Source of the DNA: Pseudomonas sp. B6002
GTDB taxonomy: Bacteria; Pseudomonadota; Gammaproteobacteria; Pseudomonadales; Pseudomonadaceae
Reading direction: 5' to 3'
Length of the DNA stretch: 64,000 bases
Assembly: GCF_013385985.1 (NCBI RefSeq)
Contig: NZ_JACAOY010000006.1
Coordinates: 124,001 to 188,000, forward strand
Within the stretch, counting starts at the first letter, position 1. Each line of letters begins with the position of its first letter. Below the pieces are notes generated by a model. That model was given only the letters and a program-made list of their open reading frames with translations, made no database searches and had not been told where the DNA came from. A program made the translations under genes and the position numbers. Shown in pieces: positions 1 to 64,000 of this stretch.

Positions 1-71
1 CCCGCAGGCAATGGCTCGCCAAGAAAGCTGTCGCGGTCGTAGGCTTGGCTGCTGAAAAGAATAACGCGCAT
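1..71 (-). CDS. ldhA: D-lactate dehydrogenase, N-terminal fragment
   Basis: Only the first 23 codons are in the window; the gene continues off the left edge. The start reads MRVILFSSQAYDRDSFLGEP, which I recognise as the beginning of the fermentative NAD-dependent D-lactate dehydrogenase of Pseudomonas. This enzyme reduces pyruvate to D-lactate in the cytoplasm. A GGGAG ribosome-binding site lies 7-8 bases before the ATG. In pseudomonads ldhA commonly lies just downstream of gacS in the same direction, as here. The call rests on this short stretch plus the neighbour. Confidence 0.7.
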   Translation of the reverse strand, partial: MRVILFSSQAYDRDSFLGEPLPA

Positions 72-111
72 CAAAAGGCTCCCCGCACTCACACAATAAA
101 CACATAACCCT

Positions 112-198
112 GTGGGAGCGGGCTTGCCCGCGATAGCGATGTATCTGTTGCAGCATCGTTAACTGATACACCGCCATCGGGGGCAAGCCCCCTCCCAC
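112..198. repeat. REPIN-like extragenic palindrome pair
   Basis: Two inverted copies of a GTGGGAGSGGGCTTGCCC-type REP core face each other across about 30 bases, between gacS and ldhA. This is the common Pseudomonas fluorescens-group REP family, which is mobilised by RAYT transposases. It lies in the only real gap between the two genes. Confidence 0.85.
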
Positions 199-224
199 CT
201 AAGGCAGATCCCATTAGGCGCAGG

Positions 225-2978
225 TCAGGCGCTGACCCGCGCCTCACTGGCCAGTCGGGCAATCGCCATGTCCAACTCGTCCAGCGCTGCCATGGCCTTG
301 GCGTCGTCCTGCTTGAGCAGGGTTTCGGCACGCTGGCAGGCGGCGCGCAGTTGCGGCACGCCGCAGTAACGGGTGGCGCCGTGCAGGCGGTGGACGCGTT
401 CGATCAGCGCATTGTTGTCGTTGGCTTCACGGGCAACGGTGATGGCCAGGCGGTCGGCTTCCAGGGAGGCCAACAGCATGGCGAGCATATCAGCGGCCAA
501 GTCGGACTTGTTGGCGGCCAGGCGCAGGCCTTCTTCGTGGTCGAGCACCAGCAATTGCAGGCCAGGGCCCAAGCCGTCGTTCGAACGCTCCGGCCCTTGG
601 TTGCGCAGGGCCAGGCCGGTCCACTTCAGCACCACCTGGGCCAATTGCCGCTCACTGATGGGCTTGGTCAGGTAGTCGTCCATGCCGCTTTGCAGCAGGG
701 CACGTTTTTCGTTGGCCATGGCATGGGCGGTGAGGGCCACCACCGGCAGCGGCGTGCCATGGCGTTCGCTCTCCCACTGGCGAATCGCCTCGGTGCTCTG
801 GCGGCCGTCCATGCCGGGCATCTGCACGTCCATCAGCACCAAGTCGAAGGTTTCCTGTTTGACCGCGTCGATGGCCGCGTAACCGCTTTCCACCGCCTGG
901 ACCTTGGCCCCCATGTCTTCGAGCAAGGTTTGCACCAGCAGCAGGTTGGCCGGGTTGTCGTCCACGCACAATACCCGCGGTGCGCGGCTCGACAGCGGTT
1001 CGCCCGGTTCGCTGCGCGCAGGGCGCGGGCTGATCAGGTCGGCCAGGGCGCGGCGCAGCTTTCGCGTACAGGCCGGCTTGGCCTGCAATTGGCTGTTGGG
1101 GTTGGGCACCGACTGGTTGAACAGCATCTGCTCGGTGGTCGGGCACAGCACCAGCACCTTGCAGCCCAAGTGTTCGAGGTCCCACAGATGCTGGTTGAGG
1201 CGCTCGGGCGGGATGTCATTGGCGGTCACGCCCAGCACAGCCAGGTCAATGGCCTGCTCGGTTTGATGGGCGCTGGTGATGCCGTTGGTCAGGCTTTCCA
1301 GGGTGTTGAACGGGGTGACTTCCAGGCCGCAGTCTTCCAGTTGGTGCTGCAAGGCCTGGCGCGCCAGTTCGTGGTTTTCCAGCACCGCCACGCGCCGGCC
1401 GAGCAACGGCGGGGAGGGCAGGTCGTCAACGTCGTCGCGGGTCTTGGGCAGGCTCAGGCTGATCCAGAATTCCGAGCCTTCGCCCGGTGTGCTGTCCACG
1501 CCGATTTCGCCGCCCATCTGCTCGATCAATCGCTTGGAAATGACTAGCCCCAAGCCCGTACCGCCCGGTTGGCGCGACAGCGAGTTGTCGGCCTGGCTGA
1601 ACGCCTGGAACAGTGCGCGCACGTCCTGGTTGGACAGGCCGATGCCGGTGTCCTGCACGCTGATGCGCAGCTGTACGCTGTCTTCCTGTTCGTCTTCGAT
1701 CATCGCCCGGGCAACGATGGTGCCTTCGCGGGTGAACTTGATCGCGTTGCTGATCAGGTTGGTGAGGATCTGCTTGAGTCGCAGCGGGTCGCCCACCAGC
1801 GCCAGCGGCGTGTCGCGGTACACCAGGCTGACCAGTTCGAGCTGCTTGGCATGGGCGGCGGGGGCGAGGATGGTCAGGGTGTCTTGCAGCAGGTCGCGCA
1901 AGTTGAACGGCACACTGTCGAGCACCAGTTTGCCGGCTTCGATCTTCGAGAAGTCGAGGATTTCATTGATGATGCCCAGCAGGTTGTCGGCGGACTTTTC
2001 GATGGTGCCCAGGTAATCGAGCTGGCGTGGCGACAGTTCGCTTTTTTGCAGCAGGTGGGTAAAACCGAGGATGCCATTGAGCGGGGTGCGGATCTCATGG
2101 CTCATGTTGGCCAGGAACTCCGACTTGATGCGGCTGGCCTCCAGGGCCTCCTTGCGCGCCAGGTCCAGCTCGATGTTCTGGATTTCGATGGTTTCCAGGT
2201 TCTGGCGCACGTCTTCGGTGGCCTGGTCGATGCTGTGCTGCAGTTCTTCCTGGGCATTTTGCAGGGTTTCGGCCATGCGGTTGATGCCCGAGGCCAGTTG
2301 GTCGAGTTCCTGGCTGCCCAGCGGTGGCAGGCGGGTTTCCAGGTTGCCGTCCTTTAACTGTGCAACGGCTTGCTTGATCTGGCCGATGGGCGAATTGATG
2401 GTGCGGCTGATCCGCAGCGCCAGGGCGGCCGTGCAGATCAAGCCGATGGCAATCAACAGCAGGCTGGCGAACAGGCTGCGATAGCCGCGCAGCAGCATGC
2501 CGTTGTGGGACAGTTCTACTTCGACCCAGCCCAGCAAACGGTCGGCTTCGTCGGGAATCAAGTCGCCCGCCAGGTTTCGATGGCGGCCAAATACTGGCAG
2601 CAGGTAGCGCGTGGCGTCGTTGCCGGTGCGCTGCAACAGGTGCGAGCTGTTGCCGACGGGCGGCTGGTTGAGCATGGTCGGGCCCGCGTGGGCCAGGGGC
2701 GAGCGGTCGGGGCTGAGGAACGATACGGCGCGTACGTCCGGCTGTTCCAGGGATTGGGTGGCGATGCGCTCCAGCAGGTCGGTGTTGCGGGCACTCAGGG
2801 CCGGTGCCACCAGCGGCGCCAACTGTTCGGCGATCATTTCACCGCGCTGCAGCAACTGGGTCTGCAACTCCGAGAGCTGCATCCAGGTGAAATAGCCGCC
2901 CAACAACAGGGCCATCAGGCTGGTCGGTAATAAGGTCAGCAACAGTACGCGGCCTTTTATCCCCATTCTTCTAAGCAC
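225..2978 (-). CDS. gacS: Hybrid sensor histidine kinase GacS
   Basis: GacS is the membrane sensor of the Gac/Rsm cascade. It phosphorylates the regulator GacA, which switches on small RNAs that titrate RsmA/RsmE and so control secondary metabolism, exoenzymes and biofilm. The 917-residue protein has an N-terminal membrane helix (about 11-30), a periplasmic loop, a second helix (about 168-190) and a HAMP region. The kinase core has the H-box SHEIRTPLNG with His294 and a GTGLGL ATP-lid near 473. A receiver domain has Asp717 in LVLMDVQMPGMDG, and a C-terminal Hpt domain has His863 in VHRLHGATRYCG. This tripartite layout and length are those of GacS/BarA. I chose the GTG start at 2978 because AGGAG lies 6 bases upstream and the protein begins like known GacS. 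No frameshift or missing phosphorelay residue is seen. Confidence 0.97.
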   Translation of the reverse strand: MLRRMGIKGRVLLLTLLPTSLMALLLGGYFTWMQLSELQTQLLQRGEMIAEQLAPLVAPALSARNTDLLERIATQSLEQPDVRAVSFLSPDRSPLAHAGPTMLNQPPVGNSSHLLQRTGNDATRYLLPVFGRHRNLAGDLIPDEADRLLGWVEVELSHNGMLLRGYRSLFASLLLIAIGLICTAALALRISRTINSPIGQIKQAVAQLKDGNLETRLPPLGSQELDQLASGINRMAETLQNAQEELQHSIDQATEDVRQNLETIEIQNIELDLARKEALEASRIKSEFLANMSHEIRTPLNGILGFTHLLQKSELSPRQLDYLGTIEKSADNLLGIINEILDFSKIEAGKLVLDSVPFNLRDLLQDTLTILAPAAHAKQLELVSLVYRDTPLALVGDPLRLKQILTNLISNAIKFTREGTIVARAMIEDEQEDSVQLRISVQDTGIGLSNQDVRALFQAFSQADNSLSRQPGGTGLGLVISKRLIEQMGGEIGVDSTPGEGSEFWISLSLPKTRDDVDDLPSPPLLGRRVAVLENHELARQALQHQLEDCGLEVTPFNTLESLTNGITSAHQTEQAIDLAVLGVTANDIPPERLNQHLWDLEHLGCKVLVLCPTTEQMLFNQSVPNPNSQLQAKPACTRKLRRALADLISPRPARSEPGEPLSSRAPRVLCVDDNPANLLLVQTLLEDMGAKVQAVESGYAAIDAVKQETFDLVLMDVQMPGMDGRQSTEAIRQWESERHGTPLPVVALTAHAMANEKRALLQSGMDDYLTKPISERQLAQVVLKWTGLALRNQGPERSNDGLGPGLQLLVLDHEEGLRLAANKSDLAADMLAMLLASLEADRLAITVAREANDNNALIERVHRLHGATRYCGVPQLRAACQRAETLLKQDDAKAMAALDELDMAIARLASEARVSA

Positions 2979-3183
2979 GCCACTCTCCTGCTACCACAGT
3001 GTTTTCGATTATCCGCGCAGGCATCCGGCCCGCACCACCTGCGCAGTGTAGCCATTTGCGCGGGCTGGAATCTCGCAAATTATTGACGGGTGGCAATCTT
3101 CGGGCCATTCGGTGCCCGGTGGCGATTGCCTGTGACGGTTTAATCTTGAATAATCGGCCATTGAGAATGAATTGCAGACGCTA

Positions 3184-3912
3184 ATGAATCCCGCAGCAGT
3201 TGGCCTACCCAGTATCCTGACCATCGAAGATGACCCTGTGCTGGGCGCCTATGTCCACGAGCACCTGGGGCGCTGTGGCTTTCAGGTGACCTGGTGCCAG
3301 AATGGCCAGCAAGGCCTGCAGATGGCCCGCGACCAGGCGTTTGATGTGGTGTTGATGGATATCCTGCTGCCGGGGCTCGATGGGTTGTCGATCCTCACCC
3401 ACCTGCGCCAGAGCCACGCGATCCCGGTGATCCTGATGTCGGCCCTGGGTGCCGAGGCGGATCGCATCAGCGGTTTTCGCCTGGGGGCGGATGACTACCT
3501 GCCCAAGCCGTTCAGCATGATCGAGCTGCGGGTGCGCATCGAGGCCATCCTGCGTCGCGTGGCGCTGGATCGTCGCCCGTTGCCGACACCCTTGGCGCCG
3601 CGAGATGACGCACGCTCCCTGCGTTTTGACGACGAGCTGTGCGACATTTTCTATCAGGAGCACTGGGCCGGTTTGACCCGCAGCGAGTACCGCCTGCTGG
3701 AAACCCTGCACCGCAGTGCGGACGAGGTGCTCAGCAAAGCCTTCCTTTATCAGCATGTGTTGCAACGCGGTTATGCCCCCCATGACCGCAGCCTCGACAT
3801 GCACATCAGCCAGATCCGCCGCAAGCTCAAGGCCATCGGCTACAGCGAGCGCGAGGTGCGCACGGTGTGGGGCAAGGGCTATGTGCTGAGCGGTCACGAT
3901 GAAGGGCTTTGA
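3184..3912 (+). CDS. OmpR-family response regulator
   Basis: This is a DNA-binding response regulator, transcribed divergently from gacS. The receiver domain has the acidic pair in TIEDDP, the phospho-acceptor Asp in FDVVLMDILLPGLDG (about residue 57) and the conserved Lys in YLPKPF. A winged-helix C-terminal domain with RSEYRLLETL and RSLDMHISQIRRKL follows. The ATG at 3184 gives 242 residues; a TTG at 3172 in the same frame is the alternative. It overlaps the next kinase gene by 14 bases, so the two form one operon. In P. aeruginosa the pair next to gacS is PirR/PirS, a siderophore-responsive system. I infer possible orthology from position only, so I give no symbol. Confidence 0.92.
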   Translation: MNPAAVGLPSILTIEDDPVLGAYVHEHLGRCGFQVTWCQNGQQGLQMARDQAFDVVLMDILLPGLDGLSILTHLRQSHAIPVILMSALGAEADRISGFRLGADDYLPKPFSMIELRVRIEAILRRVALDRRPLPTPLAPRDDARSLRFDDELCDIFYQEHWAGLTRSEYRLLETLHRSADEVLSKAFLYQHVLQRGYAPHDRSLDMHISQIRRKLKAIGYSEREVRTVWGKGYVLSGHDEGL

Positions 3913-5269
3913 ACGCGCGCTGAAACAGCTGCCCGGCAAGCACTCGTTATTCTGGAAGCTGGCCTGCCTGTTGATTGCCTTCTGCTTGCTGATGATCTGG
4001 CTCAGTTGGTCTTGGGGCCGCTACATGGAAGAGCAGAACGCCTACCTGGCCGACGAGTCGCGCGAGATCCTCAAGGGCTATGCCGCCGGCGCCGAACTGG
4101 CGTGGAACACCCAAGGCAATGCCGGTGTGGATGCCTGGCTGCACGTCATGGCCCAGCGTGAATCGACCTGGATCGGCGTGATTGGCAACGACCTACAATC
4201 CCTCAGCAGTGCGCCCTTGAGTGACAAGGAAAGCCAGCGGCTGACCTTCCTGCGGGGGCTGGAGTGGCCGGTGAGCCGGCACGTCAAAGGCCTGCCGTGG
4301 GTGAAAATCCCGTTCCCGATGGACCCCGGAGCCGGCTCTTTGGTCATCGAATTGCCCAAGCGTTTTATGCCAGGGCGCTACCAATTGTTCTGGCGAGTGG
4401 TCACCAATGGCGTGATCCCGGGCCTGTTTACCTTGTTGCTGTGCATTGGCCTTTACCGGCTGCTGATCATGCCCCTCAATCAGTTGCGCGAGCAGGCTAA
4501 CGCCTGGCGTGCCGATCAACTCAATACCCGGATGTCCCGCGAGGCCATCAGCCGCCAGGATGAACTGGGCGAGCTGGGTCGGGCGTTTGACCATATGTCC
4601 GAGCGCTTGCAGGGCACCGTGGTGCTGCAACAACAGTTGCTGCGCGACATGTCCCATGAATTGCGCACCCCCTTGAGTCGCCTGAGGGTGGCCTGTGACA
4701 GTGAGCAGGACCTGACGCAGCTGCGCGAGCGGCTGGGGCGTGAGGTGGACGCGATGCAGCGCCTGGTGGAAGACAGCCTGCAACTGGCGTGGCTGGACAG
4801 TGACAGGGCGCCGCTGCCTAACGAGGATATTCAGTTGCAGGCGTTGTGGGACATGTTGCGCGAAAACGCCTGTTACGAGAGTGACTGGCCGGCGTCGCGC
4901 ATGCCTTGCCTGTTGCCGGCCGATTGCTGGGTGCGCGGCAACCTGAATGCACTGGCCCAGGCCCTGGAAAACGTGTTGCGCAATGCCATCCGCCATTCTC
5001 CCGCCCACGGTCTGGTGAAACTGGACGGGTGCCGTGAGGGTGACTACTGGCACCTGTGGCTGGAGGATCAGGGCGGGGGTATCGCAGAGCAGGACCTGGA
5101 GCGAATTTTTGCGCCCTTTACCCGCCTGGAAGGTTCACGGCCTGGCGACGGTGGGTTCGGCCTGGGCTTGAGCATCGCGCGCAACGCCGTGCAGCGCCAG
5201 GATGGTCGCTTGTGGGCGGAAAATACCGGGAAGGGCCTGCGGGTACACCTGCGCTTGCTGGCTCGTTGA
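3899..5269 (+). CDS. Sensor histidine kinase, partner of the preceding regulator
   Basis: This 456-residue inner-membrane kinase has transmembrane helices near 20-38 and 170-188 enclosing a periplasmic sensor loop. A HAMP segment follows (MPLNQLREQANAWRADQL). The H-box MSHELRTPLSRL contains His253, the N-box is ENVLRNAIRHS with Asn362, and the G-box is GGFGLGLSIARN. It is an orthodox EnvZ/CpxA-type kinase with no receiver domain. The 14-base overlap with the upstream regulator gene indicates translational coupling and a dedicated pair. The stimulus cannot be read from the sequence. The gene ends 4 bases before a convergent gene, with no hairpin between them. Confidence 0.92.
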   Translation: MKGFERALKQLPGKHSLFWKLACLLIAFCLLMIWLSWSWGRYMEEQNAYLADESREILKGYAAGAELAWNTQGNAGVDAWLHVMAQRESTWIGVIGNDLQSLSSAPLSDKESQRLTFLRGLEWPVSRHVKGLPWVKIPFPMDPGAGSLVIELPKRFMPGRYQLFWRVVTNGVIPGLFTLLLCIGLYRLLIMPLNQLREQANAWRADQLNTRMSREAISRQDELGELGRAFDHMSERLQGTVVLQQQLLRDMSHELRTPLSRLRVACDSEQDLTQLRERLGREVDAMQRLVEDSLQLAWLDSDRAPLPNEDIQLQALWDMLRENACYESDWPASRMPCLLPADCWVRGNLNALAQALENVLRNAIRHSPAHGLVKLDGCREGDYWHLWLEDQGGGIAEQDLERIFAPFTRLEGSRPGDGGFGLGLSIARNAVQRQDGRLWAENTGKGLRVHLRLLAR

Positions 5270-5273
5270 GGTT

Positions 5274-5789
5274 TCAGGCGCGACGCTGTTTGCGCTTTTT
5301 CCACTGGTGGGCAACCCACCAGCGCCAATAGATCATGGTCAGGCAATAGGCCAACGCTCCCAGCACCAACCCCAGTACCACGGAACCCAGCAGGAAAGGC
5401 TGCCAGAGGGTGCTCAGTTGGCTGCTGATCCACTCCCAGGTGAGGTTGTCGGGCAGGCTGCGTGGCGGCACATTCATCAGCCAGGCGCCGGTGAGGTAGG
5501 TGCAGATAAACACCAACGGCATGGTGATCGGGTTGGTCAGCCAGACCAGGCTGACGGCAATCGGCATGTTGGCGCGTACGACAATCGACAGCACGGCCGC
5601 CAGCAGCATCTGCAAGGGAATCGGGATGAACGCCGCGAACAGGCCCACGGCCATGGCCCGGGCCACGGAGTGTCGATTCAGGTGCCAGAGGTTGGGGTCA
5701 TGCAGCAACGTGCCGAGAAACTGTAATGACTTGTGTTCCCTGATACTGCTGGGATCGGGCATGTACCGTTTGAATAAGCGCCGGGGCAT
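5274..5789 (-). CDS. DUF2062 inner-membrane protein
   Basis: This 171-residue protein belongs to the DUF2062 family. The hallmark segment is SVARAMAVGLFAAFIPIPLQMLLAAVLS, followed by NMPIAVSLVWLTNPITMPLVF and a C-terminal helix before the basic tail WKKRKQRRA. Three or four membrane helices are apparent. Its biochemical role is unknown. In pseudomonads it sits beside comEC and the exbBD-lpxK cluster, as here, but on the opposite strand. The 135-base gap to comEC is a divergent promoter region. Confidence 0.9.
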   Translation of the reverse strand: MPRRLFKRYMPDPSSIREHKSLQFLGTLLHDPNLWHLNRHSVARAMAVGLFAAFIPIPLQMLLAAVLSIVVRANMPIAVSLVWLTNPITMPLVFICTYLTGAWLMNVPPRSLPDNLTWEWISSQLSTLWQPFLLGSVVLGLVLGALAYCLTMIYWRWWVAHQWKKRKQRRA

Positions 5790-5924
5790 AAGGGGTCCAG
5801 GTCAGTTCGAGGGGCAAGTATGCCCGCATTCTATAAACAGAAAATTCAGACTTTGTGACAAAACATCATAGGTCGCCCTGAGGGCCCGGCTAAGACTGAT
5901 TGGAACTTTTGAAAAGGAAGCTCC

Positions 5925-8150
5925 ATGAGAACCGGGATGTTCGCCCTCGCGCTTGGCTTGCTGGCCTTGCGATTTCTACCGGCACTGCCCCCGACTGCAG
6001 GCTTGCTGGCCATGCCCGTGCTGGCCTTGATGCTGCTGCCGTTTCGCACCTACCCGCTGGCATTCTTCCTGTTGGGGTTGAGCTGGGCGTGCATCAGCGC
6101 GCAGTGGGCATTGGATGGTCGTCTCAAGCCCGCGCTGGACGGGCAGACACGTTGGGTGGAGGGGCGTGTGGTCGGGTTGCCGCAACAGACGGCCACCGGG
6201 GTGCGTTTCGAACTGGCCGACAATCGGTCGCGCAACGCTCGATTGCCCAAGCGTATCCGGGTGTCCTGGCATGGTGGCCCGCCGGTTAAAAGCGGCGAGC
6301 GGTGGCGCTTGGCAATTAAGCTCAAGCGGCCCACGGGATTGCTCAACTTTCACGGTTTTGATTACGAGGCCTGGCTGCTGGCCCAGCGCATCGGTGCCAC
6401 CGGCTCGGTCAAGGACGGCGAACGCCTGGCGCCAGCGCGTAATGCCTGGCGCGATTCGCTGCGTCAACGACTGATGGCGGTGGACGCCCAAGGTCGTGAA
6501 GCGGGCCTGGCGGCGCTGGTGCTGGGGGACGGTTCCGGGCTCAAGGCCGAAGACTGGCGGGTACTGCAAGACACCGGCACGGTGCATCTGCTGGTGATTT
6601 CCGGTCAGCATATCGGCTTGTTGGCGGGTTTGATCTATGGCCTGGTCGCCGGCCTGGCGCGTTATGGCGCCTGGCCGCGAACAGTGCCGTGGCTGCCTTG
6701 GGCCTGTGGCCTGGCGTTTGCCGCGGCGCTGGGTTATGGCTTGCTGGCGGGGTTTGGCGTGCCGGTACAGCGGGCGTGCGTAATGGTGGGCCTGGTCTTG
6801 CTGTGGCGTTTGCGCTTCCGGCATCTGGGGATCTGGTGGCCGCTGTTGCTGGCATTCGACAGCGTGCTGCTGCTTGAACCGCTGGCGAGCTTGCAGCCGG
6901 GGTTCTGGTTGTCGTTTGCGGCGGTTGCGGTGTTGGCCCTGAGCTTCGGCGGGCGTTTGGGGCGTTGGAGTGTCTGGCAACTGTGGACCCGCCCGCAATG
7001 GTTGATTGCCATCGGTCTGTTTCCCTTGCTGCTGGTGCTTGGGCTGCCCATCAGCCTCAGTGCCCCCGTGGCCAATTTATTCGCCGTGCCGTGGATCAGC
7101 CTGGTGGTGTTGCCGTTGGCGCTTCTGGGAACGGCCTTGTTGGCCGTGCCGTGGGCGGGGGAAGGGCTACTTTGGTTGGCAGGCGGGGCGTTGGATGGGC
7201 TGTTTCGCGGGTTGGCCTTGCCCGCCGGGCACGTGCCGGCCTGGGTGCCGCCCGAAGTGCCTTTGGGCTATTGGCTGGTAAGCGTGGCAGGTGCTGTGTT
7301 GCTGTTGTTGCCCAAGGGTGTTCCGTTTCGGCTGCTCGGGTGGCCGATGCTGATGCTGGCAGTATTTCCACCGAGAACACTGGTCCCCCACGGTCAAGTG
7401 GACGTGGTGCAACTGGATGTCGGACAGGGGCAGGCGTTGATCTTGCGCACGCGCAATCACAGCATGATTTACGACACGGGGCCCCGGGCGGGGGATTCCG
7501 ATCTGGGCGCCCGTGTGGTGCTGCCTTCGCTGAAAAAATTTGGGGTAGGGCGGTTGGACCTGATGCTGATTAGCCATGCCGATGCCGATCATGCCGGGGG
7601 CGCGGCAGCGGTTGCGCGAGGGCTGCCCGTCCAGCGAGTGGTGGGCGGGGAGACCACAGGGTTACCGGCGTTTCTCCATACGCAACCCTGTATCAGCGGT
7701 GAGCAATGGACATGGGATGGGGTGTCGTTCGAGTTATGGCAGTGGCCCGACGCGATTTCTGGCAATGCCAAGTCCTGCGTATTGTTGATCGAGGCCAATG
7801 GCGAGCGTCTGTTGCTCACGGGGGATATCGATCGCGCTGCTGAGCGGGTCTTGCTTGGCTCACCCTTGGCGGCGCCTGTCGATTGGTTACAGGCGCCGCA
7901 CCATGGTAGCCACAGCTCTTCCTCCTGGCCTTTCGTGCAACGGCTGGCTCCCAAGTCAGTGTTGATTTCACGGGGCCGTGGCAATGCGTTCGGCCATCCT
8001 CACGCCCAAGTCATCGAACGTTACCGGGCGCTGGGCAGCCAGCTCTATGACAGTGCGGAACAGGGCGCGGTGCGCCTGCAATTGGGCGCTTTCCAGCCAC
8101 CGGTTGTTGCGCGCAGTCAACGTCGCTTCTGGCGCGAACCCTTACCCTAG
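5925..8150 (+). CDS. comEC: ComEC/Rec2 DNA-uptake channel protein
   Basis: ComEC forms the inner-membrane channel that moves single-stranded DNA into the cytoplasm during natural transformation. The 741-residue protein has an N-terminal DUF4131 region (to about 200) with several helices, then the Competence domain opening with VHLLVISGQHIGLLAGL, with about eight helices. The C-terminal metallo-beta-lactamase-like domain carries HADADHAGG near residue 550, LLTGDID and APHHGSHSSSS. The ATG is preceded by AAGGAAG. All metal-binding motifs are present, so the gene looks functional, although competence in this group is rarely observed. Confidence 0.95.
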   Translation: MRTGMFALALGLLALRFLPALPPTAGLLAMPVLALMLLPFRTYPLAFFLLGLSWACISAQWALDGRLKPALDGQTRWVEGRVVGLPQQTATGVRFELADNRSRNARLPKRIRVSWHGGPPVKSGERWRLAIKLKRPTGLLNFHGFDYEAWLLAQRIGATGSVKDGERLAPARNAWRDSLRQRLMAVDAQGREAGLAALVLGDGSGLKAEDWRVLQDTGTVHLLVISGQHIGLLAGLIYGLVAGLARYGAWPRTVPWLPWACGLAFAAALGYGLLAGFGVPVQRACVMVGLVLLWRLRFRHLGIWWPLLLAFDSVLLLEPLASLQPGFWLSFAAVAVLALSFGGRLGRWSVWQLWTRPQWLIAIGLFPLLLVLGLPISLSAPVANLFAVPWISLVVLPLALLGTALLAVPWAGEGLLWLAGGALDGLFRGLALPAGHVPAWVPPEVPLGYWLVSVAGAVLLLLPKGVPFRLLGWPMLMLAVFPPRTLVPHGQVDVVQLDVGQGQALILRTRNHSMIYDTGPRAGDSDLGARVVLPSLKKFGVGRLDLMLISHADADHAGGAAAVARGLPVQRVVGGETTGLPAFLHTQPCISGEQWTWDGVSFELWQWPDAISGNAKSCVLLIEANGERLLLTGDIDRAAERVLLGSPLAAPVDWLQAPHHGSHSSSSWPFVQRLAPKSVLISRGRGNAFGHPHAQVIERYRALGSQLYDSAEQGAVRLQLGAFQPPVVARSQRRFWREPLP

Positions 8151-8259
8151 TGGTGCATTGCCCAAGGCCAGGCCCCGCGACGGGCGGGCCTGCGGCCGAC
8201 AAACCCAGCCAGCGAACCTATATGGTAAAGTGGCGCACTTTTTCGAGGGGACATTCACT

Positions 8260-8895
8260 GTGTGGGAATTGGTCAAATCCGGCGGCTGGATGATGTTGCC
8301 GATCATCTTGAGCTCCATCGCCGCACTCGGCATCGTCGCCGAACGCCTGTGGACCCTGCGCGCCAGTCGCGTCACCCCTGAGCATTTGCTGGGGCAGGTC
8401 TGGGCCTGGATCAAGAACAAGCAGCTGGACAAGGACAAACTCAAGGAACTGCGCGCCAATTCGCCCCTGGGGGAAATCCTCGCCGCGGGCCTGGCCAACT
8501 CCAAGCACGGTCGCGAGATCATGAAAGAGTGCATCGAAGAGGCCGCCGCCCGGGTCATCCATGAGCTGGAGCGCTACATCAATGCGCTCGGCACCATTGC
8601 GGCCATGGCGCCGTTGCTCGGCTTGCTGGGCACGGTGCTGGGCATGATCGACATCTTCAGTTCGTTCATGGGCTCGGGCATGACCACCAACGCGGCGGTG
8701 CTCGCCGGTGGTATCTCCAAGGCGCTGATCACGACGGCTGCGGGCCTGATGGTGGGTATCCCGTCGGTGTTCTTCCACCGCTTCCTGCAGCGACGCATCG
8801 ATGAACTGGTGGTGGGCATGGAGCAAGAAGCCATCAAGCTGGTTGAAGTGGTGCAGGGCGACCGTGATGTGGACCTGGTCGAGGGCAAAGCGTGA
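8260..8895 (+). CDS. exbB: ExbB/TolQ-family proton channel protein
   Basis: This MotA/TolQ/ExbB-type inner-membrane subunit couples the proton gradient to TonB-like transport together with the ExbD-type protein encoded next. Three helices are visible: WMMLPIILSSIAALGIVAERLW at the N-terminus, then GTIAAMAPLLGLLGTVLGMIDIF, then ALITTAAGLMVGIPSVFFHRFL. I chose the GTG at 8260 (VWELVKSGGW, 211 residues) because GAGGGG lies 9 bases upstream; the open frame extends further upstream into comEC but without family-like sequence. It overlaps exbD by 4 bases. No tonB gene follows, as is usual for this lpxK-linked copy. Confidence 0.93.
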   Translation: MWELVKSGGWMMLPIILSSIAALGIVAERLWTLRASRVTPEHLLGQVWAWIKNKQLDKDKLKELRANSPLGEILAAGLANSKHGREIMKECIEEAAARVIHELERYINALGTIAAMAPLLGLLGTVLGMIDIFSSFMGSGMTTNAAVLAGGISKALITTAAGLMVGIPSVFFHRFLQRRIDELVVGMEQEAIKLVEVVQGDRDVDLVEGKA

Positions 8896-9320
8896 AATTT
8901 CGCCGCAAGCAACGGGAAAACGTTGATATCAACCTCGCGTCGCTGATCGACGTGGTGTTTATCCTGCTGCTGTTCTTTGTCGTCACCACCACCTTTACCC
9001 GGCAAACCGAACTGCGGGTCGATCTGCCGGAAGCGGTGAGCGGCTCGCCGGCCGAGGACCAGGAGGTCAAGCAACTGGACATCGCGATCAGCGCCGACGG
9101 TGTGTATTCGGTCAATAACCACCTGCTGGAGAAGAATGACCTCGCCAGCCTGATGGACGCCTTGCAGAAAGAATCCGGCGGCGATACCAAGATGCCGCTG
9201 TCGATCAGTGCCGACGGCAAGACCCAGCATCAAGCAGTGATCACGGCAATGGACGCGGCCGGCAAGCTCGGCTTCAGCCATTTGCGTATGACCACCGTCG
9301 AGGCGGCGAGCCAACCCTGA
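8892..9320 (+). CDS. exbD: ExbD/TolR-family biopolymer transport protein
   Basis: This 142-residue partner of the ExbB-type subunit has a short basic cytoplasmic N-terminus ([14 protein letters not shown]). A single helix follows, [20 protein letters not shown], containing the conserved membrane Asp in LIDVVF that carries protons. The rest is a periplasmic domain. It starts at GTG and overlaps exbB by 4 bases and lpxK by 1, so the three are translationally coupled. Confidence 0.93.
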
Positions 9321-10330
9321 TGGCCATGTCCGATCGTTTGCTAAAAGCCTGGTACGAAGGTCATCCGGCGCTCACGCTGCTGCGGCCGCTGGAATCCCTC
9401 TATCGCCACGTGGTGCAGCGCAAGCGTGCGCGCTTCCTGGCGGGCGAGGGGTCGATCTACCAGTCGCCGGTGCCGGTGGTGGTGGTGGGTAATATCACCG
9501 TGGGCGGCACCGGCAAGACGCCGCTGATCCTGTGGTTGATCGAACACTGCCAGCGCAGCGGTTTGCGCGTGGGTGTGGTCAGCCGGGGTTATGGCGCCAA
9601 GCCGCCGCACTTGCCGTGGCGGGTTGAGGCCAGCCACAGCGCCGAGGTGGCGGGCGACGAGCCTTTGTTGATCGTGCAGCGCAGCGGCGTGCCGCTGATG
9701 ATCGACCCCGACCGCAGCCGCGCCGTCCGTGCGCTGCTGGCCAGTGAACCCCTGGACCTGATTCTCTCCGACGATGGCCTGCAGCACTACCGCTTGGCTC
9801 GCGACCTTGAACTGGTGCTGATCGACGCCGCCCGTGGCCTGGGCAACCGCCGCTGCCTGCCGGCCGGGCCGCTGCGCGAACCGGTGGAGCGCCTGCAAAG
9901 CGTCGATGCGCTGCTCTACAACGGCGCCGGCGCCGACCGTGATGATGGTTTTGCCTTTCGCCTGGTGCCCACGGCATTGATCAATGTCAAAACCGGCGAG
10001 CGCCAGCCAGTCGATCACTTTCCGGCCGGCCAGCAGGTGCACGCGGTGGCGGGCATCGGCAACCCGCAACGTTTCTTCAATACCCTTGAAACGCTACACT
10101 GGCGGCCGATACCCCATGCGTTCGCCGACCACGCGGCGTATAGCGCCGAGGTCTTGAATTTTTCACCGTCATTGCCGCTGGTCATGACCGAAAAGGACGC
10201 GGTGAAGTGCCGCGCCTTTGCCAGGCCCGACTGGTGGTACCTTGCAGTGGATGCGCTGCCGTCGCCGGCGTTTGTCGCCTGGTTCGACACGCAGCTGATG
10301 CGCCTGCTGCCCGCCCGTCTTTTGCCTTAA
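9320..10330 (+). CDS. lpxK: Tetraacyldisaccharide 4'-kinase
   Basis: LpxK phosphorylates the 4' position of the lipid A precursor on the cytoplasmic face of the inner membrane, the sixth step of the Raetz pathway. The P-loop is [12 protein letters not shown] (residues about 57-68). Further family motifs are [15 protein letters not shown] and [12 protein letters not shown]. An N-terminal amphipathic/membrane region precedes the P-loop. At 336 residues the length is normal. The ATG at 9320 overlaps the exbD stop; an ATG two codons on is the alternative. Confidence 0.97.
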
Positions 10331-10353
10331 ACGCTTCTTTCCAGGAAACACTC

Positions 10354-10539
10354 ATGGACACCAAACTGCTCGACATCCTCGCTTGCCCGATCTGCAAAGG
10401 CCCGCTCAAGCTCAGCGCCGATAAAACCGAGCTGATCAGCAAAGGCGCCGGCCTGGCGTACCCGATCCGTGATGGCATCCCGGTCATGCTGGAAAGCGAG
10501 GCCCGTACCCTGACCACCGATGAGCGTCTGGATAAATGA
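10354..10539 (+). CDS. Trm112/YcaR-family small protein
   Basis: This 61-residue protein of the Trm112/UPF0434 family opens [18 protein letters not shown], with a CPxCKG knuckle but no second cysteine pair. It ends after the [11 protein letters not shown] motif typical of the family. AGGAAA lies before the ATG. It always sits between lpxK and kdsB in Pseudomonas, as here, and overlaps kdsB by 4 bases. Its molecular role in bacteria is not established. Confidence 0.93.
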
Positions 10540-11300
10540 CCACCGCCTTTACCGTTGTCATTCCGTCTCGCTTTGCCTCCACCCGTTTGCCGGGCAAGCC
10601 GCTGCAATTGATCGGCAGCAAGCCGATGATCCAGTTGGTGTGGGAACAGGCCTGCAAAAGCAGCGCTGAACGCGTGGTGGTGGCTACCGATGACCCGCGC
10701 ATCATCGAGGCCTGCAAAAGTTTTGGTGCCGAAGCCGTGCTGACCCGCGAAGACCACAATTCCGGTACCGACCGCCTGGCCGAAGTGGCCACGCAACTGG
10801 GCCTGGCGCCGGATGCGATCGTGGTCAACGTGCAAGGCGATGAGCCGTTGATTCCGCCAAGCGTGATCGACCAGGTGGCCGCCAACCTGGCTGCCCATGG
10901 CGAAGCACGCATGGCGACCCTGGCCGAACCCATCGAAGACATCGACACCCTGTTCAACCCGAACGTGGTGAAAGTGGTCAGCGACATCAACGGCCTGGCG
11001 CTGACCTTCAGCCGCTCGACGCTGCCGTGGGCACGCGATGCGTTCGCCAGGAACCGCGACGTGCTGCCCGAAGGCGTGCCGTATCGTCGCCACATCGGTA
11101 TCTACGCCTATCGCGCCGGTTTCCTGCATGACTTCGTCAGCTGGGGCCCGTGCTGGCTGGAAAACACCGAGTCTTTGGAACAACTGCGTGCCCTGTGGCA
11201 TGGCGTGCGTATCCACGTGGGCGATGCACTGGAAGCGCCGCCCGCCGGTGTCGACACCCCGGAAGACCTAGAGCGCGTCCGTCGCCTGCTGGGGGCCTGA
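10536..11300 (+). CDS. kdsB: CMP-KDO synthetase
   Basis: 3-deoxy-manno-octulosonate cytidylyltransferase activates KDO with CTP for attachment to lipid A. The N-terminus shows the nucleotidyl-transferase signature [16 protein letters not shown]. Further motifs are [18 protein letters not shown] and [12 protein letters not shown] (metal-binding Asp). [11 protein letters not shown] near 185 and the C-terminal [11 protein letters not shown] complete the family pattern. Length 254 is standard. Start and stop overlap the neighbours by 4 and 1 bases. Confidence 0.97.
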
Positions 11301-11764
11301 TGGAAGTTTTGTTTGTCTGCCTGGGCAATATCTGCCGCTCCCCGACAGCCGAAGGCGTGCTGCGCCACAAATTGCGCGAGGCGGGTTTGGCAGGGCAGGT
11401 CGACGTGGCGTCGGCTGGCACCGGTGACTGGCACGTCGGCAACCCACCGGACCAGCGCAGCCAGCGTGCGGCGCTGGTGCGCGGTTATGACTTGTCGGCC
11501 CAGCGCGCGCAGCAGGTATCCCGCGCGGACTTTGCGCGGTATGACTTGATCCTGGCGATGGACAACAGCAACCTGCGCAACCTCAAGGCATTGCAGCCGG
11601 GGCAGGGCAAGGCCGAGCTGGATCTGTTCCTGCGTCGCTATGAAGGTGAAGTGGATGAAGTGCCAGACCCTTACTACGAAGGTGAGCAAGGGTTTGAGCG
11701 GGTCCTGGACTTGATCGAACAGGCCTGTGATTCATTGGTCATCGAATTGAAGGGGCGGTTATGA
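11300..11764 (+). CDS. Low-molecular-weight protein tyrosine phosphatase
   Basis: This 154-residue enzyme has the signature loop VCLGNICRSP at residues 6-15: nucleophile Cys7, Arg13, Ser14. The general-acid motif DPYYEG is near 122. It overlaps kdsB by 1 base and murB by 4. The gene is regularly embedded in this cluster in Pseudomonas; its physiological substrate is not evident from sequence. Confidence 0.93.
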   Translation: MEVLFVCLGNICRSPTAEGVLRHKLREAGLAGQVDVASAGTGDWHVGNPPDQRSQRAALVRGYDLSAQRAQQVSRADFARYDLILAMDNSNLRNLKALQPGQGKAELDLFLRRYEGEVDEVPDPYYEGEQGFERVLDLIEQACDSLVIELKGRL

Positions 11765-12780
11765 CCTTGCAGGTGCGGGCGCAGGTGTCGCTCAAACCGT
11801 TCAACAGCTTTGGCATCGATGTGCGTGCGCAATTGTTCGCCGAAGCCCGCAGCGACGCCGACGTGCGTGAAGCCCTGGCCTACGCGGCTGCACAAGCGCT
11901 GCCCTTGCTGGTGATCGGTGGCGGCAGCAACCTGCTGCTGACCCAGGATATCCCGGCGTTGGTGCTGCGCATGGCCAGCGAGGGAATCCGCGTGCTGCAC
12001 GACGACGGTATCCATGCGGTCGTCGAGGCAGAAGCGGGCGAGGCTTGGCATCCGTTTGTGCTGTGGACCCTGGAACATGGTTTTTGCGGCCTGGAAAACC
12101 TCAGCCTGATTCCCGGCACTGTGGGCGCTGCACCGATGCAGAACATTGGCGCCTACGGTGTGGAGATCAAGGACGTATTCGCCGGGCTGACCGCACTGGA
12201 TCGCCAGACGGGTGAGCTGCGCGACTTCAGTCTGCAAGAGTGCAGGTTTGCCTATCGCGACAGCCTGTTCAAGCATGAGGTCGGGCGCTGGTTGATCCTG
12301 CGGGTGCGTTTTGCGCTGAGTCGCGCCAGCCACCTCAAGCTTGACTACGGCCCGGTGCAGCAGCGCCTGGCGGGGCAGGGGATCACCGACGCGACGCCGA
12401 GTGATGTCAGCCGTGCCATCTGCAGCATCCGCCGGGAAAAACTGCCGGACCCGGCCGAGCTGGGCAATGCGGGGAGCTTCTTCAAGAACCCGCTGGTGTC
12501 CCAGGTGCTGGCTGCCGAGCTGCAAGGCCTGTATCCCGACCTGGTGGCGTACCCACAGGCGGATGGGCAGATGAAGCTTGCGGCCGGCTGGCTGATCGAC
12601 AAGGCCGGCTGGAAGGGCTTTCGCGAGGGTGATGCCGGCGTGCATAAGATGCAGGCGCTGGTGCTGGTCAACTACGGCACGGCCACCGGGCATGACATTG
12701 CCAACCTGGCCCAGCGTATCCAGCGGGATATCGCTGAGCGCTTCAAGGTCGAGCTGGAAATGGAGCCTAACCAGTACTGA
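11761..12780 (+). CDS. murB: UDP-N-acetylenolpyruvoylglucosamine reductase
   Basis: MurB is the FAD enzyme that reduces the enolpyruvyl intermediate to UDP-MurNAc in peptidoglycan synthesis. FAD-binding motifs are NSFGIDV, VIGGGSNLLL and LSLIPGTVGAAPMQNIGAYGVE. The catalytic Ser lies in NAGSFFKNP near residue 239, and the C-terminus has VNYGTATGHDIANLA. Length 339 matches the long (type I) form. It is the last gene of the operon, followed at once by a strong terminator. In P. aeruginosa rne follows this cluster; it does not here. Confidence 0.97.
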   Translation: MTLQVRAQVSLKPFNSFGIDVRAQLFAEARSDADVREALAYAAAQALPLLVIGGGSNLLLTQDIPALVLRMASEGIRVLHDDGIHAVVEAEAGEAWHPFVLWTLEHGFCGLENLSLIPGTVGAAPMQNIGAYGVEIKDVFAGLTALDRQTGELRDFSLQECRFAYRDSLFKHEVGRWLILRVRFALSRASHLKLDYGPVQQRLAGQGITDATPSDVSRAICSIRREKLPDPAELGNAGSFFKNPLVSQVLAAELQGLYPDLVAYPQADGQMKLAAGWLIDKAGWKGFREGDAGVHKMQALVLVNYGTATGHDIANLAQRIQRDIAERFKVELEMEPNQY

Positions 12781-12792
12781 CCGTTCGGCCAC

Positions 12793-12829
12793 AAAAAAGC
12801 CCCGCATCTCTCGATGCGGGGCTTTTTTT
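12793..12829 (+). terminator. Rho-independent terminator after murB
   Basis: A GC-rich stem (AGCCCCGCAT paired with ATGCGGGGCT around a short CTCTCG loop) is followed by seven T and preceded by six A. It can therefore stop transcription from both sides: murB from the left and the convergent yccA gene from the right. Confidence 0.93.
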
Positions 12830-12842
12830 ATGTCGCTAGCAA

Positions 12843-13514
12843 TCAGTCATCACGGCCCATGATGCCGAAGATCTGCAACAGGCTGATGAACAGGTTGTAG
12901 ATCGATACATACAGGCTGATGGTCGCCATGATGTAGTTACGTTCACCGCCGTGGATGATGGCGCTGGTCTGGAACAGGATGCACACGGAGGAGAACAGCA
13001 CGAAACCGGCGCTGATCGCCAACTGCAGGCCGCTGATCTGGAAGAACATGCTGGCTACGACGGCCGCCAGCAACACGAAGAAACCCGCAGTGATGAAGCC
13101 ACCCAGGAAGCTCATGTCCTTGCGGCTGATCAGCACGTAGGCCGACAGACCACCAAACACCAGAGCGGTCATGGCGAACGCCGAGCTGACCACTTCCGCG
13201 CCGCCGGCCATGCCGAGGTAGCGGTTGAGGATCGGGCCGAGGATGAAGCCCATGAAACCGGTCAGGGCAAACGCCGACACCAGGCCCCAGGCCGAGTCAC
13301 GCAGCTTGTTGGTCAGGAAGAACAGACCATAGAAGCCGATCAACACGACAAAGATATTCGGGTAGCCAACGCGCATCTGCTGCGCCACATACGCCATCAC
13401 GCCGCTGAATGCGAGGGTAAGGGCGAGCAAGCCGTACGTATTGCGCAACACGCGGCTGACTTCAAGCTGCTCAGCCTGCGCGTTACCATTCACTGCGTAA
13501 TTCTGTTCGCGCAT
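12843..13514 (-). CDS. yccA: YccA/Bax inhibitor-1 family membrane protein
   Basis: This 223-residue inner-membrane protein has seven helices and the BI-1/YccA pattern: RNTYGLLALTLAFSGVMAY at the first helix, then IFVVLIGFYGLFFL, and a C-terminal SLYVSIYNLFISLLQIFGI with a final acidic tail. In E. coli YccA modulates the FtsH protease. The start at 13514 (MREQNYAVNG) has AGGAGTG upstream. It converges on murB. Confidence 0.9.
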   Translation of the reverse strand: MREQNYAVNGNAQAEQLEVSRVLRNTYGLLALTLAFSGVMAYVAQQMRVGYPNIFVVLIGFYGLFFLTNKLRDSAWGLVSAFALTGFMGFILGPILNRYLGMAGGAEVVSSAFAMTALVFGGLSAYVLISRKDMSFLGGFITAGFFVLLAAVVASMFFQISGLQLAISAGFVLFSSVCILFQTSAIIHGGERNYIMATISLYVSIYNLFISLLQIFGIMGRDD

Positions 13515-13591
13515 GGCGACACTCCTTCAGTTTTGAAACGTTCAGTCGCAAAGATCATAACAGACGCTCTGTAACAAGCTATGGCGAGAGT

Positions 13592-13619
13592 TTGACAGTG
13601 TGTTTCATTCGGGTATTAT
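13592..13619 (+). promoter_or_regulatory. Sigma-70 promoter for tRNA-Ser
   Basis: TTGACA and TATTAT are separated by 16 bases and lie about 48 bases before the mature tRNA 5' end. A G/C-rich discriminator (GGCGCCCGC) follows, as is common for stringently controlled stable-RNA promoters. Confidence 0.75.
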
Positions 13620-13666
13620 GGCGCCCGCTGAGACGGGATAGGCTACTATAATCCTGTGATGCACAA

Positions 13667-13757
13667 GGGAAATTGGCAGAGTGGTTGAATGCACCGGTCT
13701 TGAAAACCGGCGGACGTTAATAGCGTCTCCAGGGTTCGAATCCCTGGTTTCCCGCCA
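13667..13757 (+). tRNA. serT: tRNA-Ser (anticodon TGA)
   Basis: The 91-nt gene folds as a class II tRNA. Acceptor stem GGGAAAT pairs with GTTTCCC, the anticodon stem CCGGT/ACCGG encloses loop CTTGAAA with anticodon TGA, a long variable arm (GGACG/CGTCT) is present, the T-arm loop is TTCGAAT, and CCA is encoded. It reads UCA-type serine codons. Its 3' 60 bases serve as the phage attachment core, and the copy carrying the promoter remains a complete gene after integration. Confidence 0.95.
13695..13754. other. attL core, 60-bp direct repeat
   Basis: Covers the tRNA anticodon arm, variable arm and T arm up to the discriminator base. It is identical to 55124-55183. The base before it (C here, G at the right copy) and the base after it (C versus A) differ, which fixes both ends of the identity. 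Confidence 0.95.
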
Positions 13758-13768
13758 AATTAAACGAT

Positions 13769-13795
13769 AAGGCCTCGATTAGTCGGGGCTTTTTC
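13769..13795 (+). terminator. Terminator after tRNA-Ser, phage-supplied
   Basis: The stem AAGGCCTCGA/TCGGGGCTTT (with G-U pairs) closes on a TTAG loop, followed by a T run. It lies just outside the attL core on the prophage side, so it replaces the original tRNA terminator now found at 55196-55221. Confidence 0.75.
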
Positions 13796-13836
13796 GTATC
13801 TGGGGTTTGAGAAGGTTTCTGCTGCTTTTGGCAGGG

Positions 13837-13871
13837 GTTCCGAAACTTTCGGGTAGGAGTTCCGAAACTTT
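13837..13871. repeat. Two 13-bp direct repeats next to attL
   Basis: GTTCCGAAACTTT occurs exactly at 13837-13849 and 13859-13871, a 22-bp period or two helical turns, between the tRNA and the integrase stop codon. Arm-type integrase binding sites have this look and position; that role is inferred. Confidence 0.6.
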
Positions 13872-13873
13872 GT

Positions 13874-14923
13874 CTATTTGGAGGGTTTCGCGGTTGCCCC
13901 AATCCTCCTGTAAACCCTCTTTGTGATCTCCTGTTTGCTGTGTCCCAGCAGCAGGCTTGCATCGCCGATATCGATGATTTCCGAGGCGGCCTTCGGCCGG
14001 ATGTCGCGGAACTGAAACCCTCCAATTTTGGCCGCTAGCAGCGGGTCGCCTTGTTCGATGGCGTTCTGCTGAGCTTTTTCACGCGCCTTGTCCCAGCGCA
14101 AGCGCAACATCCCCTTCGTCATCCGCTTTCCATGCTTGTTGATCAACAGGTATTTGGACGGGTGCCCGGCATTTCTTTCGCCAATTTCCCTGACTAGCCT
14201 CCCCAAGCTGTTCTCCCCTGCATCCGTACGCATCAGGATTCTGAGCTTCTGCCCGGTCTTGCCCTGCGTTACCAGGAAGTAATCACCTTCGGTATCGTCG
14301 CTGCGCATGATCAACACGTCAGCAGGCCGCTGCCCGGTCAAATAGCCCAGGTCCATGGCTTCCTTCAGTTCTTGTTCGGCAACGGCGTAGACGGCATTCC
14401 AGACAGCCGCATTGGCGTAATAGTCGCGCGGCGCCTCCTTGTTCTTCCTTATGCCCTGGCATGGGTTCTCCCGCTCGGTCAGGCCCCATTCCCTGGCCAT
14501 GTTGAAAACGTGGGAGAGAAGGGCGATCTCACGGTTGGCACGAACCTTTGCTGAGCGGGCATCACGGTAGCCGGCAATGTTGAAAGGCGTAATTGAATCG
14601 ATGGGTGCCTCATCAAAGGTTGGACGAAGCTGTTTCAGTTCGGACATGTTGTCCTTCTGTGTCCGCTCCCCCTTTTTTGGGATGACGTCACGCACATACC
14701 GGTCGAAGATCCCCTTCATCAATGTCAGGTCCGCCGGTTTGTCTTTGGCCTCCAGTTCTGCCCATTTCAATCGAGCTTTGCTCAGGTCCGTACCCAGCGG
14801 GATCTCTTTACCGGCAGAGTCCCGATAGTAGTAGCCGATCCAGACCTTCCCGTTTTTCCTTGGGCGCTTGCGCCGCACCATTCCAGGCGGCAAGTCCCTA
14901 TTTTCCGTGTTCCGGGGGCGCAT
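13874..14923 (-). CDS. int: Prophage integrase, tyrosine recombinase
   Basis: This 349-residue tyrosine recombinase is placed to act on the adjacent tRNA attachment site. It has an N-terminal arm-binding domain with a basic patch (MVRRKRPRKNGKVWIGYYYRD) and a core-binding SAM-like domain (about 65-160). The catalytic domain has Arg199 (TGQRPADVL), Lys222 (QGKTGQKLRI), Arg309, His328 (LLGHS) and Tyr338 (RVYRR). Where most relatives have HxxR this one has RDIR, so Arg306 replaces the first His; as I recall, related Pseudomonas phage integrases often do this. It reads towards attL and follows the DUF4224 gene by one base. Confidence 0.95.
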   Translation of the reverse strand: MRPRNTENRDLPPGMVRRKRPRKNGKVWIGYYYRDSAGKEIPLGTDLSKARLKWAELEAKDKPADLTLMKGIFDRYVRDVIPKKGERTQKDNMSELKQLRPTFDEAPIDSITPFNIAGYRDARSAKVRANREIALLSHVFNMAREWGLTERENPCQGIRKNKEAPRDYYANAAVWNAVYAVAEQELKEAMDLGYLTGQRPADVLIMRSDDTEGDYFLVTQGKTGQKLRILMRTDAGENSLGRLVREIGERNAGHPSKYLLINKHGKRMTKGMLRLRWDKAREKAQQNAIEQGDPLLAAKIGGFQFRDIRPKAASEIIDIGDASLLLGHSKQEITKRVYRRIGATAKPSK

Positions 14924-14924
14924 A

Positions 14925-15170
14925 TCAGTTCACTCTGGAGAAGTCGGGCGTCCAAGCCGGACGGGCCGGCGGCGGCGGGTTTGGATCTGCGATCGCGGCA
15001 TTGACCATGCCGAGCTTCATGCGGGCGAACATCCGGCCCACCAGCGGCCGGCCGCCACGGCTCTCGATGTATACCCAGTTTCTGTCTTTCAACCATTTGC
15101 GCTGATGAGCGCGCTGCTTGTAGCCGGTAATCTCGGCGAGCTCTTCGTCCGAGAGGATCTCTGTGTGCAT
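14925..15170 (-). CDS. DUF4224 protein, probable recombination directionality factor
   Basis: This 81-residue protein opens MHTEILSDEELAEITGYKQRAHQRKWL, the DUF4224 signature, which resembles a small winged-helix/excisionase fold. In Pseudomonas prophages it sits directly upstream of the integrase in the same operon, as here. An excisionase role is therefore likely by context, not proven. GGGAGG lies 6 bases before the ATG. Confidence 0.75.
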   Translation of the reverse strand: MHTEILSDEELAEITGYKQRAHQRKWLKDRNWVYIESRGGRPLVGRMFARMKLGMVNAAIADPNPPPPARPAWTPDFSRVN

Positions 15171-15291
15171 AACTACCTCCCGCCGTCCGTACTGTGCGGC
15201 GCTTTTTTGATGATCTGCATTTGGTGTCCTTGCCGCACGGGGCAGCAGAAGTTCGCCCGCCGCTCAGCGGCAGGCATGTTGGGGATTGGGG

Positions 15292-15471
15292 TTAGGGGTA
15301 GTTCTTGCTGATGCGCTGTGCGATATCTTCGAGTTCCCCGGCTATTTCAAACATTTGGTTGTTGTCGCGACCGGAAACAACGGGGGATCGGTGCACGTTT
15401 CGGCCGCTCAAGATTTTGGCGGCCATCAGGATCAGCCAGGCCTCTACCTTGCGGCGGAAGAAACGCTTCAT
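15292..15471 (-). CDS. Hypothetical small phage protein, 59 aa
   Basis: MKRFFRRKVEAWLILMAAKILSGRNV... is a basic N-terminal amphipathic segment followed by an acidic tail (EIAGELEDIAQRISKNYP). I do not recognise the family. It is the last member of a leftward chain of genes that overlap by 4 bases each (16368 to 15292), which supports its being translated. It overlaps the 18-codon gene before it through ATGA. Confidence 0.6.
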   Translation of the reverse strand: MKRFFRRKVEAWLILMAAKILSGRNVHRSPVVSGRDNNQMFEIAGELEDIAQRISKNYP

Positions 15472-15524
15472 GGCCTGGGCCCCTCGTAGATAAACACGAA
15501 GGCGAACCAGAGGGTGGCGATCAT
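15468..15524 (-). CDS. Putative 18-residue membrane microprotein
   Basis: The reading frame MIATLWFAFVFIYEGPRP is too short for routine gene finding. Its ATG overlaps the stop of the upstream gene (ATGA) and its own stop overlaps the ATG of the next gene (ATGA), so it is linked to both neighbours by stop-start coupling. The first 13 residues form a hydrophobic helix. Function unknown; it could also be a pure coupling spacer. Confidence 0.4.
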   Translation of the reverse strand: MIATLWFAFVFIYEGPRP

Positions 15525-15787
15525 GGCTTGGCCTCCGCTCGAGATTTTTGCAGCTGCTGGATTCGGTAGTCTTCGGCGGTGCGCGAGCAGCTGCCGCCCT
15601 GGCAGCCGTGCTCATGACAATCTGTCTTGTTGCAGATGGCGCGCATGCCGGTTCCGCCGCAGGAACTGCAGCTGTCGCCGGTATGAGTCGGACACCGATA
15701 CACTTCGCCCGGCGCACCAAATTTCTGCTTGCGAATAGGCAGCATGCCGGTCTCGGCGTCTGGTGCGTGTTGCGGGGTGGCGATCAT
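15521..15787 (-). CDS. Cysteine-rich zinc-ribbon-like phage protein
   Basis: This 88-residue protein has two CxxC-type clusters: CPTHTGDSCSSCGGTG (DnaJ-like CxxCxG end), then CNKTDCHEHGCQGGSC. Zinc binding is likely. It overlaps the 194-residue gene upstream by 4 bases. No functional family is recognised. The same operon continues to 15292. Confidence 0.65.
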   Translation of the reverse strand: MIATPQHAPDAETGMLPIRKQKFGAPGEVYRCPTHTGDSCSSCGGTGMRAICNKTDCHEHGCQGGSCSRTAEDYRIQQLQKSRAEAKP

Positions 15788-16368
15788 GGCGTCACCCGTT
15801 CAGCCACGACTTCATCAATGAGAGATTGCGGGAGCCGTGCGGCGAACTTGCCCTCCGTCCACGAAAGGGGCTCGGACTGGCGGATCATTTCGTTCAGCAG
15901 CTCGAATGCAGCGACAAGTTGCTGGTCACGGATCTCGCCGTCCTCTGGTAGATCGTCACTGAATACGTCCGACGGATCGATCTCGCGGGGCATGTTTGGC
16001 TCGCAGATGCAGAGCTGTAGGTCGGCCAGGTCGATATCGCTGTCGACGAGGAAGTCACGCAGGCTGTCTTCGTCAAAGAAATACTGGTCACCATCGAATA
16101 TAACCAACGGTTCGCCGGACCAATCCTTGACGGGCATCGCTGCGAACTTCGCTTGGAGGCTTTCCTGGTGACACTGCTGGCAGTAGCTCCGAATCTCGTG
16201 GATCGGATGATCCGGATTCTTCTCGCATTGGCGATGGGTGGCGCCACACCAGCGCGCCATATGCTCATCTTTGCCCCAGAAGCGGCCATCAGCGCCTACC
16301 CAGCCTGTGACGGTTTGGATGCTGGCAGCTTGTGGGGATTCGTACATCACGACTTTTTCTTCAGGCAT
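15784..16368 (-). CDS. Hypothetical phage protein, 194 aa
   Basis: An acidic soluble protein (MPEEKVVMYESPQAASIQTVTGWVG...). The N-terminal third has C, H and CxxC residues (RWCGATHRQCEKNPDHPIHEIRSYCQQCH) that could bind a metal; the rest is Asp/Glu rich. AAGGA precedes the ATG. It heads the leftward overlapping operon 16368-15292. I do not recognise the family. The 285 bases upstream hold only a short TGACATGTCA palindrome at 16461-16470. Confidence 0.65.
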   Translation of the reverse strand: MPEEKVVMYESPQAASIQTVTGWVGADGRFWGKDEHMARWCGATHRQCEKNPDHPIHEIRSYCQQCHQESLQAKFAAMPVKDWSGEPLVIFDGDQYFFDEDSLRDFLVDSDIDLADLQLCICEPNMPREIDPSDVFSDDLPEDGEIRDQQLVAAFELLNEMIRQSEPLSWTEGKFAARLPQSLIDEVVAERVTP

Positions 16369-16653
16369 GACTTCGTCCTTGCCGCTATAGCGGCTGACTT
16401 TGAAGGGGGGAGAGGTTTATTTAAAATCGGCCTAGACGAGACCGTGGGATGTGCTAGAAATGACATGTCACGCATGCATTTCAGATATTCGTTGTTGGGG
16501 TGCTGCGCGGCAGACGCTCTATTACTCCGTTGGAGCGGGCTCTTCTGCTGTGGGCATTGATCGGTAGGCTGTCGCATTTAGCCGCGAGTTAAACAACTCC
16601 CTTCCTCTGGGCTACTAACTCAACGCCTTGGCCTGCCGGTCACCTCTTCTGAT

Positions 16654-16968
16654 TCAGCCCGCAGCCTCCCTCGTTACCAAGTCATCTGCATTCACAACCG
16701 TCATGCCGAGGCGTTCGGCGATCAGGACTTCCAGACGGGCACCCTTTGAATGCTCCCAGCCGGGCAGGGTGGCCACGGTGTTGCACTCCATCAGGGCCAC
16801 GATGTCGCGGCGCATGCAGTCGTTCCAGGTGCCGCCATCGGGGTTGATCTCGGCGGGGTTGGTGACGGTGTGGCCGTCGGCGCGCAGGTTGGTGGTCATG
16901 GCGTGGAAGGCGGCGAAGTTGAGGTCGGGCAGGCCGGTCATGGGGCCGCTCAGGTAAATCCGTTTCAC
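16654..16968 (-). CDS. DUF4406 domain protein, nucleoside-deoxyribosyltransferase-like
   Basis: This 104-residue protein starts MKRIYLSGPMTGLPDLNFAAF and continues to NPAEINPDGGTWNDCMRRDIVALMECNTVATLPGWEHSKGARLE. That is the DUF4406/NDT-like Rossmann pattern, related to 2'-deoxyribosyltransferases that act on nucleosides or nucleotides. I chose the GTG at 16968 because AAGGACTCC lies 4-12 bases upstream and the family starts there; the open frame runs further upstream without homology. Its role in phage biology is not established, though nucleotide-pool editing is plausible. Confidence 0.8.
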   Translation of the reverse strand: MKRIYLSGPMTGLPDLNFAAFHAMTTNLRADGHTVTNPAEINPDGGTWNDCMRRDIVALMECNTVATLPGWEHSKGARLEVLIAERLGMTVVNADDLVTREAAG

Positions 16969-17055
16969 GGGGAGTCCTTGCCGGGCCATGCCCGGGCGGT
17001 GGCGGTAAAGGGGGGGACTGATGATATGATCGCTCAATGGATTGGGAGTCGATCG

Positions 17056-17586
17056 ATGGGATACAAAGCAGCATTTTACGGTGCGGTAGGGCTTTTGATT
17101 GTCGCGGTAGCTGTTGCCTGGAATTTAGAAGTTTGGAGTAGCAAGCCGTTTTGGGATGAGGCGAATAAGTACGGACTGTTTTTTACGATTTTTGGTACTT
17201 TGTTTACAGTGGTGACTTTTTTTTACGTCGGAATGTTTGGTGAAAAACTAAAGCGGCGACATAGAATTCCAGAAACTCATAAAGACTTGCAGCAACTCCT
17301 GCTTGAAATTCGGCAATCTCTGAAGGACTGGAAGGGACGCGAGAATGACATCATTGACTTGCTATATCAGGTGCAAGGCCATTTAGAAAATGTAAGCCAG
17401 AAACTAGATGGAGTCGAAAAAAGCTCGGCCAAACAGTTGGTTTCGTCCATTGCCAGGGAAGGTGTTTTTTATATTGGTAGGCGAAAATTGACTGAAGAGG
17501 TTAGTTGGGATATCCAGCGAAAGCTTCAGAGGTTTGTCACTCAGCTTGGCGCTAAACATCAGGATAACGAGGTGGAAAGACTATGA
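17056..17586 (+). CDS. Two-helix membrane protein with coiled coil, AT-rich cargo
   Basis: This 176-residue protein has a first helix AAFYGAVGLLIVAVAVAWNLEV, a second helix YGLFFTIFGTLFTVVTFFYVGMF, then a soluble part with a likely coiled coil (DLQQLLLEIRQSLKDWKGRENDIIDLLYQVQGHLENVSQKLDGVEKS) and a basic C-terminus. GGGAG lies 7 bases before the chosen ATG; the open frame extends upstream only as antisense of the DUF4406 gene. Base composition is clearly more AT-rich than the phage genes around it. It overlaps the next gene by ATGA. No family is recognised; the layout resembles membrane partners in phage-borne exclusion or defence pairs, which is inference only. Confidence 0.7.
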   Translation: MGYKAAFYGAVGLLIVAVAVAWNLEVWSSKPFWDEANKYGLFFTIFGTLFTVVTFFYVGMFGEKLKRRHRIPETHKDLQQLLLEIRQSLKDWKGRENDIIDLLYQVQGHLENVSQKLDGVEKSSAKQLVSSIAREGVFYIGRRKLTEEVSWDIQRKLQRFVTQLGAKHQDNEVERL

Positions 17587-17942
17587 ATGACTCCAGATTT
17601 TCGAATATGGTTGCGAGGCTGATCGAAGAAACCGCCCGCGGGCGTATGACTTGGCGATTGTGCGATGCACCAAGAAATATTTTTATCGGCACAGAAGATG
17701 TGATCGGCTTGTATTTTGAAGGCGTATTTAAGGGCACTAAATTTTCAATCTATGAGCTGCGGTATAAGCATTTTACAGATGAGGAGATTTATTATTGGAG
17801 CTCCACAAATGTGTTGGCTGTAGTAGATAATGATGACAGGGTTCTATGGACGCAGAATAACTATCGAGAAATTAACGAACTCTATGATGATGTTCGTAGA
17901 AAGGCTAGCGGTGTAGATAGGCTTCTGGATTATTTTAGATAG
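17583..17942 (+). CDS. Hypothetical protein paired with the upstream membrane protein
   Basis: This 119-residue soluble protein (MNDSRFSNMVARLIEETARGRMTWRLCDAPRNIFIGTEDVIGLYFEGVF...) is rich in aromatic and charged residues. A predicted beta-rich middle (KFSIYELRYKHFTDEEIYYWSSTNVLAVVDNDDRVLW) is followed by a helical end. It overlaps the membrane-protein gene by 4 bases and shares its AT-rich composition, so the two were probably acquired together. I do not recognise a domain. It ends 9 bases before the convergent PP-loop gene. Confidence 0.7.
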   Translation: MNDSRFSNMVARLIEETARGRMTWRLCDAPRNIFIGTEDVIGLYFEGVFKGTKFSIYELRYKHFTDEEIYYWSSTNVLAVVDNDDRVLWTQNNYREINELYDDVRRKASGVDRLLDYFR

Positions 17943-17951
17943 GTTATTAGC

Positions 17952-18821
17952 TTAATCACCGCAGAAACATTCAATGTCCTCGGAGAGATAATCAAAATCG
18001 AAGTCGGTCTGCCGAGATCGCTGCTCGGCAGACCAGCCAAGAGTCTTGTAATCGGCGCGATCTTGACGGAATACCTGGCCAAAGCGTTCTTCGGTGCCCG
18101 ACCACCAGATCACCCGGGAGGGGTCTTCGATGATGGTCTTGATCAGCTTCCCTTCGTTTTTCTTCCAGCACAGGTCGCAGTTGCCGAAGTCTGAATTCAT
18201 GCCCAGATCGAAAGGCTGGGCATTCCAGAACTCTGATACGTCCTCCTTCGTGACGCCGGCGGTGTAAGAGGGGCAAAGGTTGTCCCAGCGGGTGCCGCCG
18301 CGTTCGTTGGCGGCCATCATGCGGTGATAGCGCTTAGGCTCGTCGTAGCGGATGCCGACAACGCAATCCCATTCGTCATAGCCCAGGGCGCGCATGTGCT
18401 TCTCGCCGATTTTCACCTTTAAATAAGCGGTGCACATGTTGTTCGAGAAGTTCGGCAACACCGGCGGTAGGTTCTTCACATCTTTCCGGTATGCCGCGTA
18501 ATACTCGAGCATCGTCGTGAATGGCTCGCCGTTGCGGCTGGCGGTCTCAAAGTCCACCAGCTTGTACCAAGGCGCGTCATCCGGCTGACCGTACACACGG
18601 CACCACTCCATCCACACTATGCTCACGTCCCAGCGCTTGGCAATCCGGTCGATGAACACCAGTGTTTCCTCGCGTTCCTTGCCAGTGTTCTGGAAGAACA
18701 GGTGCACATCAGACGGCAAGGTTCCGCCGTGGGCCTCGAGGATTTTGTAGACCATGTGCCCGCTGGTGCGGCCACCACTGATTCCGATCTGGGCCGGGCC
18801 AGTGATCAGGTAAGGATTCAT
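17952..18821 (-). CDS. PAPS reductase-like PP-loop ATPase
   Basis: This 289-residue protein has the PP-loop near the N-terminus, ISGGRTSGHMV (residues 13-23), in the place of the usual SGGKDS. It is followed by LFFQNTGKEREETLVFIDRI, the strand-helix pattern of the phosphoadenosine-phosphosulfate reductase family. Cysteine motifs occur at NMCTAYLKVKI, NCDLCWKKNEGKLIK and the C-terminal CFCGD, so a metal or thiol role is possible. Phages often carry such genes; functions proposed for the superfamily include sulfur transfer and nucleic-acid modification, but none is shown here. It reads leftward from a divergent leader shared with the gene at 18920. Confidence 0.85.
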   Translation of the reverse strand: MNPYLITGPAQIGISGGRTSGHMVYKILEAHGGTLPSDVHLFFQNTGKEREETLVFIDRIAKRWDVSIVWMEWCRVYGQPDDAPWYKLVDFETASRNGEPFTTMLEYYAAYRKDVKNLPPVLPNFSNNMCTAYLKVKIGEKHMRALGYDEWDCVVGIRYDEPKRYHRMMAANERGGTRWDNLCPSYTAGVTKEDVSEFWNAQPFDLGMNSDFGNCDLCWKKNEGKLIKTIIEDPSRVIWWSGTEERFGQVFRQDRADYKTLGWSAEQRSRQTDFDFDYLSEDIECFCGD

Positions 18822-18853
18822 AATTGCTCCAGACAGCCGAAAACCTAGCCGGC

Positions 18854-18919
18854 TGGCGTGATTCGTTGATATGGGGTATTACGGGTGACCGGCATGGAGC
18901 CGGATCAAGGAGGAAATCT
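18854..18919 (+). promoter_or_regulatory. Start-associated leader, copy A
   Basis: Contains a possible promoter (TGGCGT, 17 bases, TATTAC), then a perfect hairpin CCGGC-ATGGA-GCCGG at 18889-18903, then TCAAGGAGG and the ATG at 18920. Near-identical hairpin and ribosome-site blocks precede the genes at 20235 and 21549. The loop holds an ATG that opens an overlapping out-of-frame reading frame here. Confidence 0.6.
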
Positions 18920-19174
18920 ATGGTTAAGGTTGTTGAAGTTGTGCTCGAGCTTGAGGCTACGGACTTTATGAATGGAGCCAAAGCAACGCGCGGGAGAGTA
19001 GTTCGGGAGCATGGCAGCGCAAAACTGACGTGCCAGGTTGAAGACCGGATTAAGGGTTTGAAAGAGCCGGTCGGAGATTTTTCGCATGTTGATGAGGCAA
19101 GAGCGGCATTGCTCAAGTATTGGGATGCGTGCGATGCGGAACTCGGAGCTGGGTCTAGCTGGCAGAACAAGTAA
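18920..19174 (+). CDS. Hypothetical small phage protein, 84 aa
   Basis: The protein begins MVKVVEVVLELEATDFMNGAK and is mixed alpha/beta and charged, with no membrane segment. The start is fixed by AAGGAGG 7 bases upstream. It belongs to the set of short genes expressed from the repeated hairpin leader. No family recognised. It converges on the 209-residue gene to its right. Confidence 0.6.
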   Translation: MVKVVEVVLELEATDFMNGAKATRGRVVREHGSAKLTCQVEDRIKGLKEPVGDFSHVDEARAALLKYWDACDAELGAGSSWQNK

Positions 19175-19201
19175 TCGATATCCGAAATTACTGGCTATAG
19201 T

Positions 19202-19831
19202 TTAAGGAACGTTGCTCGCCCCGCAGTTCCGGCAGTCTTCCCGATAGCGCTGCGCGTCGCTGATGAACCGGCCGCAGCCATCGCAATTGAATATCATCAT
19301 TTTGGGCTTGTTCGGCTTGGCGTGCTTGATGCCGGTGCCACGCAGGGCGTCTTTGATATTCACGTCGTCGCGCTCAACAAGGTGCCGGGAGTGGGCGTCG
19401 ATGTAGGGCTTGGGCCAGAGCACCGCGCCTGACTGACCTAGCCCGATCCAGTCCACGGTGTGAGCTCTCGGCACCACCACAGCCTTGGAAAGGTCGCTTG
19501 TGAACACGCCATCTTCGCCAAGCCAAATCAAGTTGTTTCCGTTCCAGCACTGCGGCTTTTGGATGTAGAACTCGGCTGCGTATGGGTGCTGGTCCAGCGC
19601 TTCGCTCAACGTCACCTGCTGGCAGTCAACACCGATGCGCGCCCGAGGATCGACGTAGGCCTTGGGCCACGGAATGTCAGTGTCGCGGTGATCGCAAGCG
19701 CCATCCCGTGTGAACACCTGAGCCTTCGCCAGATCGGTGACATATCCAGATCCGCCAAAACCCCAGAACGACAACCCGTCGCCGACGTAGGCGTGACTGC
19801 GGCTGTCTTGTAGATAGAACTGGTCTTCCAT
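19202..19831 (-). CDS. Phage protein with two internal repeats and a zinc ribbon
   Basis: The 209-residue protein contains two related units of about 75 residues. One runs from FYLQDSRSHAYVGDGLSFWG to WPKAYVDPRARIGVD, the other from FYIQKPQCWNGNNLIWLGED to WPKPYIDAHSRHLVE. Each has a VTDLAKAQVFTR / FTSDLSKAVVVPR core. A C-terminal zinc ribbon (CDGCGRF...CRNCGAS) follows. The unit looks like a small beta-rich domain duplicated in tandem. Function unknown. The start shares the leader ACTGGAGATAATCCATG with the gene starting at 21007. Confidence 0.7.
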   Translation of the reverse strand: MEDQFYLQDSRSHAYVGDGLSFWGFGGSGYVTDLAKAQVFTRDGACDHRDTDIPWPKAYVDPRARIGVDCQQVTLSEALDQHPYAAEFYIQKPQCWNGNNLIWLGEDGVFTSDLSKAVVVPRAHTVDWIGLGQSGAVLWPKPYIDAHSRHLVERDDVNIKDALRGTGIKHAKPNKPKMMIFNCDGCGRFISDAQRYREDCRNCGASNVP

Positions 19832-19947
19832 GGATTATCTCCAGTCAGGCGTTACTCTCCGTTACGGAATGCAACAAAGGTGTAGTGGCAATTTGGCTTT
19901 AGGCTCGGTATTACTGGCGGTTTATAAATTTCATTTGAGGGACATGG
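19832..19947. promoter_or_regulatory. Divergent leader region between 209-aa and 74-aa genes
   Basis: The leftward side has CTGGAGATAATCC before the ATG at 19831, nearly identical to the leader at 21008-21030. The rightward side has TGGCAA, 17 bases, TATTAC (19886-19914), matching the promoter-like block at 21484-21512 and 18854-18882, but here the hairpin is lost after TATTACTGGCGG. Confidence 0.5.
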
Positions 19948-20172
19948 ATGAGTATTCACGTACTCGAGGCAGAGCTCACGGAGCTTGATCTGACCTGCTT
20001 TCACGAGATTCGATTTATCAGTTACCCGGAAGACTCCGTCGGCATCCTCACTCTTTCTTGGCCTGCTCCAGGCAAGCTTGAAAGAGAGCTGCTGAGGGTG
20101 CTGGTCGACAAGCCCAATGATGCCGAAACCCTGGCTCGTGTCGCGGGCATAATTGTGTCACTCAGGAAATAA
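19948..20172 (+). CDS. Hypothetical small phage protein, 74 aa
   Basis: An acidic helical protein (MSIHVLEAELTELDLTCFHEIRFISYPEDSVG...LVDKPNDAETLARVAGIIVSLRK). GAGGG lies before the ATG. It is a member of the small-gene array with shared leaders; no family recognised. Confidence 0.5.
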   Translation: MSIHVLEAELTELDLTCFHEIRFISYPEDSVGILTLSWPAPGKLERELLRVLVDKPNDAETLARVAGIIVSLRK

Positions 20173-20205
20173 CATTCTGAGTTTGGAATTGGTTTTCGAT
20201 AGTCA

Positions 20206-20229
20206 CCGGCATGGAGCCGGATCAAGGAG
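20206..20229 (+). promoter_or_regulatory. Start-associated hairpin, copy B
   Basis: CCGGC-ATGGA-GCCGG at 20206-20220, then ATCAAGGAG, identical to copy A across the hairpin and into the ribosome site. Here the loop ATG is in frame with the gene and would add eight residues if used. The promoter-like TATTAC block of the other copies is absent. Confidence 0.6.
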
Positions 20230-20234
20230 AGATG

Positions 20235-20561
20235 ATGTCTTTCGGCTATGCAGCAGAGAAGTTTGCCTCTGCCCGTTCAGTGTTGATGCTTCCTCACCCC
20301 CAAGGTGAGGATCAGTCAATCGCTACAGCTTTTTCCGAATGTCGTAAGGGCTTGGAGCGATTCGACAGAACACTTTTTGACGATAGTTCGAGCATATGGA
20401 TCAAACAGCTGGATCAGTTGATGAAGACAGAGGGGATTGAGGATCCAGACAGAGAAGGGTTGTTCCTGATCAAAGCCCGCCAACTTTCCATCGATGATCA
20501 GCTCCAGTTTTCCACGGTGGTGGATGAACTGCAATGTTGGTTTAGTCGCCGGAAAGACTGA
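20235..20561 (+). CDS. Hypothetical phage protein, 108 aa
   Basis: MSFGYAAEKFASARSVLMLPHPQGEDQSIATAFSECRKGLERF... is a mostly helical soluble protein ending in FSRRKD. The ATG at 20235 has GGAG five bases upstream; in-frame ATGs at 20232 and 20211 (inside the hairpin loop) are alternatives. No family recognised. Confidence 0.6.
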   Translation: MSFGYAAEKFASARSVLMLPHPQGEDQSIATAFSECRKGLERFDRTLFDDSSSIWIKQLDQLMKTEGIEDPDREGLFLIKARQLSIDDQLQFSTVVDELQCWFSRRKD

Positions 20562-20570
20562 GCTTATCGT

Positions 20571-20602
20571 GCATTCGTCCAGTGTAAAAAATGGACGAAT
20601 GC
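20571..20602. terminator. 11-bp inverted repeat between convergent genes
   Basis: GCATTCGTCCA and TGGACGAATGC flank a 10-base loop with six A. It sits between genes that converge (20561 and 20606) and could end both transcripts, although the T tract outside the stem is missing. Confidence 0.4.
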
Positions 20603-20605
20603 AGT

Positions 20606-21007
20606 TCAGGCACGCCGGACTTTGAAGTGGAGCATCGCCTTGATGCTGTGGCAGTAATCTTGAAGTGTCTCATAGGCCTTATACTTGGCCTGGCTTCGGG
20701 TTGCCGCCCACACCCGGACCAAATCTTCCCGAGCTTCCTTGTCCCAGTTCAAATCATCCCAATCATGTCTAAACGGCAGGACCAACCACTCTTTGAGTGG
20801 TAGCGTCTCGGCCATTTCGCCGTACTGCATTTCGTGGGTAGGGTGGTAGTTGCTGATCCGCTTCTTCGGGTCTTCGTCCAACACCACGCCAATGTAGTGG
20901 CCGCGATCCGCCAGGATGATACCGGGCTTGCCGTAGGCGATGACGCGGCGGCCTACTTCGGCGGGCACCTGATAGTGCTGCCGGACGTATGCGCAGTTGT
21001 GGCTCAT
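20606..21007 (-). CDS. Hypothetical phage protein, 133 aa
   Basis: The N-terminus MSHNCAYVRQHYQVPAEVGRRVIAYGKPGIILADRGHYIGVVLDED looks like a small beta-barrel, resembling KOW/SH3-type segments. A C-terminal helical part (KEAREDLVRVWAATRSQAKYKAYETLQDYCHSIK) follows. I have the impression of similar proteins in other Pseudomonas prophages but know no function. It shares the ACTGGAGATAATCCATG leader with the 209-residue gene. Confidence 0.65.
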   Translation of the reverse strand: MSHNCAYVRQHYQVPAEVGRRVIAYGKPGIILADRGHYIGVVLDEDPKKRISNYHPTHEMQYGEMAETLPLKEWLVLPFRHDWDDLNWDKEAREDLVRVWAATRSQAKYKAYETLQDYCHSIKAMLHFKVRRA

Positions 21008-21123
21008 GGATTATCTCCAGTCAGGCGCCGCCCTCCGTTATCGGATGCGGCTGTGTGAAATTTGATGAAGTGGCGTAGTGATGGCTCTATCATTCGCCAT
21101 CACTCATGCATGGAGCGCAATAA

Positions 21124-21462
21124 ATGCGGATTTTGCTGATTTCAACGATTGCATTGCTCATGGCGGGCTGCTCTGGCCCAGGTGTCGTTCCAATGGGACG
21201 CGACACTTACATGATTGCAAGGGAGGGTAGCTTTACTACCTTTAGCGGCGGCGCCGTTAAGGCTGATCTATATCGGGAGGCGAATGCTTTTTGCGAGAGC
21301 AAGAGCAAGCAGCTGATGCCGCTTAAAGATTCATCCGTGGACAAAGGCTATGGTCGTCATGCCAATGCCGAGGTCCAGTTCCGTTGCCTTGATGCAAGCG
21401 ATCCAGAGTTGCGCCGCCCGATAATGGAGAGCGAGCCCAATATGAAGATAAAAATCGAGTAA
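21124..21462 (+). CDS. Phage-encoded lipoprotein
   Basis: This 112-residue protein has a signal peptide MRILLISTIALLMAGC with lipobox LMAGC, cleaved before Cys16. The mature part has two further Cys (FCESKSKQ, FRCLDASD) that could form a disulfide. Residue 2 of the mature lipoprotein is Ser, which favours outer-membrane sorting. GGAGCG precedes the ATG. Phage lipoproteins of this size sometimes mediate superinfection exclusion; that is inference. Confidence 0.7.
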   Translation: MRILLISTIALLMAGCSGPGVVPMGRDTYMIAREGSFTTFSGGAVKADLYREANAFCESKSKQLMPLKDSSVDKGYGRHANAEVQFRCLDASDPELRRPIMESEPNMKIKIE

Positions 21463-21483
21463 CGGATCCTCCGTGACCGGTGG

Positions 21484-21540
21484 TGGCAATTTGGTTTTGG
21501 TTGGGGTATTACGGGTGACCGGCATGGAGTCGGTTTAAGG
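21484..21540 (+). promoter_or_regulatory. Start-associated leader, copy C
   Basis: TGGCAA, 17 bases, TATTAC, then the hairpin CCGGC-ATGGA-GTCGG (21519-21533, one G-U pair) and TTTAAGGAG before the ATG at 21549. Bases 21503-21527 match copy A almost exactly. The loop ATG opens a four-codon reading frame ending at TAA. Confidence 0.6.
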
Positions 21541-21548
21541 AGTGAAAT

Positions 21549-21752
21549 ATGGCTTGGGTTGTAAAAATGACCGATTCTGACGGCAATGTATTTTGGGGGT
21601 CGTCACCCGATCATGAAGGTCTCCGTTACGCTGCGTACAAACCGGAATATGCAGAGCAGTTCGAGAGCAAGGAAGCAGCGGAGGCGGTGTTCTATTGGTT
21701 TCACCAAATTCGCGACCTTCAGAAGTACAATTTGGTAGCGGTTCAGTTCTGA
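21549..21752 (+). CDS. Hypothetical small phage protein, 67 aa
   Basis: MAWVVKMTDSDGNVFWGSSPDHEGLRYAAYKPEYAEQF... looks like a small beta-strand/helix protein. AAGGAG is 8 bases before the ATG, within copy C of the repeated leader. It overlaps the end of the convergent 121-residue gene by 10 bases. No family recognised. Confidence 0.55.
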   Translation: MAWVVKMTDSDGNVFWGSSPDHEGLRYAAYKPEYAEQFESKEAAEAVFYWFHQIRDLQKYNLVAVQF

Positions 21753-22108
21753 TAGTGGCGACCTGGGTGGACGTACTCATCACCCGGATCAGTCCCTAGC
21801 TCGACCATGCTCTTCTCATAAAATGCTCGCGACACCTTTTCGCTTGGCTCATAAGGTGTCGTGACACACTTGAGCATCAGCCTCGCCGTCTCGAAGTCGG
21901 CGGCGATCACGTTGCGCAGCAAGTTCTGGAACACCTCCTGCTGATTGTTGAAGCCGTGCTGCTTCATCAGGCGCTTAAGGTCGGCCTTGAACACGCCGGC
22001 AACCTCAACCGTAAATTTCTCGACGGCCAATGCAGCGTTCCTCGCGGCTTCCTTCTCGCGCTTGCGGCGCTGCTTCTTGGCTTCCGCCGTCAGCTCTTCC
22101 TCGGCCAT
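21743..22108 (-). CDS. Basic phage protein, possible ribbon-helix-helix regulator
   Basis: This 121-residue protein has a very basic N-terminus (EAKKQRRKREKEAARNAAL). A central stretch FTVEVAGVFKADLKRLMKQHGFNNQQEVFQNLLRNVIAADF could form the strand-helix-helix of an RHH DNA-binding domain. An acidic C-terminus follows. The assignment is by pattern only. Confidence 0.6.
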   Translation of the reverse strand: MAEEELTAEAKKQRRKREKEAARNAALAVEKFTVEVAGVFKADLKRLMKQHGFNNQQEVFQNLLRNVIAADFETARLMLKCVTTPYEPSEKVSRAFYEKSMVELGTDPGDEYVHPGRHYQN

Positions 22109-22206
22109 GGCCTACCTCTTCCATTCCACTTGCTGGCAGTGCCAGCCATGTCGGCCGGCGCCGCGCGGCAGTGATCTTTCTGATGCACCTCATCGGGTTA
22201 CGCTGA

Positions 22207-22491
22207 TCACTGGGACCATCCCTCGATGTTGATGTTCTTGCCGTCGGCGCGAGCCTCAAGTACCTGGGCGCGGATGACCGCAGCTTTCCAGGTGAAGCTC
22301 ATGCCCATGACCTTGCCGGTGGAGCGTTCGACGACGTGGTAAACGCCGGCGCCCTTGTTGACTACCTGGAAGCGAACTTCTTGCGCGGGCTGCTCCTTGC
22401 CGATCATGGCGTACATCGCGCCGGTGGCGATGGTTGCGCGGACACGGAGTGCCGCGAGTCCTTCTATGCGTTCTTGCATTGATGGGGGCAT
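22207..22491 (-). CDS. Hypothetical phage protein, 94 aa
   Basis: The protein begins MPPSMQERIEGLAALRVRATIATGAMYAMIG and contains VRFQVVNKGAGVYHVVERSTGKVMGMSFTWKAAVIRAQVLE, an alpha plus beta pattern. The ATG at 22491 has AAGGGAAAA upstream. The open frame continues further upstream into the next gene but without support. It is part of the leftward transcript that should start at the promoter near 23190. Confidence 0.55.
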   Translation of the reverse strand: MPPSMQERIEGLAALRVRATIATGAMYAMIGKEQPAQEVRFQVVNKGAGVYHVVERSTGKVMGMSFTWKAAVIRAQVLEARADGKNINIEGWSQ

Positions 22492-22513
22492 GTATTTTCC
22501 CTTATGGCTTGAG

Positions 22514-22894
22514 TTAGGCGAGCAGTACCGGTTGTTCCGCGCGGCGCACCATCCTGACTTGCGCTGTACGACGTTCCGGCACGCGACGGTCACGTCGCAT
22601 CGACTCGTCACCGATCATTGCGTGCATGGCGATCAGTGCTGCCAAGACGAAGCACATCGGCGAGATGATCTGGCGACGCATTGCCTCGGCGATCATCGCT
22701 GTCTGGCGGGTCACGCCGAGCTTGAACATGGCGCAGGACAGGCGCTTGGCCACGGTGCAGGCTGCAACGTCGAATTGTCTGGCGATCTGCTTGGCCGTCA
22801 TGCCTTGGGCAGCGGCCAGTAGGTACTGAAGTTCTTTGGGCGCAAGGCCTCTACCGAGGTGACCCTTCCATGCGCCGTTGATGATCTCATTCAT
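22514..22894 (-). CDS. LuxR-type helix-turn-helix regulator, phage
   Basis: The 126-residue protein contains a GerE/LuxR-type HTH: LAPKELQYLLAAAQGMTAKQIARQFDVAACTVAKRLSCAMFKLGVTRQTAMIAEAMRR (residues about 17-74). A C-terminal hydrophobic segment FVLAALIAMHAMIG and a basic tail follow. There is no sensor domain. It is the first gene leftward of the repressor-side operators, the place of N in lambda, so it is likely an early regulator. A 260-base leader precedes it. Confidence 0.75.
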   Translation of the reverse strand: MNEIINGAWKGHLGRGLAPKELQYLLAAAQGMTAKQIARQFDVAACTVAKRLSCAMFKLGVTRQTAMIAEAMRRQIISPMCFVLAALIAMHAMIGDESMRRDRRVPERRTAQVRMVRRAEQPVLLA

Positions 22895-23160
22895 CTTTGT
22901 GACTCCCGGTTGTTTTCCGAAAGCGCCCGATACAGGCGCTGACGTGAAATCTTCTGGTGTTGCTTGCCGGCTTCCCGCTACTGGCGTCGGTCGCCGGCTC
23001 CATTAAGTTGTTTGTCCAGCCGCGGGCCTTTCGGCTTTTGCTCCCGCTGGATAACTGTTCTTGGCGTTTTACGCTGCACGCCCGGGTCAGTTGCCAACCC
23101 TCTGAACCGTTGAGGCCGGTTCATCGCTGCCTTCCATCTGGCCGGTTGTTATCCGGCGAC
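22895..23160 (-). promoter_or_regulatory. Long structured leader of the leftward early transcript
   Basis: No convincing gene lies here. Between the leftward promoter and the LuxR-type gene the RNA could form hairpins at 22922-22940 (AGCGCC/GGCGCT), around 23107-23123 (AACCG/CGGTT type) and around 23142-23156 (CCGG-GTTGTTAT-CCGG). A leader of this length could carry an antitermination or attenuation site; that is inferred. Confidence 0.4.
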
Positions 23161-23166
23161 GTGGCA

Positions 23167-23207
23167 AAATTACAACTGTAAATTGTAGTATGCAAGTGAT
23201 AGTTGTA
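23167..23207 (-). promoter_or_regulatory. Leftward early promoter with two repressor operators
   Basis: On the minus strand TTGCAT and TAATTT are 17 bases apart (23195-23167). Two 17-bp dyads overlap it: TACAA-N7-TTGTA at 23171-23187 and TGCAA-N7-TTGTA at 23191-23207, 20 bp apart. The same dyad occurs three times on the other side of the repressor gene, so this is the counterpart of lambda OL/PL. Confidence 0.7.
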
Positions 23208-23251
23208 ATTATTTTTGCGGCAGGATGCGTGCTTGTAATTACAGCACGCAT

Positions 23252-23276
23252 GAAAAAGCCCGCTCAATGGCGGGCT
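23252..23276 (-). terminator. Terminator after the repressor gene
   Basis: On the minus strand AGCCCGC and GCGGGCT form a stem around a CATTGA loop, followed by five T. It lies 30 bases past the repressor stop codon. Confidence 0.85.
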
Positions 23277-23306
23277 CTAGGCTTTTCGAGTAACGCTACA
23301 CAACAG

Positions 23307-24023
23307 TTAGCGGGAGTACATTGCCCACCAGAACACATGGCCTAGGATGCTCAGCTGCTGCTCCTGGATCTGCTGAAATGAGTACTCCTCATCAGGATGC
23401 TCATCGCGGTTGAAGCTGCGCAGGCGAATGCCCGTCGGTAACCGAAATAGCTGCTTAATCCTGAGTTGGCCGTTGTGGTTAATGGCGTACATCTCTCCGT
23501 CAACCACGTCCTTCAGCGTATTTTTTCCAACATTGACACCCACTGTTGCGCCGTCTCGCAGCACCGGGACCATGCTGTTCCCGCTTACGACCACGCACTT
23601 TGCATTACTGAATTGCACGCCGTTGTGCCGCAGGTCCTTCTTGAAGAACCGCAGCCGCGAGCTGTCGCTTTCCTCGATCGCAAATCTACCTGAGCCGGCC
23701 GCGAGCTCAACCTCATGAAGAAAGGGAACGTAGACCTCATCGTCATCAAGAGGTGTGCTTTCGTCCCAAGGTTCGATTGCCTGCAGAGAAGTGTCAGCAG
23801 TAACGCTGTGCGACTCGGCTGGCCCAGATTCGCCCATCAAGTAGGCCACTGAGACACCGAGTACTTCGCTCAGATTTTTGATGCGTGGGTTTCGCGGAGC
23901 TGTGCGTCCCGACTCCCAAGCCTGGACCGACTGAGGGCTAACGCCAAGCTTGCGGGCTAACTCAGATTGATTGAGTCCCTGCGCTTCTCGTGCTGCGGCT
24001 ATGCGGGAGGAGGTAGTAGTCAT
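23307..24023 (-). CDS. CI-type repressor, LexA-like S24 autopeptidase
   Basis: This 238-residue lysogeny repressor has an N-terminal HTH (residues about 6-60, LNQSELARKLGVSPQSVQAWESGR). The S24 peptidase domain has the Ala109-Gly110 cleavage bond (ELAAGSGRF), catalytic Ser150 (SGNSMVPVL) and Lys190 (QLRIKQLF). RecA-stimulated self-cleavage should therefore induce the prophage on DNA damage. I chose the ATG at 24023 because the HTH begins there. The minus-strand TATTCT lies only 7 bases before it and no ribosome site is present, so the lysogenic mRNA may be leaderless, as for lambda cI. Confidence 0.93.
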   Translation of the reverse strand: MTTTSSRIAAAREAQGLNQSELARKLGVSPQSVQAWESGRTAPRNPRIKNLSEVLGVSVAYLMGESGPAESHSVTADTSLQAIEPWDESTPLDDDEVYVPFLHEVELAAGSGRFAIEESDSSRLRFFKKDLRHNGVQFSNAKCVVVSGNSMVPVLRDGATVGVNVGKNTLKDVVDGEMYAINHNGQLRIKQLFRLPTGIRLRSFNRDEHPDEEYSFQQIQEQQLSILGHVFWWAMYSR

Positions 24024-24034
24024 GAAAGTGAGAA

Positions 24035-24109
24035 TACAACCAGCACTTGTAGCGAGCATTGCAATTCTCACTTGTAGATATATTTTAAAAACTGTAACTT
24101 TGAGTTGTA
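24035..24109. promoter_or_regulatory. Right operator region with three 17-bp dyads
   Basis: TACAA-N7-TTGTA (24035-24051), TGCAA-N7-TTGTA (24060-24076) and TGTAA-N7-TTGTA (24093-24109) lie between the divergent repressor and Cro-like genes. A rightward promoter TTGCAA-N16-TATTTT (24059-24086) overlaps the middle site. This is the arrangement of lambda OR/PR/PRM. Confidence 0.7.
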
Positions 24110-24132
24110 ATTGAAGCTTTAACGAGGATTCT

Positions 24133-24336
24133 ATGGAACCTAATGCAGCAGAGCGTGCAGCCAAGGCAGCAGGCAGCCAGTCGGCCCTTGCTCGCGTTCT
24201 TGGCTGCACGCCACAGAACGTACAGCGCTGGTGCGCCTCCGGGCGAGTGCCAGCGGAGCGCGTGATTTCGGTCGAGCAGGCAACTGGCATCTCGCGCCAT
24301 GAGCTTAGACCAGACCTTTATCCAGAGGCTGCGTAG
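24133..24336 (+). CDS. Cro-like transcriptional regulator
   Basis: A 67-residue YdaS/Cro-type HTH protein: ERAAKAAGSQSALARVLGCTPQNVQRWCASGRVPAERVISVEQATGISRHELRPDLYP. It is divergent from the repressor gene across the operators, so it should be the first gene of the lytic transcript and oppose the repressor. ACGAGGA precedes the ATG. Confidence 0.88.
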   Translation: MEPNAAERAAKAAGSQSALARVLGCTPQNVQRWCASGRVPAERVISVEQATGISRHELRPDLYPEAA

Positions 24337-24427
24337 CCGTTCGTTGGGATGATTTTGTACCTGAAGAGCGGTGCCCGGTAGTGAACTGGCTTAGCTGTTG
24401 ATTCATCCAGTAGCCAAATCGCACGCA

Positions 24428-24453
24428 CAAAAAAACCGCCTGGCAGGGCGGTT
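24428..24453. terminator. Hairpin after cro, tR1-like position
   Basis: AACCGCC and GGCGGTT form a stem around TGGCAG. The rightward side has only a weak T tract (CTTTC), while the leftward side has eight bases of A, so it is a stronger terminator on the minus strand. In the rightward direction it could be a leaky terminator read through by antitermination. Confidence 0.5.
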
Positions 24454-24487
24454 CTTTCAACAACTTGTAAAACACTGTGGGGCCATT

Positions 24488-24616
24488 ATGAGCACGATAC
24501 CTATCTCTGGCAATACCCCTCATGTTGCGACACTTTCAGTCGGCTTTCAAAACGTGTCGCGACACATACGTCGTACCGCCGCACCAATACACAATATCCA
24601 AGGGAACTCGCTGTGA
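24488..24616 (+). CDS. Possible small protein before the replication gene, 42 aa
   Basis: MSTIPISGNTPHVATLSVGFQNVSRHIRRTAAP... ends by overlapping the GTG start of the replication gene (GTGA), which suggests coupling. No recognised family and no strong ribosome site, so it may be only a leader frame. Confidence 0.35.
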   Translation: MSTIPISGNTPHVATLSVGFQNVSRHIRRTAAPIHNIQGNSL

Positions 24617-25383
24617 GCGTTCAAGCTATGTCATGGGCGCTCTCTTTGCCCGTGCAAACCCTAAAAGACTCTAGTGCTCGGCATGTGCTGCTGTGCCTGG
24701 CCAACTACGCAGGCTCAAACGGTGCAGGGGCTTTTCCGTCAGCCAAAACGCTCACCGATGACACAGGACTTTCCGAGCGCACGATACGAATCAAGCTTGA
24801 TCTGTTGGAGGAGGTCGGGCTCATCGTTCGTGGCAATCAAGCTCTGGCCGCGGTTTACATTGATCGTCATGACCGCCGCCCGGTGGTGTATGACCTGATG
24901 ATCAAGCGGGGTGCAGTAGCTGCACCCCGTGAAGACGCATCGGGGTGCAGCCTTGGTCAGAACGGGGTGCAGCCTACGACAGAGCGGGGTGCAGCCACTG
25001 CACCCAATACATCAATTAACCATCAATTAACCGAAAAGCAGCAGCAGCGCGAGATTTCGGAAGTTGTCGCGGGGCAGGATCGCCAGGCATTGGAACCACA
25101 AGACGACCGGCAGCGGTTCGCAATGTTCGCTGAGTTCGTACCGTCCGCCAACGCCCTCGAAGCGCAATTGAAGATCGCAGGTCTTCCGGAAGATTGCGCA
25201 ACTGAAGACATGATCGCTCGCTTCAAAGGCTTCTTCGTCGCCAAAACCTCGGTCGTCGATAGCGCTGCCGGCTGGTGCTTCAAGCTAGCCGGCTGGATCA
25301 AGCGTGAGCGCGCCCTGGGGTCAACCTCCACTGAAGATGACGCGCCTTCTGGCGACTGGGCATCGAAGGGGGTGCGCCTGTGA
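24613..25383 (+). CDS. O-like phage replication initiator
   Basis: A 256-residue protein with an N-terminal winged-HTH (about 20-85: HVLLCLANYAGSNGAGAFPSAKTLTDDTGLSERTIRIKLDLLEEVGLIVRG), the pattern of phage replication/DnaD-like proteins. A Gln/charged linker follows, then a helical C-terminal domain (RFAMFAEFVPSANALEAQLKIAG...). Directly repeated sites and an AT-rich tandem repeat lie inside its coding sequence, as the lambda origin lies inside gene O. It overlaps the P-like gene by 4 bases. Role: origin recognition and recruitment of helicase through P. Confidence 0.82.
   Translation: MSVQAMSWALSLPVQTLKDSSARHVLLCLANYAGSNGAGAFPSAKTLTDDTGLSERTIRIKLDLLEEVGLIVRGNQALAAVYIDRHDRRPVVYDLMIKRGAVAAPREDASGCSLGQNGVQPTTERGAATAPNTSINHQLTEKQQQREISEVVAGQDRQALEPQDDRQRFAMFAEFVPSANALEAQLKIAGLPEDCATEDMIARFKGFFVAKTSVVDSAAGWCFKLAGWIKRERALGSTSTEDDAPSGDWASKGVRL
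24907..25031. other. Putative phage replication origin with iterons
   Basis: The 10-bp word CGGGGTGCAG occurs at 24907, 24941, 24963 and 24985; the last three are exactly 22 bp apart. It also occurs inverted at 24920-24929, making a perfect palindrome with the first, and as a partial inverted copy at 24998-25005. Immediately downstream is an exact tandem of the AT-rich 11-mer CATCAATTAAC (25010-25031), a likely unwinding element. Confidence 0.7.
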
Positions 25384-26066
25384 ACCGATCGAGCAAGCCC
25401 GTAATGGCAAGTCAGTTGGTTGCCCGCCGCCAATGCGATCCAACGTACCAGGGGCCAGTTCAGTCACCTGCCGTAGTTGCCGTTGATCATGCCACCCGGG
25501 CAGTGATTGACGACCTGTTCCTTCGGTTGCGCGGCGCTTGTGGTGCATGGCGTCAATCCTGGCCGACAGAGGCCGTGATGAACGCCTCAAAGCTTGAATG
25601 GCTAGGCGAGTTCATGCGATCCGGCATCACCAAAATGGAACAAATCGATCACGGTATGCGCGTTGTCAGCGCGAACAAATCGGCCTTTGTTCCGGCCCCA
25701 GGTGTTTTCGTCAGTTGGTGCTTCGCGCCGGAAGGCTTGGGTCTTCCAAGCGTTGAATCTGCATACGCTCAGGCCCTGCGCAACTGCCATCCCGCTATGC
25801 GTAGTTGCTCGAAGTGGTATCACCCGGCCGTGTATCACGCGACTGCCGCCGTGGGTTTCCACAGCCTGCCGCTTCTGCCGCGCGAGCTTGGTCTGGCCCG
25901 CTTTGAAAAACAGTACCTGAACCAGTGCCGCCGCATCTGGCAGGGCGAGAAGCTCAATGCCGTACCGGTAGCCGAGTTGCCCAAGCCTGCCCCGAAAGTG
26001 ACCCCGGATGTCGGCAACAGGGCGTTGGCCGAGCTGCGTGCCCGCCGTGCGGGGGTGACCCAGTGA
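25380..26066 (+). CDS. P-like replication protein, helicase loader
   Basis: This 228-residue protein has the lambda P family pattern: AVIDDLFLRLRGACGAWRQSWPTEAVMNASKLEWLGEFMRSGI, later EKQYLNQCRRIWQGEKL. By family it captures the host DnaB helicase and delivers it to the O-bound origin. The GTG start overlaps the O-like stop (GTGA) and its stop overlaps the next GTG the same way. Confidence is high from position plus pattern. Confidence 0.82.
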   Translation: MNRSSKPVMASQLVARRQCDPTYQGPVQSPAVVAVDHATRAVIDDLFLRLRGACGAWRQSWPTEAVMNASKLEWLGEFMRSGITKMEQIDHGMRVVSANKSAFVPAPGVFVSWCFAPEGLGLPSVESAYAQALRNCHPAMRSCSKWYHPAVYHATAAVGFHSLPLLPRELGLARFEKQYLNQCRRIWQGEKLNAVPVAELPKPAPKVTPDVGNRALAELRARRAGVTQ

Positions 26067-26359
26067 GCAAACTCACCAACGCCGCTCGCGATCGAGACTG
26101 CCAGGTTCGGTTTCCGGGATGTAGTTGCGACTCGTCCACCACCGTCCTCGCGCACTACCGTCTGGCCGGCACCTGCGGCATGGGCCTGAAGCCAAATGAC
26201 TTTCAGGGCGCCTGGGCCTGCGCGTATTGCCACGACATCGCAGACGGACGCCTGCGTGCACCTGGCCAGCTGACCAATTACGAGATCCGTCTATTTCTTG
26301 CCGAGGGCGTCATGCGAACTCAGGCCATTTTGATCAAAGAAAGGAAGGTGATCACTTGA
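26063..26359 (+). CDS. DUF1364 protein, putative nuclease-associated
   Basis: This 98-residue DUF1364 protein: KLTNAARDRDCQVRFPGCSCDSSTTVLAHYRLAGTCGMGLKPNDFQGAWACAYCHDIADGR. The C, H and CAYCHD residues form the zinc/HNH-like site of this family, common in the nin-type region of phages. The GTG start is within the P-like stop overlap, and the stop overlaps the TTG of the recombinase. Biochemical role unknown; a structure-specific nuclease is often assumed. Confidence 0.85.
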   Translation: MSKLTNAARDRDCQVRFPGCSCDSSTTVLAHYRLAGTCGMGLKPNDFQGAWACAYCHDIADGRLRAPGQLTNYEIRLFLAEGVMRTQAILIKERKVIT

Positions 26360-27684
26360 GCACCAAAATCCAAACCCTGACGGTGAAACTGTCGGATGCG
26401 GAGATCGCGCGAAACGCCAAGCTTGAGCATGTGCGCGACCTGCGAGATGCGAGTCATCCAGCGCTTCACTTTCGGTACTTGAAGAACCGCGCGCGCGGCT
26501 CCTGGTATTTGCTCCACAAGCGCCAATGGCACCTGATCGGCCATTTTCCCGACCTCAGCAGCAAACAGGTGGTCGCTGCGCTCCCCGCGGTGCGGTTGCG
26601 GGTGGCGGCTGACGGCGCGGCCAGCGTATCGGGCTGGGTGTCCGTGGGTGAGCTGCTCGACTGGTTCGGCGAACGCATGGCCAAGTCGCGGGCGCTCTCC
26701 GACAAGCGCCGCGCGGCTATCAAGTCTGCAATCAGCTGCCAGCTCAAGCCGCGCTTGAATGATCTGCTGCTGAGCGACCTCAACGCCCAAACCCTCGATA
26801 GGCAACTGATGTGGCCGGCGCAGGAAGAGCTGTCGCTGTCCTATGTTCAGCAGCTGTTTCGCCTCGTCACCATGGCATTCCGCCAGGCGCGCAAGCTCGA
26901 TCTGATCCCCTTCAACCCGATGGCTGAGCTCAAGTTCAGCAACTTCACCACGGCCCGCATCCTGCCCAAGCCAGCACGCCTGCGCGATGTGCAGGTGCCG
27001 GACCTGGTGACGCTGCTGGCTGAGCGTTTTGACAGTGCACCAGGTGACGCCATGCTGGCCTTGCTGATGCTGTGCCACGGTACCCGGATTGGCGAAACCC
27101 GCCAGGCACGCTGGGCTGACATTGCACTGCCTGAGCGCGAGTGGTTCCTGCCGGCCGAGCACACCAAGACGAAGACCGAGCTGCGCGTGCCGCTGACCGA
27201 TCAGGTGTGCGGGCTGCTGCGTCGTTACCGTGACCGCCAGGCCTCCCAAGGATACGAGGGGGCTTTCCTGTTCCCCTCACGCCGTGGCAAGCCGCTGAGC
27301 GATAACCAGGCGAGCGCTGTGTTTACTCGGTTGGGGCAGGGCGCCTGGACCAGTCACGACCTACGCAAAGTGGCTCGCACCGCGTGGACAGACCTCGGCA
27401 TCGACGGTCACATCGGCGAGATGCTGCTGAACCACTCGCTGGGCAAGATCGCCTCCACCTACATCAACACCCAGGCCAAAGAGCAACGTCGCCTGGCCTT
27501 GGTGAAGTGGCACAACTGGTTAGATGCGCGTGGCTTCAAGGAGATTCACGAGCAGACAGGCATTAGATATGAAGATTCGCAAAACATCGTAGACGCCTTG
27601 AACGGCGGGGCCTGCGAGCCAGAACCACAATTTGTTAAGGGCGAGGTATTAAAACGTGCAGAAACGACAGGGGCCTGGCTTTAA
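26356..27684 (+). CDS. Second tyrosine recombinase, in the replication region
   Basis: This 442-residue recombinase has an N-terminal DUF4102-like or arm-binding part (HFRYLKNRARGSWYLLHKRQWHLIGHFPDL), a core-binding domain (about 92-190) and a catalytic domain. All catalytic residues are present: Arg244 (HGTRIGETR), Lys271/273, His334 and Arg337 (SHDLRKVAR), His360 (LNHSLGKI) and Tyr369. The TTG start is set by AAGGAAGG upstream and the TTGA overlap with DUF1364. It lies 12 kb from either att site, in the rightward early operon. It may resolve replicated phage DNA or be a captured integrase; its site is unknown. Confidence 0.88.
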   Translation: MSTKIQTLTVKLSDAEIARNAKLEHVRDLRDASHPALHFRYLKNRARGSWYLLHKRQWHLIGHFPDLSSKQVVAALPAVRLRVAADGAASVSGWVSVGELLDWFGERMAKSRALSDKRRAAIKSAISCQLKPRLNDLLLSDLNAQTLDRQLMWPAQEELSLSYVQQLFRLVTMAFRQARKLDLIPFNPMAELKFSNFTTARILPKPARLRDVQVPDLVTLLAERFDSAPGDAMLALLMLCHGTRIGETRQARWADIALPEREWFLPAEHTKTKTELRVPLTDQVCGLLRRYRDRQASQGYEGAFLFPSRRGKPLSDNQASAVFTRLGQGAWTSHDLRKVARTAWTDLGIDGHIGEMLLNHSLGKIASTYINTQAKEQRRLALVKWHNWLDARGFKEIHEQTGIRYEDSQNIVDALNGGACEPEPQFVKGEVLKRAETTGAWL

Positions 27685-27976
27685 GCGGGAGCGGATCGAG
27701 CTTGAATTCTGCTCTATCTGCAAGGGGAAGGCGGTGGTGGCGGGGGTGTTTTATGAGCTGGTTTGCACGGATTGCAACGGCTCAGGTTGGGTTGTTCAGG
27801 GGACAAAGTTGGTGCTTTCTGTCGACGAGTTGGTCACCCAATTGAGTTTCAAATTGCAGCAGGTACAGCGCGAAATCTTGGCATTAAAGACTCCTCAAAC
27901 AGCGATAGGGCCACAGAGCCAATACGAGCAACCAAACCGCTTGGGAGCAGGCGGAACAAATTACACAGGGGATTGA
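27656..27976 (+). CDS. Zinc-finger phage protein in the late-control region
   Basis: This 106-residue protein starts at GTG and overlaps the recombinase by 29 bases. It has a DnaJ-like knuckle pair CSICKGKAV and CTDCNGSGW (CxxCxG twice), then a helical segment VDELVTQLSFKLQQVQREI. Located just before the Q-like gene, so it may help antitermination. Family not certain. Confidence 0.65.
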   Translation: MQKRQGPGFKRERIELEFCSICKGKAVVAGVFYELVCTDCNGSGWVVQGTKLVLSVDELVTQLSFKLQQVQREILALKTPQTAIGPQSQYEQPNRLGAGGTNYTGD

Positions 27977-27980
27977 GAGC

Positions 27981-28370
27981 ATGATGATTCGTAAGCCGGC
28001 AGGCCGGCCGTTGGGCGATACCGAATACCTGCTTGAGCAATGGGGGTTATGGAGAATGGACGGAATGGGGGTGCCTGGGTACACGTCACCTACACTGGCA
28101 CTCATGCGTCAGGCAGTACCTCAACCATCTTTGACCAAAGCCTACTGCATCTCAGACGATTGGGCTTTAGCAATTGATAACGCGGTAGCCAAACTCACGC
28201 AGCGCGATCAGCAAATGGGAGACATCATTTGGCTGTATTATGCCGCAAAATGGCCTATGGTCCGCGTAGGCAAACATTACGGTCTAAGTGAGGGGAAAAC
28301 TCGAGAGCTGGCCAGGGCGGGCTCAGCCTGGATTGATTGTGCTGTACATATTGTGCTTCCGGCAGCATGA
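27981..28370 (+). CDS. Antitermination protein Q-like
   Basis: A 129-residue protein with the pattern of the ANT_Q family: LLEQWGLWRMDGMG... ISDDWALAIDNAVAKLTQRDQQMGDIIWLYYAAKWPMVRVGKHYGLSEGKTRELARAGSAWID, including an HTH-like segment. By family and by its position at the end of the early transcript it should let RNA polymerase read through into the late genes. No ribosome site anomaly is seen. Confidence 0.75.
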   Translation: MMIRKPAGRPLGDTEYLLEQWGLWRMDGMGVPGYTSPTLALMRQAVPQPSLTKAYCISDDWALAIDNAVAKLTQRDQQMGDIIWLYYAAKWPMVRVGKHYGLSEGKTRELARAGSAWIDCAVHIVLPAA

Positions 28371-28501
28371 GCATTCTCGCGGTCCCGTATTCGCACCACA
28401 AGGATGCCTTTTAGTATATTTGGCAGAAGTTTCCTGACAAAAGTATCAGGGGTTGGTTTTTAGTTTATTAATGGATGTGGTATTTAGCTAGGGGTAGAAA
28501 T

Positions 28502-29404
28502 ATGAAGGGAATAACGGGGCTTTTAGTTTGCGCTCTTTTGAGTTTCTCGATTGTTGCGTTCTCGCAGACAAAATCGGCCTCGAGTGTGTCTGATGAAACT
28601 AGTCCGTCTGTTAGTTTGGTTGATGTTGAGAAAATGATCTCTAAAAAAGAATCTGAACTACTTCTTTTAAAAGAGCAGAATAAGCTGATTGGGGAATTTC
28701 AGACTTCACAGCAGACAACTGTCCTTTGGGCGTTGGGGGGTATTTTAAGTCTTGCCCTCGTTATGATGGGCTTAAATTATTTTACAAATTTTAAATTTTA
28801 TGAGCAGGATAAAGAACGTATTAAATCGGACTTTGAAGGCCGCTTGGCATCATATCGTGCCGAGATGAACTTGCATCTGGAGGAGTCCAAGCGAGAAGTT
28901 AGCGTGATTCTAGATGAGAGTAATAAAGTCATTTTGGATAGAGTTCTGCTTCAGTTGGCTGAGGTTAGGTCGACCACTGAAAATTTGCGATCGGAGCTCA
29001 TAGCTGAAATTAAATCGGTGGAAAGCACGGCCGTTAAATTCACAGATGATTTACATTCTATCGATGTGAAGCTAGCTAATGCGGAAATGGAGTTGAGGGA
29101 GGTAGAGATGGTTGTCTGGCAGTTGGATGATGTGCCGGAAAACATGTTGATTTCTCTTGGGCAAGGATTGCAGGCTGCCGCAGAAGCAGGGAATAAAGCC
29201 GGTGTCACTCGTATGTTAGGAAAGATACTTGACGTAATTGACAAAAAGTTCTTAGAGGCTGGGCAGACCATAGAAAGCGATACAGTGCAGATGTTAAACA
29301 ACGATTTGGATTACGCGCGTTCGCTTAAATTCGCGGGTACTGCAAAGGTTAAAAAAGCACTTTCCCAAATCCCTATCGAAAAGGAACTGGATTCTGTAGT
29401 TTGA
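28502..29404 (+). CDS. AT-rich cargo gene: membrane-anchored coiled-coil protein
   Basis: The 300-residue protein has a signal peptide or first helix (MKGITGLLVCALLSFSIVAFSQ), a charged coiled stretch (VEKMISKKESELLLLKEQNKLI), a helix TTVLWALGGILSLALVMMGLNYF (about 73-95) and a long cytoplasmic coiled coil (about 100-210). ATG 28502 is preceded by AGGGGT; a longer frame starts at 28475. Codon use is much more AT-rich than the phage around it. Its place between Q and the late genes is a classic moron site, with its own upstream gap. Function not recognised; exclusion or abortive defence is conceivable. Confidence 0.65.
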   Translation: MKGITGLLVCALLSFSIVAFSQTKSASSVSDETSPSVSLVDVEKMISKKESELLLLKEQNKLIGEFQTSQQTTVLWALGGILSLALVMMGLNYFTNFKFYEQDKERIKSDFEGRLASYRAEMNLHLEESKREVSVILDESNKVILDRVLLQLAEVRSTTENLRSELIAEIKSVESTAVKFTDDLHSIDVKLANAEMELREVEMVVWQLDDVPENMLISLGQGLQAAAEAGNKAGVTRMLGKILDVIDKKFLEAGQTIESDTVQMLNNDLDYARSLKFAGTAKVKKALSQIPIEKELDSVV

Positions 29405-29539
29405 AAAATCACTCTTAAGTTTCGTCAAGCGCCTCGGGCATCCGGGTGCAGTGATATTTTCAAATAAACAGCTTTTCCGCGCGGAATAAGTCTGTTTTCA
29501 TAGCAGCGTGTATTGCTGTGTACGCAGCGAGACGCCTTC

Positions 29540-29607
29540 AAAGCCGGGCCATTGAGCCGCGTTTTTTGTGCCTATTTACAAGCCCTGCCATTGAGCGGGG
29601 CTTTTTT
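29540..29607 (+). terminator. Tandem terminator-like repeats before the late genes
   Basis: Two related units, AAGCC-(2 bases)-GCCATTGAGC followed by a G/C stretch and six T, lie at 29540-29567 and 29580-29607. The second forms a good stem. Together they would end the cargo transcript and could be the target of Q-type antitermination. The rest of 29405-29684 shows no gene. Confidence 0.6.
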
Positions 29608-29684
29608 GTTTTCGGCCCCACACCTGTCTCCTTGCCTAAAGCGGATGCCAACGACGTGGAGGCCGACCTATTTGAGGACTCAAG

Positions 29685-30029
29685 ATGAACTCCGAGCATC
29701 AGGCTCTGGCCGATGTACCTCTGTGGTTGTTGGTTCTGCTGAGCCTCGCCGGTTTGTCTGGAGAAATGCTTCGCGCATCCGGTAGTGACTTGAGTCTTCG
29801 CCAGATCCTTCAGCGAGTAGCACTGCGCTTTCTCGCTTCTGGCCTACTGGGTATGGCCACGCTACTGCTCGCAATGGCGCTTTGGAACAACCTCTATCTC
29901 GCCGCCGGTCTGGGCATCGTAATCGCCGTGATAGGCGCAGACGTTGCCGGTGGTCTGTATACGCAGTTTTTGGCACGAAAGGTGGGTGTGAATGCCCCGG
30001 CTTCGGGCCCAAACGCAAACGGTCAGTAG
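29685..30029 (+). CDS. Phage holin, three-helix type
   Basis: The 114-residue protein has three membrane helices: VPLWLLVLLSLAGLSGEML, ALRFLASGLLGMATLLLAMALW and LYLAAGLGIVIAVIGADVAGGLY, with a hydrophilic tail. This fits a holin that times lysis by permeabilising the inner membrane. It opens the late region before terminase, 20 kb from the endolysin and Rz genes. GAGGACTCAAG precedes the ATG. Confidence 0.75.
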   Translation: MNSEHQALADVPLWLLVLLSLAGLSGEMLRASGSDLSLRQILQRVALRFLASGLLGMATLLLAMALWNNLYLAAGLGIVIAVIGADVAGGLYTQFLARKVGVNAPASGPNANGQ

Positions 30030-30053
30030 GTAGGCTTATTGGAAGGAGGGGGC

Positions 30054-30776
30054 ATGCTTAAGATCGAAACCAAGGGCGGCGACCTTCTCAAGAAGAAGCT
30101 AAGTGACCTAGAGCGGCGGCAGTTGCCATTTGCTTTGGCGTTGGCTCAGACCCGTACCGCAAAACTGGTCGAGGCGGCAGAGATTGAGGAAATGGCCAGG
30201 GTGTTTGACCGGCCTACTCGATTCACGCTCAACAGTATTTTCGTTCGTCCTGCCAAGAAGGGTGGGCATGGTGCGGTGGTGTGGGTCAAGGACTATGCAT
30301 CCAAGGCCGACGCGCCCATTCGCTGGCTTCTGCCTGAGGTTGACGGCGGTGAGCGACATGCCAAGCGCAGCGAGAAACTGCTGGGTGCCCGAGGCATTCT
30401 TTCATCTGGTCGCTTTCTGATGCCGGGCGGTGGAATGACGCTGGATAGTCACGGCAACATCAGTCGTGGTGTGATGCAGAAGGTTCTGTCTGGTCTCGGC
30501 GCCCAAGGTGATAAGTACGCAAACAGCACCGATAGCCGCCGGAGTCGGGGCAACAGTAAGCGCTTCTTTGTGCTGGGTAAGGGTAGCAAGGCCGTTGGTA
30601 TTGCGCAGCGCACCAGCAAGGACTCGGCGGGGTTGCAAATCATGTTGGCCTTCGCGGCTCGCCCGACCTACAAGCATCGGCTCGACTTCTACGGCGTTGC
30701 TGATCGTGTTGTGCGCGACAGCTTGCCCGAGCAGGTGCGCCAGTCCCTGGCAGAAGCGGTCCGGAAGGCGAAATGA
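30054..30776 (+). CDS. Putative virion protein, minor-tail Z-like
   Basis: This 240-residue basic protein (MLKIETKGGDLLKKKLSDLERRQLPFALALAQTRTAKLVEAA...) resembles the lambda minor tail protein Z / HK97 gp10 group in its N-terminal helical pattern and its LAFAARPTYKHRLDFYG-type middle. The match is by impression. GGAAGGAGG is 5 bases before the chosen ATG. It lies between the holin and the terminase rather than with the tail genes, so a packaging or head role is also possible. Confidence 0.5.
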   Translation: MLKIETKGGDLLKKKLSDLERRQLPFALALAQTRTAKLVEAAEIEEMARVFDRPTRFTLNSIFVRPAKKGGHGAVVWVKDYASKADAPIRWLLPEVDGGERHAKRSEKLLGARGILSSGRFLMPGGGMTLDSHGNISRGVMQKVLSGLGAQGDKYANSTDSRRSRGNSKRFFVLGKGSKAVGIAQRTSKDSAGLQIMLAFAARPTYKHRLDFYGVADRVVRDSLPEQVRQSLAEAVRKAK

Positions 30777-30919
30777 CCACGACGTCGTACGGCCATGTGC
30801 CTCAAATGAGAATAATTATCCAAAAGGTACTCCCGGATCCCACCCCCCTCAGGGGGTAATTCGAGGCCCGCGTCTTCGCTATATATGACCCATTTTCAAA
30901 GGTTGGTTGTTGTGTAGTT
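30777..30919. other. Gap before terminase, candidate cos region
   Basis: No gene here. The stretch contains an inverted repeat around CCCCCTCAGGGGG at 30844-30856 and a TATATATGACC segment just before the small terminase gene. Lambda-type phages have cos in this position; no cut site can be read from sequence alone. Confidence 0.3.
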
Positions 30920-31474
30920 ATGGCTAATCAATTGATCACCCGAAAACCTGAGTGGCTGAACAAGTCTCGAATGGCTGACAGTCTTGGAATTACCACGCAA
31001 GCCTTCGATAAATGGGGCGTGACGCCAATTGCCAAGATCGGCCGCGAGTCGTTTTATGACGTGCGTTCTGTGCTCGACAACCGGCTGGTTCACAAGGGCG
31101 AGAAGCAACAACCACTCGACGACGATGGCCAACCCATTGATCCGCTGATCGAGTACAAACAAGCGCAGCAGAAATTACGGTTAACCACTGAGCAAGCCGA
31201 CGCCCAAGAAATGCGCAATCGGGTAAAGGCTAAGAAGCTGGTACCGGTGGATTTCTGCCTGTTCGCCTTGGGCAAGTTGAGCGCCATGCTCGGCTCAACC
31301 CTGGACACCATTCACATCAAAGTGAAACGCAAGCACCCGGATATCGAGGTGCGTCACATCGAGGCTATCCAACGTGAAATAGCCGTTACGCGGAACGAAG
31401 CGGTCAACCTGGCCGATACCTTGCCGGAGCTTCTAGATGAGTTCGTCGAAGCCCTGGATGAGGGCGCTGATTGA
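30920..31474 (+). CDS. Terminase small subunit, Nu1/DUF1441 type
   Basis: This 184-residue protein has an N-terminal HTH (LNKSRMADSLGITTQAFDKWGVTPIAKIGRESFYDVRSVLDNRL) that should bind the packaging site. A helical part follows (EYKQAQQKLRLTTEQADAQEMRNRVKAKKLVP) that joins the large subunit. This is the Nu1/DUF1441 layout. Its 3' end overlaps the large-subunit gene by 38 bases. Confidence 0.88.
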   Translation: MANQLITRKPEWLNKSRMADSLGITTQAFDKWGVTPIAKIGRESFYDVRSVLDNRLVHKGEKQQPLDDDGQPIDPLIEYKQAQQKLRLTTEQADAQEMRNRVKAKKLVPVDFCLFALGKLSAMLGSTLDTIHIKVKRKHPDIEVRHIEAIQREIAVTRNEAVNLADTLPELLDEFVEALDEGAD

Positions 31475-33500
31475 TAGCGTCCGTAAGGGCCTGACCGGTC
31501 TCTACAAAGAGCCACCACTGACGGCAGTTGAGTGGGCGAATAAGCATTTTTACCTGTCTTCCGAGTCGTCCTATCAGGAAGGTCGGTGGACTACGGCACC
31601 GTTTCAGGTTGCCATTCTCAACGCGATGGGTAATGACCTGATCGCCGTCGTCAACGTGCTGAAGTCAGCGCGGGTTGGCTATACCAAGATGTTGGTAGCC
31701 AATAAGGGCTACAAGATCCAGCACAAGAAACGCAACGTGTTGTCGTGGTGCCCAACCGATCCCGACGGTGACACCATGATGAAACGGCACATCGAAACGA
31801 TGATCCGCGACGTTCCCTTGGTGCGTGCTTTGGCGCCTTGGTACGGCGTGAAGCACCGGGACAACACCCTGGACGAAAAGCGTTTTGATAACTCGAAAAT
31901 GCTTTGGTGCCTGGGTGGCAAGGCCGCACGTAACTATCGGGAGAAAAGCCCCGACGAGGTGATCTACGACGAGCTGTCGAAGTTCGATGCTGACATCGAG
32001 GGCGAAGGCTCCCCGACTATGCTGGGAGATAAGCGTCTTGAGGGGGCGACGTTTCCCAAGTCAATTCGCGGATCTACCCCTGGTGTAATCGTCGCCAGCG
32101 GCGAGGATGACGAGTCAGTTGGAGAGGGCTGCCAAATCAGCCGGGCGGCTGATGAGTCGCCGCACTTCCTGCGGTTCAACATCAAATGCCCATGCTGTGG
32201 CACAGAGCAGCATTTGAAATGGGGGGCGTTCGACAAACCCTTCGGCATGCGCTGGCGGCTCGATAGTTATGGCCAGGTAGAAAAAGCCTGGTACTTGTGT
32301 GAGTCCGGCAACGGCTGCACGTTCGAATACCACGAAATGATCCAGGCGTCGGTTGCTGGGCGCTACATCTGCGAACGGCAGGGCGTTTGGACGCGTGACG
32401 GGATGGATTGGTTTTCTGCTGACGATCAGCCAATCACCACGCCACGATCTGTCACGTTCCACATCTGGACCGTTTACTCCGAGTTCGTTACCTGGGCTTC
32501 GGTGGTCAGTGAATGGCTGAAAGTAGGCAAGGACCGAGGCAAGCTCAAGACCTTTATCAACACCACCCTTGGCGAAGCCTGGGAAGAGGACCAAGGCGAG
32601 AAACTGGAATGGGAAGTACTGGCCAAGCGGCGCAGCAACTACCTGAAGGTACCCGCTCGTGGCGTTGCATTGTTCGGCGGGATCGACACGCAGGATGACC
32701 GGTATGAGGGGCGTGTGTGGGCCTTCGGTGCAGGTGAGGAAGCATGGTTGATTCACCGTTGGGTGCTGACCGGTGACCCTGCCAGCGTCGAGTTGCGCAA
32801 GAAGGTTGGCCAAGAGATTCGCCGCCAATTTACCCGCGAAGACGGCACGCTGATGCGTGTAGATCGCTGGTGCTGGGATTCCGGGGGGCACTACTCGGAC
32901 GAGGTGCGCAAAGAAAGTAAAAAACACGGCGTCACCTGGGTTATCCCGGTGTTTGGTGCTGCAACCTACGGCAAGAAGATTGCCAATTTCCCTAAGAAAA
33001 AAACCAAGGGTGACCGGGTTTACCTCACGGAAGTCGGCACGGACAACGCCAAGGAACTGATTTACAGCCGCTTGAAAATCGAACCGGACGGCGGCCGTCC
33101 GGTGCCTGAGTGTGTCCACCTGCCCCTTAACGAGCAGGTATGCGACGAAGACGAAATGAAGCAGTTGACCAGTGAGCGTAAGGAGTGGGTGATCTCTAAA
33201 GGGCGCCGCGTTCAGCGCTGGACTAATGGCCGTCGCCGGAATGAAGCCCTCGACTGTTTTGTATACGCACTGGCCGCCCTGCGGATCAGTCAAGAGCGGT
33301 TCGGTCTGGATCTGGATCAGCTCGCCATGGAAGCGCAGTTCGTGCCGTCTTCGGGCACATGGGAGGTGCCAGAGGCGCCTGACGTGGACGAGCCAGAAGA
33401 ATCAGAGCCGCCGATTGAATTGGCGCGGCCTGAGCCCCCATTAACTCAAGTCGACGCCCAAGGCGACCGGCATAACGTGGAAAGTAACGGATGGCTATAA
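31437..33500 (+). CDS. Terminase large subunit, GpA type
   Basis: The 687-residue lambda gpA-family packaging motor and nuclease. The adenine/Walker-type segment LKSARVGYTKML has Lys76 and Arg79, the same numbering as lambda gpA, which supports the ATG at 31437. VIYDELSKFDADIEGEGSP forms the Walker B region and a CPCCGTEQHLKW zinc knuckle follows near 250. The C-terminal nuclease region contains FGGIDTQDDRYEGRVWAFG. It cuts concatemeric DNA and pumps it into the prohead. Confidence 0.93.
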   Translation: MSSSKPWMRALIDSVRKGLTGLYKEPPLTAVEWANKHFYLSSESSYQEGRWTTAPFQVAILNAMGNDLIAVVNVLKSARVGYTKMLVANKGYKIQHKKRNVLSWCPTDPDGDTMMKRHIETMIRDVPLVRALAPWYGVKHRDNTLDEKRFDNSKMLWCLGGKAARNYREKSPDEVIYDELSKFDADIEGEGSPTMLGDKRLEGATFPKSIRGSTPGVIVASGEDDESVGEGCQISRAADESPHFLRFNIKCPCCGTEQHLKWGAFDKPFGMRWRLDSYGQVEKAWYLCESGNGCTFEYHEMIQASVAGRYICERQGVWTRDGMDWFSADDQPITTPRSVTFHIWTVYSEFVTWASVVSEWLKVGKDRGKLKTFINTTLGEAWEEDQGEKLEWEVLAKRRSNYLKVPARGVALFGGIDTQDDRYEGRVWAFGAGEEAWLIHRWVLTGDPASVELRKKVGQEIRRQFTREDGTLMRVDRWCWDSGGHYSDEVRKESKKHGVTWVIPVFGAATYGKKIANFPKKKTKGDRVYLTEVGTDNAKELIYSRLKIEPDGGRPVPECVHLPLNEQVCDEDEMKQLTSERKEWVISKGRRVQRWTNGRRRNEALDCFVYALAALRISQERFGLDLDQLAMEAQFVPSSGTWEVPEAPDVDEPEESEPPIELARPEPPLTQVDAQGDRHNVESNGWL

Positions 33501-33703
33501 GCGCGCAGGAGATGCTGGACCAGTATCTGGAGGCAGAGGCCGCCATTCTGCTGGGTAAAACGACCGTTTTTAACGGACGTACCCACACCATGGCCGAATT
33601 GCCGCAAATCCAAGCAGGACGACGCGAATGGGAGCGCCGGGTTAACGCCCAGCGGGCCGCCGCGCAAGGCAGTCCGGGTTATTCCCTGGCTGAATTTCGG
33701 TGA
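33491..33703 (+). CDS. Head-tail joining protein, gpW family
   Basis: This 70-residue protein (MAISAQEMLDQYLEAEAAILLGKTTVFNGRTHTMAELPQIQAGRREWERRV) has the helix-hairpin-helix pattern of lambda gpW, which stabilises the DNA-filled head below the portal. It overlaps terminase by 10 bases and the portal gene by 4. Confidence 0.85.
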   Translation: MAISAQEMLDQYLEAEAAILLGKTTVFNGRTHTMAELPQIQAGRREWERRVNAQRAAAQGSPGYSLAEFR

Positions 33704-35226
33704 ACTTCCTCGACCGCTGCATTGCGGCGGTTAGCCCTGGCGCAGGGTTGCGGCGTCTGGCGGCACGCAGTGGCATCCAAGCCTTTGAGGCGGCCGAGGT
33801 CTCGCGTACACACAAGGCAAAGCGGCAAACGCGAAGCGCTGACAGTTCATTGCAGCGCGATGCGGAATCGTTGCGCGGCCAGGCTCGAAAACTGGACGAA
33901 GATCACGACCTGGTGACGGGCATTTTCGACCGGTTGGAAGAGCGGGTGGTGGGTGGTGCAGGGATCGCGGTAGAGCCGTTGCCGCTGGACCACGCGGGCA
34001 ATATTCACCTGGAGTTCGCGGCGCAGATTAAAGATCTGTGGGCCGAGTGGTCCTTGCGACCGGAGACCTCGGGCGAGTTGACCCGGGCACAAATGGAGCG
34101 CCTGGTGTGCCGCACCTGGCTGCGCGATGGTGAGGCGCTGGCCCAGCAACTATTGGGCAAGGTACCCAACTTCAAGCACCTGCATAAAGTGCCATTTACC
34201 CTGGAGTTGCTGGAGCCAGATTACCTGCCTTGGAACTACAACGATGAATCGAAGGGGATTTGCCAGGGCATCACACGTGACGCTTGGCGCCGGGTCACCG
34301 GTTATAACCTGTTGAAGCGTCACCCGGGTAGCGCCTTGGGTTTCAGCCTGTCGGCAGATACCAAATTCGTACCGGCGAATCGGATGCTGCACATCGCTTA
34401 TCGCAAGCGGATTGGTCAGAACCGGGGGCAGCCGTTGTTGCACGCGGTGATAACGCGCTTGGCGGATATCAAGGACTACGAGGAAAGTGAGCGCGTAGCC
34501 GCTCGTATCAGCGCAGCCCTGGCGATGTTCATCAAGAAGGGCTCAACCGAAGACTACGTGGTTGCGCCTACGACTGCTGGCAAAGATGGCCAGGCCACCG
34601 GCGCCCGAAGTATTCCGATTGCCCCCGGCATGGTGTTTGACGGGCTGTTGCCCGGCGAAGACGTGGGCATGATCGAAAGCAATCGGCCCAGCCAGTTTGT
34701 GGAGAGTTTCCGTAACGGTCAGCTCCGTGCCGTTTCGTGCGGTACACGCATTGGCTACTCCACGGCGACGCGGACATATACCGGTACTTACTCGGCCCAA
34801 CGCCAGGAGTTGGTGGAGTCGCAGCTGGGGTACGACCTTCTGCAGCACGAGTTCATCGACTACTGGTCGCGCAAGGTCTACAGGGCCTTTATCGAAATGG
34901 CGCTGGTCAGCGGCGTACTGATCCCCCCTGGCGACGTCAACATGGACTCGGTGTACAGCGCAGTTTATCAGGGGCCGGTAATGCCCTGGATCAACCCGGT
35001 GCATGAGGCCAACGCCTGGGATCAACTGGTACAGAGTGGTTTTGCCGATGAGGCCGAAGTGGCCCGGGCGCGTGGGCGCAACCCGCAAGAGCTTAAGCGA
35101 TCGCGTCAGGCGGAAATCGAAAGCAACCGGGCTAAAAAGCTGGTGTTCAGCTCAGATGCCTATCACAAGTTCTACGGGAAAGTGACCTTCAATGCAGACC
35201 TATCAAACGAGAAAGATAAAGCCTGA
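33700..35226 (+). CDS. Portal protein, lambda family
   Basis: The 508-residue dodecameric portal of the lambda gpB family. Motifs include DHDLVTGIFDRLEERVVGGAGI, RDGEALAQQLLG, LELLEPDYLPWNYN, PANRMLHIAYRKRIGQNRGQPLLHAVI and YSTATRTYTGTYSAQRQELVES. It starts at GTG within the gpW overlap. It overlaps the protease-capsid gene by 35 bases. Confidence 0.93.
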   Translation: MNFLDRCIAAVSPGAGLRRLAARSGIQAFEAAEVSRTHKAKRQTRSADSSLQRDAESLRGQARKLDEDHDLVTGIFDRLEERVVGGAGIAVEPLPLDHAGNIHLEFAAQIKDLWAEWSLRPETSGELTRAQMERLVCRTWLRDGEALAQQLLGKVPNFKHLHKVPFTLELLEPDYLPWNYNDESKGICQGITRDAWRRVTGYNLLKRHPGSALGFSLSADTKFVPANRMLHIAYRKRIGQNRGQPLLHAVITRLADIKDYEESERVAARISAALAMFIKKGSTEDYVVAPTTAGKDGQATGARSIPIAPGMVFDGLLPGEDVGMIESNRPSQFVESFRNGQLRAVSCGTRIGYSTATRTYTGTYSAQRQELVESQLGYDLLQHEFIDYWSRKVYRAFIEMALVSGVLIPPGDVNMDSVYSAVYQGPVMPWINPVHEANAWDQLVQSGFADEAEVARARGRNPQELKRSRQAEIESNRAKKLVFSSDAYHKFYGKVTFNADLSNEKDKA

Positions 35227-37291
35227 AGCGCCGCCGCTGACGATGCCTAGGGCATCGGCTCATTCGTCGGTGTCGTCCGTGATCACCGCGGCAAACCAGC
35301 CAGTGGAAAGTTGGTACTCAATGCGCGCCATGGCGCGTGGCAGTGTCGAAATTTTGCTGTACGACGAGATTGGCGGATGGGGTATTACCGCCAAGCAGTT
35401 CGCACAGGATCTGGCGGCCTGCGGTGACGTTTCACAAATCAATCTGCGTATTCATTCGCCGGGCGGCGATGTGTTTGCCGGCATGGCGATCTACAACACG
35501 CTGAAGGCCCACCCGGCCCGTGTAGATGTGTACATCGACGGCCTAGCGGCTTCCATGGCCAGCGTGATCGCGATGGCGGGTGACAAGGTGTACATGCCCA
35601 CCAACGCCATGATGATGATTCACAAGCCCTGGGGCGCGCAGGGTGGCGATGCGGATGACATGCGCCGTTATGCCGACCTGCTCGACAAGGTTGAAGGAAC
35701 GTTGGTGCAGGCCTACGTCGGCAAGACCGGCAAAAGCGCGGAAGCAATTCACGCGTTGTTGAAGGATGAAACATGGATGGATGGCAGCGAAGCGGTGGCA
35801 GCGGGCTTTGCTGATCAGTTGATTGATCCACTGGTAGCTGCCGCACAACTCAAATCGAAACGCATGCAGGAGTTTGAACACATGCCGCCAGAAGCTTTTA
35901 ATAGCCTGATGAACCCGCGTAACCAATTGCCTGCACCGTCGCCGGCTCCCGTGCCTGTCCCGGCACCGGCGCCGGCGCCGGCGAATTCGCTGTCGGCCGA
36001 CCAAATTCGAGCCCAGATCATTGCGGAAGAGGGCGAGCGCCGCACCGGCATTACCAACGCTTTCGGCGGCTTTGCTGCTGCTCATGCCGAGCTGTTGCAG
36101 GCTTGTGTGACTGACATGGCTTGCACTGTCGAGAGTGCCCGGGCGCAGTTGCTGGCGAAATTGGGCGAGCAGTCCACCCCGTCGAGCATTCCCGGAATGC
36201 ATGGCCATGTCTCCAACGGTAATTTGGTTGGAGACTCCGTACGTGCCTGCCTGGAAGCGCGAATCGGTATCGCTGCAATCGAGGCCAGCAACGGCCTCAA
36301 TCACATGAGCATGCGCGAGCTGGCCCGCGCCTCTCTGACCGAGCGTGGCATTCTAGTGGCGACGCTCAACCCAATGCAGATGGTCGGCCTGGCATTCACT
36401 CATAGCTCCAGTGATTTCGGGCAGATTCTGCTGGATATCTCTGGTAAGTCGGTATTGCAGGGCTGGGAGGAGGCGCCGGAGACATTCCAGCTTTGGACCA
36501 AAAAAGGCCAACTGAGCGACTTCAAAACCTCTTCGCGGGTCGGCTTGGGTGAGTTCCCAAGTTTGCGCGAAGTGCGCCCGGGCGCCGAATACAAGCACAT
36601 CACCCTGAGTGATCGCGGCGAGCCGATCACGTTGGCCACCTACGGCGAGCTTTTTTCGATCACCCGTCAGGCGATCATCAATGACGATCTGTCGTTGTTG
36701 AGTGACGTACCTTACAAGATGGGCCAGGCCGCCCGCGCGACCATCGGCGATTTGGTCTACGCAGTGCTGACTAGCCCACCGAAAATGCGCGATGGTAAGT
36801 CGCTGTTTGATGCCGCGCGTAAAAACAACGCGGCTGGCCCGGCGTCTGAGCTGTCGATTACCAGCTTGATCGCCGGCAAGACTGCGATGGCTTCGCAGAA
36901 AACTCAGGTCGACGGTGGCAAGGCGCGCACTTTGAACATTCGCCCGGCTTACGTGCTGACGCCGGTGGCCCTAGAAGACAGGGCCAATCAGTTGATCAAC
37001 TCGGCGTCAGTCCCAGGGGCTGATGTCAATTCCGGCATCATTAACCCGATCCGAGGCTTTGCCCAAGTGATCGGTGAGCCGCGCCTGGATGATGCATCTT
37101 CGTCGGCCTGGTACATGGCGGCCAAGCAGGGCGCCGACACCATCGAGGTCGCCTACCTCAACGGCATCGATACTCCATACGTTGAGCAGCAAAACGGCTT
37201 CAGCGTCGATGGTGTGGCCAGCAAGGTACGTATCGACGCAGGTGTTGCACCTGCCGACTTCCGTGGCCTGTACAGCGCCGCCGGCAAGTAA
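35192..37291 (+). CDS. Fusion of ClpP-like prohead protease and major capsid protein
   Basis: A single 699-residue frame joins two functions. Residues about 50-235 are a ClpP-like serine peptidase: SPGGDVFAGMAIYNTL, catalytic Ser121 in DGLAASMASVIAMAGD, His144 in MMIHKPWG. A Pro/Ala linker (about 248-268) and a helical scaffold-like part follow. From about 345 the major capsid protein begins (MSMRELARASLTERGI..., FTHSSSDFGQILLD, ITRQAIINDDLSLLSDVPYKMG). The protease should cut itself free during head maturation. Start ATG 35192 lies inside the portal gene; ATG 35243 is an alternative. Confidence 0.92.
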   Translation: MQTYQTRKIKPEAPPLTMPRASAHSSVSSVITAANQPVESWYSMRAMARGSVEILLYDEIGGWGITAKQFAQDLAACGDVSQINLRIHSPGGDVFAGMAIYNTLKAHPARVDVYIDGLAASMASVIAMAGDKVYMPTNAMMMIHKPWGAQGGDADDMRRYADLLDKVEGTLVQAYVGKTGKSAEAIHALLKDETWMDGSEAVAAGFADQLIDPLVAAAQLKSKRMQEFEHMPPEAFNSLMNPRNQLPAPSPAPVPVPAPAPAPANSLSADQIRAQIIAEEGERRTGITNAFGGFAAAHAELLQACVTDMACTVESARAQLLAKLGEQSTPSSIPGMHGHVSNGNLVGDSVRACLEARIGIAAIEASNGLNHMSMRELARASLTERGILVATLNPMQMVGLAFTHSSSDFGQILLDISGKSVLQGWEEAPETFQLWTKKGQLSDFKTSSRVGLGEFPSLREVRPGAEYKHITLSDRGEPITLATYGELFSITRQAIINDDLSLLSDVPYKMGQAARATIGDLVYAVLTSPPKMRDGKSLFDAARKNNAAGPASELSITSLIAGKTAMASQKTQVDGGKARTLNIRPAYVLTPVALEDRANQLINSASVPGADVNSGIINPIRGFAQVIGEPRLDDASSSAWYMAAKQGADTIEVAYLNGIDTPYVEQQNGFSVDGVASKVRIDAGVAPADFRGLYSAAGK

Positions 37292-37309
37292 TCCCAGCTG
37301 TCCCTGACG

Positions 37310-37337
37310 ACCCCGCCTAGTGCGGGGTTTATTGTTT
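37310..37337 (+). terminator. Weak terminator after the capsid gene
   Basis: ACCCCGC and GCGGGGT form a stem around CTAGT, followed by an interrupted T tract (TTATTGTTTTT). It probably trims or tunes the operon, with partial read-through. Confidence 0.6.
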
Positions 37338-37359
37338 TTGCGTTCTGGAGAATTGAACG

Positions 37360-37674
37360 ATGGCTAAGAATTATCAAAGCGCCGGGAAGACGCTCAACTT
37401 TACTTCCCCAACTGCTGGCACGACCTCCGGCGTTCCGCTGGTGATCAATACCCTGGTTGTGGTGCCGTTGGACACCACCAAGAAGGGCGAGTCGTGTGTG
37501 GGGGCCTTGGGCGGCTCGTGGTTGCTGCCCGTCACCGGTGCCTTGAAGCTCGGGGCCAAGGTCAGTTTGTTGGCCGGTGGTCTTGTGGCAGACGGCACGG
37601 CGGATGCTGTGCCTTTCGGCAAACTGCTTTCCGATGCGTCTGGCGGTTTCGCTGAAGCGCTGTTGATTCCGTGA
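37360..37674 (+). CDS. DUF2190 capsid decoration-like protein
   Basis: This 104-residue DUF2190 protein (YQSAGKTLNFTSPTAGTTSGVPLVINTLVVVPLDTTKKGESCVGALGGSWLLP) has the small beta-barrel pattern of capsid cement proteins and sits just after the capsid gene, as is usual. CTGGAG precedes the ATG. Its stop overlaps the next ATG. Confidence 0.85.
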   Translation: MAKNYQSAGKTLNFTSPTAGTTSGVPLVINTLVVVPLDTTKKGESCVGALGGSWLLPVTGALKLGAKVSLLAGGLVADGTADAVPFGKLLSDASGGFAEALLIP

Positions 37675-38048
37675 TGCGCGCCGGTCGCTTTCGCGCCCTG
37701 GCCGCGCGAATGGACGCGCTGCTGGTGGGCCGCCTGGGTGACCGCGCGATTCGTGACGATGGCACCGAGCTGTTCGGTACTTTTGTTTCCCCGTTTATCA
37801 GCGGCGAGCTGTCTGGCGGTAGTCACCGAATCGGCGCCGTAGCGAATGCCGAAGACGTGCAGCAACCGACGTTTACGGCCCGCGTGATCGACACTGTGGG
37901 ATTCAAGAAGGGCACCCCCCTAATTCTGGATCTGCCGCCGGTGGATGGCGGTGGGGCCTATGTGGTCGTGCAGCTCAAGCCTGATGGCTCGGGTATGGTC
38001 GACGTGATATTGAGGCCCGGCAATGAACGTATTCGAGACTCTGCATGA
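37674..38048 (+). CDS. Head-tail joining protein, FII-like
   Basis: This 124-residue protein (MRAGRFRALAARMDALLVGRLGDRAIRDDGTELFGTFVSPF...) ends YVVVQLKPDGSGMVDVILRPGN. The pattern is the lambda FII / Phage_attach family, which completes the head and forms the tail-binding surface. ATG 37674 overlaps the previous stop by one base; a GTG one codon earlier is possible. It overlaps the next gene by 26 bases. Confidence 0.78.
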   Translation: MRAGRFRALAARMDALLVGRLGDRAIRDDGTELFGTFVSPFISGELSGGSHRIGAVANAEDVQQPTFTARVIDTVGFKKGTPLILDLPPVDGGGAYVVVQLKPDGSGMVDVILRPGNERIRDSA

Positions 38049-38526
38049 CGCCATGACCGCCACCATCAAGGCGGGCATGCCGGCGGCCGTTACGGTCGAG
38101 GCGTACCCAGAAATGGATAACAGTTTTAATTTGCCGGCGGTGTTTTTCGGGCTGTCTGAGTTTCACCCTGACTCGGACGTGGGGACGGGTGAGATGGTCC
38201 TACGCGGTACGTTCCAGGCGATCATTCTGGTGGATCCAGTATTGCCGCATGCGTCCTTACAGGCTTCCTGGCTGGCTGCAAAGCTGTCCATGTTGCTGCA
38301 TGCCCAATACTGGGATCTGGATTTTGTCGAATGCACTAAGGACGTATCGGCGCGTCCAGATGATTCCAGTCCTGAGCTGGCCAGCTTCCTTGTGTGGGTG
38401 GTCCAGTGGACGCAGGTGATGCGCGTTGGGGAAATGGTGTGGCCATGGCAACCGGAAACCCCCGACATGCGTAGCCTCAATCTGTCGAGCGTCCCGGATG
38501 CTGACAGCCCTGGGGGCGCGCCATGA
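38023..38526 (+). CDS. Putative tail terminator or neck protein
   Basis: This 167-residue protein (MNVFETLHDAMTATIKAGMPAAVTVEAYPEMDNSFNLPAVFFGLSEFHPDSDVGTGE...) has an alpha/beta pattern and size similar to tail-completion proteins. Its place, between head completion and baseplate genes, fits a neck role. No firm family. It overlaps both neighbours (26 and 4 bases). Confidence 0.6.
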   Translation: MNVFETLHDAMTATIKAGMPAAVTVEAYPEMDNSFNLPAVFFGLSEFHPDSDVGTGEMVLRGTFQAIILVDPVLPHASLQASWLAAKLSMLLHAQYWDLDFVECTKDVSARPDDSSPELASFLVWVVQWTQVMRVGEMVWPWQPETPDMRSLNLSSVPDADSPGGAP

Positions 38527-39116
38527 GCTGGGCCCAGGGCGAGCATGACCGCATGATCGCCGCGATGATCATGCCGTGCGTGGTGGTCGGGGTGGATCTG
38601 ATGGCCCCGGCCGTGCGGGTCAAGTCGGGCGATTGGGTCAGTGCCTGGGTGCGCTGGCACAGCCAGGCCGCGGGCAAGGCCCGCCACTGGCGTGCGCCGA
38701 GCCTGGGCGAGCAGGGGATTTTATTCAACCCCAGCGGCCAGGCCGGTATGGGGACGTTTGTTCCGGGGTTGTACGGCGGCGCCGGTGCTGCCCCGGATAA
38801 TCGCGATCACGTCGAGGTGTGGCGCTTCGATGATGGGGGTTCCCTGGTCTATGACTGGGTGGCCAAGAGCTACACCATCACCGTTCCCTCGGGTACGGTG
38901 AGCATCAAGGTCGGGGAAACTGAGGCTGACGTTACGGATAACGCGGTGACGGTCAAGACCGCCAACGTCAAGTTTATTGCTGACGTGGCCATCGAAGGGT
39001 CGTTATCCGTAACGCAAGACGTATCGGTCACGGGCGCTTTGCATGCGGTGCAAGACATCACCAGTGCCGGCAAGATCCTCGACGCAGGCGGCAACAGCGC
39101 AAACCACAAACACTAG
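38523..39116 (+). CDS. Baseplate spike protein, gpV type
   Basis: This 197-residue P2 gpV/gp45-type spike has an N-terminal OB-like domain (VKSGDWVSAWVRWHSQAAGKARHWRAPSLGEQGILFNPSGQAGMGTFVPGLYG) and a beta-helical shaft (TITVPSGTVSIKV...ADVTDNAVTVKTANVKFIADVAIEGSLSVTQDVSVTGALHAVQDITSAGKIL). It ends NSANHKH, giving the HxH motif (His195, His197) that binds an iron ion at the tip of related spikes. It pierces the outer membrane on tail contraction. Confidence 0.92.
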   Translation: MSWAQGEHDRMIAAMIMPCVVVGVDLMAPAVRVKSGDWVSAWVRWHSQAAGKARHWRAPSLGEQGILFNPSGQAGMGTFVPGLYGGAGAAPDNRDHVEVWRFDDGGSLVYDWVAKSYTITVPSGTVSIKVGETEADVTDNAVTVKTANVKFIADVAIEGSLSVTQDVSVTGALHAVQDITSAGKILDAGGNSANHKH

Positions 39117-39132
39117 CCGTTCAATTTCACAG

Positions 39133-39155
39133 GCCCGCCGCGCGCGGGCTTTTTT
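39133..39155 (+). terminator. Internal terminator after the spike gene
   Basis: GCCCGC and GCGGGC form a stem around a GC-rich loop and are followed by six T. It lies inside the late operon, so read-through must be allowed for the tail genes beyond it. Confidence 0.7.
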
Positions 39156-39171
39156 GTGTCCGGGGGAAACC

Positions 39172-39378
39172 ATGGCCAAGACTTCTGAAACACCAGTCGC
39201 CGGCGCCGAGCCAAGCTCAACGTTTCGCGACAAGCTCTACACCTCGCGCATCCTGATCCTGCCCGACAGCGGCCGCCCTCTGGCGGTTCTCAAGGCGCAG
39301 GTAACGGTACAGGCCACGGACGCCGAGGCGCTGGAATACCTCAAGGCCCATGAGGAATTCGAACTGCTGCAGGAGTGA
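39172..39378 (+). CDS. Small baseplate-region protein, 68 aa
   Basis: MAKTSETPVAGAEPSSTFRDKLYTSRILILPDSGRPLAVLKAQVTVQATDAEALEYLKAHEEFELLQE, a compact protein with a disordered N-terminus. It recurs between V and W in related Pseudomonas prophages, as far as I recall; role unknown. The GGGGGAAACC site precedes the ATG. Confidence 0.65.
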   Translation: MAKTSETPVAGAEPSSTFRDKLYTSRILILPDSGRPLAVLKAQVTVQATDAEALEYLKAHEEFELLQE

Positions 39379-39383
39379 TCCAG

Positions 39384-39710
39384 ATGATCGGAATGGACCG
39401 CCACACCGGCCAGCCCATTTCGGGCCTCGCGCGTCTTCGCCAGAGCATTGAGGACATTCTGAGCACCCCGCTAGGCAGTCGTCGGCAGCGGCCGGAGTAC
39501 GGCAGCAAACTGCGCCGGTACGTGGACCTGCCGGTTAACGAGGGTTGGAAGGGGGCCGTTCAGGCCGAGGCGAGCAGGGCGTTGGGGCGCTGGGAGCCGA
39601 GCTTGAAGTTGGAGCGCTTGCAGGCTGTCTCTGTCCTGGGTGGGTTGATCAAGATTCAAGTCACCGGTAGCTACCTGGGCGACAGCGTATTTCTAGAGGT
39701 AAGTGTATGA
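39384..39710 (+). CDS. Baseplate protein, gp25/gpW type
   Basis: This 108-residue gp25-like protein has the lysozyme-like wedge pattern: GLARLRQSIEDILSTPLGSRRQRPEYGSKLRRYVDLPVNEGWKGAVQAEASRALGRWEPSLKLERLQ. Related to P2 gpW and T4 gp25. The ATG at 39384 has AGGAG upstream; an in-frame GTG lies three codons earlier. It overlaps J by 4 bases. Confidence 0.9.
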   Translation: MIGMDRHTGQPISGLARLRQSIEDILSTPLGSRRQRPEYGSKLRRYVDLPVNEGWKGAVQAEASRALGRWEPSLKLERLQAVSVLGGLIKIQVTGSYLGDSVFLEVSV

Positions 39711-40588
39711 GTATCGTTGACCTGTCGGAGTTGCCGGCGCCGGACGTGCTTGAGCCCCTGGACTTTGAAGAGGTCTACACGGAGTCGCTCGGCGTGTTCC
39801 GTGAGTTCATGGGCGACAACTGGAGCGCGCCGCTTGAAAGCGATCCGGTGGTCAAGTTGCTGGAAGCCGGCGCCTATGCGCGCATTGGTGATCGTGCCCG
39901 GGTGAACGATGCGGCCAAGGCGCTGATGTTGGCCCATGCGATCCGGAGTGACCTCGATCAGCTTGGGGCGAACGTCAACACGCCGCGCCTGGTAATCCAG
40001 GCCGAGGATCTGCGCGCGGTTCCACCGGTGGAGAAGATCACCGAAAGTGACGACGCTTACCGCGAGCGTATCCAGATGGCCTATGAGGGCCTGACGACGG
40101 CCGGGCCGCGCAACAGTTACAAGTTGCATGCGCGCAACGCCTCTGCACTGGTGGCGGATGCGTCCGCTGAAAGCCCCGCGCCGGCATGCGTTACGGTAAC
40201 GGTGCTGGGGCTGGAAGGCGATGGGGCAGTCGGCCCCGATTTGCTGGCCGTGGTTGCAAAGGCTGTCAACGATGAAAACGTCCGGCCGCTGGGCGACCGG
40301 GTGACGGTGCAAAGCGCCCAGGTGCTGCCGTATCGAATTGACGCAGTGCTGTACATGAAGGGCCCGGGCCCTGAAAGCGCTGTAGCGCTGGCCGAAGCTG
40401 AAAGGCGCCTGGCGGCCTGGATCAATCCGCGCAAACGCCTGGGCGTTGAGGTGGCGCGCTCTGCTGTAGACGCGCAGGTCCACGTACCAGCGGTTTCGCG
40501 GGTCGAGTTGATCGGCTGGCAGGATCTGGCCCCTACAGAGGCGCAGGCGGCATTCTGCACGGGTTACAGCGTCAAGCTGGGGGAGTGA
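39707..40588 (+). CDS. Baseplate wedge protein, gpJ
   Basis: This 293-residue P2 gpJ/baseplate_J protein opens LSELPAPDVLEPLDFEEVYTESLGVFREFM and has the central ESDDAYRERIQMAYEGLTTAGPRNSYKLHA and SAVALAEAERRLAAWINPRKRLG segments typical of the family. It forms the wedge that holds the fibre-attachment ring. It lies between W and I in the standard P2 order. Confidence 0.93.
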   Translation: MSIVDLSELPAPDVLEPLDFEEVYTESLGVFREFMGDNWSAPLESDPVVKLLEAGAYARIGDRARVNDAAKALMLAHAIRSDLDQLGANVNTPRLVIQAEDLRAVPPVEKITESDDAYRERIQMAYEGLTTAGPRNSYKLHARNASALVADASAESPAPACVTVTVLGLEGDGAVGPDLLAVVAKAVNDENVRPLGDRVTVQSAQVLPYRIDAVLYMKGPGPESAVALAEAERRLAAWINPRKRLGVEVARSAVDAQVHVPAVSRVELIGWQDLAPTEAQAAFCTGYSVKLGE

Positions 40589-40589
40589 C

Positions 40590-41201
40590 ATGAAAAGCCT
40601 ACTCCCGATCAATAGCACACAGCTGGAGCGTGCCATTGAGGCGGCGAGTACGGATCAAACCGTGATCCCGCTGCGCTCGCTCTATAACCCCGCGACGTGC
40701 CCCGTTCATTTGCTGCCCCACCTTGCGTGGGCCTGGTCTGTCGATCGCTGGGACGATCGTTGGACCGTGGCGGCCAAACGCAACGCGGTACGGGCGTCGT
40801 TTTATATCCACTCACGCAAAGGAACCATCGGCGCGCTGCGCCGTGTGGTCGAGCCGCTTGGCTACCTGCTGGAGGTGATCGAGTGGTGGCAAACGGTGCC
40901 CGAAGGCCCGCCCGCGACATTCGCCTTGCGGGTTGGCGTACTCGACACCGGTATCACCGAAGAAATGTTCGGTGAGCTTGAGCGCCTGATTGACGACGCA
41001 AAGCCCGTGAGCCGGCACCTGACCGGCCTCGACATAACGCTAGAAACGCGCTTGGACGCCTATGCCGGCTTCGCTGTTTATGACGGCGATGAGATTGACG
41101 TTTACCCCTGGGCCAACCCCGATATCGACGTGGTGATCCAGGGACGCACGGGCGTTGGCGAATACACCCTCGACGAACTGGATGTGTACTCACATGGTTG
41201 A
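40590..41201 (+). CDS. Tail protein I
   Basis: This 203-residue P2 gpI-family protein contains HLLPHLAWAWSVDRWDDRWTVAAKRNAVRASFYIHSRKGTIGALRRVVEPLGY. It links the baseplate to the tail fibre. The ATG follows the J stop by one base and its 3' end overlaps the fibre gene by 8 bases. Confidence 0.92.
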   Translation: MKSLLPINSTQLERAIEAASTDQTVIPLRSLYNPATCPVHLLPHLAWAWSVDRWDDRWTVAAKRNAVRASFYIHSRKGTIGALRRVVEPLGYLLEVIEWWQTVPEGPPATFALRVGVLDTGITEEMFGELERLIDDAKPVSRHLTGLDITLETRLDAYAGFAVYDGDEIDVYPWANPDIDVVIQGRTGVGEYTLDELDVYSHG

Positions 41202-43239
41202 TAAAAACTCTATTTTTGGCGGCATGATCACCACGCAGGGGGCCGCCAAGAAGACCAACTGCGATGCCCTGGGGATCCCTTGGGAGCCGCGTTACATGTT
41301 GATCGGTGATGCGAACGGCACCGACCCGGTGCCCAACCCTTCGCAAACCAAGCTGGTCAATCAGGTCCACCGCGCCCAAATTAATCAGCTGCGGGTGTCT
41401 CCCACTGACGCCAATGTGCTGATTGCCGAGGTGGTGTTGCCGCCTGACGTAGGCGGCTGGTGGGTGCGTGAGCTGGCCCTTGAGGACAAGGACGGTGTGT
41501 TTTCTGCGGTGGCCAACGCGCCGCCGAGTTACAAACCAGTGCTGGCCCAGGGATCGGGGCGAAATCAGGTGGTGCGGATGCACATCATCACCAGTGGCAC
41601 CTCGAACATTCAGCTGAAGATTGACCCGTCGGTGGTGCTGGCAACGCGTCAGTACGTCGATGAGGCGGTTGGCGGGCTTCTGCCGGCGAACAAGCCCGCA
41701 GGGACTTACACCAAAGTCACGGTCAATGACCGTGGCGTTTTCGTGTCTGGATCTAACCCGACTACGCTGGCGGGGTATGGCATTACCGACACGTACACCA
41801 AGGACCAAATCACGGCGATGATCGCCCAGGCCTCGGCGTTGCCGGTGGGCTCGATGATGAGTTTTCCGGTGAACAAGGTAGCGCCGGGCTTTCTGGAGCT
41901 GGACGGGAGCGTCAAGAGCGTGGCGGCTTATCCTGACCTGGCAATGTTCCTGGGTGGAGCGTTCAACAAGGGGGATGAGGGCACCGGGAACTTCCGTTTG
42001 CCTGAGTCGCGCGGTGAATTCCTGCGGGGCTGGGATCATGGGCGGGGCGTTGATGCTGGCCGGGCCATAGGAAGCTGGCAAGAGGACATGTTTAAGTCTC
42101 ACACCCACCGGCTGCAATACGGTAATCAGGCTGGCGGCAACTGGGGCTCTCCTGGTTATGCTGCTCTCGGCCAAAACACTAGCAACGGTATCGAAGCCAC
42201 AGGCGGATCAGAAACTCGCCCGCGTAACTTGGCGGTGATGTGGTGCATCAAGGCCTGGAACGCACCGATCAATCAGGGGAATATTGATGTTGCCGCGCTT
42301 GAGGCTGAGGTGCGCGCGCTGAGGAAAATGACGCTCTCGGGTTACAAGGGGCTCTCTGTTTCGGCCGCGGGTACAAACGCGCTGATTGCAATCAGGGCGC
42401 GTAGCTTGACCATAGGTGAAGGTGTATCAGCGCGAGTGGTCGAGTTTTTGGATCTGAGCGTCAACCTCGCAACCGTGGGGCTTGGAGGGTTGGACGCTGG
42501 AGTCCTTGCAGCGTCGAGCTGGTACAGCACTTGGGTGGCGACAAATGGTGATGTGACAGCGGGAATTGCGGCGCTTATCCCTGTAGTTACAGGCAGCACC
42601 ACTGCGGGTTCTGCGGTAATTTCAGGCATTGCCAGTACAGCTAAAATGTATCCCGGTGTGCAGTTTTCCGGGGCGAGCTTCCCGCCTGGTGTGTTTATCA
42701 AGTCGGTCGACTCACCAACCCAAATCACTGCAAGCGCCCCGGCAACCACCACGGGCGCCGCTGCGCCGCTGCGCTTTGTATATGCGCCGGTATTGCCTGC
42801 TGGTTACATTGCTAAGCGTGTGAACGCATTCCCTACCGACGCCACAGCGAACAAGTACCCCCTGTGTTTCGATCAGACTGATGGCAGGGTCACCATGAGC
42901 CCAAGGGTAGGGACAAACGTAGCCGGTAACCTTGTCATGGCCCAGGGAGTCCAGGGGACGATTAGCGGCACTGGTGTAAGTGTTTCAATCGACCCCTTTG
43001 TTCCTCCAACGGCGTCGGCTATTGAAATTTTCATCAGTACGCAGTCGTCCCCAGGTGGCACGGTGCAGGTAGGGCGAGCCGGAACCCTTCTTGTGGGTAT
43101 CGTCTTGAGTATCACTAACGAAGCCAACCAATTCGATAGCGCTGTTATCACCCTGGACAGTGTTGGCAGGAGCTTGAACTTCGCTAGCAGCATTAACGCC
43201 GGCGTACTTGGTTGCAGGGGCTACGAGGACAGCTTATGA
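41194..43239 (+). CDS. Tail fibre protein with collar domain
   Basis: The 681-residue fibre has the phage-tail fibre N-terminus (DUF3751-like: GGMITTQGAAKKTNCDALGIPWEPRYMLIGDANGTDPVPNPSQTKLVNQVHRAQINQL). A shaft with NPTTLAGYGITDTYTK follows. The tail-collar domain (MSFPVNKVAPGFLELDGSVKSVAAYPDLAMFLGG... NFRLPESRGEFLRGWDHGRGVDAGRAIGSWQEDMFKSHTH) spans about 225-310. The last 300 residues are a different, low-complexity beta-rich region that should define receptor binding. ATG 41194 is chosen because it starts at the family N-terminus. Confidence 0.9.
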   Translation: MVDKNSIFGGMITTQGAAKKTNCDALGIPWEPRYMLIGDANGTDPVPNPSQTKLVNQVHRAQINQLRVSPTDANVLIAEVVLPPDVGGWWVRELALEDKDGVFSAVANAPPSYKPVLAQGSGRNQVVRMHIITSGTSNIQLKIDPSVVLATRQYVDEAVGGLLPANKPAGTYTKVTVNDRGVFVSGSNPTTLAGYGITDTYTKDQITAMIAQASALPVGSMMSFPVNKVAPGFLELDGSVKSVAAYPDLAMFLGGAFNKGDEGTGNFRLPESRGEFLRGWDHGRGVDAGRAIGSWQEDMFKSHTHRLQYGNQAGGNWGSPGYAALGQNTSNGIEATGGSETRPRNLAVMWCIKAWNAPINQGNIDVAALEAEVRALRKMTLSGYKGLSVSAAGTNALIAIRARSLTIGEGVSARVVEFLDLSVNLATVGLGGLDAGVLAASSWYSTWVATNGDVTAGIAALIPVVTGSTTAGSAVISGIASTAKMYPGVQFSGASFPPGVFIKSVDSPTQITASAPATTTGAAAPLRFVYAPVLPAGYIAKRVNAFPTDATANKYPLCFDQTDGRVTMSPRVGTNVAGNLVMAQGVQGTISGTGVSVSIDPFVPPTASAIEIFISTQSSPGGTVQVGRAGTLLVGIVLSITNEANQFDSAVITLDSVGRSLNFASSINAGVLGCRGYEDSL

Positions 43240-43598
43240 GCTATGCAATTTGTGTTGATCGGCCGGCATTTCGTGCAGTGGGTAGCCCTGATGATGTCGG
43301 GCCTGGCGAATACTGGAGCCAATCCCCGCCCGAGATTGTTCCGTCGCTGCCAGGGAGTGAGGCGCTCGCAGTGCGAGAGCGCGCATGGCGTGACGGGGAG
43401 CTGGCCAGCCTCATGTGGTTGCGCGAGCGTCATCGGGATCAGTTGGAAATCTCGGTAGAAACATCCCTGACCGGTGAGCAGTTCACGGAGCTTTTGCTCT
43501 ACATGCAGGCGCTGCGCGACTGGCCGCAGTCGCCTGAATTCCCGGATAGCGAGCATCGCCCGGTCGCGCTGGGCTGGATTGCCGATCAAACCCAATAG
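43236..43598 (+). CDS. Tail fibre assembly chaperone (Tfa-like)
   Basis: This 120-residue protein opens MSYAICVDRPAFRAVGSPDDVGPGEYWSQSPPEIVPSLP and contains WRDGELASLMWLRERHRDQLEISVETSLTGEQFTELLLYMQALRDWPQSPEFP, which is the Tfa/tail-assembly-chaperone pattern. Its ATG overlaps the fibre stop (ATGA), as fibre and chaperone are usually coupled. Confidence 0.85.
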   Translation: MSYAICVDRPAFRAVGSPDDVGPGEYWSQSPPEIVPSLPGSEALAVRERAWRDGELASLMWLRERHRDQLEISVETSLTGEQFTELLLYMQALRDWPQSPEFPDSEHRPVALGWIADQTQ

Positions 43599-43600
43599 AC

Positions 43601-43679
43601 GCCCCGCACTGTCGGGGCCTTTTCTTTTCCGTTACGCGTAACACGAACAACCCACGGCCTCGCTTATGCGGGGCTTTTT
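43601..43679 (+). terminator. Two terminators around a 12-bp palindrome
   Basis: The first stem is GCCCCG/CGGGGC with loop CACTGT (43601-43618) and a CTTTTC tract; the second is GCCTCGC/GCGGGGC with loop TTAT (43657-43674) and TTTTT. Between them lies the perfect palindrome GTTACGCGTAAC (43631-43642), preceded by CTTTTCC. This marks the boundary of the fibre module and the sheath module. Confidence 0.7.
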
Positions 43680-43698
43680 CGTTTCTGGAGATTGCCCT

Positions 43699-44862
43699 AT
43701 GAGTTTCTTTCACGGTGTGACCGTCACCAACGTGGACACCGGCGCGCGCATTATCTCGCTGCCGTCGTCCTCGATTATCGGTCTGTGCGACACCTTCACC
43801 CCGGGGCCGAAGGCAACGGCCAAGCCTAACCAGGTGCTGCTGATCACACGCGAAAGCGAAGCGGTGGCGGCCTGGGGCGAAGACGCGGCGATCACCAAAT
43901 CCATCAAGGCGATCTACATGCGCGCCAAGGCGGTGATCGTGGCGTGCGGCGTCGAGAAGCTGGCCACGCCGGCTTTGCAGACCTCGGCCATCATCGGCGG
44001 CGAACTGGCCGACGGCCAGCGTACCGGCCTACAGGCGCTGCTCGATGGTAAGAGCCGCTTCAATGCCCAGCCCCGTTTGCTGATTGCCCCAGGGCATAGC
44101 GCAACGCAGGCGGTCGCCACCTCGATGGATGCACTCGCCGGCAAGCTGCGCGGCCTGGCCATCGTCGACGGCCCAAACACTACCGACGAGGCGGTCATTG
44201 CCTACGCCAAGAGCTTTGGCAGCAAGCGTGTGTTTCTGGTTGATCCGGGCGTGCAGACCTGGGACACGGCTCTGAGCGAGACCGTCGACGCGCCGGCCTC
44301 GGCCTGGGTGGCTGGCCTGTTCGCCTGGACCGATAACGAATACGGCTTCTGGGCCTCGCCGTCGAACAAGGAGTTTGTCGGCATCACCGGCACCACGCGG
44401 CCTATCGAGTTTTTGGACGGCGATGCGACGTGCCGGGCCAACGTACTCAACAACGCGAACATCACCACGATCATTCGCGACGATGGCTACCGCCTGTGGG
44501 GCAACCGGACCTGTTCCAGCGATCCCAAGTGGGCGTTTGTTACGCGTGTGCGCACTCAAGATATCGTCATGGACGCGATCCTATACGGGCACAAGTGGGC
44601 GGTCGACCGCTCGATCACCAAGACCTACGTCAGCGACGTCACCGAGGGCCTGGAGAACTTCATGCGCGACCTGAAGAAACAGGGCGCGGTGATCAACTTC
44701 GAAGTGTTCCCCGACGATGAGCTGAACACGGCCAGTCAGTTGGAGCAGGGCAAGGTCACTTGGCGCATTCGTTTCACCGACGTGCCACCGGCTGAAAACC
44801 CTACGTTCCTCGTTGAAGTCACCAATCAGTGGCTCACCGAAGTTATTGATTCCAAGGCCTAA
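43699..44862 (+). CDS. Tail sheath protein, gpFI type
   Basis: The 387-residue contractile sheath subunit opens MSFFHGVTVTNVDTGARIISLPSSSIIGLCDTF. The core ends with WGNRTCSSDPKWAFVTRVRTQDIVMDAILYGHKWAVDRSITKTYVSDVTEGLENFMRDLKKQGAVINFEVF, matching P2 FI. The ATG at 43699 follows CTGGAG. It identifies the phage as contractile-tailed. Confidence 0.95.
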   Translation: MSFFHGVTVTNVDTGARIISLPSSSIIGLCDTFTPGPKATAKPNQVLLITRESEAVAAWGEDAAITKSIKAIYMRAKAVIVACGVEKLATPALQTSAIIGGELADGQRTGLQALLDGKSRFNAQPRLLIAPGHSATQAVATSMDALAGKLRGLAIVDGPNTTDEAVIAYAKSFGSKRVFLVDPGVQTWDTALSETVDAPASAWVAGLFAWTDNEYGFWASPSNKEFVGITGTTRPIEFLDGDATCRANVLNNANITTIIRDDGYRLWGNRTCSSDPKWAFVTRVRTQDIVMDAILYGHKWAVDRSITKTYVSDVTEGLENFMRDLKKQGAVINFEVFPDDELNTASQLEQGKVTWRIRFTDVPPAENPTFLVEVTNQWLTEVIDSKA

Positions 44863-44874
44863 GGAGGCTTCGCG

Positions 44875-45384
44875 ATGTCCATGATTCCCCAAACGTTGTT
44901 CATGATGAACATGTTTATCGACGGCATGAGCTTTGCCGGCGACGTGCCGACCTTGAGCTTGCCCAAGATGAAAATCAAAACCGGCGAGTACCAGGGCGGC
45001 GGTATGGATGCCCCCATTGATATGGATCAGGGCATGGAAAAGCTGGAGGCGTCTTTCAGCACCAAGGGCGTCCGTGCGGCAGCGATGAAGTTCTTTGGCC
45101 TGGCCGATCAGACCGCGTTCAACGGTGTGTTCCGGGGCTCGTTCAAGGGTCAGAAGGGCGCTACCACGGCGGTGGTCGCCACCATTCGCGGCATGCTCTC
45201 TGAGCTGGACCCGGGCGAGTGGAAGCCGGGCGGCGACGCTGAATTCAAGTACTCCGTCAGCGTCAGCTACTACAAGCTGGAAGTCGGTGGCGTGCGCATG
45301 TTTGAAATCGATCCTGTTAACGCGGTTCGCGTCATCAATGGCGTTGACCAACTCGCTGGCGTTCGCCGCGACCTCGGCCTGTAA
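44875..45384 (+). CDS. Major tail tube protein, gpFII type
   Basis: This 169-residue protein (IPQTLFMMNMFIDGMSFAGDVPTLSLPKMKIKTGEYQGGGMDAPIDMDQGMEKLEASFSTKG) belongs to the P2 FII tail tube family. It stacks as hexamers inside the sheath. AAGGAGG lies 5-6 bases before the ATG, a strong site that suits its high copy number. Confidence 0.95.
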   Translation: MSMIPQTLFMMNMFIDGMSFAGDVPTLSLPKMKIKTGEYQGGGMDAPIDMDQGMEKLEASFSTKGVRAAAMKFFGLADQTAFNGVFRGSFKGQKGATTAVVATIRGMLSELDPGEWKPGGDAEFKYSVSVSYYKLEVGGVRMFEIDPVNAVRVINGVDQLAGVRRDLGL

Positions 45385-45396
45385 GGAAAGCAACCC

Positions 45397-45702
45397 ATGG
45401 CTCAAAACATCGAAAAAACCCCTGAATGGCTGACCGTTAGCGCGGACTCGGCAATTATCAAACTGTCCAAAATCGTCAAGGTCAATCAGGTCGACACTGA
45501 TCAGTTGACCATGCGTTCCCCGACTATTCGCGAGGTTCGCAACGCGACCAAGGCCGCGCCTGGTGACGAGGAGCAAATCGAACTGGTCCTGTTCGCCAGC
45601 CTGACGGATGCAGGCCCAAATGATCTGGTGGAACTGAGCGTGCGTGACTACAAACGCCTTCAGGTTGGTTATTTTCGCCTGGTGCGCGAGGACCGGGTTT
45701 AA
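45397..45702 (+). CDS. Tail assembly chaperone, gpE
   Basis: This 101-residue P2 gpE-like protein (TVSADSAIIKLSKIVKVNQVDTDQLTMRSPTIREVRNATKAAPGDEEQIELVLFASLTDAGPNDLVELSVRDYKRLQVGYFRLV) binds the tape measure during tail assembly. In P2-like phages part of it is made as an E-E' frameshift fusion; here the E' frame follows in the frame that needs a +1 or -2 shift. The gene ends with GTT TAA inside GGGTTTAAC. Confidence 0.88.
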   Translation: MAQNIEKTPEWLTVSADSAIIKLSKIVKVNQVDTDQLTMRSPTIREVRNATKAAPGDEEQIELVLFASLTDAGPNDLVELSVRDYKRLQVGYFRLVREDRV

Positions 45703-45721
45703 CGAGGAAATACAGAGAAAG

Positions 45722-45814
45722 TTGGCTCAGCGGCTGGCCCGGGAAATGTCTTTCTCGGCCAGCGAAATCGAGAGCATGTCTTTCTCAACGATGATCTGGT
45801 GGCTCAAGGAGTGA
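45722..45814 (+). CDS. GpE'-like tail protein, 30 aa
   Basis: A short frame reads AQRLAREMSFSASEIESM followed by SFSTMIWWLKE, the pattern of the P2 E' (GpE) segment, with its conserved MSFSASEIE and WW. The TTG at 45722 has GAGGAAA upstream, so separate translation is possible; otherwise it is made by frameshifting from gpE. Too short for usual gene finding. It lies between gpE and the tape measure, exactly where E' belongs. Confidence 0.7.
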   Translation: MAQRLAREMSFSASEIESMSFSTMIWWLKE

Positions 45815-45841
45815 GCCGCCTGGACCTTTTCGGAGTGACCC

Positions 45842-48298
45842 ATGGCGAACAATCTAGCGCTGGGCGTAGTCATCGGTGGCGCGATCAGTTCAACCGTCGG
45901 TGCTGCCTTCAAGGACGTCGAAGGGCGAATCAAAAAACTCAGTGATCAGGGGTCGAAAGCCCGGGTACTGCAAAGCACCATTGGCGACACCATCCGCTTA
46001 CGGGATGAGTGGAAAAAAGCCCATGACAGCGGATCCGCTTCAGCAGATGGCCTGCTAAAAAAATTGGAGTCCAACCTCAAGACCCTGAAAGAGCAGGGCG
46101 TCGAGGTCGGCAAATTGCGTAATGAGTACCAAAAGCTTGGCCAGGTGGCCCGTGGGGCTGAGCTGAAGGCGCTTGGCCACACCCAAATCAAGCAGGGCAA
46201 AGACGGGCTAAAGGGCTCGTTTGGGCATGCAACAAAGCTGACAGCGGCAGTCGCCATTCCCACCAAGATATCCGGCGACTACCAGGCGCAAGTGCGTCAG
46301 ATGTCGCTATGGGCGCACACGGCCGGCACTGAAGACGAAGGCAAGATGGCGCAGATGGTTTCGACCATCGCGGACGACAAGGGCATGAGTCGCCAGTTGC
46401 TCGCCAAGGCGGTCGGTGGCCTGATCGAAAAGGGTGTTGAGTGGAAGGAGGCCAGCGAATACGCCGGTCAAATTGCCGACTTGATCGACGGCCAGGGCAT
46501 GGAAGCCGAAACCATCGCAACCTTGATCAACTCGTTCAAGGAGGCCGGGGTCAAGAAAGAGGACATGGCCGGCATGCTGGGCCAGGTGGCGGCGGCGGGC
46601 GATATCGGCGCCTTTGGCCCCAAGGACATGGCGCGGTATCTGCCGTCCATGCTCGGCAACATCAAGCGCCTGGGTATGGAAGGCCCGGAGGCGGTGCGCT
46701 TTCTGGGGGCCAGTTTGCAGTCGCAGTACTCCCAAACGCAGGACTCTGCGGCCGCCGCAACAAACATGAACAACCTGTTGAACGCGGTGATCAGCAACAC
46801 CAGCCAGGAGCGCTTTGCCAAGGAAGGCTATGACCTGGCCGGCTCTATTCTGGCTGCGACGAAAAGCGGCAAGGCGGCCAACCCGGTCGATGCCTTCATC
46901 ATGCTCAGCCAGGAAATGATCAAGCGTCAGGATCCTGCGAAGGCCAAGAAGATCGATGCCCTCAAGGCCAAGATCAAGGCGGCGGCGGATGGCAGCGCCG
47001 AGGAACAGCAGGCCATGGTGGCCCTGACTGAGGCGGCTGGCCTGGCCAACATCGTCAGCGATCAGAGCGCCAGTGCGGGTTTGCTCGCGCAAATCAAATA
47101 CGGCGACAAGATCAAGGCCGATATGGTCACGATCAAGGACACCGACGGCAAGACCAAGATCGAGGCCGACGCGGCCAAGGCCCGGGAGACCTCCAATCGC
47201 AAATGGTCGGCAGCCACTGCAGGCATGGAAGCGTCGATGATCAGCCTGGGTGATGGCCTGCGGCCGTTGACCGACAAGGTGGCGGATGGCTTGGGCAAGG
47301 TCGGTTATGCATTGGCTGACCTGGCCAACAAGTATCAGCCCGTAACGGCGGTGATTGCCGGTGTCGCGGCCGGCGCTGTCACGCTGGGCGCGGCCTTGAG
47401 TGCGCTGAAGATTGGCCGAGGGCTGTTGAACATCGGCCGTGGATCGCTGATGGGCAACCCGAACATCCCTCAGAAGGTAATCGTGACCAACCTTCCTGCA
47501 GGCGGTTTGGGTGGGCTGGATGGCGGTGTGGACGGCGGCGGTAAGGGCGGCAAAGAGGGTAAAGGCGGGAAGGGTGGCAAGGTCGGCATGGCGGTGAAGG
47601 GGATCGCCGCGTTGGCGGTCGTTGAGGCTGGTTTCAAGATCAAGGACACCTACGATAACGCCACGACGCGGGATGAAAAGGCCGAAGGCTACGGCGAAGC
47701 GGCAGGCGGTTTGGCGGGTACGCTCGCCGGCGCTGCGGCCGGTGCGGCGATTGGCTCGGCGGTGCCGATCATCGGCACGGTCGTTGGCGGGTTGCTGGGC
47801 GCTTACCTGGGCAGCATGGGCGGCGATGCCCTGGGCGGATACCTGGGCAAGTCATTCTTCGGTGGTGATGAGGGGCTGAAGAAAATGCCGGACGCCGGGC
47901 CGCTGATGATGGCCAATGCCGGCAAGGACATCCCGCCTGTTATGGGCGGGATCGCGGCGTCCTTTGGGGCCAATGGCGCTGGCACTGGCCCGCTGTTGAT
48001 GCCAGGGGCGGTAAAAACGCCGGGCCCGGTAGGTGGCGACGTGGTGCGCTCACTGGCCTCACAACCGACATCGAGCGCGCCCGGGGCGGTTTCGCTGATG
48101 GCCGTGCCGACTAAGCCGCCGGCGCCGAAGATCGAGCAGAAGGTTGATATCAGCGCGCCTATTCAGGTGACGGTGCAGGGCGATGTGAAGGATCCGGCAC
48201 AGCTTGCCCGTGAGCTTCAGCCATACATCGCACAGCAGCAGCGCGAAATCACTCAGCAGCTGGAGAGCCGCAAGCTCTACGACGACTCGCACCTTTGA
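45842..48298 (+). CDS. Tail tape measure protein
   Basis: The 818-residue protein sets tail length. It has an N-terminal coiled coil (about 20-120), the TMP core (SLWAHTAGTEDEGKMAQMVSTIADDKGMSRQLLAKAVGGLIEKG), and hydrophobic glycine-rich segments (VTAVIAGVAAGAVTLGAALSALK; AGGLAGTLAGAAAGAAIGSAVPIIGTVVGGLLGAYLGSMGG) that may insert in the inner membrane. The end is proline and charge rich. This matches P2 gpT. Confidence 0.95.
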   Translation: MANNLALGVVIGGAISSTVGAAFKDVEGRIKKLSDQGSKARVLQSTIGDTIRLRDEWKKAHDSGSASADGLLKKLESNLKTLKEQGVEVGKLRNEYQKLGQVARGAELKALGHTQIKQGKDGLKGSFGHATKLTAAVAIPTKISGDYQAQVRQMSLWAHTAGTEDEGKMAQMVSTIADDKGMSRQLLAKAVGGLIEKGVEWKEASEYAGQIADLIDGQGMEAETIATLINSFKEAGVKKEDMAGMLGQVAAAGDIGAFGPKDMARYLPSMLGNIKRLGMEGPEAVRFLGASLQSQYSQTQDSAAAATNMNNLLNAVISNTSQERFAKEGYDLAGSILAATKSGKAANPVDAFIMLSQEMIKRQDPAKAKKIDALKAKIKAAADGSAEEQQAMVALTEAAGLANIVSDQSASAGLLAQIKYGDKIKADMVTIKDTDGKTKIEADAAKARETSNRKWSAATAGMEASMISLGDGLRPLTDKVADGLGKVGYALADLANKYQPVTAVIAGVAAGAVTLGAALSALKIGRGLLNIGRGSLMGNPNIPQKVIVTNLPAGGLGGLDGGVDGGGKGGKEGKGGKGGKVGMAVKGIAALAVVEAGFKIKDTYDNATTRDEKAEGYGEAAGGLAGTLAGAAAGAAIGSAVPIIGTVVGGLLGAYLGSMGGDALGGYLGKSFFGGDEGLKKMPDAGPLMMANAGKDIPPVMGGIAASFGANGAGTGPLLMPGAVKTPGPVGGDVVRSLASQPTSSAPGAVSLMAVPTKPPAPKIEQKVDISAPIQVTVQGDVKDPAQLARELQPYIAQQQREITQQLESRKLYDDSHL

Positions 48299-48310
48299 CC
48301 TGGGGGATTT

Positions 48311-49156
48311 ATGGGCTACATGGAACAGTTGCAATCAAGCGTGAAGTACCTGGCTGTGGCGGGCGAAACCGGCCGCCGTAGCCTCGACGGGGTGATTGGG
48401 CCAGTGGACGGCGCAATCAGCGAGCTGAGCGGCGCCGCGTCTGAACTTGAGGGCGTGCCCTTTGTGGGCCCGGCCGTGGGTGAAAAGCTACAGCGTGTTA
48501 TGCGTGGCGTTACGGCCGCCCAGGCGAAGGTAGGTCAGGTGGTGTCGGTGTACAGCGCGGCGACCCGGGCGGCGTCTCAGATTGACGAGCGCCTGGGCGC
48601 ACTGAAGGAGCAGGCCGGCCGGGCGGCAACAGTGATCAACAGCCTTGCCGGCAAGGCCAGCCCCTCCCTGGCGGGCATTGTTCCGACCGGGGCCTTTGCG
48701 GTTGATGCCACGCCTGCGCCTGAAGCGGTAAAGCCCTTTCCGCATCTGATGATCATGCAGCCGCGCGATCCGAAGCAGCCGCCGTACTTCTTCAACCTCG
48801 ACACGGCGGCCTTTGATGAGCTGCGGCGTTCGTCAGCCTTTCGCTGGGCCTCCCAGGAGCGCCTCACGCGTCGGCCGGCGCAGCAGGCCATCGGTATGGG
48901 GGAAGAGAAGCTGACGCTTAAAGGCGCCATTTTTCCGAGCTTCAAGGGCGGTCTCAAGCAGCTTGAGACCCTGCGCAGCCTAGGGGCTAAGTTGCAGCCC
49001 CTGACGCTGACCACCGGCTATGGCGATGTGCTGGGTACGTGGTGCATGACCAGTATTGACGAAGAACAAAGCGCGCTGCTGGCTGGCGGCATCCCGCGTA
49101 AGCAAGGTTTCACCCTGGAGTTTGTGCGCTATGGCGACGACATGCAGAACGTCTGA
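48311..49156 (+). CDS. Tail protein gpU with N-terminal extension
   Basis: The 281-residue protein has the gpU domain in its C-terminal half: HLMIMQPRDPKQPPYFFNLDTAAFDELRRSSAFRWASQERLTRRPAQQAIGMGEEKLTLKGAIFPSFKGGLKQLETLR ... GTWCMTSIDEEQSALLAGGIPRKQGFTLEFVRYGDD. The first 140 residues are a helical/coiled extension not present in P2 gpU, which is about half this length. It overlaps X by 26 bases. Confidence 0.88.
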   Translation: MGYMEQLQSSVKYLAVAGETGRRSLDGVIGPVDGAISELSGAASELEGVPFVGPAVGEKLQRVMRGVTAAQAKVGQVVSVYSAATRAASQIDERLGALKEQAGRAATVINSLAGKASPSLAGIVPTGAFAVDATPAPEAVKPFPHLMIMQPRDPKQPPYFFNLDTAAFDELRRSSAFRWASQERLTRRPAQQAIGMGEEKLTLKGAIFPSFKGGLKQLETLRSLGAKLQPLTLTTGYGDVLGTWCMTSIDEEQSALLAGGIPRKQGFTLEFVRYGDDMQNV

Positions 49157-49337
49157 TGGGGATCTGCTGGATACCATCTGCAACAACTACTACGGGCACC
49201 TTGTCGGCACCGTAGAGGCCGTGCTCGATGCCAATCAGGGCCTGGCCGATGAGGCCCAGCCGTACCGGGCCGGCGTGCTGATTGTCCTGCCGGACATGCC
49301 AGCACCGACTGAAGAAGTTGTGATGCTTTGGGATTAG
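49131..49337 (+). CDS. Tail protein X
   Basis: A 68-residue gpX protein with a LysM-like fold: RTSDGDLLDTICNNYYGHLVGTVEAVLDANQGLADEAQPYRAGVLIVLPDMPAP. It sits between U and D as in P2. The ATG at 49131 lies inside the end of gpU. Confidence 0.88.
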   Translation: MATTCRTSDGDLLDTICNNYYGHLVGTVEAVLDANQGLADEAQPYRAGVLIVLPDMPAPTEEVVMLWD

Positions 49338-49359
49338 CCAGGCCTGGATGTCCCTTTTC

Positions 49360-49401
49360 CCGTTACGCGTAACGGCCGCCAACATTCCCCCGCGTTGGCG
49401 G
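49360..49401. promoter_or_regulatory. Palindrome and hairpin between X and D
   Basis: A perfect 16-bp palindrome CCGTTACGCGTAACGG (49360-49375), preceded by CCCTTTTC, repeats the motif at 43631. It is followed by a hairpin CCGCCAAC/GTTGGCGG (49377-49384 with 49394-49401) without a T tract. Role unknown. Confidence 0.6.
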
Positions 49402-49417
49402 GGTAACAGGGTGAACC

Positions 49418-50467
49418 ATGACCCCTCGCTTTCGTGTCGTTGCAGACGGTAAAGACATTACCGCGCTGATCAATGACCGCCTGTTGCTGCTGAAAACCAC
49501 TGACAAACCCGGCATGGAGTCGGACGACTTTGAGCTGCGCATTGACGACCGTGACAGCGCCGTGGCGCTGCCAAAGCGCGGTGCCGGCATTGAGATATTC
49601 ATGGGCTACGCCGAGACGTCCATGGTGCGCCTGGGGCGTTACATGGTGGATGAGGTCGAGATATCCGGCCCGCCTGACACCATCGTCGTGCGCGGCAAGG
49701 CCGGTGACATGCGCGGTACCGGCAAGACCGTGCGTAGCGGCAGCTGGGAAAACGTGCCGCTGTCCAAGATCGTGGCCGACGTGGCCGCCCGCAACGGCTG
49801 GACACCAGTGTGCAACGTCTCAACGAACGTGCCCCGGGCTGATCAGCTCAGCGAGTCCGACTTCAACTTCATCACGCGCATTGCCAAGCAGCACGACTGC
49901 ACGGCCAAGGTGGCGGATGGGAAGCTGATTGTCATGACTCGCGACGGCGGCACCAGCGCGAGCGGCAAAGCCTTCGGCGCCGTCACCATCACGCGCCGGG
50001 ACGTTAGCCGGTGGCAATTCCGCCTGGGCGACCGTAACGCGCACAAGGCGGTGGCCACCAAGCACCAAGACAAGAAAACCGGCGAGCTGAAGCTCATCAG
50101 CCTGGATAACGCCGATGTGCCCGATGGGCTGCCATCGGTCCACACCGACCGGCATATCTATCCCAACAAGACCGCAGCAGAGCAGGCGGCTAAGGCCCGG
50201 CTGACGGCGTTCAACCGGTCGGCGGCGGGCGTTCGTCTGGAAATGCCTGGGCGCACTGATCTGTTTGCCGAGCGATCCGTTAACGCCAAGGGCTTCAAGG
50301 CCGGCATTGATGGTGAGTACCTGGTCGACTCGGTAGAACAGGTGTTCACCCAGGCGGGCTGGTCTACCACCGTCGAGTGCAACGGCGGCAAGAAGGGCAA
50401 GGCCAAAGCCAAAGCCAAAGCCAAGAAGCCGAAGAAATCCAAGGAGGTCAAGGTTCTGGAGCTTTGA
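49418..50467 (+). CDS. Tail protein gpD (late control D family)
   Basis: This 349-residue baseplate hub protein opens FRVVADGKDITALINDRLLLLKTTDKPGMESDDFELRIDDRDSAVALPKRGAGIEIFMGY and has QLSESDFNFITRIAKQHDCTAKVADGKLIVM. It is the P2 gpD / phage late control D family. It ends in a Lys/Ala tail (KAKAKAKAKKPKKSKEVKV). Despite the family name it is structural, forming the hub that holds the spike. Confidence 0.93.
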   Translation: MTPRFRVVADGKDITALINDRLLLLKTTDKPGMESDDFELRIDDRDSAVALPKRGAGIEIFMGYAETSMVRLGRYMVDEVEISGPPDTIVVRGKAGDMRGTGKTVRSGSWENVPLSKIVADVAARNGWTPVCNVSTNVPRADQLSESDFNFITRIAKQHDCTAKVADGKLIVMTRDGGTSASGKAFGAVTITRRDVSRWQFRLGDRNAHKAVATKHQDKKTGELKLISLDNADVPDGLPSVHTDRHIYPNKTAAEQAAKARLTAFNRSAAGVRLEMPGRTDLFAERSVNAKGFKAGIDGEYLVDSVEQVFTQAGWSTTVECNGGKKGKAKAKAKAKKPKKSKEVKVLEL

Positions 50468-50503
50468 CGTCCTCTCAAAAACAAACGCTTAACCATTCTG
50501 ACC

Positions 50504-50527
50504 GCCGCCGTTTGGCGGCTTTTTTTG
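50504..50527 (+). terminator. Terminator at the end of the tail operon
   Basis: GCCGCC and GGCGGC form a stem around GTTT, followed by eight T. It separates the tail genes from the lysis genes; the lysis ribosome site (TGGAGAAAAC) follows directly. Confidence 0.85.
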
Positions 50528-50539
50528 CCTGGAGAAAAC

Positions 50540-51187
50540 ATGCCTATCACTCAACAGCAACTGCTGAAGATCCTCCCGAACGCCGGCCTCCAAGCCGGCG
50601 TTTTTGTTACTGCACTGAATGTCGCCATGAGCAAGTACGGCATCGTCACTCCCAAGCGCATTGCGGCCTTCATTGCACAAGTCGGGCATGAGTCCGGCCA
50701 TTTGACGCGCTTGGTCGAGAGCCTTAACTACCGGGCCGACCGGATTGTCGCCTTGGGCAACGCCGCGAGCCCCGGCTCTCGCTGGCGGTCCCTGGTGCCG
50801 CGTGCCTCTGAACTGGCGGGTAGCTCAGTGCGCATGGGGAATTCCGTCTATGGCGGCCGTATGGGGAACGGCCCCGAGGCTTCGGGGGATGGCTACCTGT
50901 ACCGGGGCCGGGGCCTGATCCAAATCACCGGTAAGGACAACCACCGCGCCTGCGGTGATGCCCTTGGCGTCGACTTGATCAACCACCCAGAGCTGCTGGA
51001 ACAACCGCAATACGCTGCGCTGTCGGCGGCCTGGTACTGGTCTGCAAACGGACTGAATACGCTGGCCGATGCTGGCGAAATCCAGAACATTGGCAGTCTT
51101 ATCAACACCGGCAGCAAGGGACGAGTGCCGAACGGCGCAGCCGATCGCCTGGCGCTGTATCAGACGGCCCTGAAGGTGCTGGCATGA
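50540..51187 (+). CDS. Endolysin, GH19 glycoside hydrolase
   Basis: The 215-residue lysozyme/chitinase-like endolysin of family GH19 has the catalytic Glu51 in IAAFIAQVGHESGHLTRLVE, then YRGRGLIQITGKDNHRACGDALG and a C-terminal TGSKGRVPNGAADRLALYQTALKVL. No signal peptide is present, so release should depend on the holin. The ATG is preceded by TGGAGAAAAC. It overlaps Rz by 4 bases. Confidence 0.92.
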   Translation: MPITQQQLLKILPNAGLQAGVFVTALNVAMSKYGIVTPKRIAAFIAQVGHESGHLTRLVESLNYRADRIVALGNAASPGSRWRSLVPRASELAGSSVRMGNSVYGGRMGNGPEASGDGYLYRGRGLIQITGKDNHRACGDALGVDLINHPELLEQPQYAALSAAWYWSANGLNTLADAGEIQNIGSLINTGSKGRVPNGAADRLALYQTALKVLA

Positions 51188-51693
51188 GCCCGGGCCAGGC
51201 ACTGGCAGCCATCTTGCTGGCGATGGTGATCACCACCTCCGGCACCTGGCAGGTTCAGGACTGGCGATATAGCGAAAAGCTGGCCAGCCAGGCGTTGCTG
51301 CACCAGGAAGACATGACAGCCATTGGTAATGCCGCTGCTGCCCAAGCGCGCACCGAGCAGGACAAACGTCTGGCCATAGAGCAGAAGCTTGCCGCTCAGG
51401 ACCAACAACACACCAAGGAATTATCCGATGCCCAACGTGATCAGGCTCGCCTGCGCGATCGCCTTGCCACTGCTGATGTGCGCCTGTCAGTCCTCCTTGC
51501 CGAGGATCCAGCCAGTGGTTGCGACGTGCCTTCCGCCGCCGGCGCCGTCGGCGTGGTTCATGCAGCCCGTCGAGCCCAACTTGACCCAGCGCATGCTCAA
51601 CGAATTCTCGCCATCACCGGAGAAGGCGATCAAGGACTGATCGCGTTGCGGGCATGCCAGGCTTACGTGCGGGAGGTCATTGAAAGCAAATGA
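51184..51693 (+). CDS. Inner-membrane spanin subunit Rz
   Basis: This 169-residue type II membrane protein has an N-terminal anchor (ALAAILLAMVITTSGTWQVQDW) and a long periplasmic coiled coil (KLASQALLHQEDMTAIGNAAAAQARTEQDKRLAIEQKLAAQDQQHTKELSDAQRDQARLRDRL). It joins Rz1 to fuse inner and outer membranes at lysis. Rz1 is encoded inside it in the +1 frame. Confidence 0.9.
   Translation: MSPGQALAAILLAMVITTSGTWQVQDWRYSEKLASQALLHQEDMTAIGNAAAAQARTEQDKRLAIEQKLAAQDQQHTKELSDAQRDQARLRDRLATADVRLSVLLAEDPASGCDVPSAAGAVGVVHAARRAQLDPAHAQRILAITGEGDQGLIALRACQAYVREVIESK
51428..51640 (+). CDS. Outer-membrane spanin lipoprotein Rz1, nested in Rz
   Basis: The 70-residue frame MPNVIRLACAIALPLLMCAC shows a signal peptide with a lipobox-like LMCAC. 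A proline-rich segment follows (QPVVATCLPPPAPSAWFMQPVEPNLTQRML). This is the Rz1 pattern, and full nesting in Rz is seen in lambda. The start is the ATG at 51428; an upstream ATG at 51389 would add 13 residues. Confidence 0.82.
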   Translation: MPNVIRLACAIALPLLMCACQSSLPRIQPVVATCLPPPAPSAWFMQPVEPNLTQRMLNEFSPSPEKAIKD

Positions 51694-51700
51694 TGAAGAA

Positions 51701-52270
51701 TTATGAGAACGCTAAAAACGCCGCGTAGGCTGTGCGCATTCCCCATACAAAAAGGCCATAGGAAGTTAGGCCAAGAAGGATGGATAGTATGTTGAAGCCT
51801 AGCCCTGTACGCTGTTTCCAAGTTTCAGACTCGGCATAAAACCACTGGCTTAGGTAGGTAGAGCCAGATGCTACGACTATGGCAAATACTCCTGCGACAA
51901 AGATCGCCAGAGCGTCAGCGAAAGGAGGAATTCGAGAGTGTTGCTCTTCAGTTAGTTTTCCAATGAAGGCAAGCAGGGCAACTGACGCACCACCATTCAT
52001 CAGAAGCCCAGTCTTGACTGCGTTTTGCCCTGACTGAATTACCGCGCGGAACATCTCAAGGTCAGAGGCATGACTACTTTTCTCCCTTTCAACCATGAGT
52101 TGGAGCTGGGCCTTGAGATGTTCAATTTGATCCGGGCCCAGGGTACCGGGTTCAGTGGCGATAACCTGTTCAAGGTATGAAATCAGGTTGTCGCACTGAA
52201 GTGTTTCACTGTTCGTTCTAACCTCTTTAACAGAATTCAAAAGCTGTGTAGCAAATGCTTTTACGCTCAT
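51701..52270 (-). CDS. Membrane protein of unknown function, late-end cargo
   Basis: The 189-residue protein has a soluble helical N-terminus (to about 95) and three membrane helices: TGLLMNGGASVALLAFIGKL, ALAIFVAGVFAIVVASGSTYLSQWFY and GFNILSILLGLTSYGLFVWGMRTAYAAFLAF. It faces against the lysis operon and ends 8 bases after it, a common site for lysogenic-conversion genes. Composition is less GC-rich than the late genes. I have seen similar three-helix proteins in enterobacterial and Pseudomonas prophages but know no function. Confidence 0.7.
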   Translation of the reverse strand: MSVKAFATQLLNSVKEVRTNSETLQCDNLISYLEQVIATEPGTLGPDQIEHLKAQLQLMVEREKSSHASDLEMFRAVIQSGQNAVKTGLLMNGGASVALLAFIGKLTEEQHSRIPPFADALAIFVAGVFAIVVASGSTYLSQWFYAESETWKQRTGLGFNILSILLGLTSYGLFVWGMRTAYAAFLAFS

Positions 52271-52327
52271 TGGGGGCCTATGTATTGGGAGGCGGAATCT
52301 AGCGGTTGCATCAGGTGCGCATGCGGT

Positions 52328-53008
52328 TCAGCGCGCATGTTGAATGAGTCGAGCGCTTTGGTTTCGCACGTTACCAACATCCTCACTCACTTTGAACCAT
52401 TCGAAAGCCTCGGCCGCTTCGCCTTGATGCACCACCACCTCCTCGGCGCGCTCCTTGGACGTGGCCGGATCCAACCATTCACGGGCCAACTCCGGCGTCA
52501 GGATTACCGGGCGCCTGTCATGAATGTCCACCATACCGCCGGCACTGTCGGCGGTGATGATCACGAATCCGTCATGCTCGCCTGGGCCTTCATCCGCATC
52601 TGGTAACTGTCCGATCGACGCGCAGAAGATCGGCGCACCGTCGCGCCTGCGTATCAGATAAGGTTGTTTCTTTTGCCCGCCCTCATCAACCCACTCGAAC
52701 CAGTTGTCTATCGGCGTGATCGCTCGGTGCGGCCAGATCGCCCGGAAGAACGGGCCGTGGGCGACCTTCTCGACGCGTGCGTTGATCGGTGCTGCTCTGT
52801 CCTTGGCCCAATGTGGTCGCCAACCCCAGCGCACCAGATCGGCGTGCAGCAGATCGCCGTTTAGGTGGAGCAGTGCGACTTGGGTTGTCGGTGCCACGTT
52901 ATAGCGCTCAAGGGGCTTATCACCCACGGAGTTTGCCAAGGCATTTGGCATGCTCAGCGCCGCAACGAAATCATGGATGCCCCGATACTGTGAAAGTCTT
53001 CCGCACAT
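52328..53008 (-). CDS. SRAP/YedK-family abasic-site DNA-protein crosslinker
   Basis: This 226-residue SOS response-associated peptidase family protein is related to YedK/HMCES, which shields abasic sites in single-stranded DNA by a covalent thiazolidine link through Cys2. The active site is complete: Cys2 (MCGRLSQY), Asn76 (INARVEKV), Glu105 (DNWFEWVD) and His163 (DIHDRRPVIL). It removes its initiator Met to expose Cys2. The protein is encoded in the prophage downstream of a LexA-type box and a coiled-coil gene, 28 bases apart, so it is likely DNA-damage induced. Confidence 0.93.
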   Translation of the reverse strand: MCGRLSQYRGIHDFVAALSMPNALANSVGDKPLERYNVAPTTQVALLHLNGDLLHADLVRWGWRPHWAKDRAAPINARVEKVAHGPFFRAIWPHRAITPIDNWFEWVDEGGQKKQPYLIRRRDGAPIFCASIGQLPDADEGPGEHDGFVIITADSAGGMVDIHDRRPVILTPELAREWLDPATSKERAEEVVVHQGEAAEAFEWFKVSEDVGNVRNQSARLIQHAR

Positions 53009-53036
53009 AATCCTTCCCTCTAAGCGTCATTTGAGC

Positions 53037-53399
53037 CTAGCTGGCACTGGGGGGTTGAGCTTTACGAATCTCGCTCAGGAGCCGCTGGTTTTCTCTGAAC
53101 AGGTGGTCGCGCTGCTCGGCGACTAGTTGAAGGCTGTAGTTCTTGGCGCCCAAATCCGAAGTAGCCAGGTTTAGCCTGGTCACTTCGGACAGCGCTTTCT
53201 TGAGTTCAGCCTCCGCAGACGCTTTGCCGGTGGACAGTTCGTCGCTGAGCTGCACCAGGCCGGCGACGTTGGCGCGTGCTTTCTTGAGCATGGCCAGTGC
53301 CTGGGTTAGCTCATCCTCGAGAAGGGCGCATTGGTGCTTGTACATTTCTAAGGGCGTCGGGCATCCGAGCCATTCGCAGGTGTCTTGATCGATGGGCAT
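53037..53399 (-). CDS. Coiled-coil protein in the SOS-box operon
   Basis: The 120-residue protein has a short head with two Cys (TCEWLGCPTPLEMYKHQC) and then heptad-rich helix for about 90 residues (ALLEDELTQALAMLKKARANVAGLVQLSDELSTGKASAEAELKKALSEVTRLN...). No family recognised. It is the first gene after the LexA-type box at 53418-53433, and the SRAP gene follows 28 bases on, so the two form a probable SOS operon. Confidence 0.65.
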   Translation of the reverse strand: MPIDQDTCEWLGCPTPLEMYKHQCALLEDELTQALAMLKKARANVAGLVQLSDELSTGKASAEAELKKALSEVTRLNLATSDLGAKNYSLQLVAEQRDHLFRENQRLLSEIRKAQPPSAS

Positions 53400-53417
53400 G
53401 GTATAGAAACTCGAATG

Positions 53418-53433
53418 CTGTATGTGTATACAG
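53418..53433 (-). promoter_or_regulatory. LexA binding site (SOS box)
   Basis: CTGTATGTGTATACAG fits CTG-N10-CAG and matches the AT-alternating core of the enterobacterial/pseudomonad LexA consensus, with A following on the right flank. It is 18 bases upstream of the ATG at 53399, overlapping the expected promoter. Confidence 0.8.
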
Positions 53434-53490
53434 TAATCGAGGTTTGGGCGTGACGCGATTTGAGGCGACGAGCAGCACGCTTTCTGATGA

Positions 53491-53700
53491 TTAGTCAGGT
53501 GCCATAAGTACCGCTAGGGCGAGCTTGATGAACTCTTCATTGTCATCGATGGCGGTAAGGGCGCCACGGACGTTTTCAGCTACATCAGCGGAGCCGCGCT
53601 GCTCAACCCAGTTGGAAATCTCCATGATGGATGCTTCCAGGGCCAATTGGTTTTCGTAGAGCTTGGAGAGTAGAGAGGGGAGCAGGTCTGAGTTGGGCAT
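53491..53700 (-). CDS. Hypothetical small phage protein, 69 aa
   Basis: MPNSDLLPSLLSKLYENQLALEASIMEISNWVEQRGSADVAENVRGALTAIDDNEEFIKLALAVLM is an all-helical acidic protein. I believe similar short proteins lie near the right end of other Pseudomonas prophages. AGAGGAACGCCG lies before the ATG. Function unknown. It reads towards the SOS-box operon but ends before the box. Confidence 0.6.
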   Translation of the reverse strand: MPNSDLLPSLLSKLYENQLALEASIMEISNWVEQRGSADVAENVRGALTAIDDNEEFIKLALAVLMAPD

Positions 53701-54016
53701 CGGCGTTCCTCTGGTTGAGTGAACAGCGTAGCAGTCGGCGATTGGGAGCCAACTCCAAGGTCATGAGTGTCCGCTCTCGAGCCTGAGCCGCCCTTCGCGA
53801 AAGGCGGCAATCGGCCAAAAGCGGTCACTCCGCATGCCTACGAAGCCAGGGGCGATTCAGGCGTCGCCGAAAACATAAAAACTGTACGCCCGAAAGTCAT
53901 ATCCCCCCATGGAACTTCCCCAAAAAATGATGTCAATTTGATTGCTCGTTACAGCAACAAGATCATCTTGGATCAGTCAGCGTCAGGCTATTTCCTGACA
54001 CCCCATGGAGAGAGTG
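53701..54016. other. Intergenic region with palindromes
   Basis: No convincing gene. A near-perfect 22-bp palindrome with GCCGCC/GGCGGC arms lies at 53786-53807. A smaller hairpin GTCAGG-CTATTT-CCTGAC lies at 53982-53999, just before the ribosome site of the next gene. Confidence 0.5.
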
Positions 54017-54442
54017 ATGAGAGCCATCATTGCGATGTTATTGATGTTGAGTACCTACGCTCATGCTGGTTGCGGCAACATCAGTGACAGCGATCAACGC
54101 GCTTATTGCGAGGCCAAAACCAATGGCCAAAGCTGCGGCAATATCCGGGACAACGACCTTAGGGCCAGTTGCTCGGCGGAAATGAACGGGCAAAGCTGCG
54201 GCAACATCAGTGACAACGATCAACGCGCTTACTGCAATGCCAAAGTCAACGGTCAAAGCTGCGGCAATATCCGGGACAACAACCTTCGGGCCAGTTGCTC
54301 GGCGGAAATGAATGGCCAAAGCTGCGGCAACATCAGTGACAACGATCAGCGCGCTTACTGCAATGCCAAAGTCAACGGTCAAAGCTGCGGCAACATTCAA
54401 GACAGCAACTTGCGTAACGAGTGTGATGCCATAAAGCATTGA
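54017..54442 (+). CDS. Secreted protein of six 21-residue cysteine repeats
   Basis: The 141-residue protein has a 17-residue signal peptide (MRAIIAMLLMLSTYAHA), then six units of about 21 residues with the pattern GQSCGNIxDxxxRAxCxAxxN. Each unit has two Cys, 12 in all, with SDNDQRAYC and RDNNLRASC units alternating. The DNA repeat is 63 bp, in pairs of 126 bp, and nearly identical between pairs, which points to recent expansion. ATG 54017 has GGAGAG five bases upstream. Periplasmic or outer location is expected, with disulfide-paired repeats. It lies 0.7 kb inside attR, a cargo position. Function unknown. Confidence 0.75.
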   Translation: MRAIIAMLLMLSTYAHAGCGNISDSDQRAYCEAKTNGQSCGNIRDNDLRASCSAEMNGQSCGNISDNDQRAYCNAKVNGQSCGNIRDNNLRASCSAEMNGQSCGNISDNDQRAYCNAKVNGQSCGNIQDSNLRNECDAIKH

Positions 54443-54573
54443 TCTCCGAATCACGCGGGACCAGCCGCTCTTCATCGACGCCGGACCCGCACACTTGAAC
54501 TCGTCAGTTGTTAAAGCGCTTGCCGATTTCTTATCCTCGTGGCCACCTCTGCCCAATCGATACCGAAGTTCAG

Positions 54574-54753
54574 ATGTACCTCGCCACTCTCTCCCTTTTC
54601 GTCCCCGCCTCCTTCACCCGGAATGTGGCACCCGGCCCGAATAACCTGTTGTCCGTGAGCAACTCCACGCGCTACGGCTACCGTACCTTGTGCCTCGCCG
54701 GTACTGGTCGCCTGCTGACTTGCGCCGGGTTGATCGCCCTCGAAAAACACTAG
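54574..54753 (+). pseudogene. Fragment of a LysE/RhtB-family exporter gene
   Basis: The 59-codon frame MYLATLSLFVPASFTRNVAP then GPNNLLSVSNSTRYGYR resembles the N-terminus of LysE/RhtB amino-acid exporters (SLFxxASxxxxxPGPNNLLxxxNxxRYGxR). It breaks off after the second helix would begin (GRLLTCAGLIALEKH) and has no continuation in any frame that I can see. A remnant of bacterial DNA near attR. Confidence 0.6.
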
Positions 54754-55123
54754 ATTTACGAACACTGCTGAACGATTTAGCCAATCTGTTGCGTCGACCG
54801 GAGACTTCTCCGAACAGGACCAAATATCTTACGCAGAGCTAGAATGGGGTGAGTACGGGTGCCAATCAACAGGATGAGCGGTCCTGCGTTTGAGCTCTAA
54901 ACCCACTGTCCGTATTGGGACGAACGCGGCCATATGATTTGTCTCACGAGTCGCGGGCTATTGGTGGATTGTGTTCGGTCGGCAGGACGCCGGGGGAGGG
55001 GCAAAAACAGTTCCCAAACCAAAACCGCACCCCTTGCAGAATGCGGCCTGTAGCTTGGTTGGTAGCTGCAAGTAAAGGAACGCCAGCGACCTTCAAGGCA
55101 CCAGCCCGCTTGATTTTGCATAG
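54754..55123. other. Noncoding stretch before attR
   Basis: No gene with supporting features. The long frame through this region runs on across the att core and is not credible. It may be residual bacterial DNA carried with the exporter fragment. Confidence 0.5.
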
Positions 55124-55183
55124 CGGTCTTGAAAACCGGCGGACGTTAATAGCGTCTCCAGGGTTCGAATCCCTGGTTTCCCG
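55124..55183. other. attR core, 60-bp copy of the tRNA-Ser 3' end
   Basis: Exact repeat of 13695-13754, starting inside the anticodon stem and ending at the discriminator base; it lacks the acceptor 5' half and D arm, so it is not a functional tRNA. The bases after it (AAG) replace CCA. Confidence 0.95.
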
Positions 55184-55195
55184 AAGATTCAAACG

Positions 55196-55221
55196 AAAGC
55201 CCCGCGAATGCGGGGCTTTTG
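55196..55221 (+). terminator. Original tRNA-Ser terminator, now right of attR
   Basis: AAGCCCCGC and GCGGGGCTT form a stem around GAAT, followed by TTTT. It lies 13 bases beyond the att core, the place expected for the terminator of the uninterrupted tRNA gene. Confidence 0.85.
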
Positions 55222-55297
55222 TGTTTTTGGGGGGTGGCCTCCATGTCAGAAGGTCGGTTTCACGATCAACTCCCTCTCGTTCATACGCCTGAAAGCA

Positions 55298-55990
55298 CTA
55301 CCCCGGCATATAAGCCCTCTGCCAGCGCGGAGGAATCATGAGCGAAGCACACGCCAGGCCAATCGCCAACGCACCATCGACGGTGAACGCAAACAAGCCC
55401 AGTTCACGCTCAAGCAACGCACCCGCCACTGCCCCCATCAGCATGCCGGCCCACGGTATAAGCTGAACCCTCCACCCGTGCTTGCGTTCACCCAGCAACC
55501 AACGCCCAAGGCCGCGTCCAAAGCGTGATAGCGCGCCGGTGACGTAGGTCAGCCCGATTGGAAGTCCATTTATCTCCTCGACCACGGCATTGATCATGCC
55601 CATGGACAGCACCGCGCACACAAGCGCGAGAAATGGCGTCGGCATGACCGTGGCCAGGCAGAGCAGGGCGCCTACGCAAAACAGCAATGGCCAGGAACGC
55701 CGGCCAACGATGCGGGCGACGATTGCGCCCAGTGCGTTGCCGAGGATGAAGGTCAGGATCAAAGCCGTGATGCCGAGCGCAGTGGAGTCATCATGCGCCC
55801 CGATTGAAACGGCGAGTCGAGTGGTATTTCCGCTCATGAAAGAAACAAAATCACCCGTGGCCGTGAAGCCAATAGCGTCTGTCATGCCGGCGAGAAAGGA
55901 CAGCGCCGCAACGAAGTAAAGGCCTACTTTTGCACGTATCTTAGCGATGCGTTTGGCGCGCACCGTGTAGAGGTTCAGTTCAGGAAGCAA
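55298..55990 (-). CDS. DUF1275 (YoaK-like) membrane protein
   Basis: This 230-residue protein has six or seven helices and the DUF1275 signature near the first two: FLAGMTDAIGFTATGDFVSFMSGNTTRLAVSIG. SMGMINAVVEEINGLPIGLTYVTGALSRFGRGLGRWLLG follows. The family has no agreed function. TTG at 55990 is the start; AAGGAGTG lies 5 bases upstream. It is the first chromosomal gene after the prophage. Confidence 0.9.
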   Translation of the reverse strand: MLPELNLYTVRAKRIAKIRAKVGLYFVAALSFLAGMTDAIGFTATGDFVSFMSGNTTRLAVSIGAHDDSTALGITALILTFILGNALGAIVARIVGRRSWPLLFCVGALLCLATVMPTPFLALVCAVLSMGMINAVVEEINGLPIGLTYVTGALSRFGRGLGRWLLGERKHGWRVQLIPWAGMLMGAVAGALLERELGLFAFTVDGALAIGLACASLMIPPRWQRAYMPG

Positions 55991-56233
55991 TTTTCACTCC
56001 TTGCATCGGCCGGGCTCACGGTAAATGTCCTACGAGGCTTGTGACTTTTCTGATGAGCTTTTACTCGTCATCTCCTTGTTTTTTTACTATTATCCGTCAT
56101 CTGTGCGCTCAAGGAAGAGAGGCTGAGCGCCTTGAGGCTGGTAGAAAAAATTACACTCGATCATTGAGTGAGCGACTACTTTTACCTAGAACCTAACGAC
56201 TCAGCCAACCGTAATTACTTTTTGGTGGAACCG

Positions 56234-56734
56234 ATGGATAAAATGTGTGGCATCGCAGTAGTGGTCGGACTTGCCCTCTCGGGTTGCGCTACGAAAACTC
56301 CAGAACAACCTAAAGTGGCTCCACCACCTGCCGTCGTCCAGGCAGCGCCGCCTGAAGCCGCACCGTCGACACCCCACGATTACACTGTGCGCTATGAAGC
56401 CGCACCTGCGCCCCTGAGTGTTAGCTCCCAGCAGGCCCCAGCCTCTTCGCAGGCCGCTCAGGACGAAGCAGACACCAACCTGAACCAGAGTCGCGCTGAG
56501 CAATGCCGTAAAGAGCTGGACGTCTTAAAGATTTACAGCAAGGCGTCTTACGATAAGTACGAGGCGCAGTACCAGGCCATTGCTGCCAAGACGGCTAAAT
56601 ACATGGAAATCAAAGACTCCATCGGTGCTGATTTGAACTACATGGTTATGCCTGCTTATCAATTTCAAATTCGTGAGTTCTGCTTCCGGGTTAAGACCCG
56701 CCTGTCGGAGCTGGTGCTCCGTCAAGCCAAATAA
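56234..56734 (+). CDS. Proline-rich lipoprotein
   Basis: The 166-residue protein opens MDKMCGIAVVVGLALSGCAT with lipobox LSGC. A Pro/Ala-rich linker follows (KVAPPPAVVQAAPPEAAPSTP...), then a helical domain with two Cys (EQCRKELDVLKIYSKASYDKYEAQYQAIAAKTAKYMEI... FQIREFCFRVKTRLSEL). An in-frame start further upstream (56168) would bury the signal peptide. The 243 bases before it hold only AT-rich promoter-like sequence. Function unknown. Confidence 0.75.
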   Translation: MDKMCGIAVVVGLALSGCATKTPEQPKVAPPPAVVQAAPPEAAPSTPHDYTVRYEAAPAPLSVSSQQAPASSQAAQDEADTNLNQSRAEQCRKELDVLKIYSKASYDKYEAQYQAIAAKTAKYMEIKDSIGADLNYMVMPAYQFQIREFCFRVKTRLSELVLRQAK

Positions 56735-56820
56735 TGACTCCACGTTAGCGAGCATCTTTTGCCCGCATGACGCGATGTTCAGCAAGTGGGCTCGACTCCC
56801 TGGGCGCGCTCTTAACATCA

Positions 56821-56858
56821 AAAAAATCCCGCAAGTCAAAGGCCTGCGGGATTTTTTT
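56821..56858. terminator. Bidirectional terminator
   Basis: AAAAAATCCCGCA and TGCGGGATTTTTTT pair around a 13-base loop. It lies between the lipoprotein gene and the convergent fimbrial gene and has A and T runs on both sides. Confidence 0.9.
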
Positions 56859-56910
56859 ATGCGTGATCATCCTCGGGTGAGCAGCGTGGGGCCTCTTACG
56901 TTCCCACCGT

Positions 56911-57885
56911 TTACAGGTAACTCATTATAAAAGTGACTGAAGTGTTCGCCGTTCCGGCGCTCAGCTCGCTTCCCGCCAGACGGTAATAAGCCGCTGATAG
57001 AGGAATGTTGAAGCTTGTACCCGTGGTATTGAAGCCATTGAACGGGTAGGTGGTGCCCAGTGCAATTGGTTGACCGGCGTCGTCCATCAGTTTCAAGCCG
57101 ATGCCTTTTGCCGTTGAGCTGGCGTTCAACGCCACGACGCCCTGCTGCTGATCAATGACTTGAGTATTGGCTTTGAGGGAGTAGGTGACTTTTTGAATGC
57201 CTGACTGGCATTGGCTAAGGCCGATGTTGAATTTCACCGTGTGAGGTGCGTCACCGGCATTGCTGAACTCATGCAGGTAATAATCGTCCCCCATTTGAAC
57301 GGATACATCAGGGGTCTGGCAGGAAGCCGCGTTCAGGATAATGGGGTTGACCAGGTTGATTTTAACCAGGTCAAGATCTCCATAGCGGTGCGCCCCCAGG
57401 TTTCCTGCGGGAACCTCATTTTGCGACGAGAGCTCACTCGATTTAATAATCTCTATCGTGTAGCTTCTCGCGACATCCAAATAAGAGCCATTAAGCAACC
57501 TATCAACGTTTAAGTAACCATTCACTGAGTTTTTTACTTTGAGTGACAGCCCTGTTTTACCCAGGGGAAAGACATTGCCTGTCGTAACGCTGCCAAACTT
57601 GGGAGCCAGGGCGAAAATAAAGGGAGACGACCTAGGGCAATTAAAACCCTGCGACGGAGCGGTGATTGATTCCTCGTAAACCACGGTGCCTACGGGAGCA
57701 TCGCGGGGCACGGTCAAGGCAACCGGGGCGCTGGCGTAGTTAGCGGTGAACGCCTGCCCTTGCGTGAAATAACAATCCGCAGCGTATGCACTCGTTGAAT
57801 TGGCAAAGATGAGGGTGGCTGCGACAGTCAGCACAGAGCGCAGCCAGCGTTGTTTTTTAAAAAAGCACATGTGGTTTATTGCCAT
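56911..57885 (-). CDS. Fimbrial subunit or adhesin-like protein (DUF1120-like)
   Basis: The 324-residue exported protein has a signal peptide (RSVLTVAATLIFANSTSAYA before ADCYF) and two immunoglobulin-like halves. The C-terminal half has pilin features: paired Cys in AASCQTPDVSVQMGDDY and GLSQCQSG, and a donor-strand-accepting end with SVTFIMSYL. Such proteins are usually encoded with a chaperone and usher; none is present here, so it is an orphan or works with distant genes. DUF1120 is the closest family I can name. Confidence 0.75.
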   Translation of the reverse strand: MAINHMCFFKKQRWLRSVLTVAATLIFANSTSAYAADCYFTQGQAFTANYASAPVALTVPRDAPVGTVVYEESITAPSQGFNCPRSSPFIFALAPKFGSVTTGNVFPLGKTGLSLKVKNSVNGYLNVDRLLNGSYLDVARSYTIEIIKSSELSSQNEVPAGNLGAHRYGDLDLVKINLVNPIILNAASCQTPDVSVQMGDDYYLHEFSNAGDAPHTVKFNIGLSQCQSGIQKVTYSLKANTQVIDQQQGVVALNASSTAKGIGLKLMDDAGQPIALGTTYPFNGFNTTGTSFNIPLSAAYYRLAGSELSAGTANTSVTFIMSYL

Positions 57886-57982
57886 GATGGGTATCAGGGT
57901 GGACGCCTATCGTATTGATCGCGTACACCTGAAAAAATCAGGCAATTCTTAGATTGGGTGCTGCGTTGATTGCCTTCTGGCA

Positions 57983-58303
57983 TTGGGTGGGGGCTGCAGG
58001 AAGTTGGGTCGGACAAAAGCGTCCAATCCGAAGGCGGACCTGTTTCCACCGTCTGCCGAATGGGGCGGTGGCACCAATGGCGAACTCAAGCGATTAATGC
58101 TCAGGCATGCATTCCAATGGGTCGATACCGTCTGGTTTCACGTCGCGGGGCAGAACATCCGTTTACAGCGGGCCATGGAGACAATCGGCGGGCAGTTTTC
58201 GCACACCTCAATCAAGCAACTGGCGAATGGCACGCAGGAGAACTGCTTCTACAAAATTGAGCGGGCCCGCTTTGAGGGGCGGTGTTCGGTGGTCGACGCA
58301 TGA
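57983..58303 (+). pseudogene. 3' remnant of a GNAT acetyltransferase gene
   Basis: The frame contains LKRLMLRHAFQWVDTVWFHV then AGQNIRLQRAMETIGGQFSH and ending CFYKIERA. That is the C-terminal part of GNAT N-acetyltransferases (xxNxRSxxAxxKIG acetyl-CoA loop). The first half of the fold is missing; upstream sequence of the frame is unrelated. A decayed gene. The rest of 57886-58474 shows no other gene. Confidence 0.6.
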
Positions 58304-58474
58304 TTCCCAGCGCCAAGGCCTCGCACTCGTTGCGAAGGCTGGGCAATGGCTGCGATGCATGTGAGATTCTTCAGCAATCGGCTCCCTCATCGCACTTTTT
58401 TACATTCTTCGGCTCTATCTCTGTCCCGGCCACGCTCATTCCGTGTGTGGCGAGAAGAATCAGATCGGGTGCCG

Positions 58475-59224
58475 ATGGATCGAACATTAACGCTTTTTAC
58501 ACGTCGACGTATGCACTGGCCATTGCTATTGGCGAGCCTGCTCATGCTGTGTGGCAGCGGCTGTACCCAGCAACAAAGCCGCGATATCGCCAAGCAGTTC
58601 AGCAATGGCAAGCCCGATGAATTCTTCCAGACCAGCGTCGACCGTATGGCCACCCTGGGCATGCGTGACAACCTGCAAAGCCTCTACCTGCTGATGAACA
58701 AGCTCTACCTGCGCAACCCCAGCCAATGGCGGCAGTCGGGTTACCCGGATGCGGTGAGCGCCGCGCGGGAAATACGCATGGCCATCGAGAACCGCCGTCC
58801 ATTGCCTGCGCTGGGCGAGCGCCGCGACCTTGCAGCCCTGAGCTATTCCCTGAGCCCCGAGTTTCACGGCGACCGGGTCGGCGCGTTCATCTACGCGATC
58901 GGCAGCATGCTGGTGACCGCCCACGGCGGGCGCACCGAGTTCTACATGACCGATTCGATCAACCCGCAATTTGTCAGCAATGCCGCGCGCAATATCGAGA
59001 AAGCCACCTGGTTGCTCAGCCAGCGCCAGGATGCCAACGGCGCGCTGTTGCTGTTCTCCAACGAGATCTCGGAGGAGGGCAGCAACCTCAGTTTTGCGGT
59101 GGAATTCGGCAAGATCGTTGCGCGCCTCGACCTGCTGACCCAAATGCTCGATGAGCGCTACCGACGCATCGGCCTTAACTACGCGCAAAGCCTGTTGCTG
59201 ATGAATTTCCTGCCAGTGCAGTAG
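58475..59224 (+). CDS. Lipoprotein of unknown function, 249 aa
   Basis: Signal segment MHWPLLLASLLMLCGSGC with a lipobox-like CGSGC, preceded by MDRTLTLFTRRR. The mature part is helical and includes FFQTSVDRMATLGMRDNLQSLYLLMNKLYLRNPSQWRQSG and DRVGAFIYAIGSMLVTAHGGRTEFYMTDSINPQFVSNAARNIEKATWLLSQRQDANGALLLFSNEI. I recall similar hypothetical proteins in pseudomonads without a known role. ATG 58475 is chosen; the ATG at MHW is a good alternative. Confidence 0.75.
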   Translation: MDRTLTLFTRRRMHWPLLLASLLMLCGSGCTQQQSRDIAKQFSNGKPDEFFQTSVDRMATLGMRDNLQSLYLLMNKLYLRNPSQWRQSGYPDAVSAAREIRMAIENRRPLPALGERRDLAALSYSLSPEFHGDRVGAFIYAIGSMLVTAHGGRTEFYMTDSINPQFVSNAARNIEKATWLLSQRQDANGALLLFSNEISEEGSNLSFAVEFGKIVARLDLLTQMLDERYRRIGLNYAQSLLLMNFLPVQ

Positions 59225-59372
59225 TGGCGGGTGATACATCGGGTCTGGGCGTTTAATGATGTGACATCCAGTGCGCCGTTTCCCTTTCATTTGTAGGAGG
59301 CGGCCTATCTTGTATCCACTGGCTTGAAACACCCATCGGTGGGCCATAGCCTCGGACTTTCCTTAAAAATGA

Positions 59373-59636
59373 GTGCCTACCTTGGGTAAGCAAAAAACCG
59401 TTTGGCCCACTGATCGCGAAATTCGCCTGCGATTTATCCTGTTTGCGGTGATCGAGGCCGCGAGCGCCCAGGGTGCTCCTGCAGAGGTCTTGCTATCGGC
59501 CACTAAGCTGCTGCGTGATCCGCAAACAGAAGTGCAGCTTCGCGAAGCCTTGGCCGATATTCTGGCGTGTGATGAGATGTACGGCTTCAGGTTTCCACAA
59601 GGTTCAGAGGCCGATGAGTTGATGCAGACGCTCTGA
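59373..59636 (+). CDS. Hypothetical protein, 87 aa
   Basis: MPTLGKQKTVWPTDREIRLRFILFAVIEAASAQGAPAEVLLSATKLLRDPQTEVQLREALADILACDEMYGF is a helical soluble protein with regular codon use. The start is uncertain: GTG at 59373 or TTG at 59382, neither with a clear ribosome site. No family recognised. The following 290 bases hold the promoter of the Met-rich gene. Confidence 0.55.
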   Translation: MPTLGKQKTVWPTDREIRLRFILFAVIEAASAQGAPAEVLLSATKLLRDPQTEVQLREALADILACDEMYGFRFPQGSEADELMQTL

Positions 59637-59853
59637 TCCAAGGTTTGATTGTTTTTTTATGCGGCAGTTAGATCGTTTATTTCCTTCCGGTCTGATGCAA
59701 TACCTGTTTCGAATATCTAAAACGTCGTTTAGGCGCACTCAGCGGCGATTGCGTTCGTTATTGCGTCGATAGAAATGTTATCGCGTCGTGCACGGCTGTT
59801 TCGGTCAACTAAGCTTGCCCCCGAACAGCCTTTGCCGCTGCTCTGCCGTCGTC

Positions 59854-59881
59854 TTGCGCCGCTGTCTGGCGGCTCTAGAAT
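59854..59881 (+). promoter_or_regulatory. Promoter of the Met-rich gene, with a dyad in the spacer
   Basis: TTGCGC and TAGAAT are 16 bases apart. The spacer is occupied by a perfect dyad GCCGC-TGTCTG-GCGGC (59858-59873), so a repressor or activator could bind on the promoter itself. The start codon is 47 bases downstream. Confidence 0.5.
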
Positions 59882-59927
59882 CGGCGCCAGAACTTAGCCA
59901 TTTCCTGTCGATTACGGAGTTTCGAAC

Positions 59928-60455
59928 ATGATGAATGCAATGCAGATGCCGATGAACACCGCCATGCCCATGATGCCGATGATGGGCATGCCGATGATGA
60001 TGGCCACCATGAAGTGCGAGATGGCCGCTGACGCCATGATGTGCACCATGAAGCCAGCAGCCGGTATGGACATGGCTCAGTTCAAGACCAACGCCGAAAT
60101 GATGGCGATGATGATGAACTGCGGCATGCCGATGATGATGCAGTGCGCCAATATGTCGATGATGGGCATGTCGGCCGACGCCATGAAAATGATGACCGGC
60201 ATGAACATGCCGATGATGCCGATGATGCCGATGATGCCGATGATGTCCATGGGCATGTCGATGCCGATGATGACGTGCATGATGGAGTGCACCATGATGG
60301 CCGACAGCATGATGTGCAAAATGATGCCGATGCCCGGCATGAGCATGGACATGATGAAAAACTGCTGCATGCTCATGAACAAAATGATGAACGACTGCGC
60401 CATGCCCATGATGATGAGCTGCAACGGCATGCCGATGATGTGCTGCACCTGCTGA
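59928..60455 (+). CDS. Methionine/cysteine-rich protein, putative metal binder
   Basis: This 175-residue protein has, by my hand count, 76 Met and 14 Cys. It has runs such as MPMMPMMGMPMMM and MPMMPMMPMMPMM, and Cys motifs MNCGMPMMMQC, TCMMEC, KNCCM and a C-terminal MMCCTC. No signal peptide, no His and almost no aromatic residues. Two halves look related (MxxCxM..ADxMMC blocks), suggesting duplication. The DNA has CCGATGATG repeated four times near 60209-60246. GGAG lies 8 bases before the ATG. Dense thioether and thiol ligands suit Cu(I) or Ag(I); the role as a cytosolic copper store or sponge is inference. It has its own promoter and terminator. Confidence 0.75.
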   Translation: MMNAMQMPMNTAMPMMPMMGMPMMMATMKCEMAADAMMCTMKPAAGMDMAQFKTNAEMMAMMMNCGMPMMMQCANMSMMGMSADAMKMMTGMNMPMMPMMPMMPMMSMGMSMPMMTCMMECTMMADSMMCKMMPMPGMSMDMMKNCCMLMNKMMNDCAMPMMMSCNGMPMMCCTC

Positions 60456-60470
60456 CAGGTCCCGCACAAT

Positions 60471-60501
60471 AAAAAACGCCCCGATCATTCGGGGCGTTTT
60501 T
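60471..60501. terminator. Bidirectional terminator
   Basis: ACGCCCCGA and TCGGGGCGT pair around TCAT, with six A on one side and TTTTT on the other. It separates the Met-rich gene from the convergent regulator gene. Confidence 0.92.
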
Positions 60502-60511
60502 GCATTCAGGG

Positions 60512-61138
60512 TCAGTCCAATCGCTCTGGATAGGTAATCACCAGGAACGCCACGGCTTCACTGTCGGCCGGGTTGCGGTAGCGGTGGGGCTGGTCGGCGT
60601 AGAACAGGATCGAATCGCCGGTTGATAACAGATAACGCTCGTCGTTGACGCTGACTTCCAGCACGCCCTGAGCCACCACCAGGTTTTCCTGGATGCCTGG
60701 GCCATGCCCTTCGGATACTTCTTCGCCCAGCGCGCGCAAGCGGATCTCGTAAAACTCAGACTGGCGCGCCGTATCGTAGGGGAACAGCGCACGGCTGATA
60801 AACGCGCCATCGGCACTCACCAGGCGCTTGCTCTGTTGGGCTGGCAAGACCTCAACACCTTCAAAGGCGCGGTCTTCCAGGAACGCTGCCACCGACACCT
60901 TCAAACCCTTGGCAATCTTGCATAGCACTTTGATCGACGGCACGCTGCGGCCCGACTCGATCTGCGCCAGCATCGCCCGGCTGACCCCGCAGGCCCGCGC
61001 CAACCCATCCAGTGACAAATGGCGCTTGCTCCGCAGGCGTTGCAGGTTGTGCGCCACGCACAGGCTGATCACATCGTCGTCGGTATTCGGTTTGGGCAGG
61101 GGTTCGGGTGGTTCGGGCAGCACGTGCAGGAAATTCAT
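60512..61138 (-). CDS. XRE-family regulator with C-terminal cupin domain
   Basis: The 208-residue protein has an HTH_3 domain (about 32-88: NLQRLRSKRHLSLDGLARACGVSRAMLAQIESGRSVPSIKVLCKIAKGLKVSVAAFL). A cupin_2 domain (about 135-205: SEGHGPGIQENLVVAQGVLEVSVNDERYLLSTGDSILFYADQPHRYRN) follows. This class senses small metabolites through the cupin and usually represses neighbouring genes. The start MNFLHVLPEPPEPLPKP at 61138 is chosen; the frame extends further without domain support. It is 5 bases after a 52-residue gene on the same strand. Confidence 0.9.
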   Translation of the reverse strand: MNFLHVLPEPPEPLPKPNTDDDVISLCVAHNLQRLRSKRHLSLDGLARACGVSRAMLAQIESGRSVPSIKVLCKIAKGLKVSVAAFLEDRAFEGVEVLPAQQSKRLVSADGAFISRALFPYDTARQSEFYEIRLRALGEEVSEGHGPGIQENLVVAQGVLEVSVNDERYLLSTGDSILFYADQPHRYRNPADSEAVAFLVITYPERLD

Positions 61139-61143
61139 CGGCC

Positions 61144-61302
61144 TTACGCCCGGCGAGTATCGCTGGAGGGCGCTGCCTGGGCGGTGAACACCGCAAGCCC
61201 GGCACGTGCGGCGTACATCGCCCACATCAACTCGGCTGCAGCACGCGCCTGGCGGCGTTTACGGTGGAGCGTGAAGTCGATGACGGTGGCCGATGTTTGC
61301 AT
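61144..61302 (-). CDS. Hypothetical basic small protein upstream of the XRE gene
   Basis: The 52-residue frame opens MQTSATVIDFTLHRKRRQAR and continues AAAELMWAMYAARAGLAVF to a short tail. It is basic, with one amphipathic or weakly hydrophobic helix. It stops 5 bases before the regulator start, so the two are probably co-transcribed. No family recognised; start is the ATG at 61302 with GGGGGC-poor ribosome site. Confidence 0.45.
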   Translation of the reverse strand: MQTSATVIDFTLHRKRRQARAAAELMWAMYAARAGLAVFTAQAAPSSDTRRA

Positions 61303-61525
61303 GGGGGCGTTCTCAGGGGGCGTGGGTGACTCGATGGCTTCACAGTAATGCGTGCGTGTTATTTCTTTAAATACTGAGTTTGCATGTGTTAATTCGATTT
61401 TGGACTTAGAAAATAAATCAGGTCCGACGCTGTTGTGGGAAGGCTCTGGTCCGTTAATTAAGCGTGACCTGGCGGGCGTGCCTGCCATCCCACCTCTTTG
61501 CCCCCGATTCCCAAGGACCTGCCTG

Positions 61526-63643
61526 ATGCTGTTGCGCCACCCTTTGCCCCTGTTGACCGCCCTGACATTCAGCTCGCTGGTACACGCCGAAGACCTGCAA
61601 TTGGCCCCGGTCGAAGTCACCAGCAGCGAAGCCAGCGCTGGCGAGGTGGCCCAGGCACAACTCAGGAGCGTGCCCGGCGGTACCAATTACATCGACATGA
61701 GCAGCGTGCAGCAGGGCCGGGTGAGCACCAATGAAGATGTATTCAAGTACCAGGCAGGGGTGTACGCCAAGGCGGCGAACAATGAAGGCGTGAAGCTGTC
61801 GATTCGCGGCTCGGGCCTCAACCGCAGCCCGGGTGCTCATGCGTCGGGCTTGTATGAAATGCTCGATGGCCTGCCGCTGACCGGCCCGGGCGGCACCCCT
61901 TACGAACTCAAGGACCCGCTGTGGCAAAGCCGCGTCGAAGTGCTGCGCGGCGCCAACGGGTTCGATCAGGGCGCGCTGGCCCTCGGCGGCTCGGTCAACT
62001 ACGTCACCCACACCGGCTACGATGCGCCCAAGCTGCAAGTGCGCTATGAGGCGGGCAGCCGTGGGTATGCCCAACGTGAGATCAGTTCGGGCCAGGTGCT
62101 GGGCGATGCCGATTACTACATCAGCCTTACCGACTCGCAGTCCGACGGCTACCAGCACCAGAGCGCCGGCACGGGTAAAGGTATCGCGGCCAACTTCGGC
62201 TATCGCTTCAACCCGGACCTGGAAACACGCTTCTATTTCCGTTACCGCGAGACCACCAACGACAGCCCCGGCAAACTGATGCGCTACCAGATCAGCCATG
62301 ACCCCACGGCCGCCAACAGCCTCAACGCTGCGCGTGACTCCAAGCGCCTGCAGCCGGGCTCCACCTGGATTGCCAACAAGACCACCTTGCAGCTGGACGA
62401 CAGCTCCCGCGTCGAAGTCGGGCTGGCGTACCACGACTACCCGATGGACCTGCGCGAAGGCACCAATCGCCTGAAAGTCGCCTACACCGACATCAGCAGC
62501 ACCCTCAACTACATCCGCCAGGACACGCTGTTCGGCCGCGACAGCAAAACTACCGTCGGCCTGCGCACCACCCAGGCGATGCCGAATAACGGCGCGTCGG
62601 AGTACGTGCGCACACCGGCCGGTAATACCGCAATTTATGCCCCCGGCACCAAGACCCGCGACTACAGCTACCTGGGCTCCGACACCGTGCTGCACATCGG
62701 CAACGACCTCGAGCTGGTCCCGGACCTGTGGCTCACCACTGGCCTGGCGGCGATCTACACTCGTCGCGAAACCGAAGTTACCTACCCGGATACCCATACG
62801 CCGACACGCCAGCAGAACTGGGACTACGCGCCACGCATCGGCCTGCGTTACGACTTCAATCCGCAACTGCAGATGTACGGCAACCTCAGCCGCTCGGTAG
62901 AGCCGCCGCATGCGTGGTCCATGATCTGGGGTTCCAATAAATACTTTGGCCCCAGCAGCGGCCCGGCCACCGGTTTGCAACGTGAAGGCGTGAACCTGCG
63001 TAATCAGACCGCAACCACCCTTGAGGTCGGCGCCCGTGGCGAGCACCGTTTCGGCCAGTGGGACCTGGCGCTGTACCGCTCCGAAGTGCGCCATGAGCTG
63101 CTCACCGTCGAAACCCAGGCCCAAACCCAGACCAGCAGCGCCATCGTCGCCGAATCCAACGCCAGCCCCACCGTGCACCAAGGCGTGGAACTGGGCCTGC
63201 TCAGCCCGCTTTGGGACGGCGGCCGTAATGGCCAACTGGCCCTGCGCCAAGCCTATACCTACAGCGATTTCCACTACCGCGACGACGACCGCTTCGGCGA
63301 CAACACCTTGCCGGGCATTCCCAAGCACTACTACCAGGCGCAGTTGCGCTACAGCCACCCGACCGGTTTCTACACCAGCCTCAATACCGAGCATGCCTCG
63401 CGGGTGGCGGTGGACTACGCCAATTCCTACTACGCGGCGGCCTACACCACCCTCGGCGCGACCTTCGGCTACGACGCGCCGAAACAGGACTGGCAAGCCT
63501 GGGTCGACTTGCGCAACCTCACCAACCGGCGCTACGCCAACACCGTCACGCCGGGTTATGACGACAAAGGGCAGGACGCTGCCCGGTCGACCCCAGCCGA
63601 TGGTCGGGGCATCTACACCGGTGTCTCCTGGAGCTGGCGCTAA
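61526..63643 (+). CDS. TonB-dependent outer-membrane receptor, FecA-like
   Basis: The 705-residue receptor has a signal peptide (MLLRHPLPLLTALTFSSLVHA), then a TonB box-like region (LAPVEVTSS), plug domain (VFKYQAGVYAKAANNEGVKLSIRGSGLNR, VEVLRGANGFDQGALALGGSVNYVT) and a 22-strand barrel ending in SWSWR with an aromatic penultimate residue. There is no N-terminal STN signalling domain, so it should transport without surface signalling. The ligand, probably a siderophore, is not readable. AAGGA precedes the ATG at 61526. The 220-base upstream region is AT-rich, with no clear Fur box. Confidence 0.92.
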   Translation: MLLRHPLPLLTALTFSSLVHAEDLQLAPVEVTSSEASAGEVAQAQLRSVPGGTNYIDMSSVQQGRVSTNEDVFKYQAGVYAKAANNEGVKLSIRGSGLNRSPGAHASGLYEMLDGLPLTGPGGTPYELKDPLWQSRVEVLRGANGFDQGALALGGSVNYVTHTGYDAPKLQVRYEAGSRGYAQREISSGQVLGDADYYISLTDSQSDGYQHQSAGTGKGIAANFGYRFNPDLETRFYFRYRETTNDSPGKLMRYQISHDPTAANSLNAARDSKRLQPGSTWIANKTTLQLDDSSRVEVGLAYHDYPMDLREGTNRLKVAYTDISSTLNYIRQDTLFGRDSKTTVGLRTTQAMPNNGASEYVRTPAGNTAIYAPGTKTRDYSYLGSDTVLHIGNDLELVPDLWLTTGLAAIYTRRETEVTYPDTHTPTRQQNWDYAPRIGLRYDFNPQLQMYGNLSRSVEPPHAWSMIWGSNKYFGPSSGPATGLQREGVNLRNQTATTLEVGARGEHRFGQWDLALYRSEVRHELLTVETQAQTQTSSAIVAESNASPTVHQGVELGLLSPLWDGGRNGQLALRQAYTYSDFHYRDDDRFGDNTLPGIPKHYYQAQLRYSHPTGFYTSLNTEHASRVAVDYANSYYAAAYTTLGATFGYDAPKQDWQAWVDLRNLTNRRYANTVTPGYDDKGQDAARSTPADGRGIYTGVSWSWR

Positions 63644-63653
63644 CACCCCATCC

Positions 63654-63746
63654 CCTGTAGGAGCCGGCTTGCCGGCGATTGCGGTGTATCAGTCCCTCAT
63701 GGGGTGACTGGCACACCGCCATCGCCAGCAAGCCGGCTCCTACAGG
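63654..63746. repeat. REPIN-like inverted repeat pair
   Basis: CCTGTAGGAGCCGGCTTGCC at the left and its inverted copy at the right (GCAAGCCGGCTCCTACAGG) enclose about 50 bases. A different REP subfamily from the one at 112-198, lying between the receptor gene and the sigma factor gene. Confidence 0.88.
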
Positions 63747-63840
63747 TATTTAGGTTGTTACAAAGGCTCTTGCTCCCTCTCTGTTTTACTGGCATTGTTC
63801 GCGCAATTGGTAATATTTCCTATTTGAGAAATTTTTGCGC

Positions 63841-64000
63841 ATGCATGACATTCCGGCCGCGCTGGGTACGCCCACGCGTCAGCAAACCCTCGCGGCAATG
63901 TACGTCGATCACCACGGTTGGCTGCATGGCTGGCTGCGCAAAAAACTCGGTTGCTCCCAGCACGCGGCCGACCTGGCCCACGATGCTTTCATCCGTGTAT
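63841..64000 (+). CDS. ECF sigma factor (FecI-like), N-terminal fragment
   Basis: Fifty-three codons are visible: MHDIPAALGTPTRQQTLAAM then YVDHHGWLHGWLRKKLGCSQ and HAADLAHDAFIRV. That is the region 2 start of iron-starvation ECF sigma factors (LY.xHHxWLxxWLRRKLGxxxxAADLAQDTFxRV). The gene continues off the right edge. An AT-rich stretch upstream (GGTAATATTTCCTATTTGAGAA) could hold a Fur site but matches the consensus poorly. Such factors pair with a FecR-type regulator and an STN-bearing receptor downstream. Confidence 0.88.
   Translation, partial: MHDIPAALGTPTRQQTLAAMYVDHHGWLHGWLRKKLGCSQHAADLAHDAFIRV

Follow-up and report, generated by a model that had tools for sequence, protein, structure and literature searches.

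We report a conserved family of proteins, about half methionine plus cysteine, whose gene in Pseudomonas faces the gene of a SutR-like XRE-cupin transcription regulator and whose constituent domain recurs beside such a regulator on rhizobial plasmids. Our best reading, to which we assign a probability of roughly 0.45, is that the pair forms a module responding to sulfur, with the Met/Cys-rich protein serving as a store or sink of sulfur amino acids. More tentatively, Pseudomonas and rhizobia may thus possess a dedicated, regulated bacterial reserve of sulfur amino acids, built on a new 55-residue domain and served by its own SutR-like sensor. The window, meaning the whole stretch of DNA analysed, spans 64,000 nucleotides of the Pseudomonas sp. 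B6002 genome.

A conserved protein family rich in methionine and cysteine

The window copy comprises 76 Met, 14 Cys, 16 Ala, 15 Pro and no His among its 175 residues (Table 1), exactly matching the Met, Cys and His counts of a first-pass annotation of this DNA, and its gene occurs once in its own genome. As that annotation also held, no signal peptide is present as far as can be judged by eye, and the protein is apparently cytosolic. For comparison we used the best 80 of 115 relatives from a genome-contig scan, all titled Pseudomonas. Sulfur residues account for 45.6-52.4% of the protein in all 80 copies (Met 36.9-43.5%, Cys 14-16), and His is absent from 35 and present once in the other 45. 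So odd a composition is far beyond chance.

Table 1. Features of the Met/Cys-rich locus, in window coordinates
Feature	Position	Strand	Remarks
Conserved upstream element TTAGATCGTTTATTTC	59668..59683	+	~260 bp 5' of start codon
Promoter-like TTGCGC-N16-TAGAAT	59854..59881	+	boxes 59854-59859 and 59876-59881
Ribosome-binding site GGAG	59916..59919	+	conserved
Met/Cys-rich protein CDS	59928..60455	+	175 aa, 43% Met, 14 Cys; basis: ORF and family conservation
Cys/Met domain copy 1	60009..60176	+	~residues 28-83; limits from L031
Tandem CCGATGATG units in linker	60207..60245	+	differ between species
Cys/Met domain copy 2	60282..60449	+	~residues 119-174, carries CC pairs; limits from L031
Bidirectional intrinsic terminator	60472..60501	.	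13-bp perfect stem, between gene and convergent regulator
SutR-like XRE-cupin transcription regulator	60512..61138	-	convergent with Met-rich gene; Pfam HTH_3, Cupin_2
Conserved 52-aa ORF	61144..61302	-	ends 5 nt before regulator start; no Pfam match

Matches to the gene were found in 65 of 299 genomes of the genus Pseudomonas, including a remnant with an internal stop (G279) and a copy truncated at a contig end (G206). Across the taxonomic family it was matched in 28 of 198 genomes and 3 of 19 genera, and a class-wide profile search of 369 genomes returned its own genome as the sole match; the one-domain form described below was reached via the regulator, not via that search. Searches of Pfam, NCBIfam and PDB with the protein gave no convincing relative. 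Weak matches to FHIPEP (3 of 27 aligned members, best E 0.024), PcrB, a single PDB chain (E 1.6) and, for one rhizobial form, MCU (E 0.12, absent in a second search) were judged to reflect chance or composition. Searches of the open-access literature brought up no paper recognised as concerning the protein.

The first-pass annotation had named codon-level conservation as a check on the protein, and it is present: median pairwise dN/dS was 0.20 over 3148 of the 3160 pairs of the 80 copies, and the Met reading frame is open in every copy. The +2 frame is also open in 19 of the 80 and the two antisense frames in 79 and 57, the latter because ATG reads as CAT on the opposite strand; the dN/dS estimate, and with it codon-level constraint, refers to the Met frame alone. 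Fifteen Cys columns are conserved at 95-100% among the 80 named copies, one of which (Cys in 76, Gly in 4) has Gly in the window copy. Mean column conservation reached 0.98 for Cys, 0.87 for Met and 0.75 for Ala among 20 representatives below 90% identity, and stood overall at 98-99% for Cys and 87-90% for Met. We conclude that this is a real conserved family. Because the Cys and Met positions are so well conserved, and above all because the Cys positions are so strictly kept, the alignment suggests a folded or ligand-binding function.

Flanking DNA elements

A promoter-like TTG-N16..18-TAGAAT lies upstream in 79 of the 80 copies, and this conservation is the evidence for the element, in line with the dedicated promoter proposed earlier. 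Its TTGCGC is weak as a -35 box and is therefore not listed by a simple promoter scan, which listed neither promoter nor terminator here. The bidirectional terminator, likewise proposed in the first-pass annotation, is borne out in the window by a perfect 13-bp palindrome; among the 80 copies, 34 have a terminator-type hairpin within 150 nt past the stop, so the feature is not universal.

Farther upstream, the conserved element is the only perfect match to TTAGANCGNTTATTTC in its own genome. A regulon for it was considered and rejected: one perfect site plus 20 with one or two mismatches gave 21 against 12 for a reversed control. Direct repeats GTTATTGCGTC and GTTATCGCGTC, 20 bp apart, were seen by eye 5' of the promoter-like element (59757-59787, + strand). 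An RNA element was also discarded: the sole Rfam gathering match in the window is a tRNA elsewhere, and five weak Rfam matches around the gene were judged chance.

Two copies of one Cys/Met domain

The Pseudomonas protein consists of two copies of one Cys/Met domain of about 55 residues, which has no Pfam or NCBIfam match and is newly defined here. Its limits were taken from L031, a copy 99% identical to that of the window and equal in length. Aligned with the rhizobial domain described below, L031 copy 1 has a BLOSUM62 score of 150 (shuffled mean 56.8, maximum 83 of 500) and copy 2 a score of 162 (shuffled mean 65.3, maximum 97 of 500), while the two halves of L031 aligned together give a local score of 26 (500 shuffles: mean 12.2, sd 2.1, maximum 20). 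Most copies (75 of the 80) contain the motif C-x-M-[PQ]-x-MM-x-C twice, and five contain it once. There is one conserved C-x3-C (C117, C121), and the remaining Cys are adjacent or otherwise spaced.

Between the domain copies lies a hypervariable linker, six residues longer in the window copy than in L032. The tandem CCGATGATG array to which the first-pass annotation had ascribed growth by slippage is real and sits in this linker, where slippage is therefore plausible. To the eye, the start of a 145-aa ORF elsewhere in the window (54005-54442, + strand) looks secretion-like, and the ORF contains some five tandem repeats of 21 residues each (type CGNISDNDQRAYCNAKVNGQS, period 63/126 bp); a Pfam search put no family over its cut-off for this ORF.

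A SutR-like regulator accompanies the gene

The convergent gene encodes a protein with the XRE plus cupin layout (HTH_3, E 2.3e-12; Cupin_2, E 5.2e-12). It was found in 78 of 81 loci (the 80 copies and the window), the misses being L063, L087 and L104, in the last of which the DNA stops about 250 bases past the Met-rich gene; other neighbours vary between loci. With an ortholog threshold of E 1e-60 or better, 66 of the 299 genomes have the regulator, 64 of them together with the Met-rich gene and two without it; of the remainder, one has the Met-rich gene alone and 232 have neither. Orthologs are thus present in 64 of 65 genomes with the Met-rich gene and in 2 of 234 without it (Fisher p 9e-62, computed as if the genomes were unrelated). 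The single Met-rich gene without a regulator (G206) is the one at a contig end. As for the two solitary regulators, that of G183 has a stop in its frame, with short weak matches to the Met-rich gene remaining, and in G273 a mere 33 bases separate the start of the match from a contig end. G149 has some 7 kb between the two genes, and G053 has them on different contigs. In two genomes, L122 and L123, both genes look decayed, which suggests joint loss of gene and regulator.

A 52-aa ORF preceding the regulator was found by motif in 76 of the 78 loci with a regulator, and the two are likely in the same operon.

Compared pairwise within a small set (SutR and PuuR of E. coli, every own-genome paralogue recovered at E 1e-5, four in all, and relatives), the regulator has SutR as its closest characterised relative (34.5% identity, 95.9 bits, E 1.6e-28; best own paralogue 71.6 bits, E 3e-19), and SutR in turn finds the Pseudomonas regulator as its best match within the set. 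To PuuR the window regulator has no match below 1e-3, while some orthologs match it weakly (best E 6e-6). SutR is named for sulfur utilisation, going by the title of Yamamoto 2015 as cited in PMC8464067. The best full-length solved relative is Vibrio cholerae 1Y9Q (E 3e-25), for which an excerpt of PMC7901475 gives D-methionine in the cupin pocket. By analogy this is a weak hint at the regulator's ligand; few full-length XRE-cupin structures appeared in the comparison. According to the same paper, P. aeruginosa XRE-cupin proteins inhibit neighbouring genes (PMC7901475).

A shared operator was sought with a matrix from the conserved site before the regulator operon and rejected, since only one of 23 Met-rich upstream regions (L108) beat 60 shuffles. 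With no common operator found, control of the Met-rich gene by the regulator is therefore a prediction, and this result counts against the sulfur reading.

Diverged regulators (47-53% identity) lend support to the sulfur reading. All three that were recovered at E 1e-30 (L119-L121) come from genomes without the Met-rich gene, and each adjoins an FMN-dependent monooxygenase: L119 has the NtaA/DmoA type, as does L120 by its ORF, and the one in L121 is SfnG-like, below the curated cut-off. A family search also found SsuA-, SsuC- and TauD-like genes in L119, and L120 has the same gene order as judged by ORFs only.

The module recurs on rhizobial plasmids

A plasmid search with the regulator alone returned 117 records, of which we examined 18 chosen for spread, not at random. 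Nine of these 18 loci have, convergent with the regulator, an ORF in which Met and Cys together make up at least 34% of a 50-residue stretch; they belong to Mesorhizobium, Shinella (2), Rhizobium (4) and Microvirga (2, on two plasmids of one strain). No such ORF was found in the loci from Azospirillum (3), Alteromonas, Azoarcus, R. gallicum, Priestia, Cupriavidus and Cetobacterium. In eight of the nine, no more than about 120 bases separate the ORF from the regulator match; in L149 the distance is about 1.5 kb. A tblastn search of the plasmids with the window protein gave no match, probably through low-complexity masking.

Rhizobial proteins have one Cys/Met domain each; that of L136 is a short 52-aa form, possibly cut at its start. 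Against both Pseudomonas copies the L140 domain scores far beyond composition-preserving shuffles (in one case 173, where 500 shuffles averaged 59.7 and peaked at 88), and the rhizobial and Pseudomonas alignments match by hhalign with a probability of 96.9 (E 1.3e-10). In the five loci translated, a small ORF of 59-61 aa precedes the regulator, with a start similar to that of the 52-aa Pseudomonas ORF and a different tail. Public records annotate an opposite-strand ORF at three loci whose Met-rich genes lie on the minus strand (L137:6649-6978, L138:6682-7008, L148:6625-6963).

Sulfur genes lie close by in five of the eight annotated Met-rich plasmid loci, three of which (L140, L146, L148) are close relatives: ssuD, cysE, msuE and genes for a sulfonate-binding protein and a sulfur transferase in L137; tauA and msuE in L140 and L148; msuE and a gamma-glutamylcyclotransferase gene in L146; and homocysteine methyltransferase and sulfur transferase genes in L141. 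None was found nearby in the annotation of the other three (L136, L138, L139), two of which have a gene of copper biology within 5 kb (tyrosinase in L136, an SCO-family protein in L139), and this too weighs against the sulfur reading. The ninth positive locus, L149, lacks annotation. Two Azospirillum plasmids carry diverged regulators without a Met-rich ORF: that of L142 is near a sulfate-exporter-like gene, and that of L143 near genes for an oxygenase, a transsulfuration-type enzyme and an LLM oxidoreductase and near msrB.

Sulfur and copper genes around the Pseudomonas locus

In 13 of 20 genomes a sulfonate-transporter gene of the SsuA family lies within 40 kb of the Met-rich gene, against 1.29 expected and a count reached by 0 of 20000 random placements; within 15 kb the figure is eight of 20, against 0.53 expected. 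These distances are upper bounds, taken among the best matches listed, which also served for the random placements. For TIGR01096, a transporter family used as control, three of 20 genomes have a member within 40 kb (1.65 expected, p 0.22). The copper ATPase family TIGR01511 is found within 100 kb in none of the 20, against 2.4 expected, and the nearest is 436 kb away; this is absence of support for copper, not disproof. A 21st genome, G129, in nine contigs, was left out of these tests; on its contig with the Met-rich gene there is no listed SsuA-family gene or copper ATPase, and a TIGR01096 gene is about 22 kb away; with G129 included, SsuA would stand at 13 of 21, copper ATPase at 0 and TIGR01096 at 4.

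Not all of this favors the sulfur reading. Seven of the 20 genomes have no listed SsuA-family gene within 100 kb, and in the genome of the window the nearest strong one is about 35 kb off (a weak one is about 18 kb off). Within up to about 5 kb on each side, 21 of the 81 loci carry an SsuA-like, 14 an SsuC-like and 10 an LLM-monooxygenase-like gene, and 25 loci carry at least one of the four sulfur-type genes sought; the fourth, TauD-like, was found in none, a further point against. These counts come from related genomes with common ancestry and are not independent. The wider neighbourhood is enriched in sulfur scavenging. Listing the neighbours had been proposed in the first-pass annotation; doing so revealed no close copper ATPase and did reveal the convergent regulator, which had been overlooked.

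A proposed reserve of sulfur amino acids and its alternatives

Several kinds of observation lead us to favor the sulfur reading: sulfur residues at 45.6-52.4% of the protein, the near-constant SutR-like partner, the SsuA enrichment, recurrence on plasmids and the sulfur-linked diverged regulators. The module would consist of two units, the small ORF with the regulator and, facing them, the Met/Cys-rich protein. The regulator would sense methionine or another sulfur metabolite and adjust expression of the convergent gene; the protein would thus accumulate while reduced sulfur is plentiful, as a cytosolic reserve or sink of sulfur amino acids. Proteolysis would then release the reserve once the cell is left with sulfonates and other poor sources. 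A compact fold would follow from the invariant Cys/Met pattern, and soft metals might be bound as a secondary capacity. That pattern is also a difficulty, because a plain reserve needs composition, not position, yet the Cys and Met columns are conserved.

We know of no bacterial precedent for a sulfur reserve of this sort, and no bacterial protein reserve of sulfur amino acids surfaced in searches of the open-access literature. In Rhodococcus, an excerpt of PMC8557817 states, synthesis of Cys- and Met-rich proteins can be limited under sulfur shortage. If the sulfur reading is true, it would provide a new regulator-effector pair, and such a reserve would account for how bacteria of soil and plants cope with a fluctuating supply of sulfur. 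Should the protein bind copper instead, it would represent a new cytosolic store of metal whose set of ligands is unusual. In both cases, a conserved partner gene comes with the 55-residue domain and makes the question testable in a single strain.

The main rival, which we regard as rather unlikely, is a cytosolic sponge for Cu(I)/Ag(I) or other soft metals, in which thiolates and thioethers of the duplicated domain buffer ions in a cluster or bundle core. It would account for the nearly invariant Cys columns, the repeated C-x-M-[PQ]-x-MM-x-C motif (twice in 75 of 80) and the conserved C-x3-C, and the two copper-biology genes of L136 and L139 fit it. The protein resembles cytosolic Csp3 in having no evident export signal (excerpt of PMC5171941), and has no His. 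Its partner, however, is not a known metal-type regulator, no copper ATPase lies within 100 kb in the 20 genomes, DUF326 is not matched, and the neighbourhoods in two classes more often suggest sulfur. On these grounds the copper/silver assignment of the first-pass annotation has so far found no backing, although its conserved, apparently cytosolic Met/Cys-rich protein stands. The invariant Cys lattice would permit soft-metal binding, and neither this nor sulfur storage excludes the other.

Another sulfur-linked role, such as a sulfane-sulfur carrier or a chaperone of sulfur-scavenging enzymes, with the Met content being structural, is considerably less probable. The sulfur context and the positional conservation would suit it, as would the replacements at Met columns, which in the 20 representatives are Leu, Val or Ile in 85 of 179 cases, as for packing residues; but about half of the replacements are polar or small, and such a role leaves the costly half-sulfur content unexplained. 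We hold an oxidant sink to be quite improbable. Its Met and Cys would react with hypochlorite, peroxide or the like and be regenerated by Msr and thioredoxin, and it could claim the very high Met content, a reported precedent in a periplasmic Met-rich peptide with Msr, and the msrB near the diverged regulator of L143; yet no msr is annotated beside the eight annotated rhizobial modules (in incomplete plasmid gene tables), and a sink has no need for invariant Cys positions and fits this type of regulator poorly. Finally, an untranslated, slippage-prone ATG-rich stretch, with which the open antisense frames and the three opposite-strand annotations in rhizobia would agree, is scarcely credible given the dN/dS of 0.20, the conservation of both ribosome-binding site and promoter-like element, and the presence of a homologue of the domain in another class.

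Comparison with known systems

Met-rich copper proteins of the PcoE/CopB type are exported and His-rich. The present family is likewise Met-rich, but membership of that type was rejected on composition, with 0 or 1 His in each of the 80 copies and 0 in the window copy; by eye, the N terminus of the latter shows no evident signal. A very high Met content is also shared with hypochlorite scavengers of the MrpX type, which differ as a system said to comprise a periplasmic Met-rich peptide with linked Msr and a sigma factor.

The copper-storing Csp proteins (DUF326, PF03860) resemble the family in being Cys-rich and in the idea of storage, and Csp3 is cytosolic without a signal peptide according to an excerpt of PMC5171941. 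They differ, according to that excerpt, in having several CXXXC pairs lining their helices, compared with a single conserved C-x3-C and 43% Met here (PMC5171941). None of the 27 aligned members matched the DUF326 profile at E up to 10, in a search where HMMER filters discard most weak hits; one DUF326 protein from a relative's genome, compared by hhalign, gave a probability of 0.04, and DUF326 had no match in the genome of the window. Membership of Csp/DUF326 is thus rejected on sequence, by the lack of a profile match and the single conserved C-x3-C.

For the regulator alone, E. coli SutR (YdcN, 178 aa) offers a counterpart with the same XRE plus cupin layout; it differs in its 34-35% identity and in having no Met-rich gene annotated around sutR. 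The Met-rich seed storage proteins of plants, the zeins and 2S albumin, have to our knowledge no relation to the Met/Cys-rich protein, and offer by analogy a system in which protein-bound sulfur amino acids serve as a reserve.
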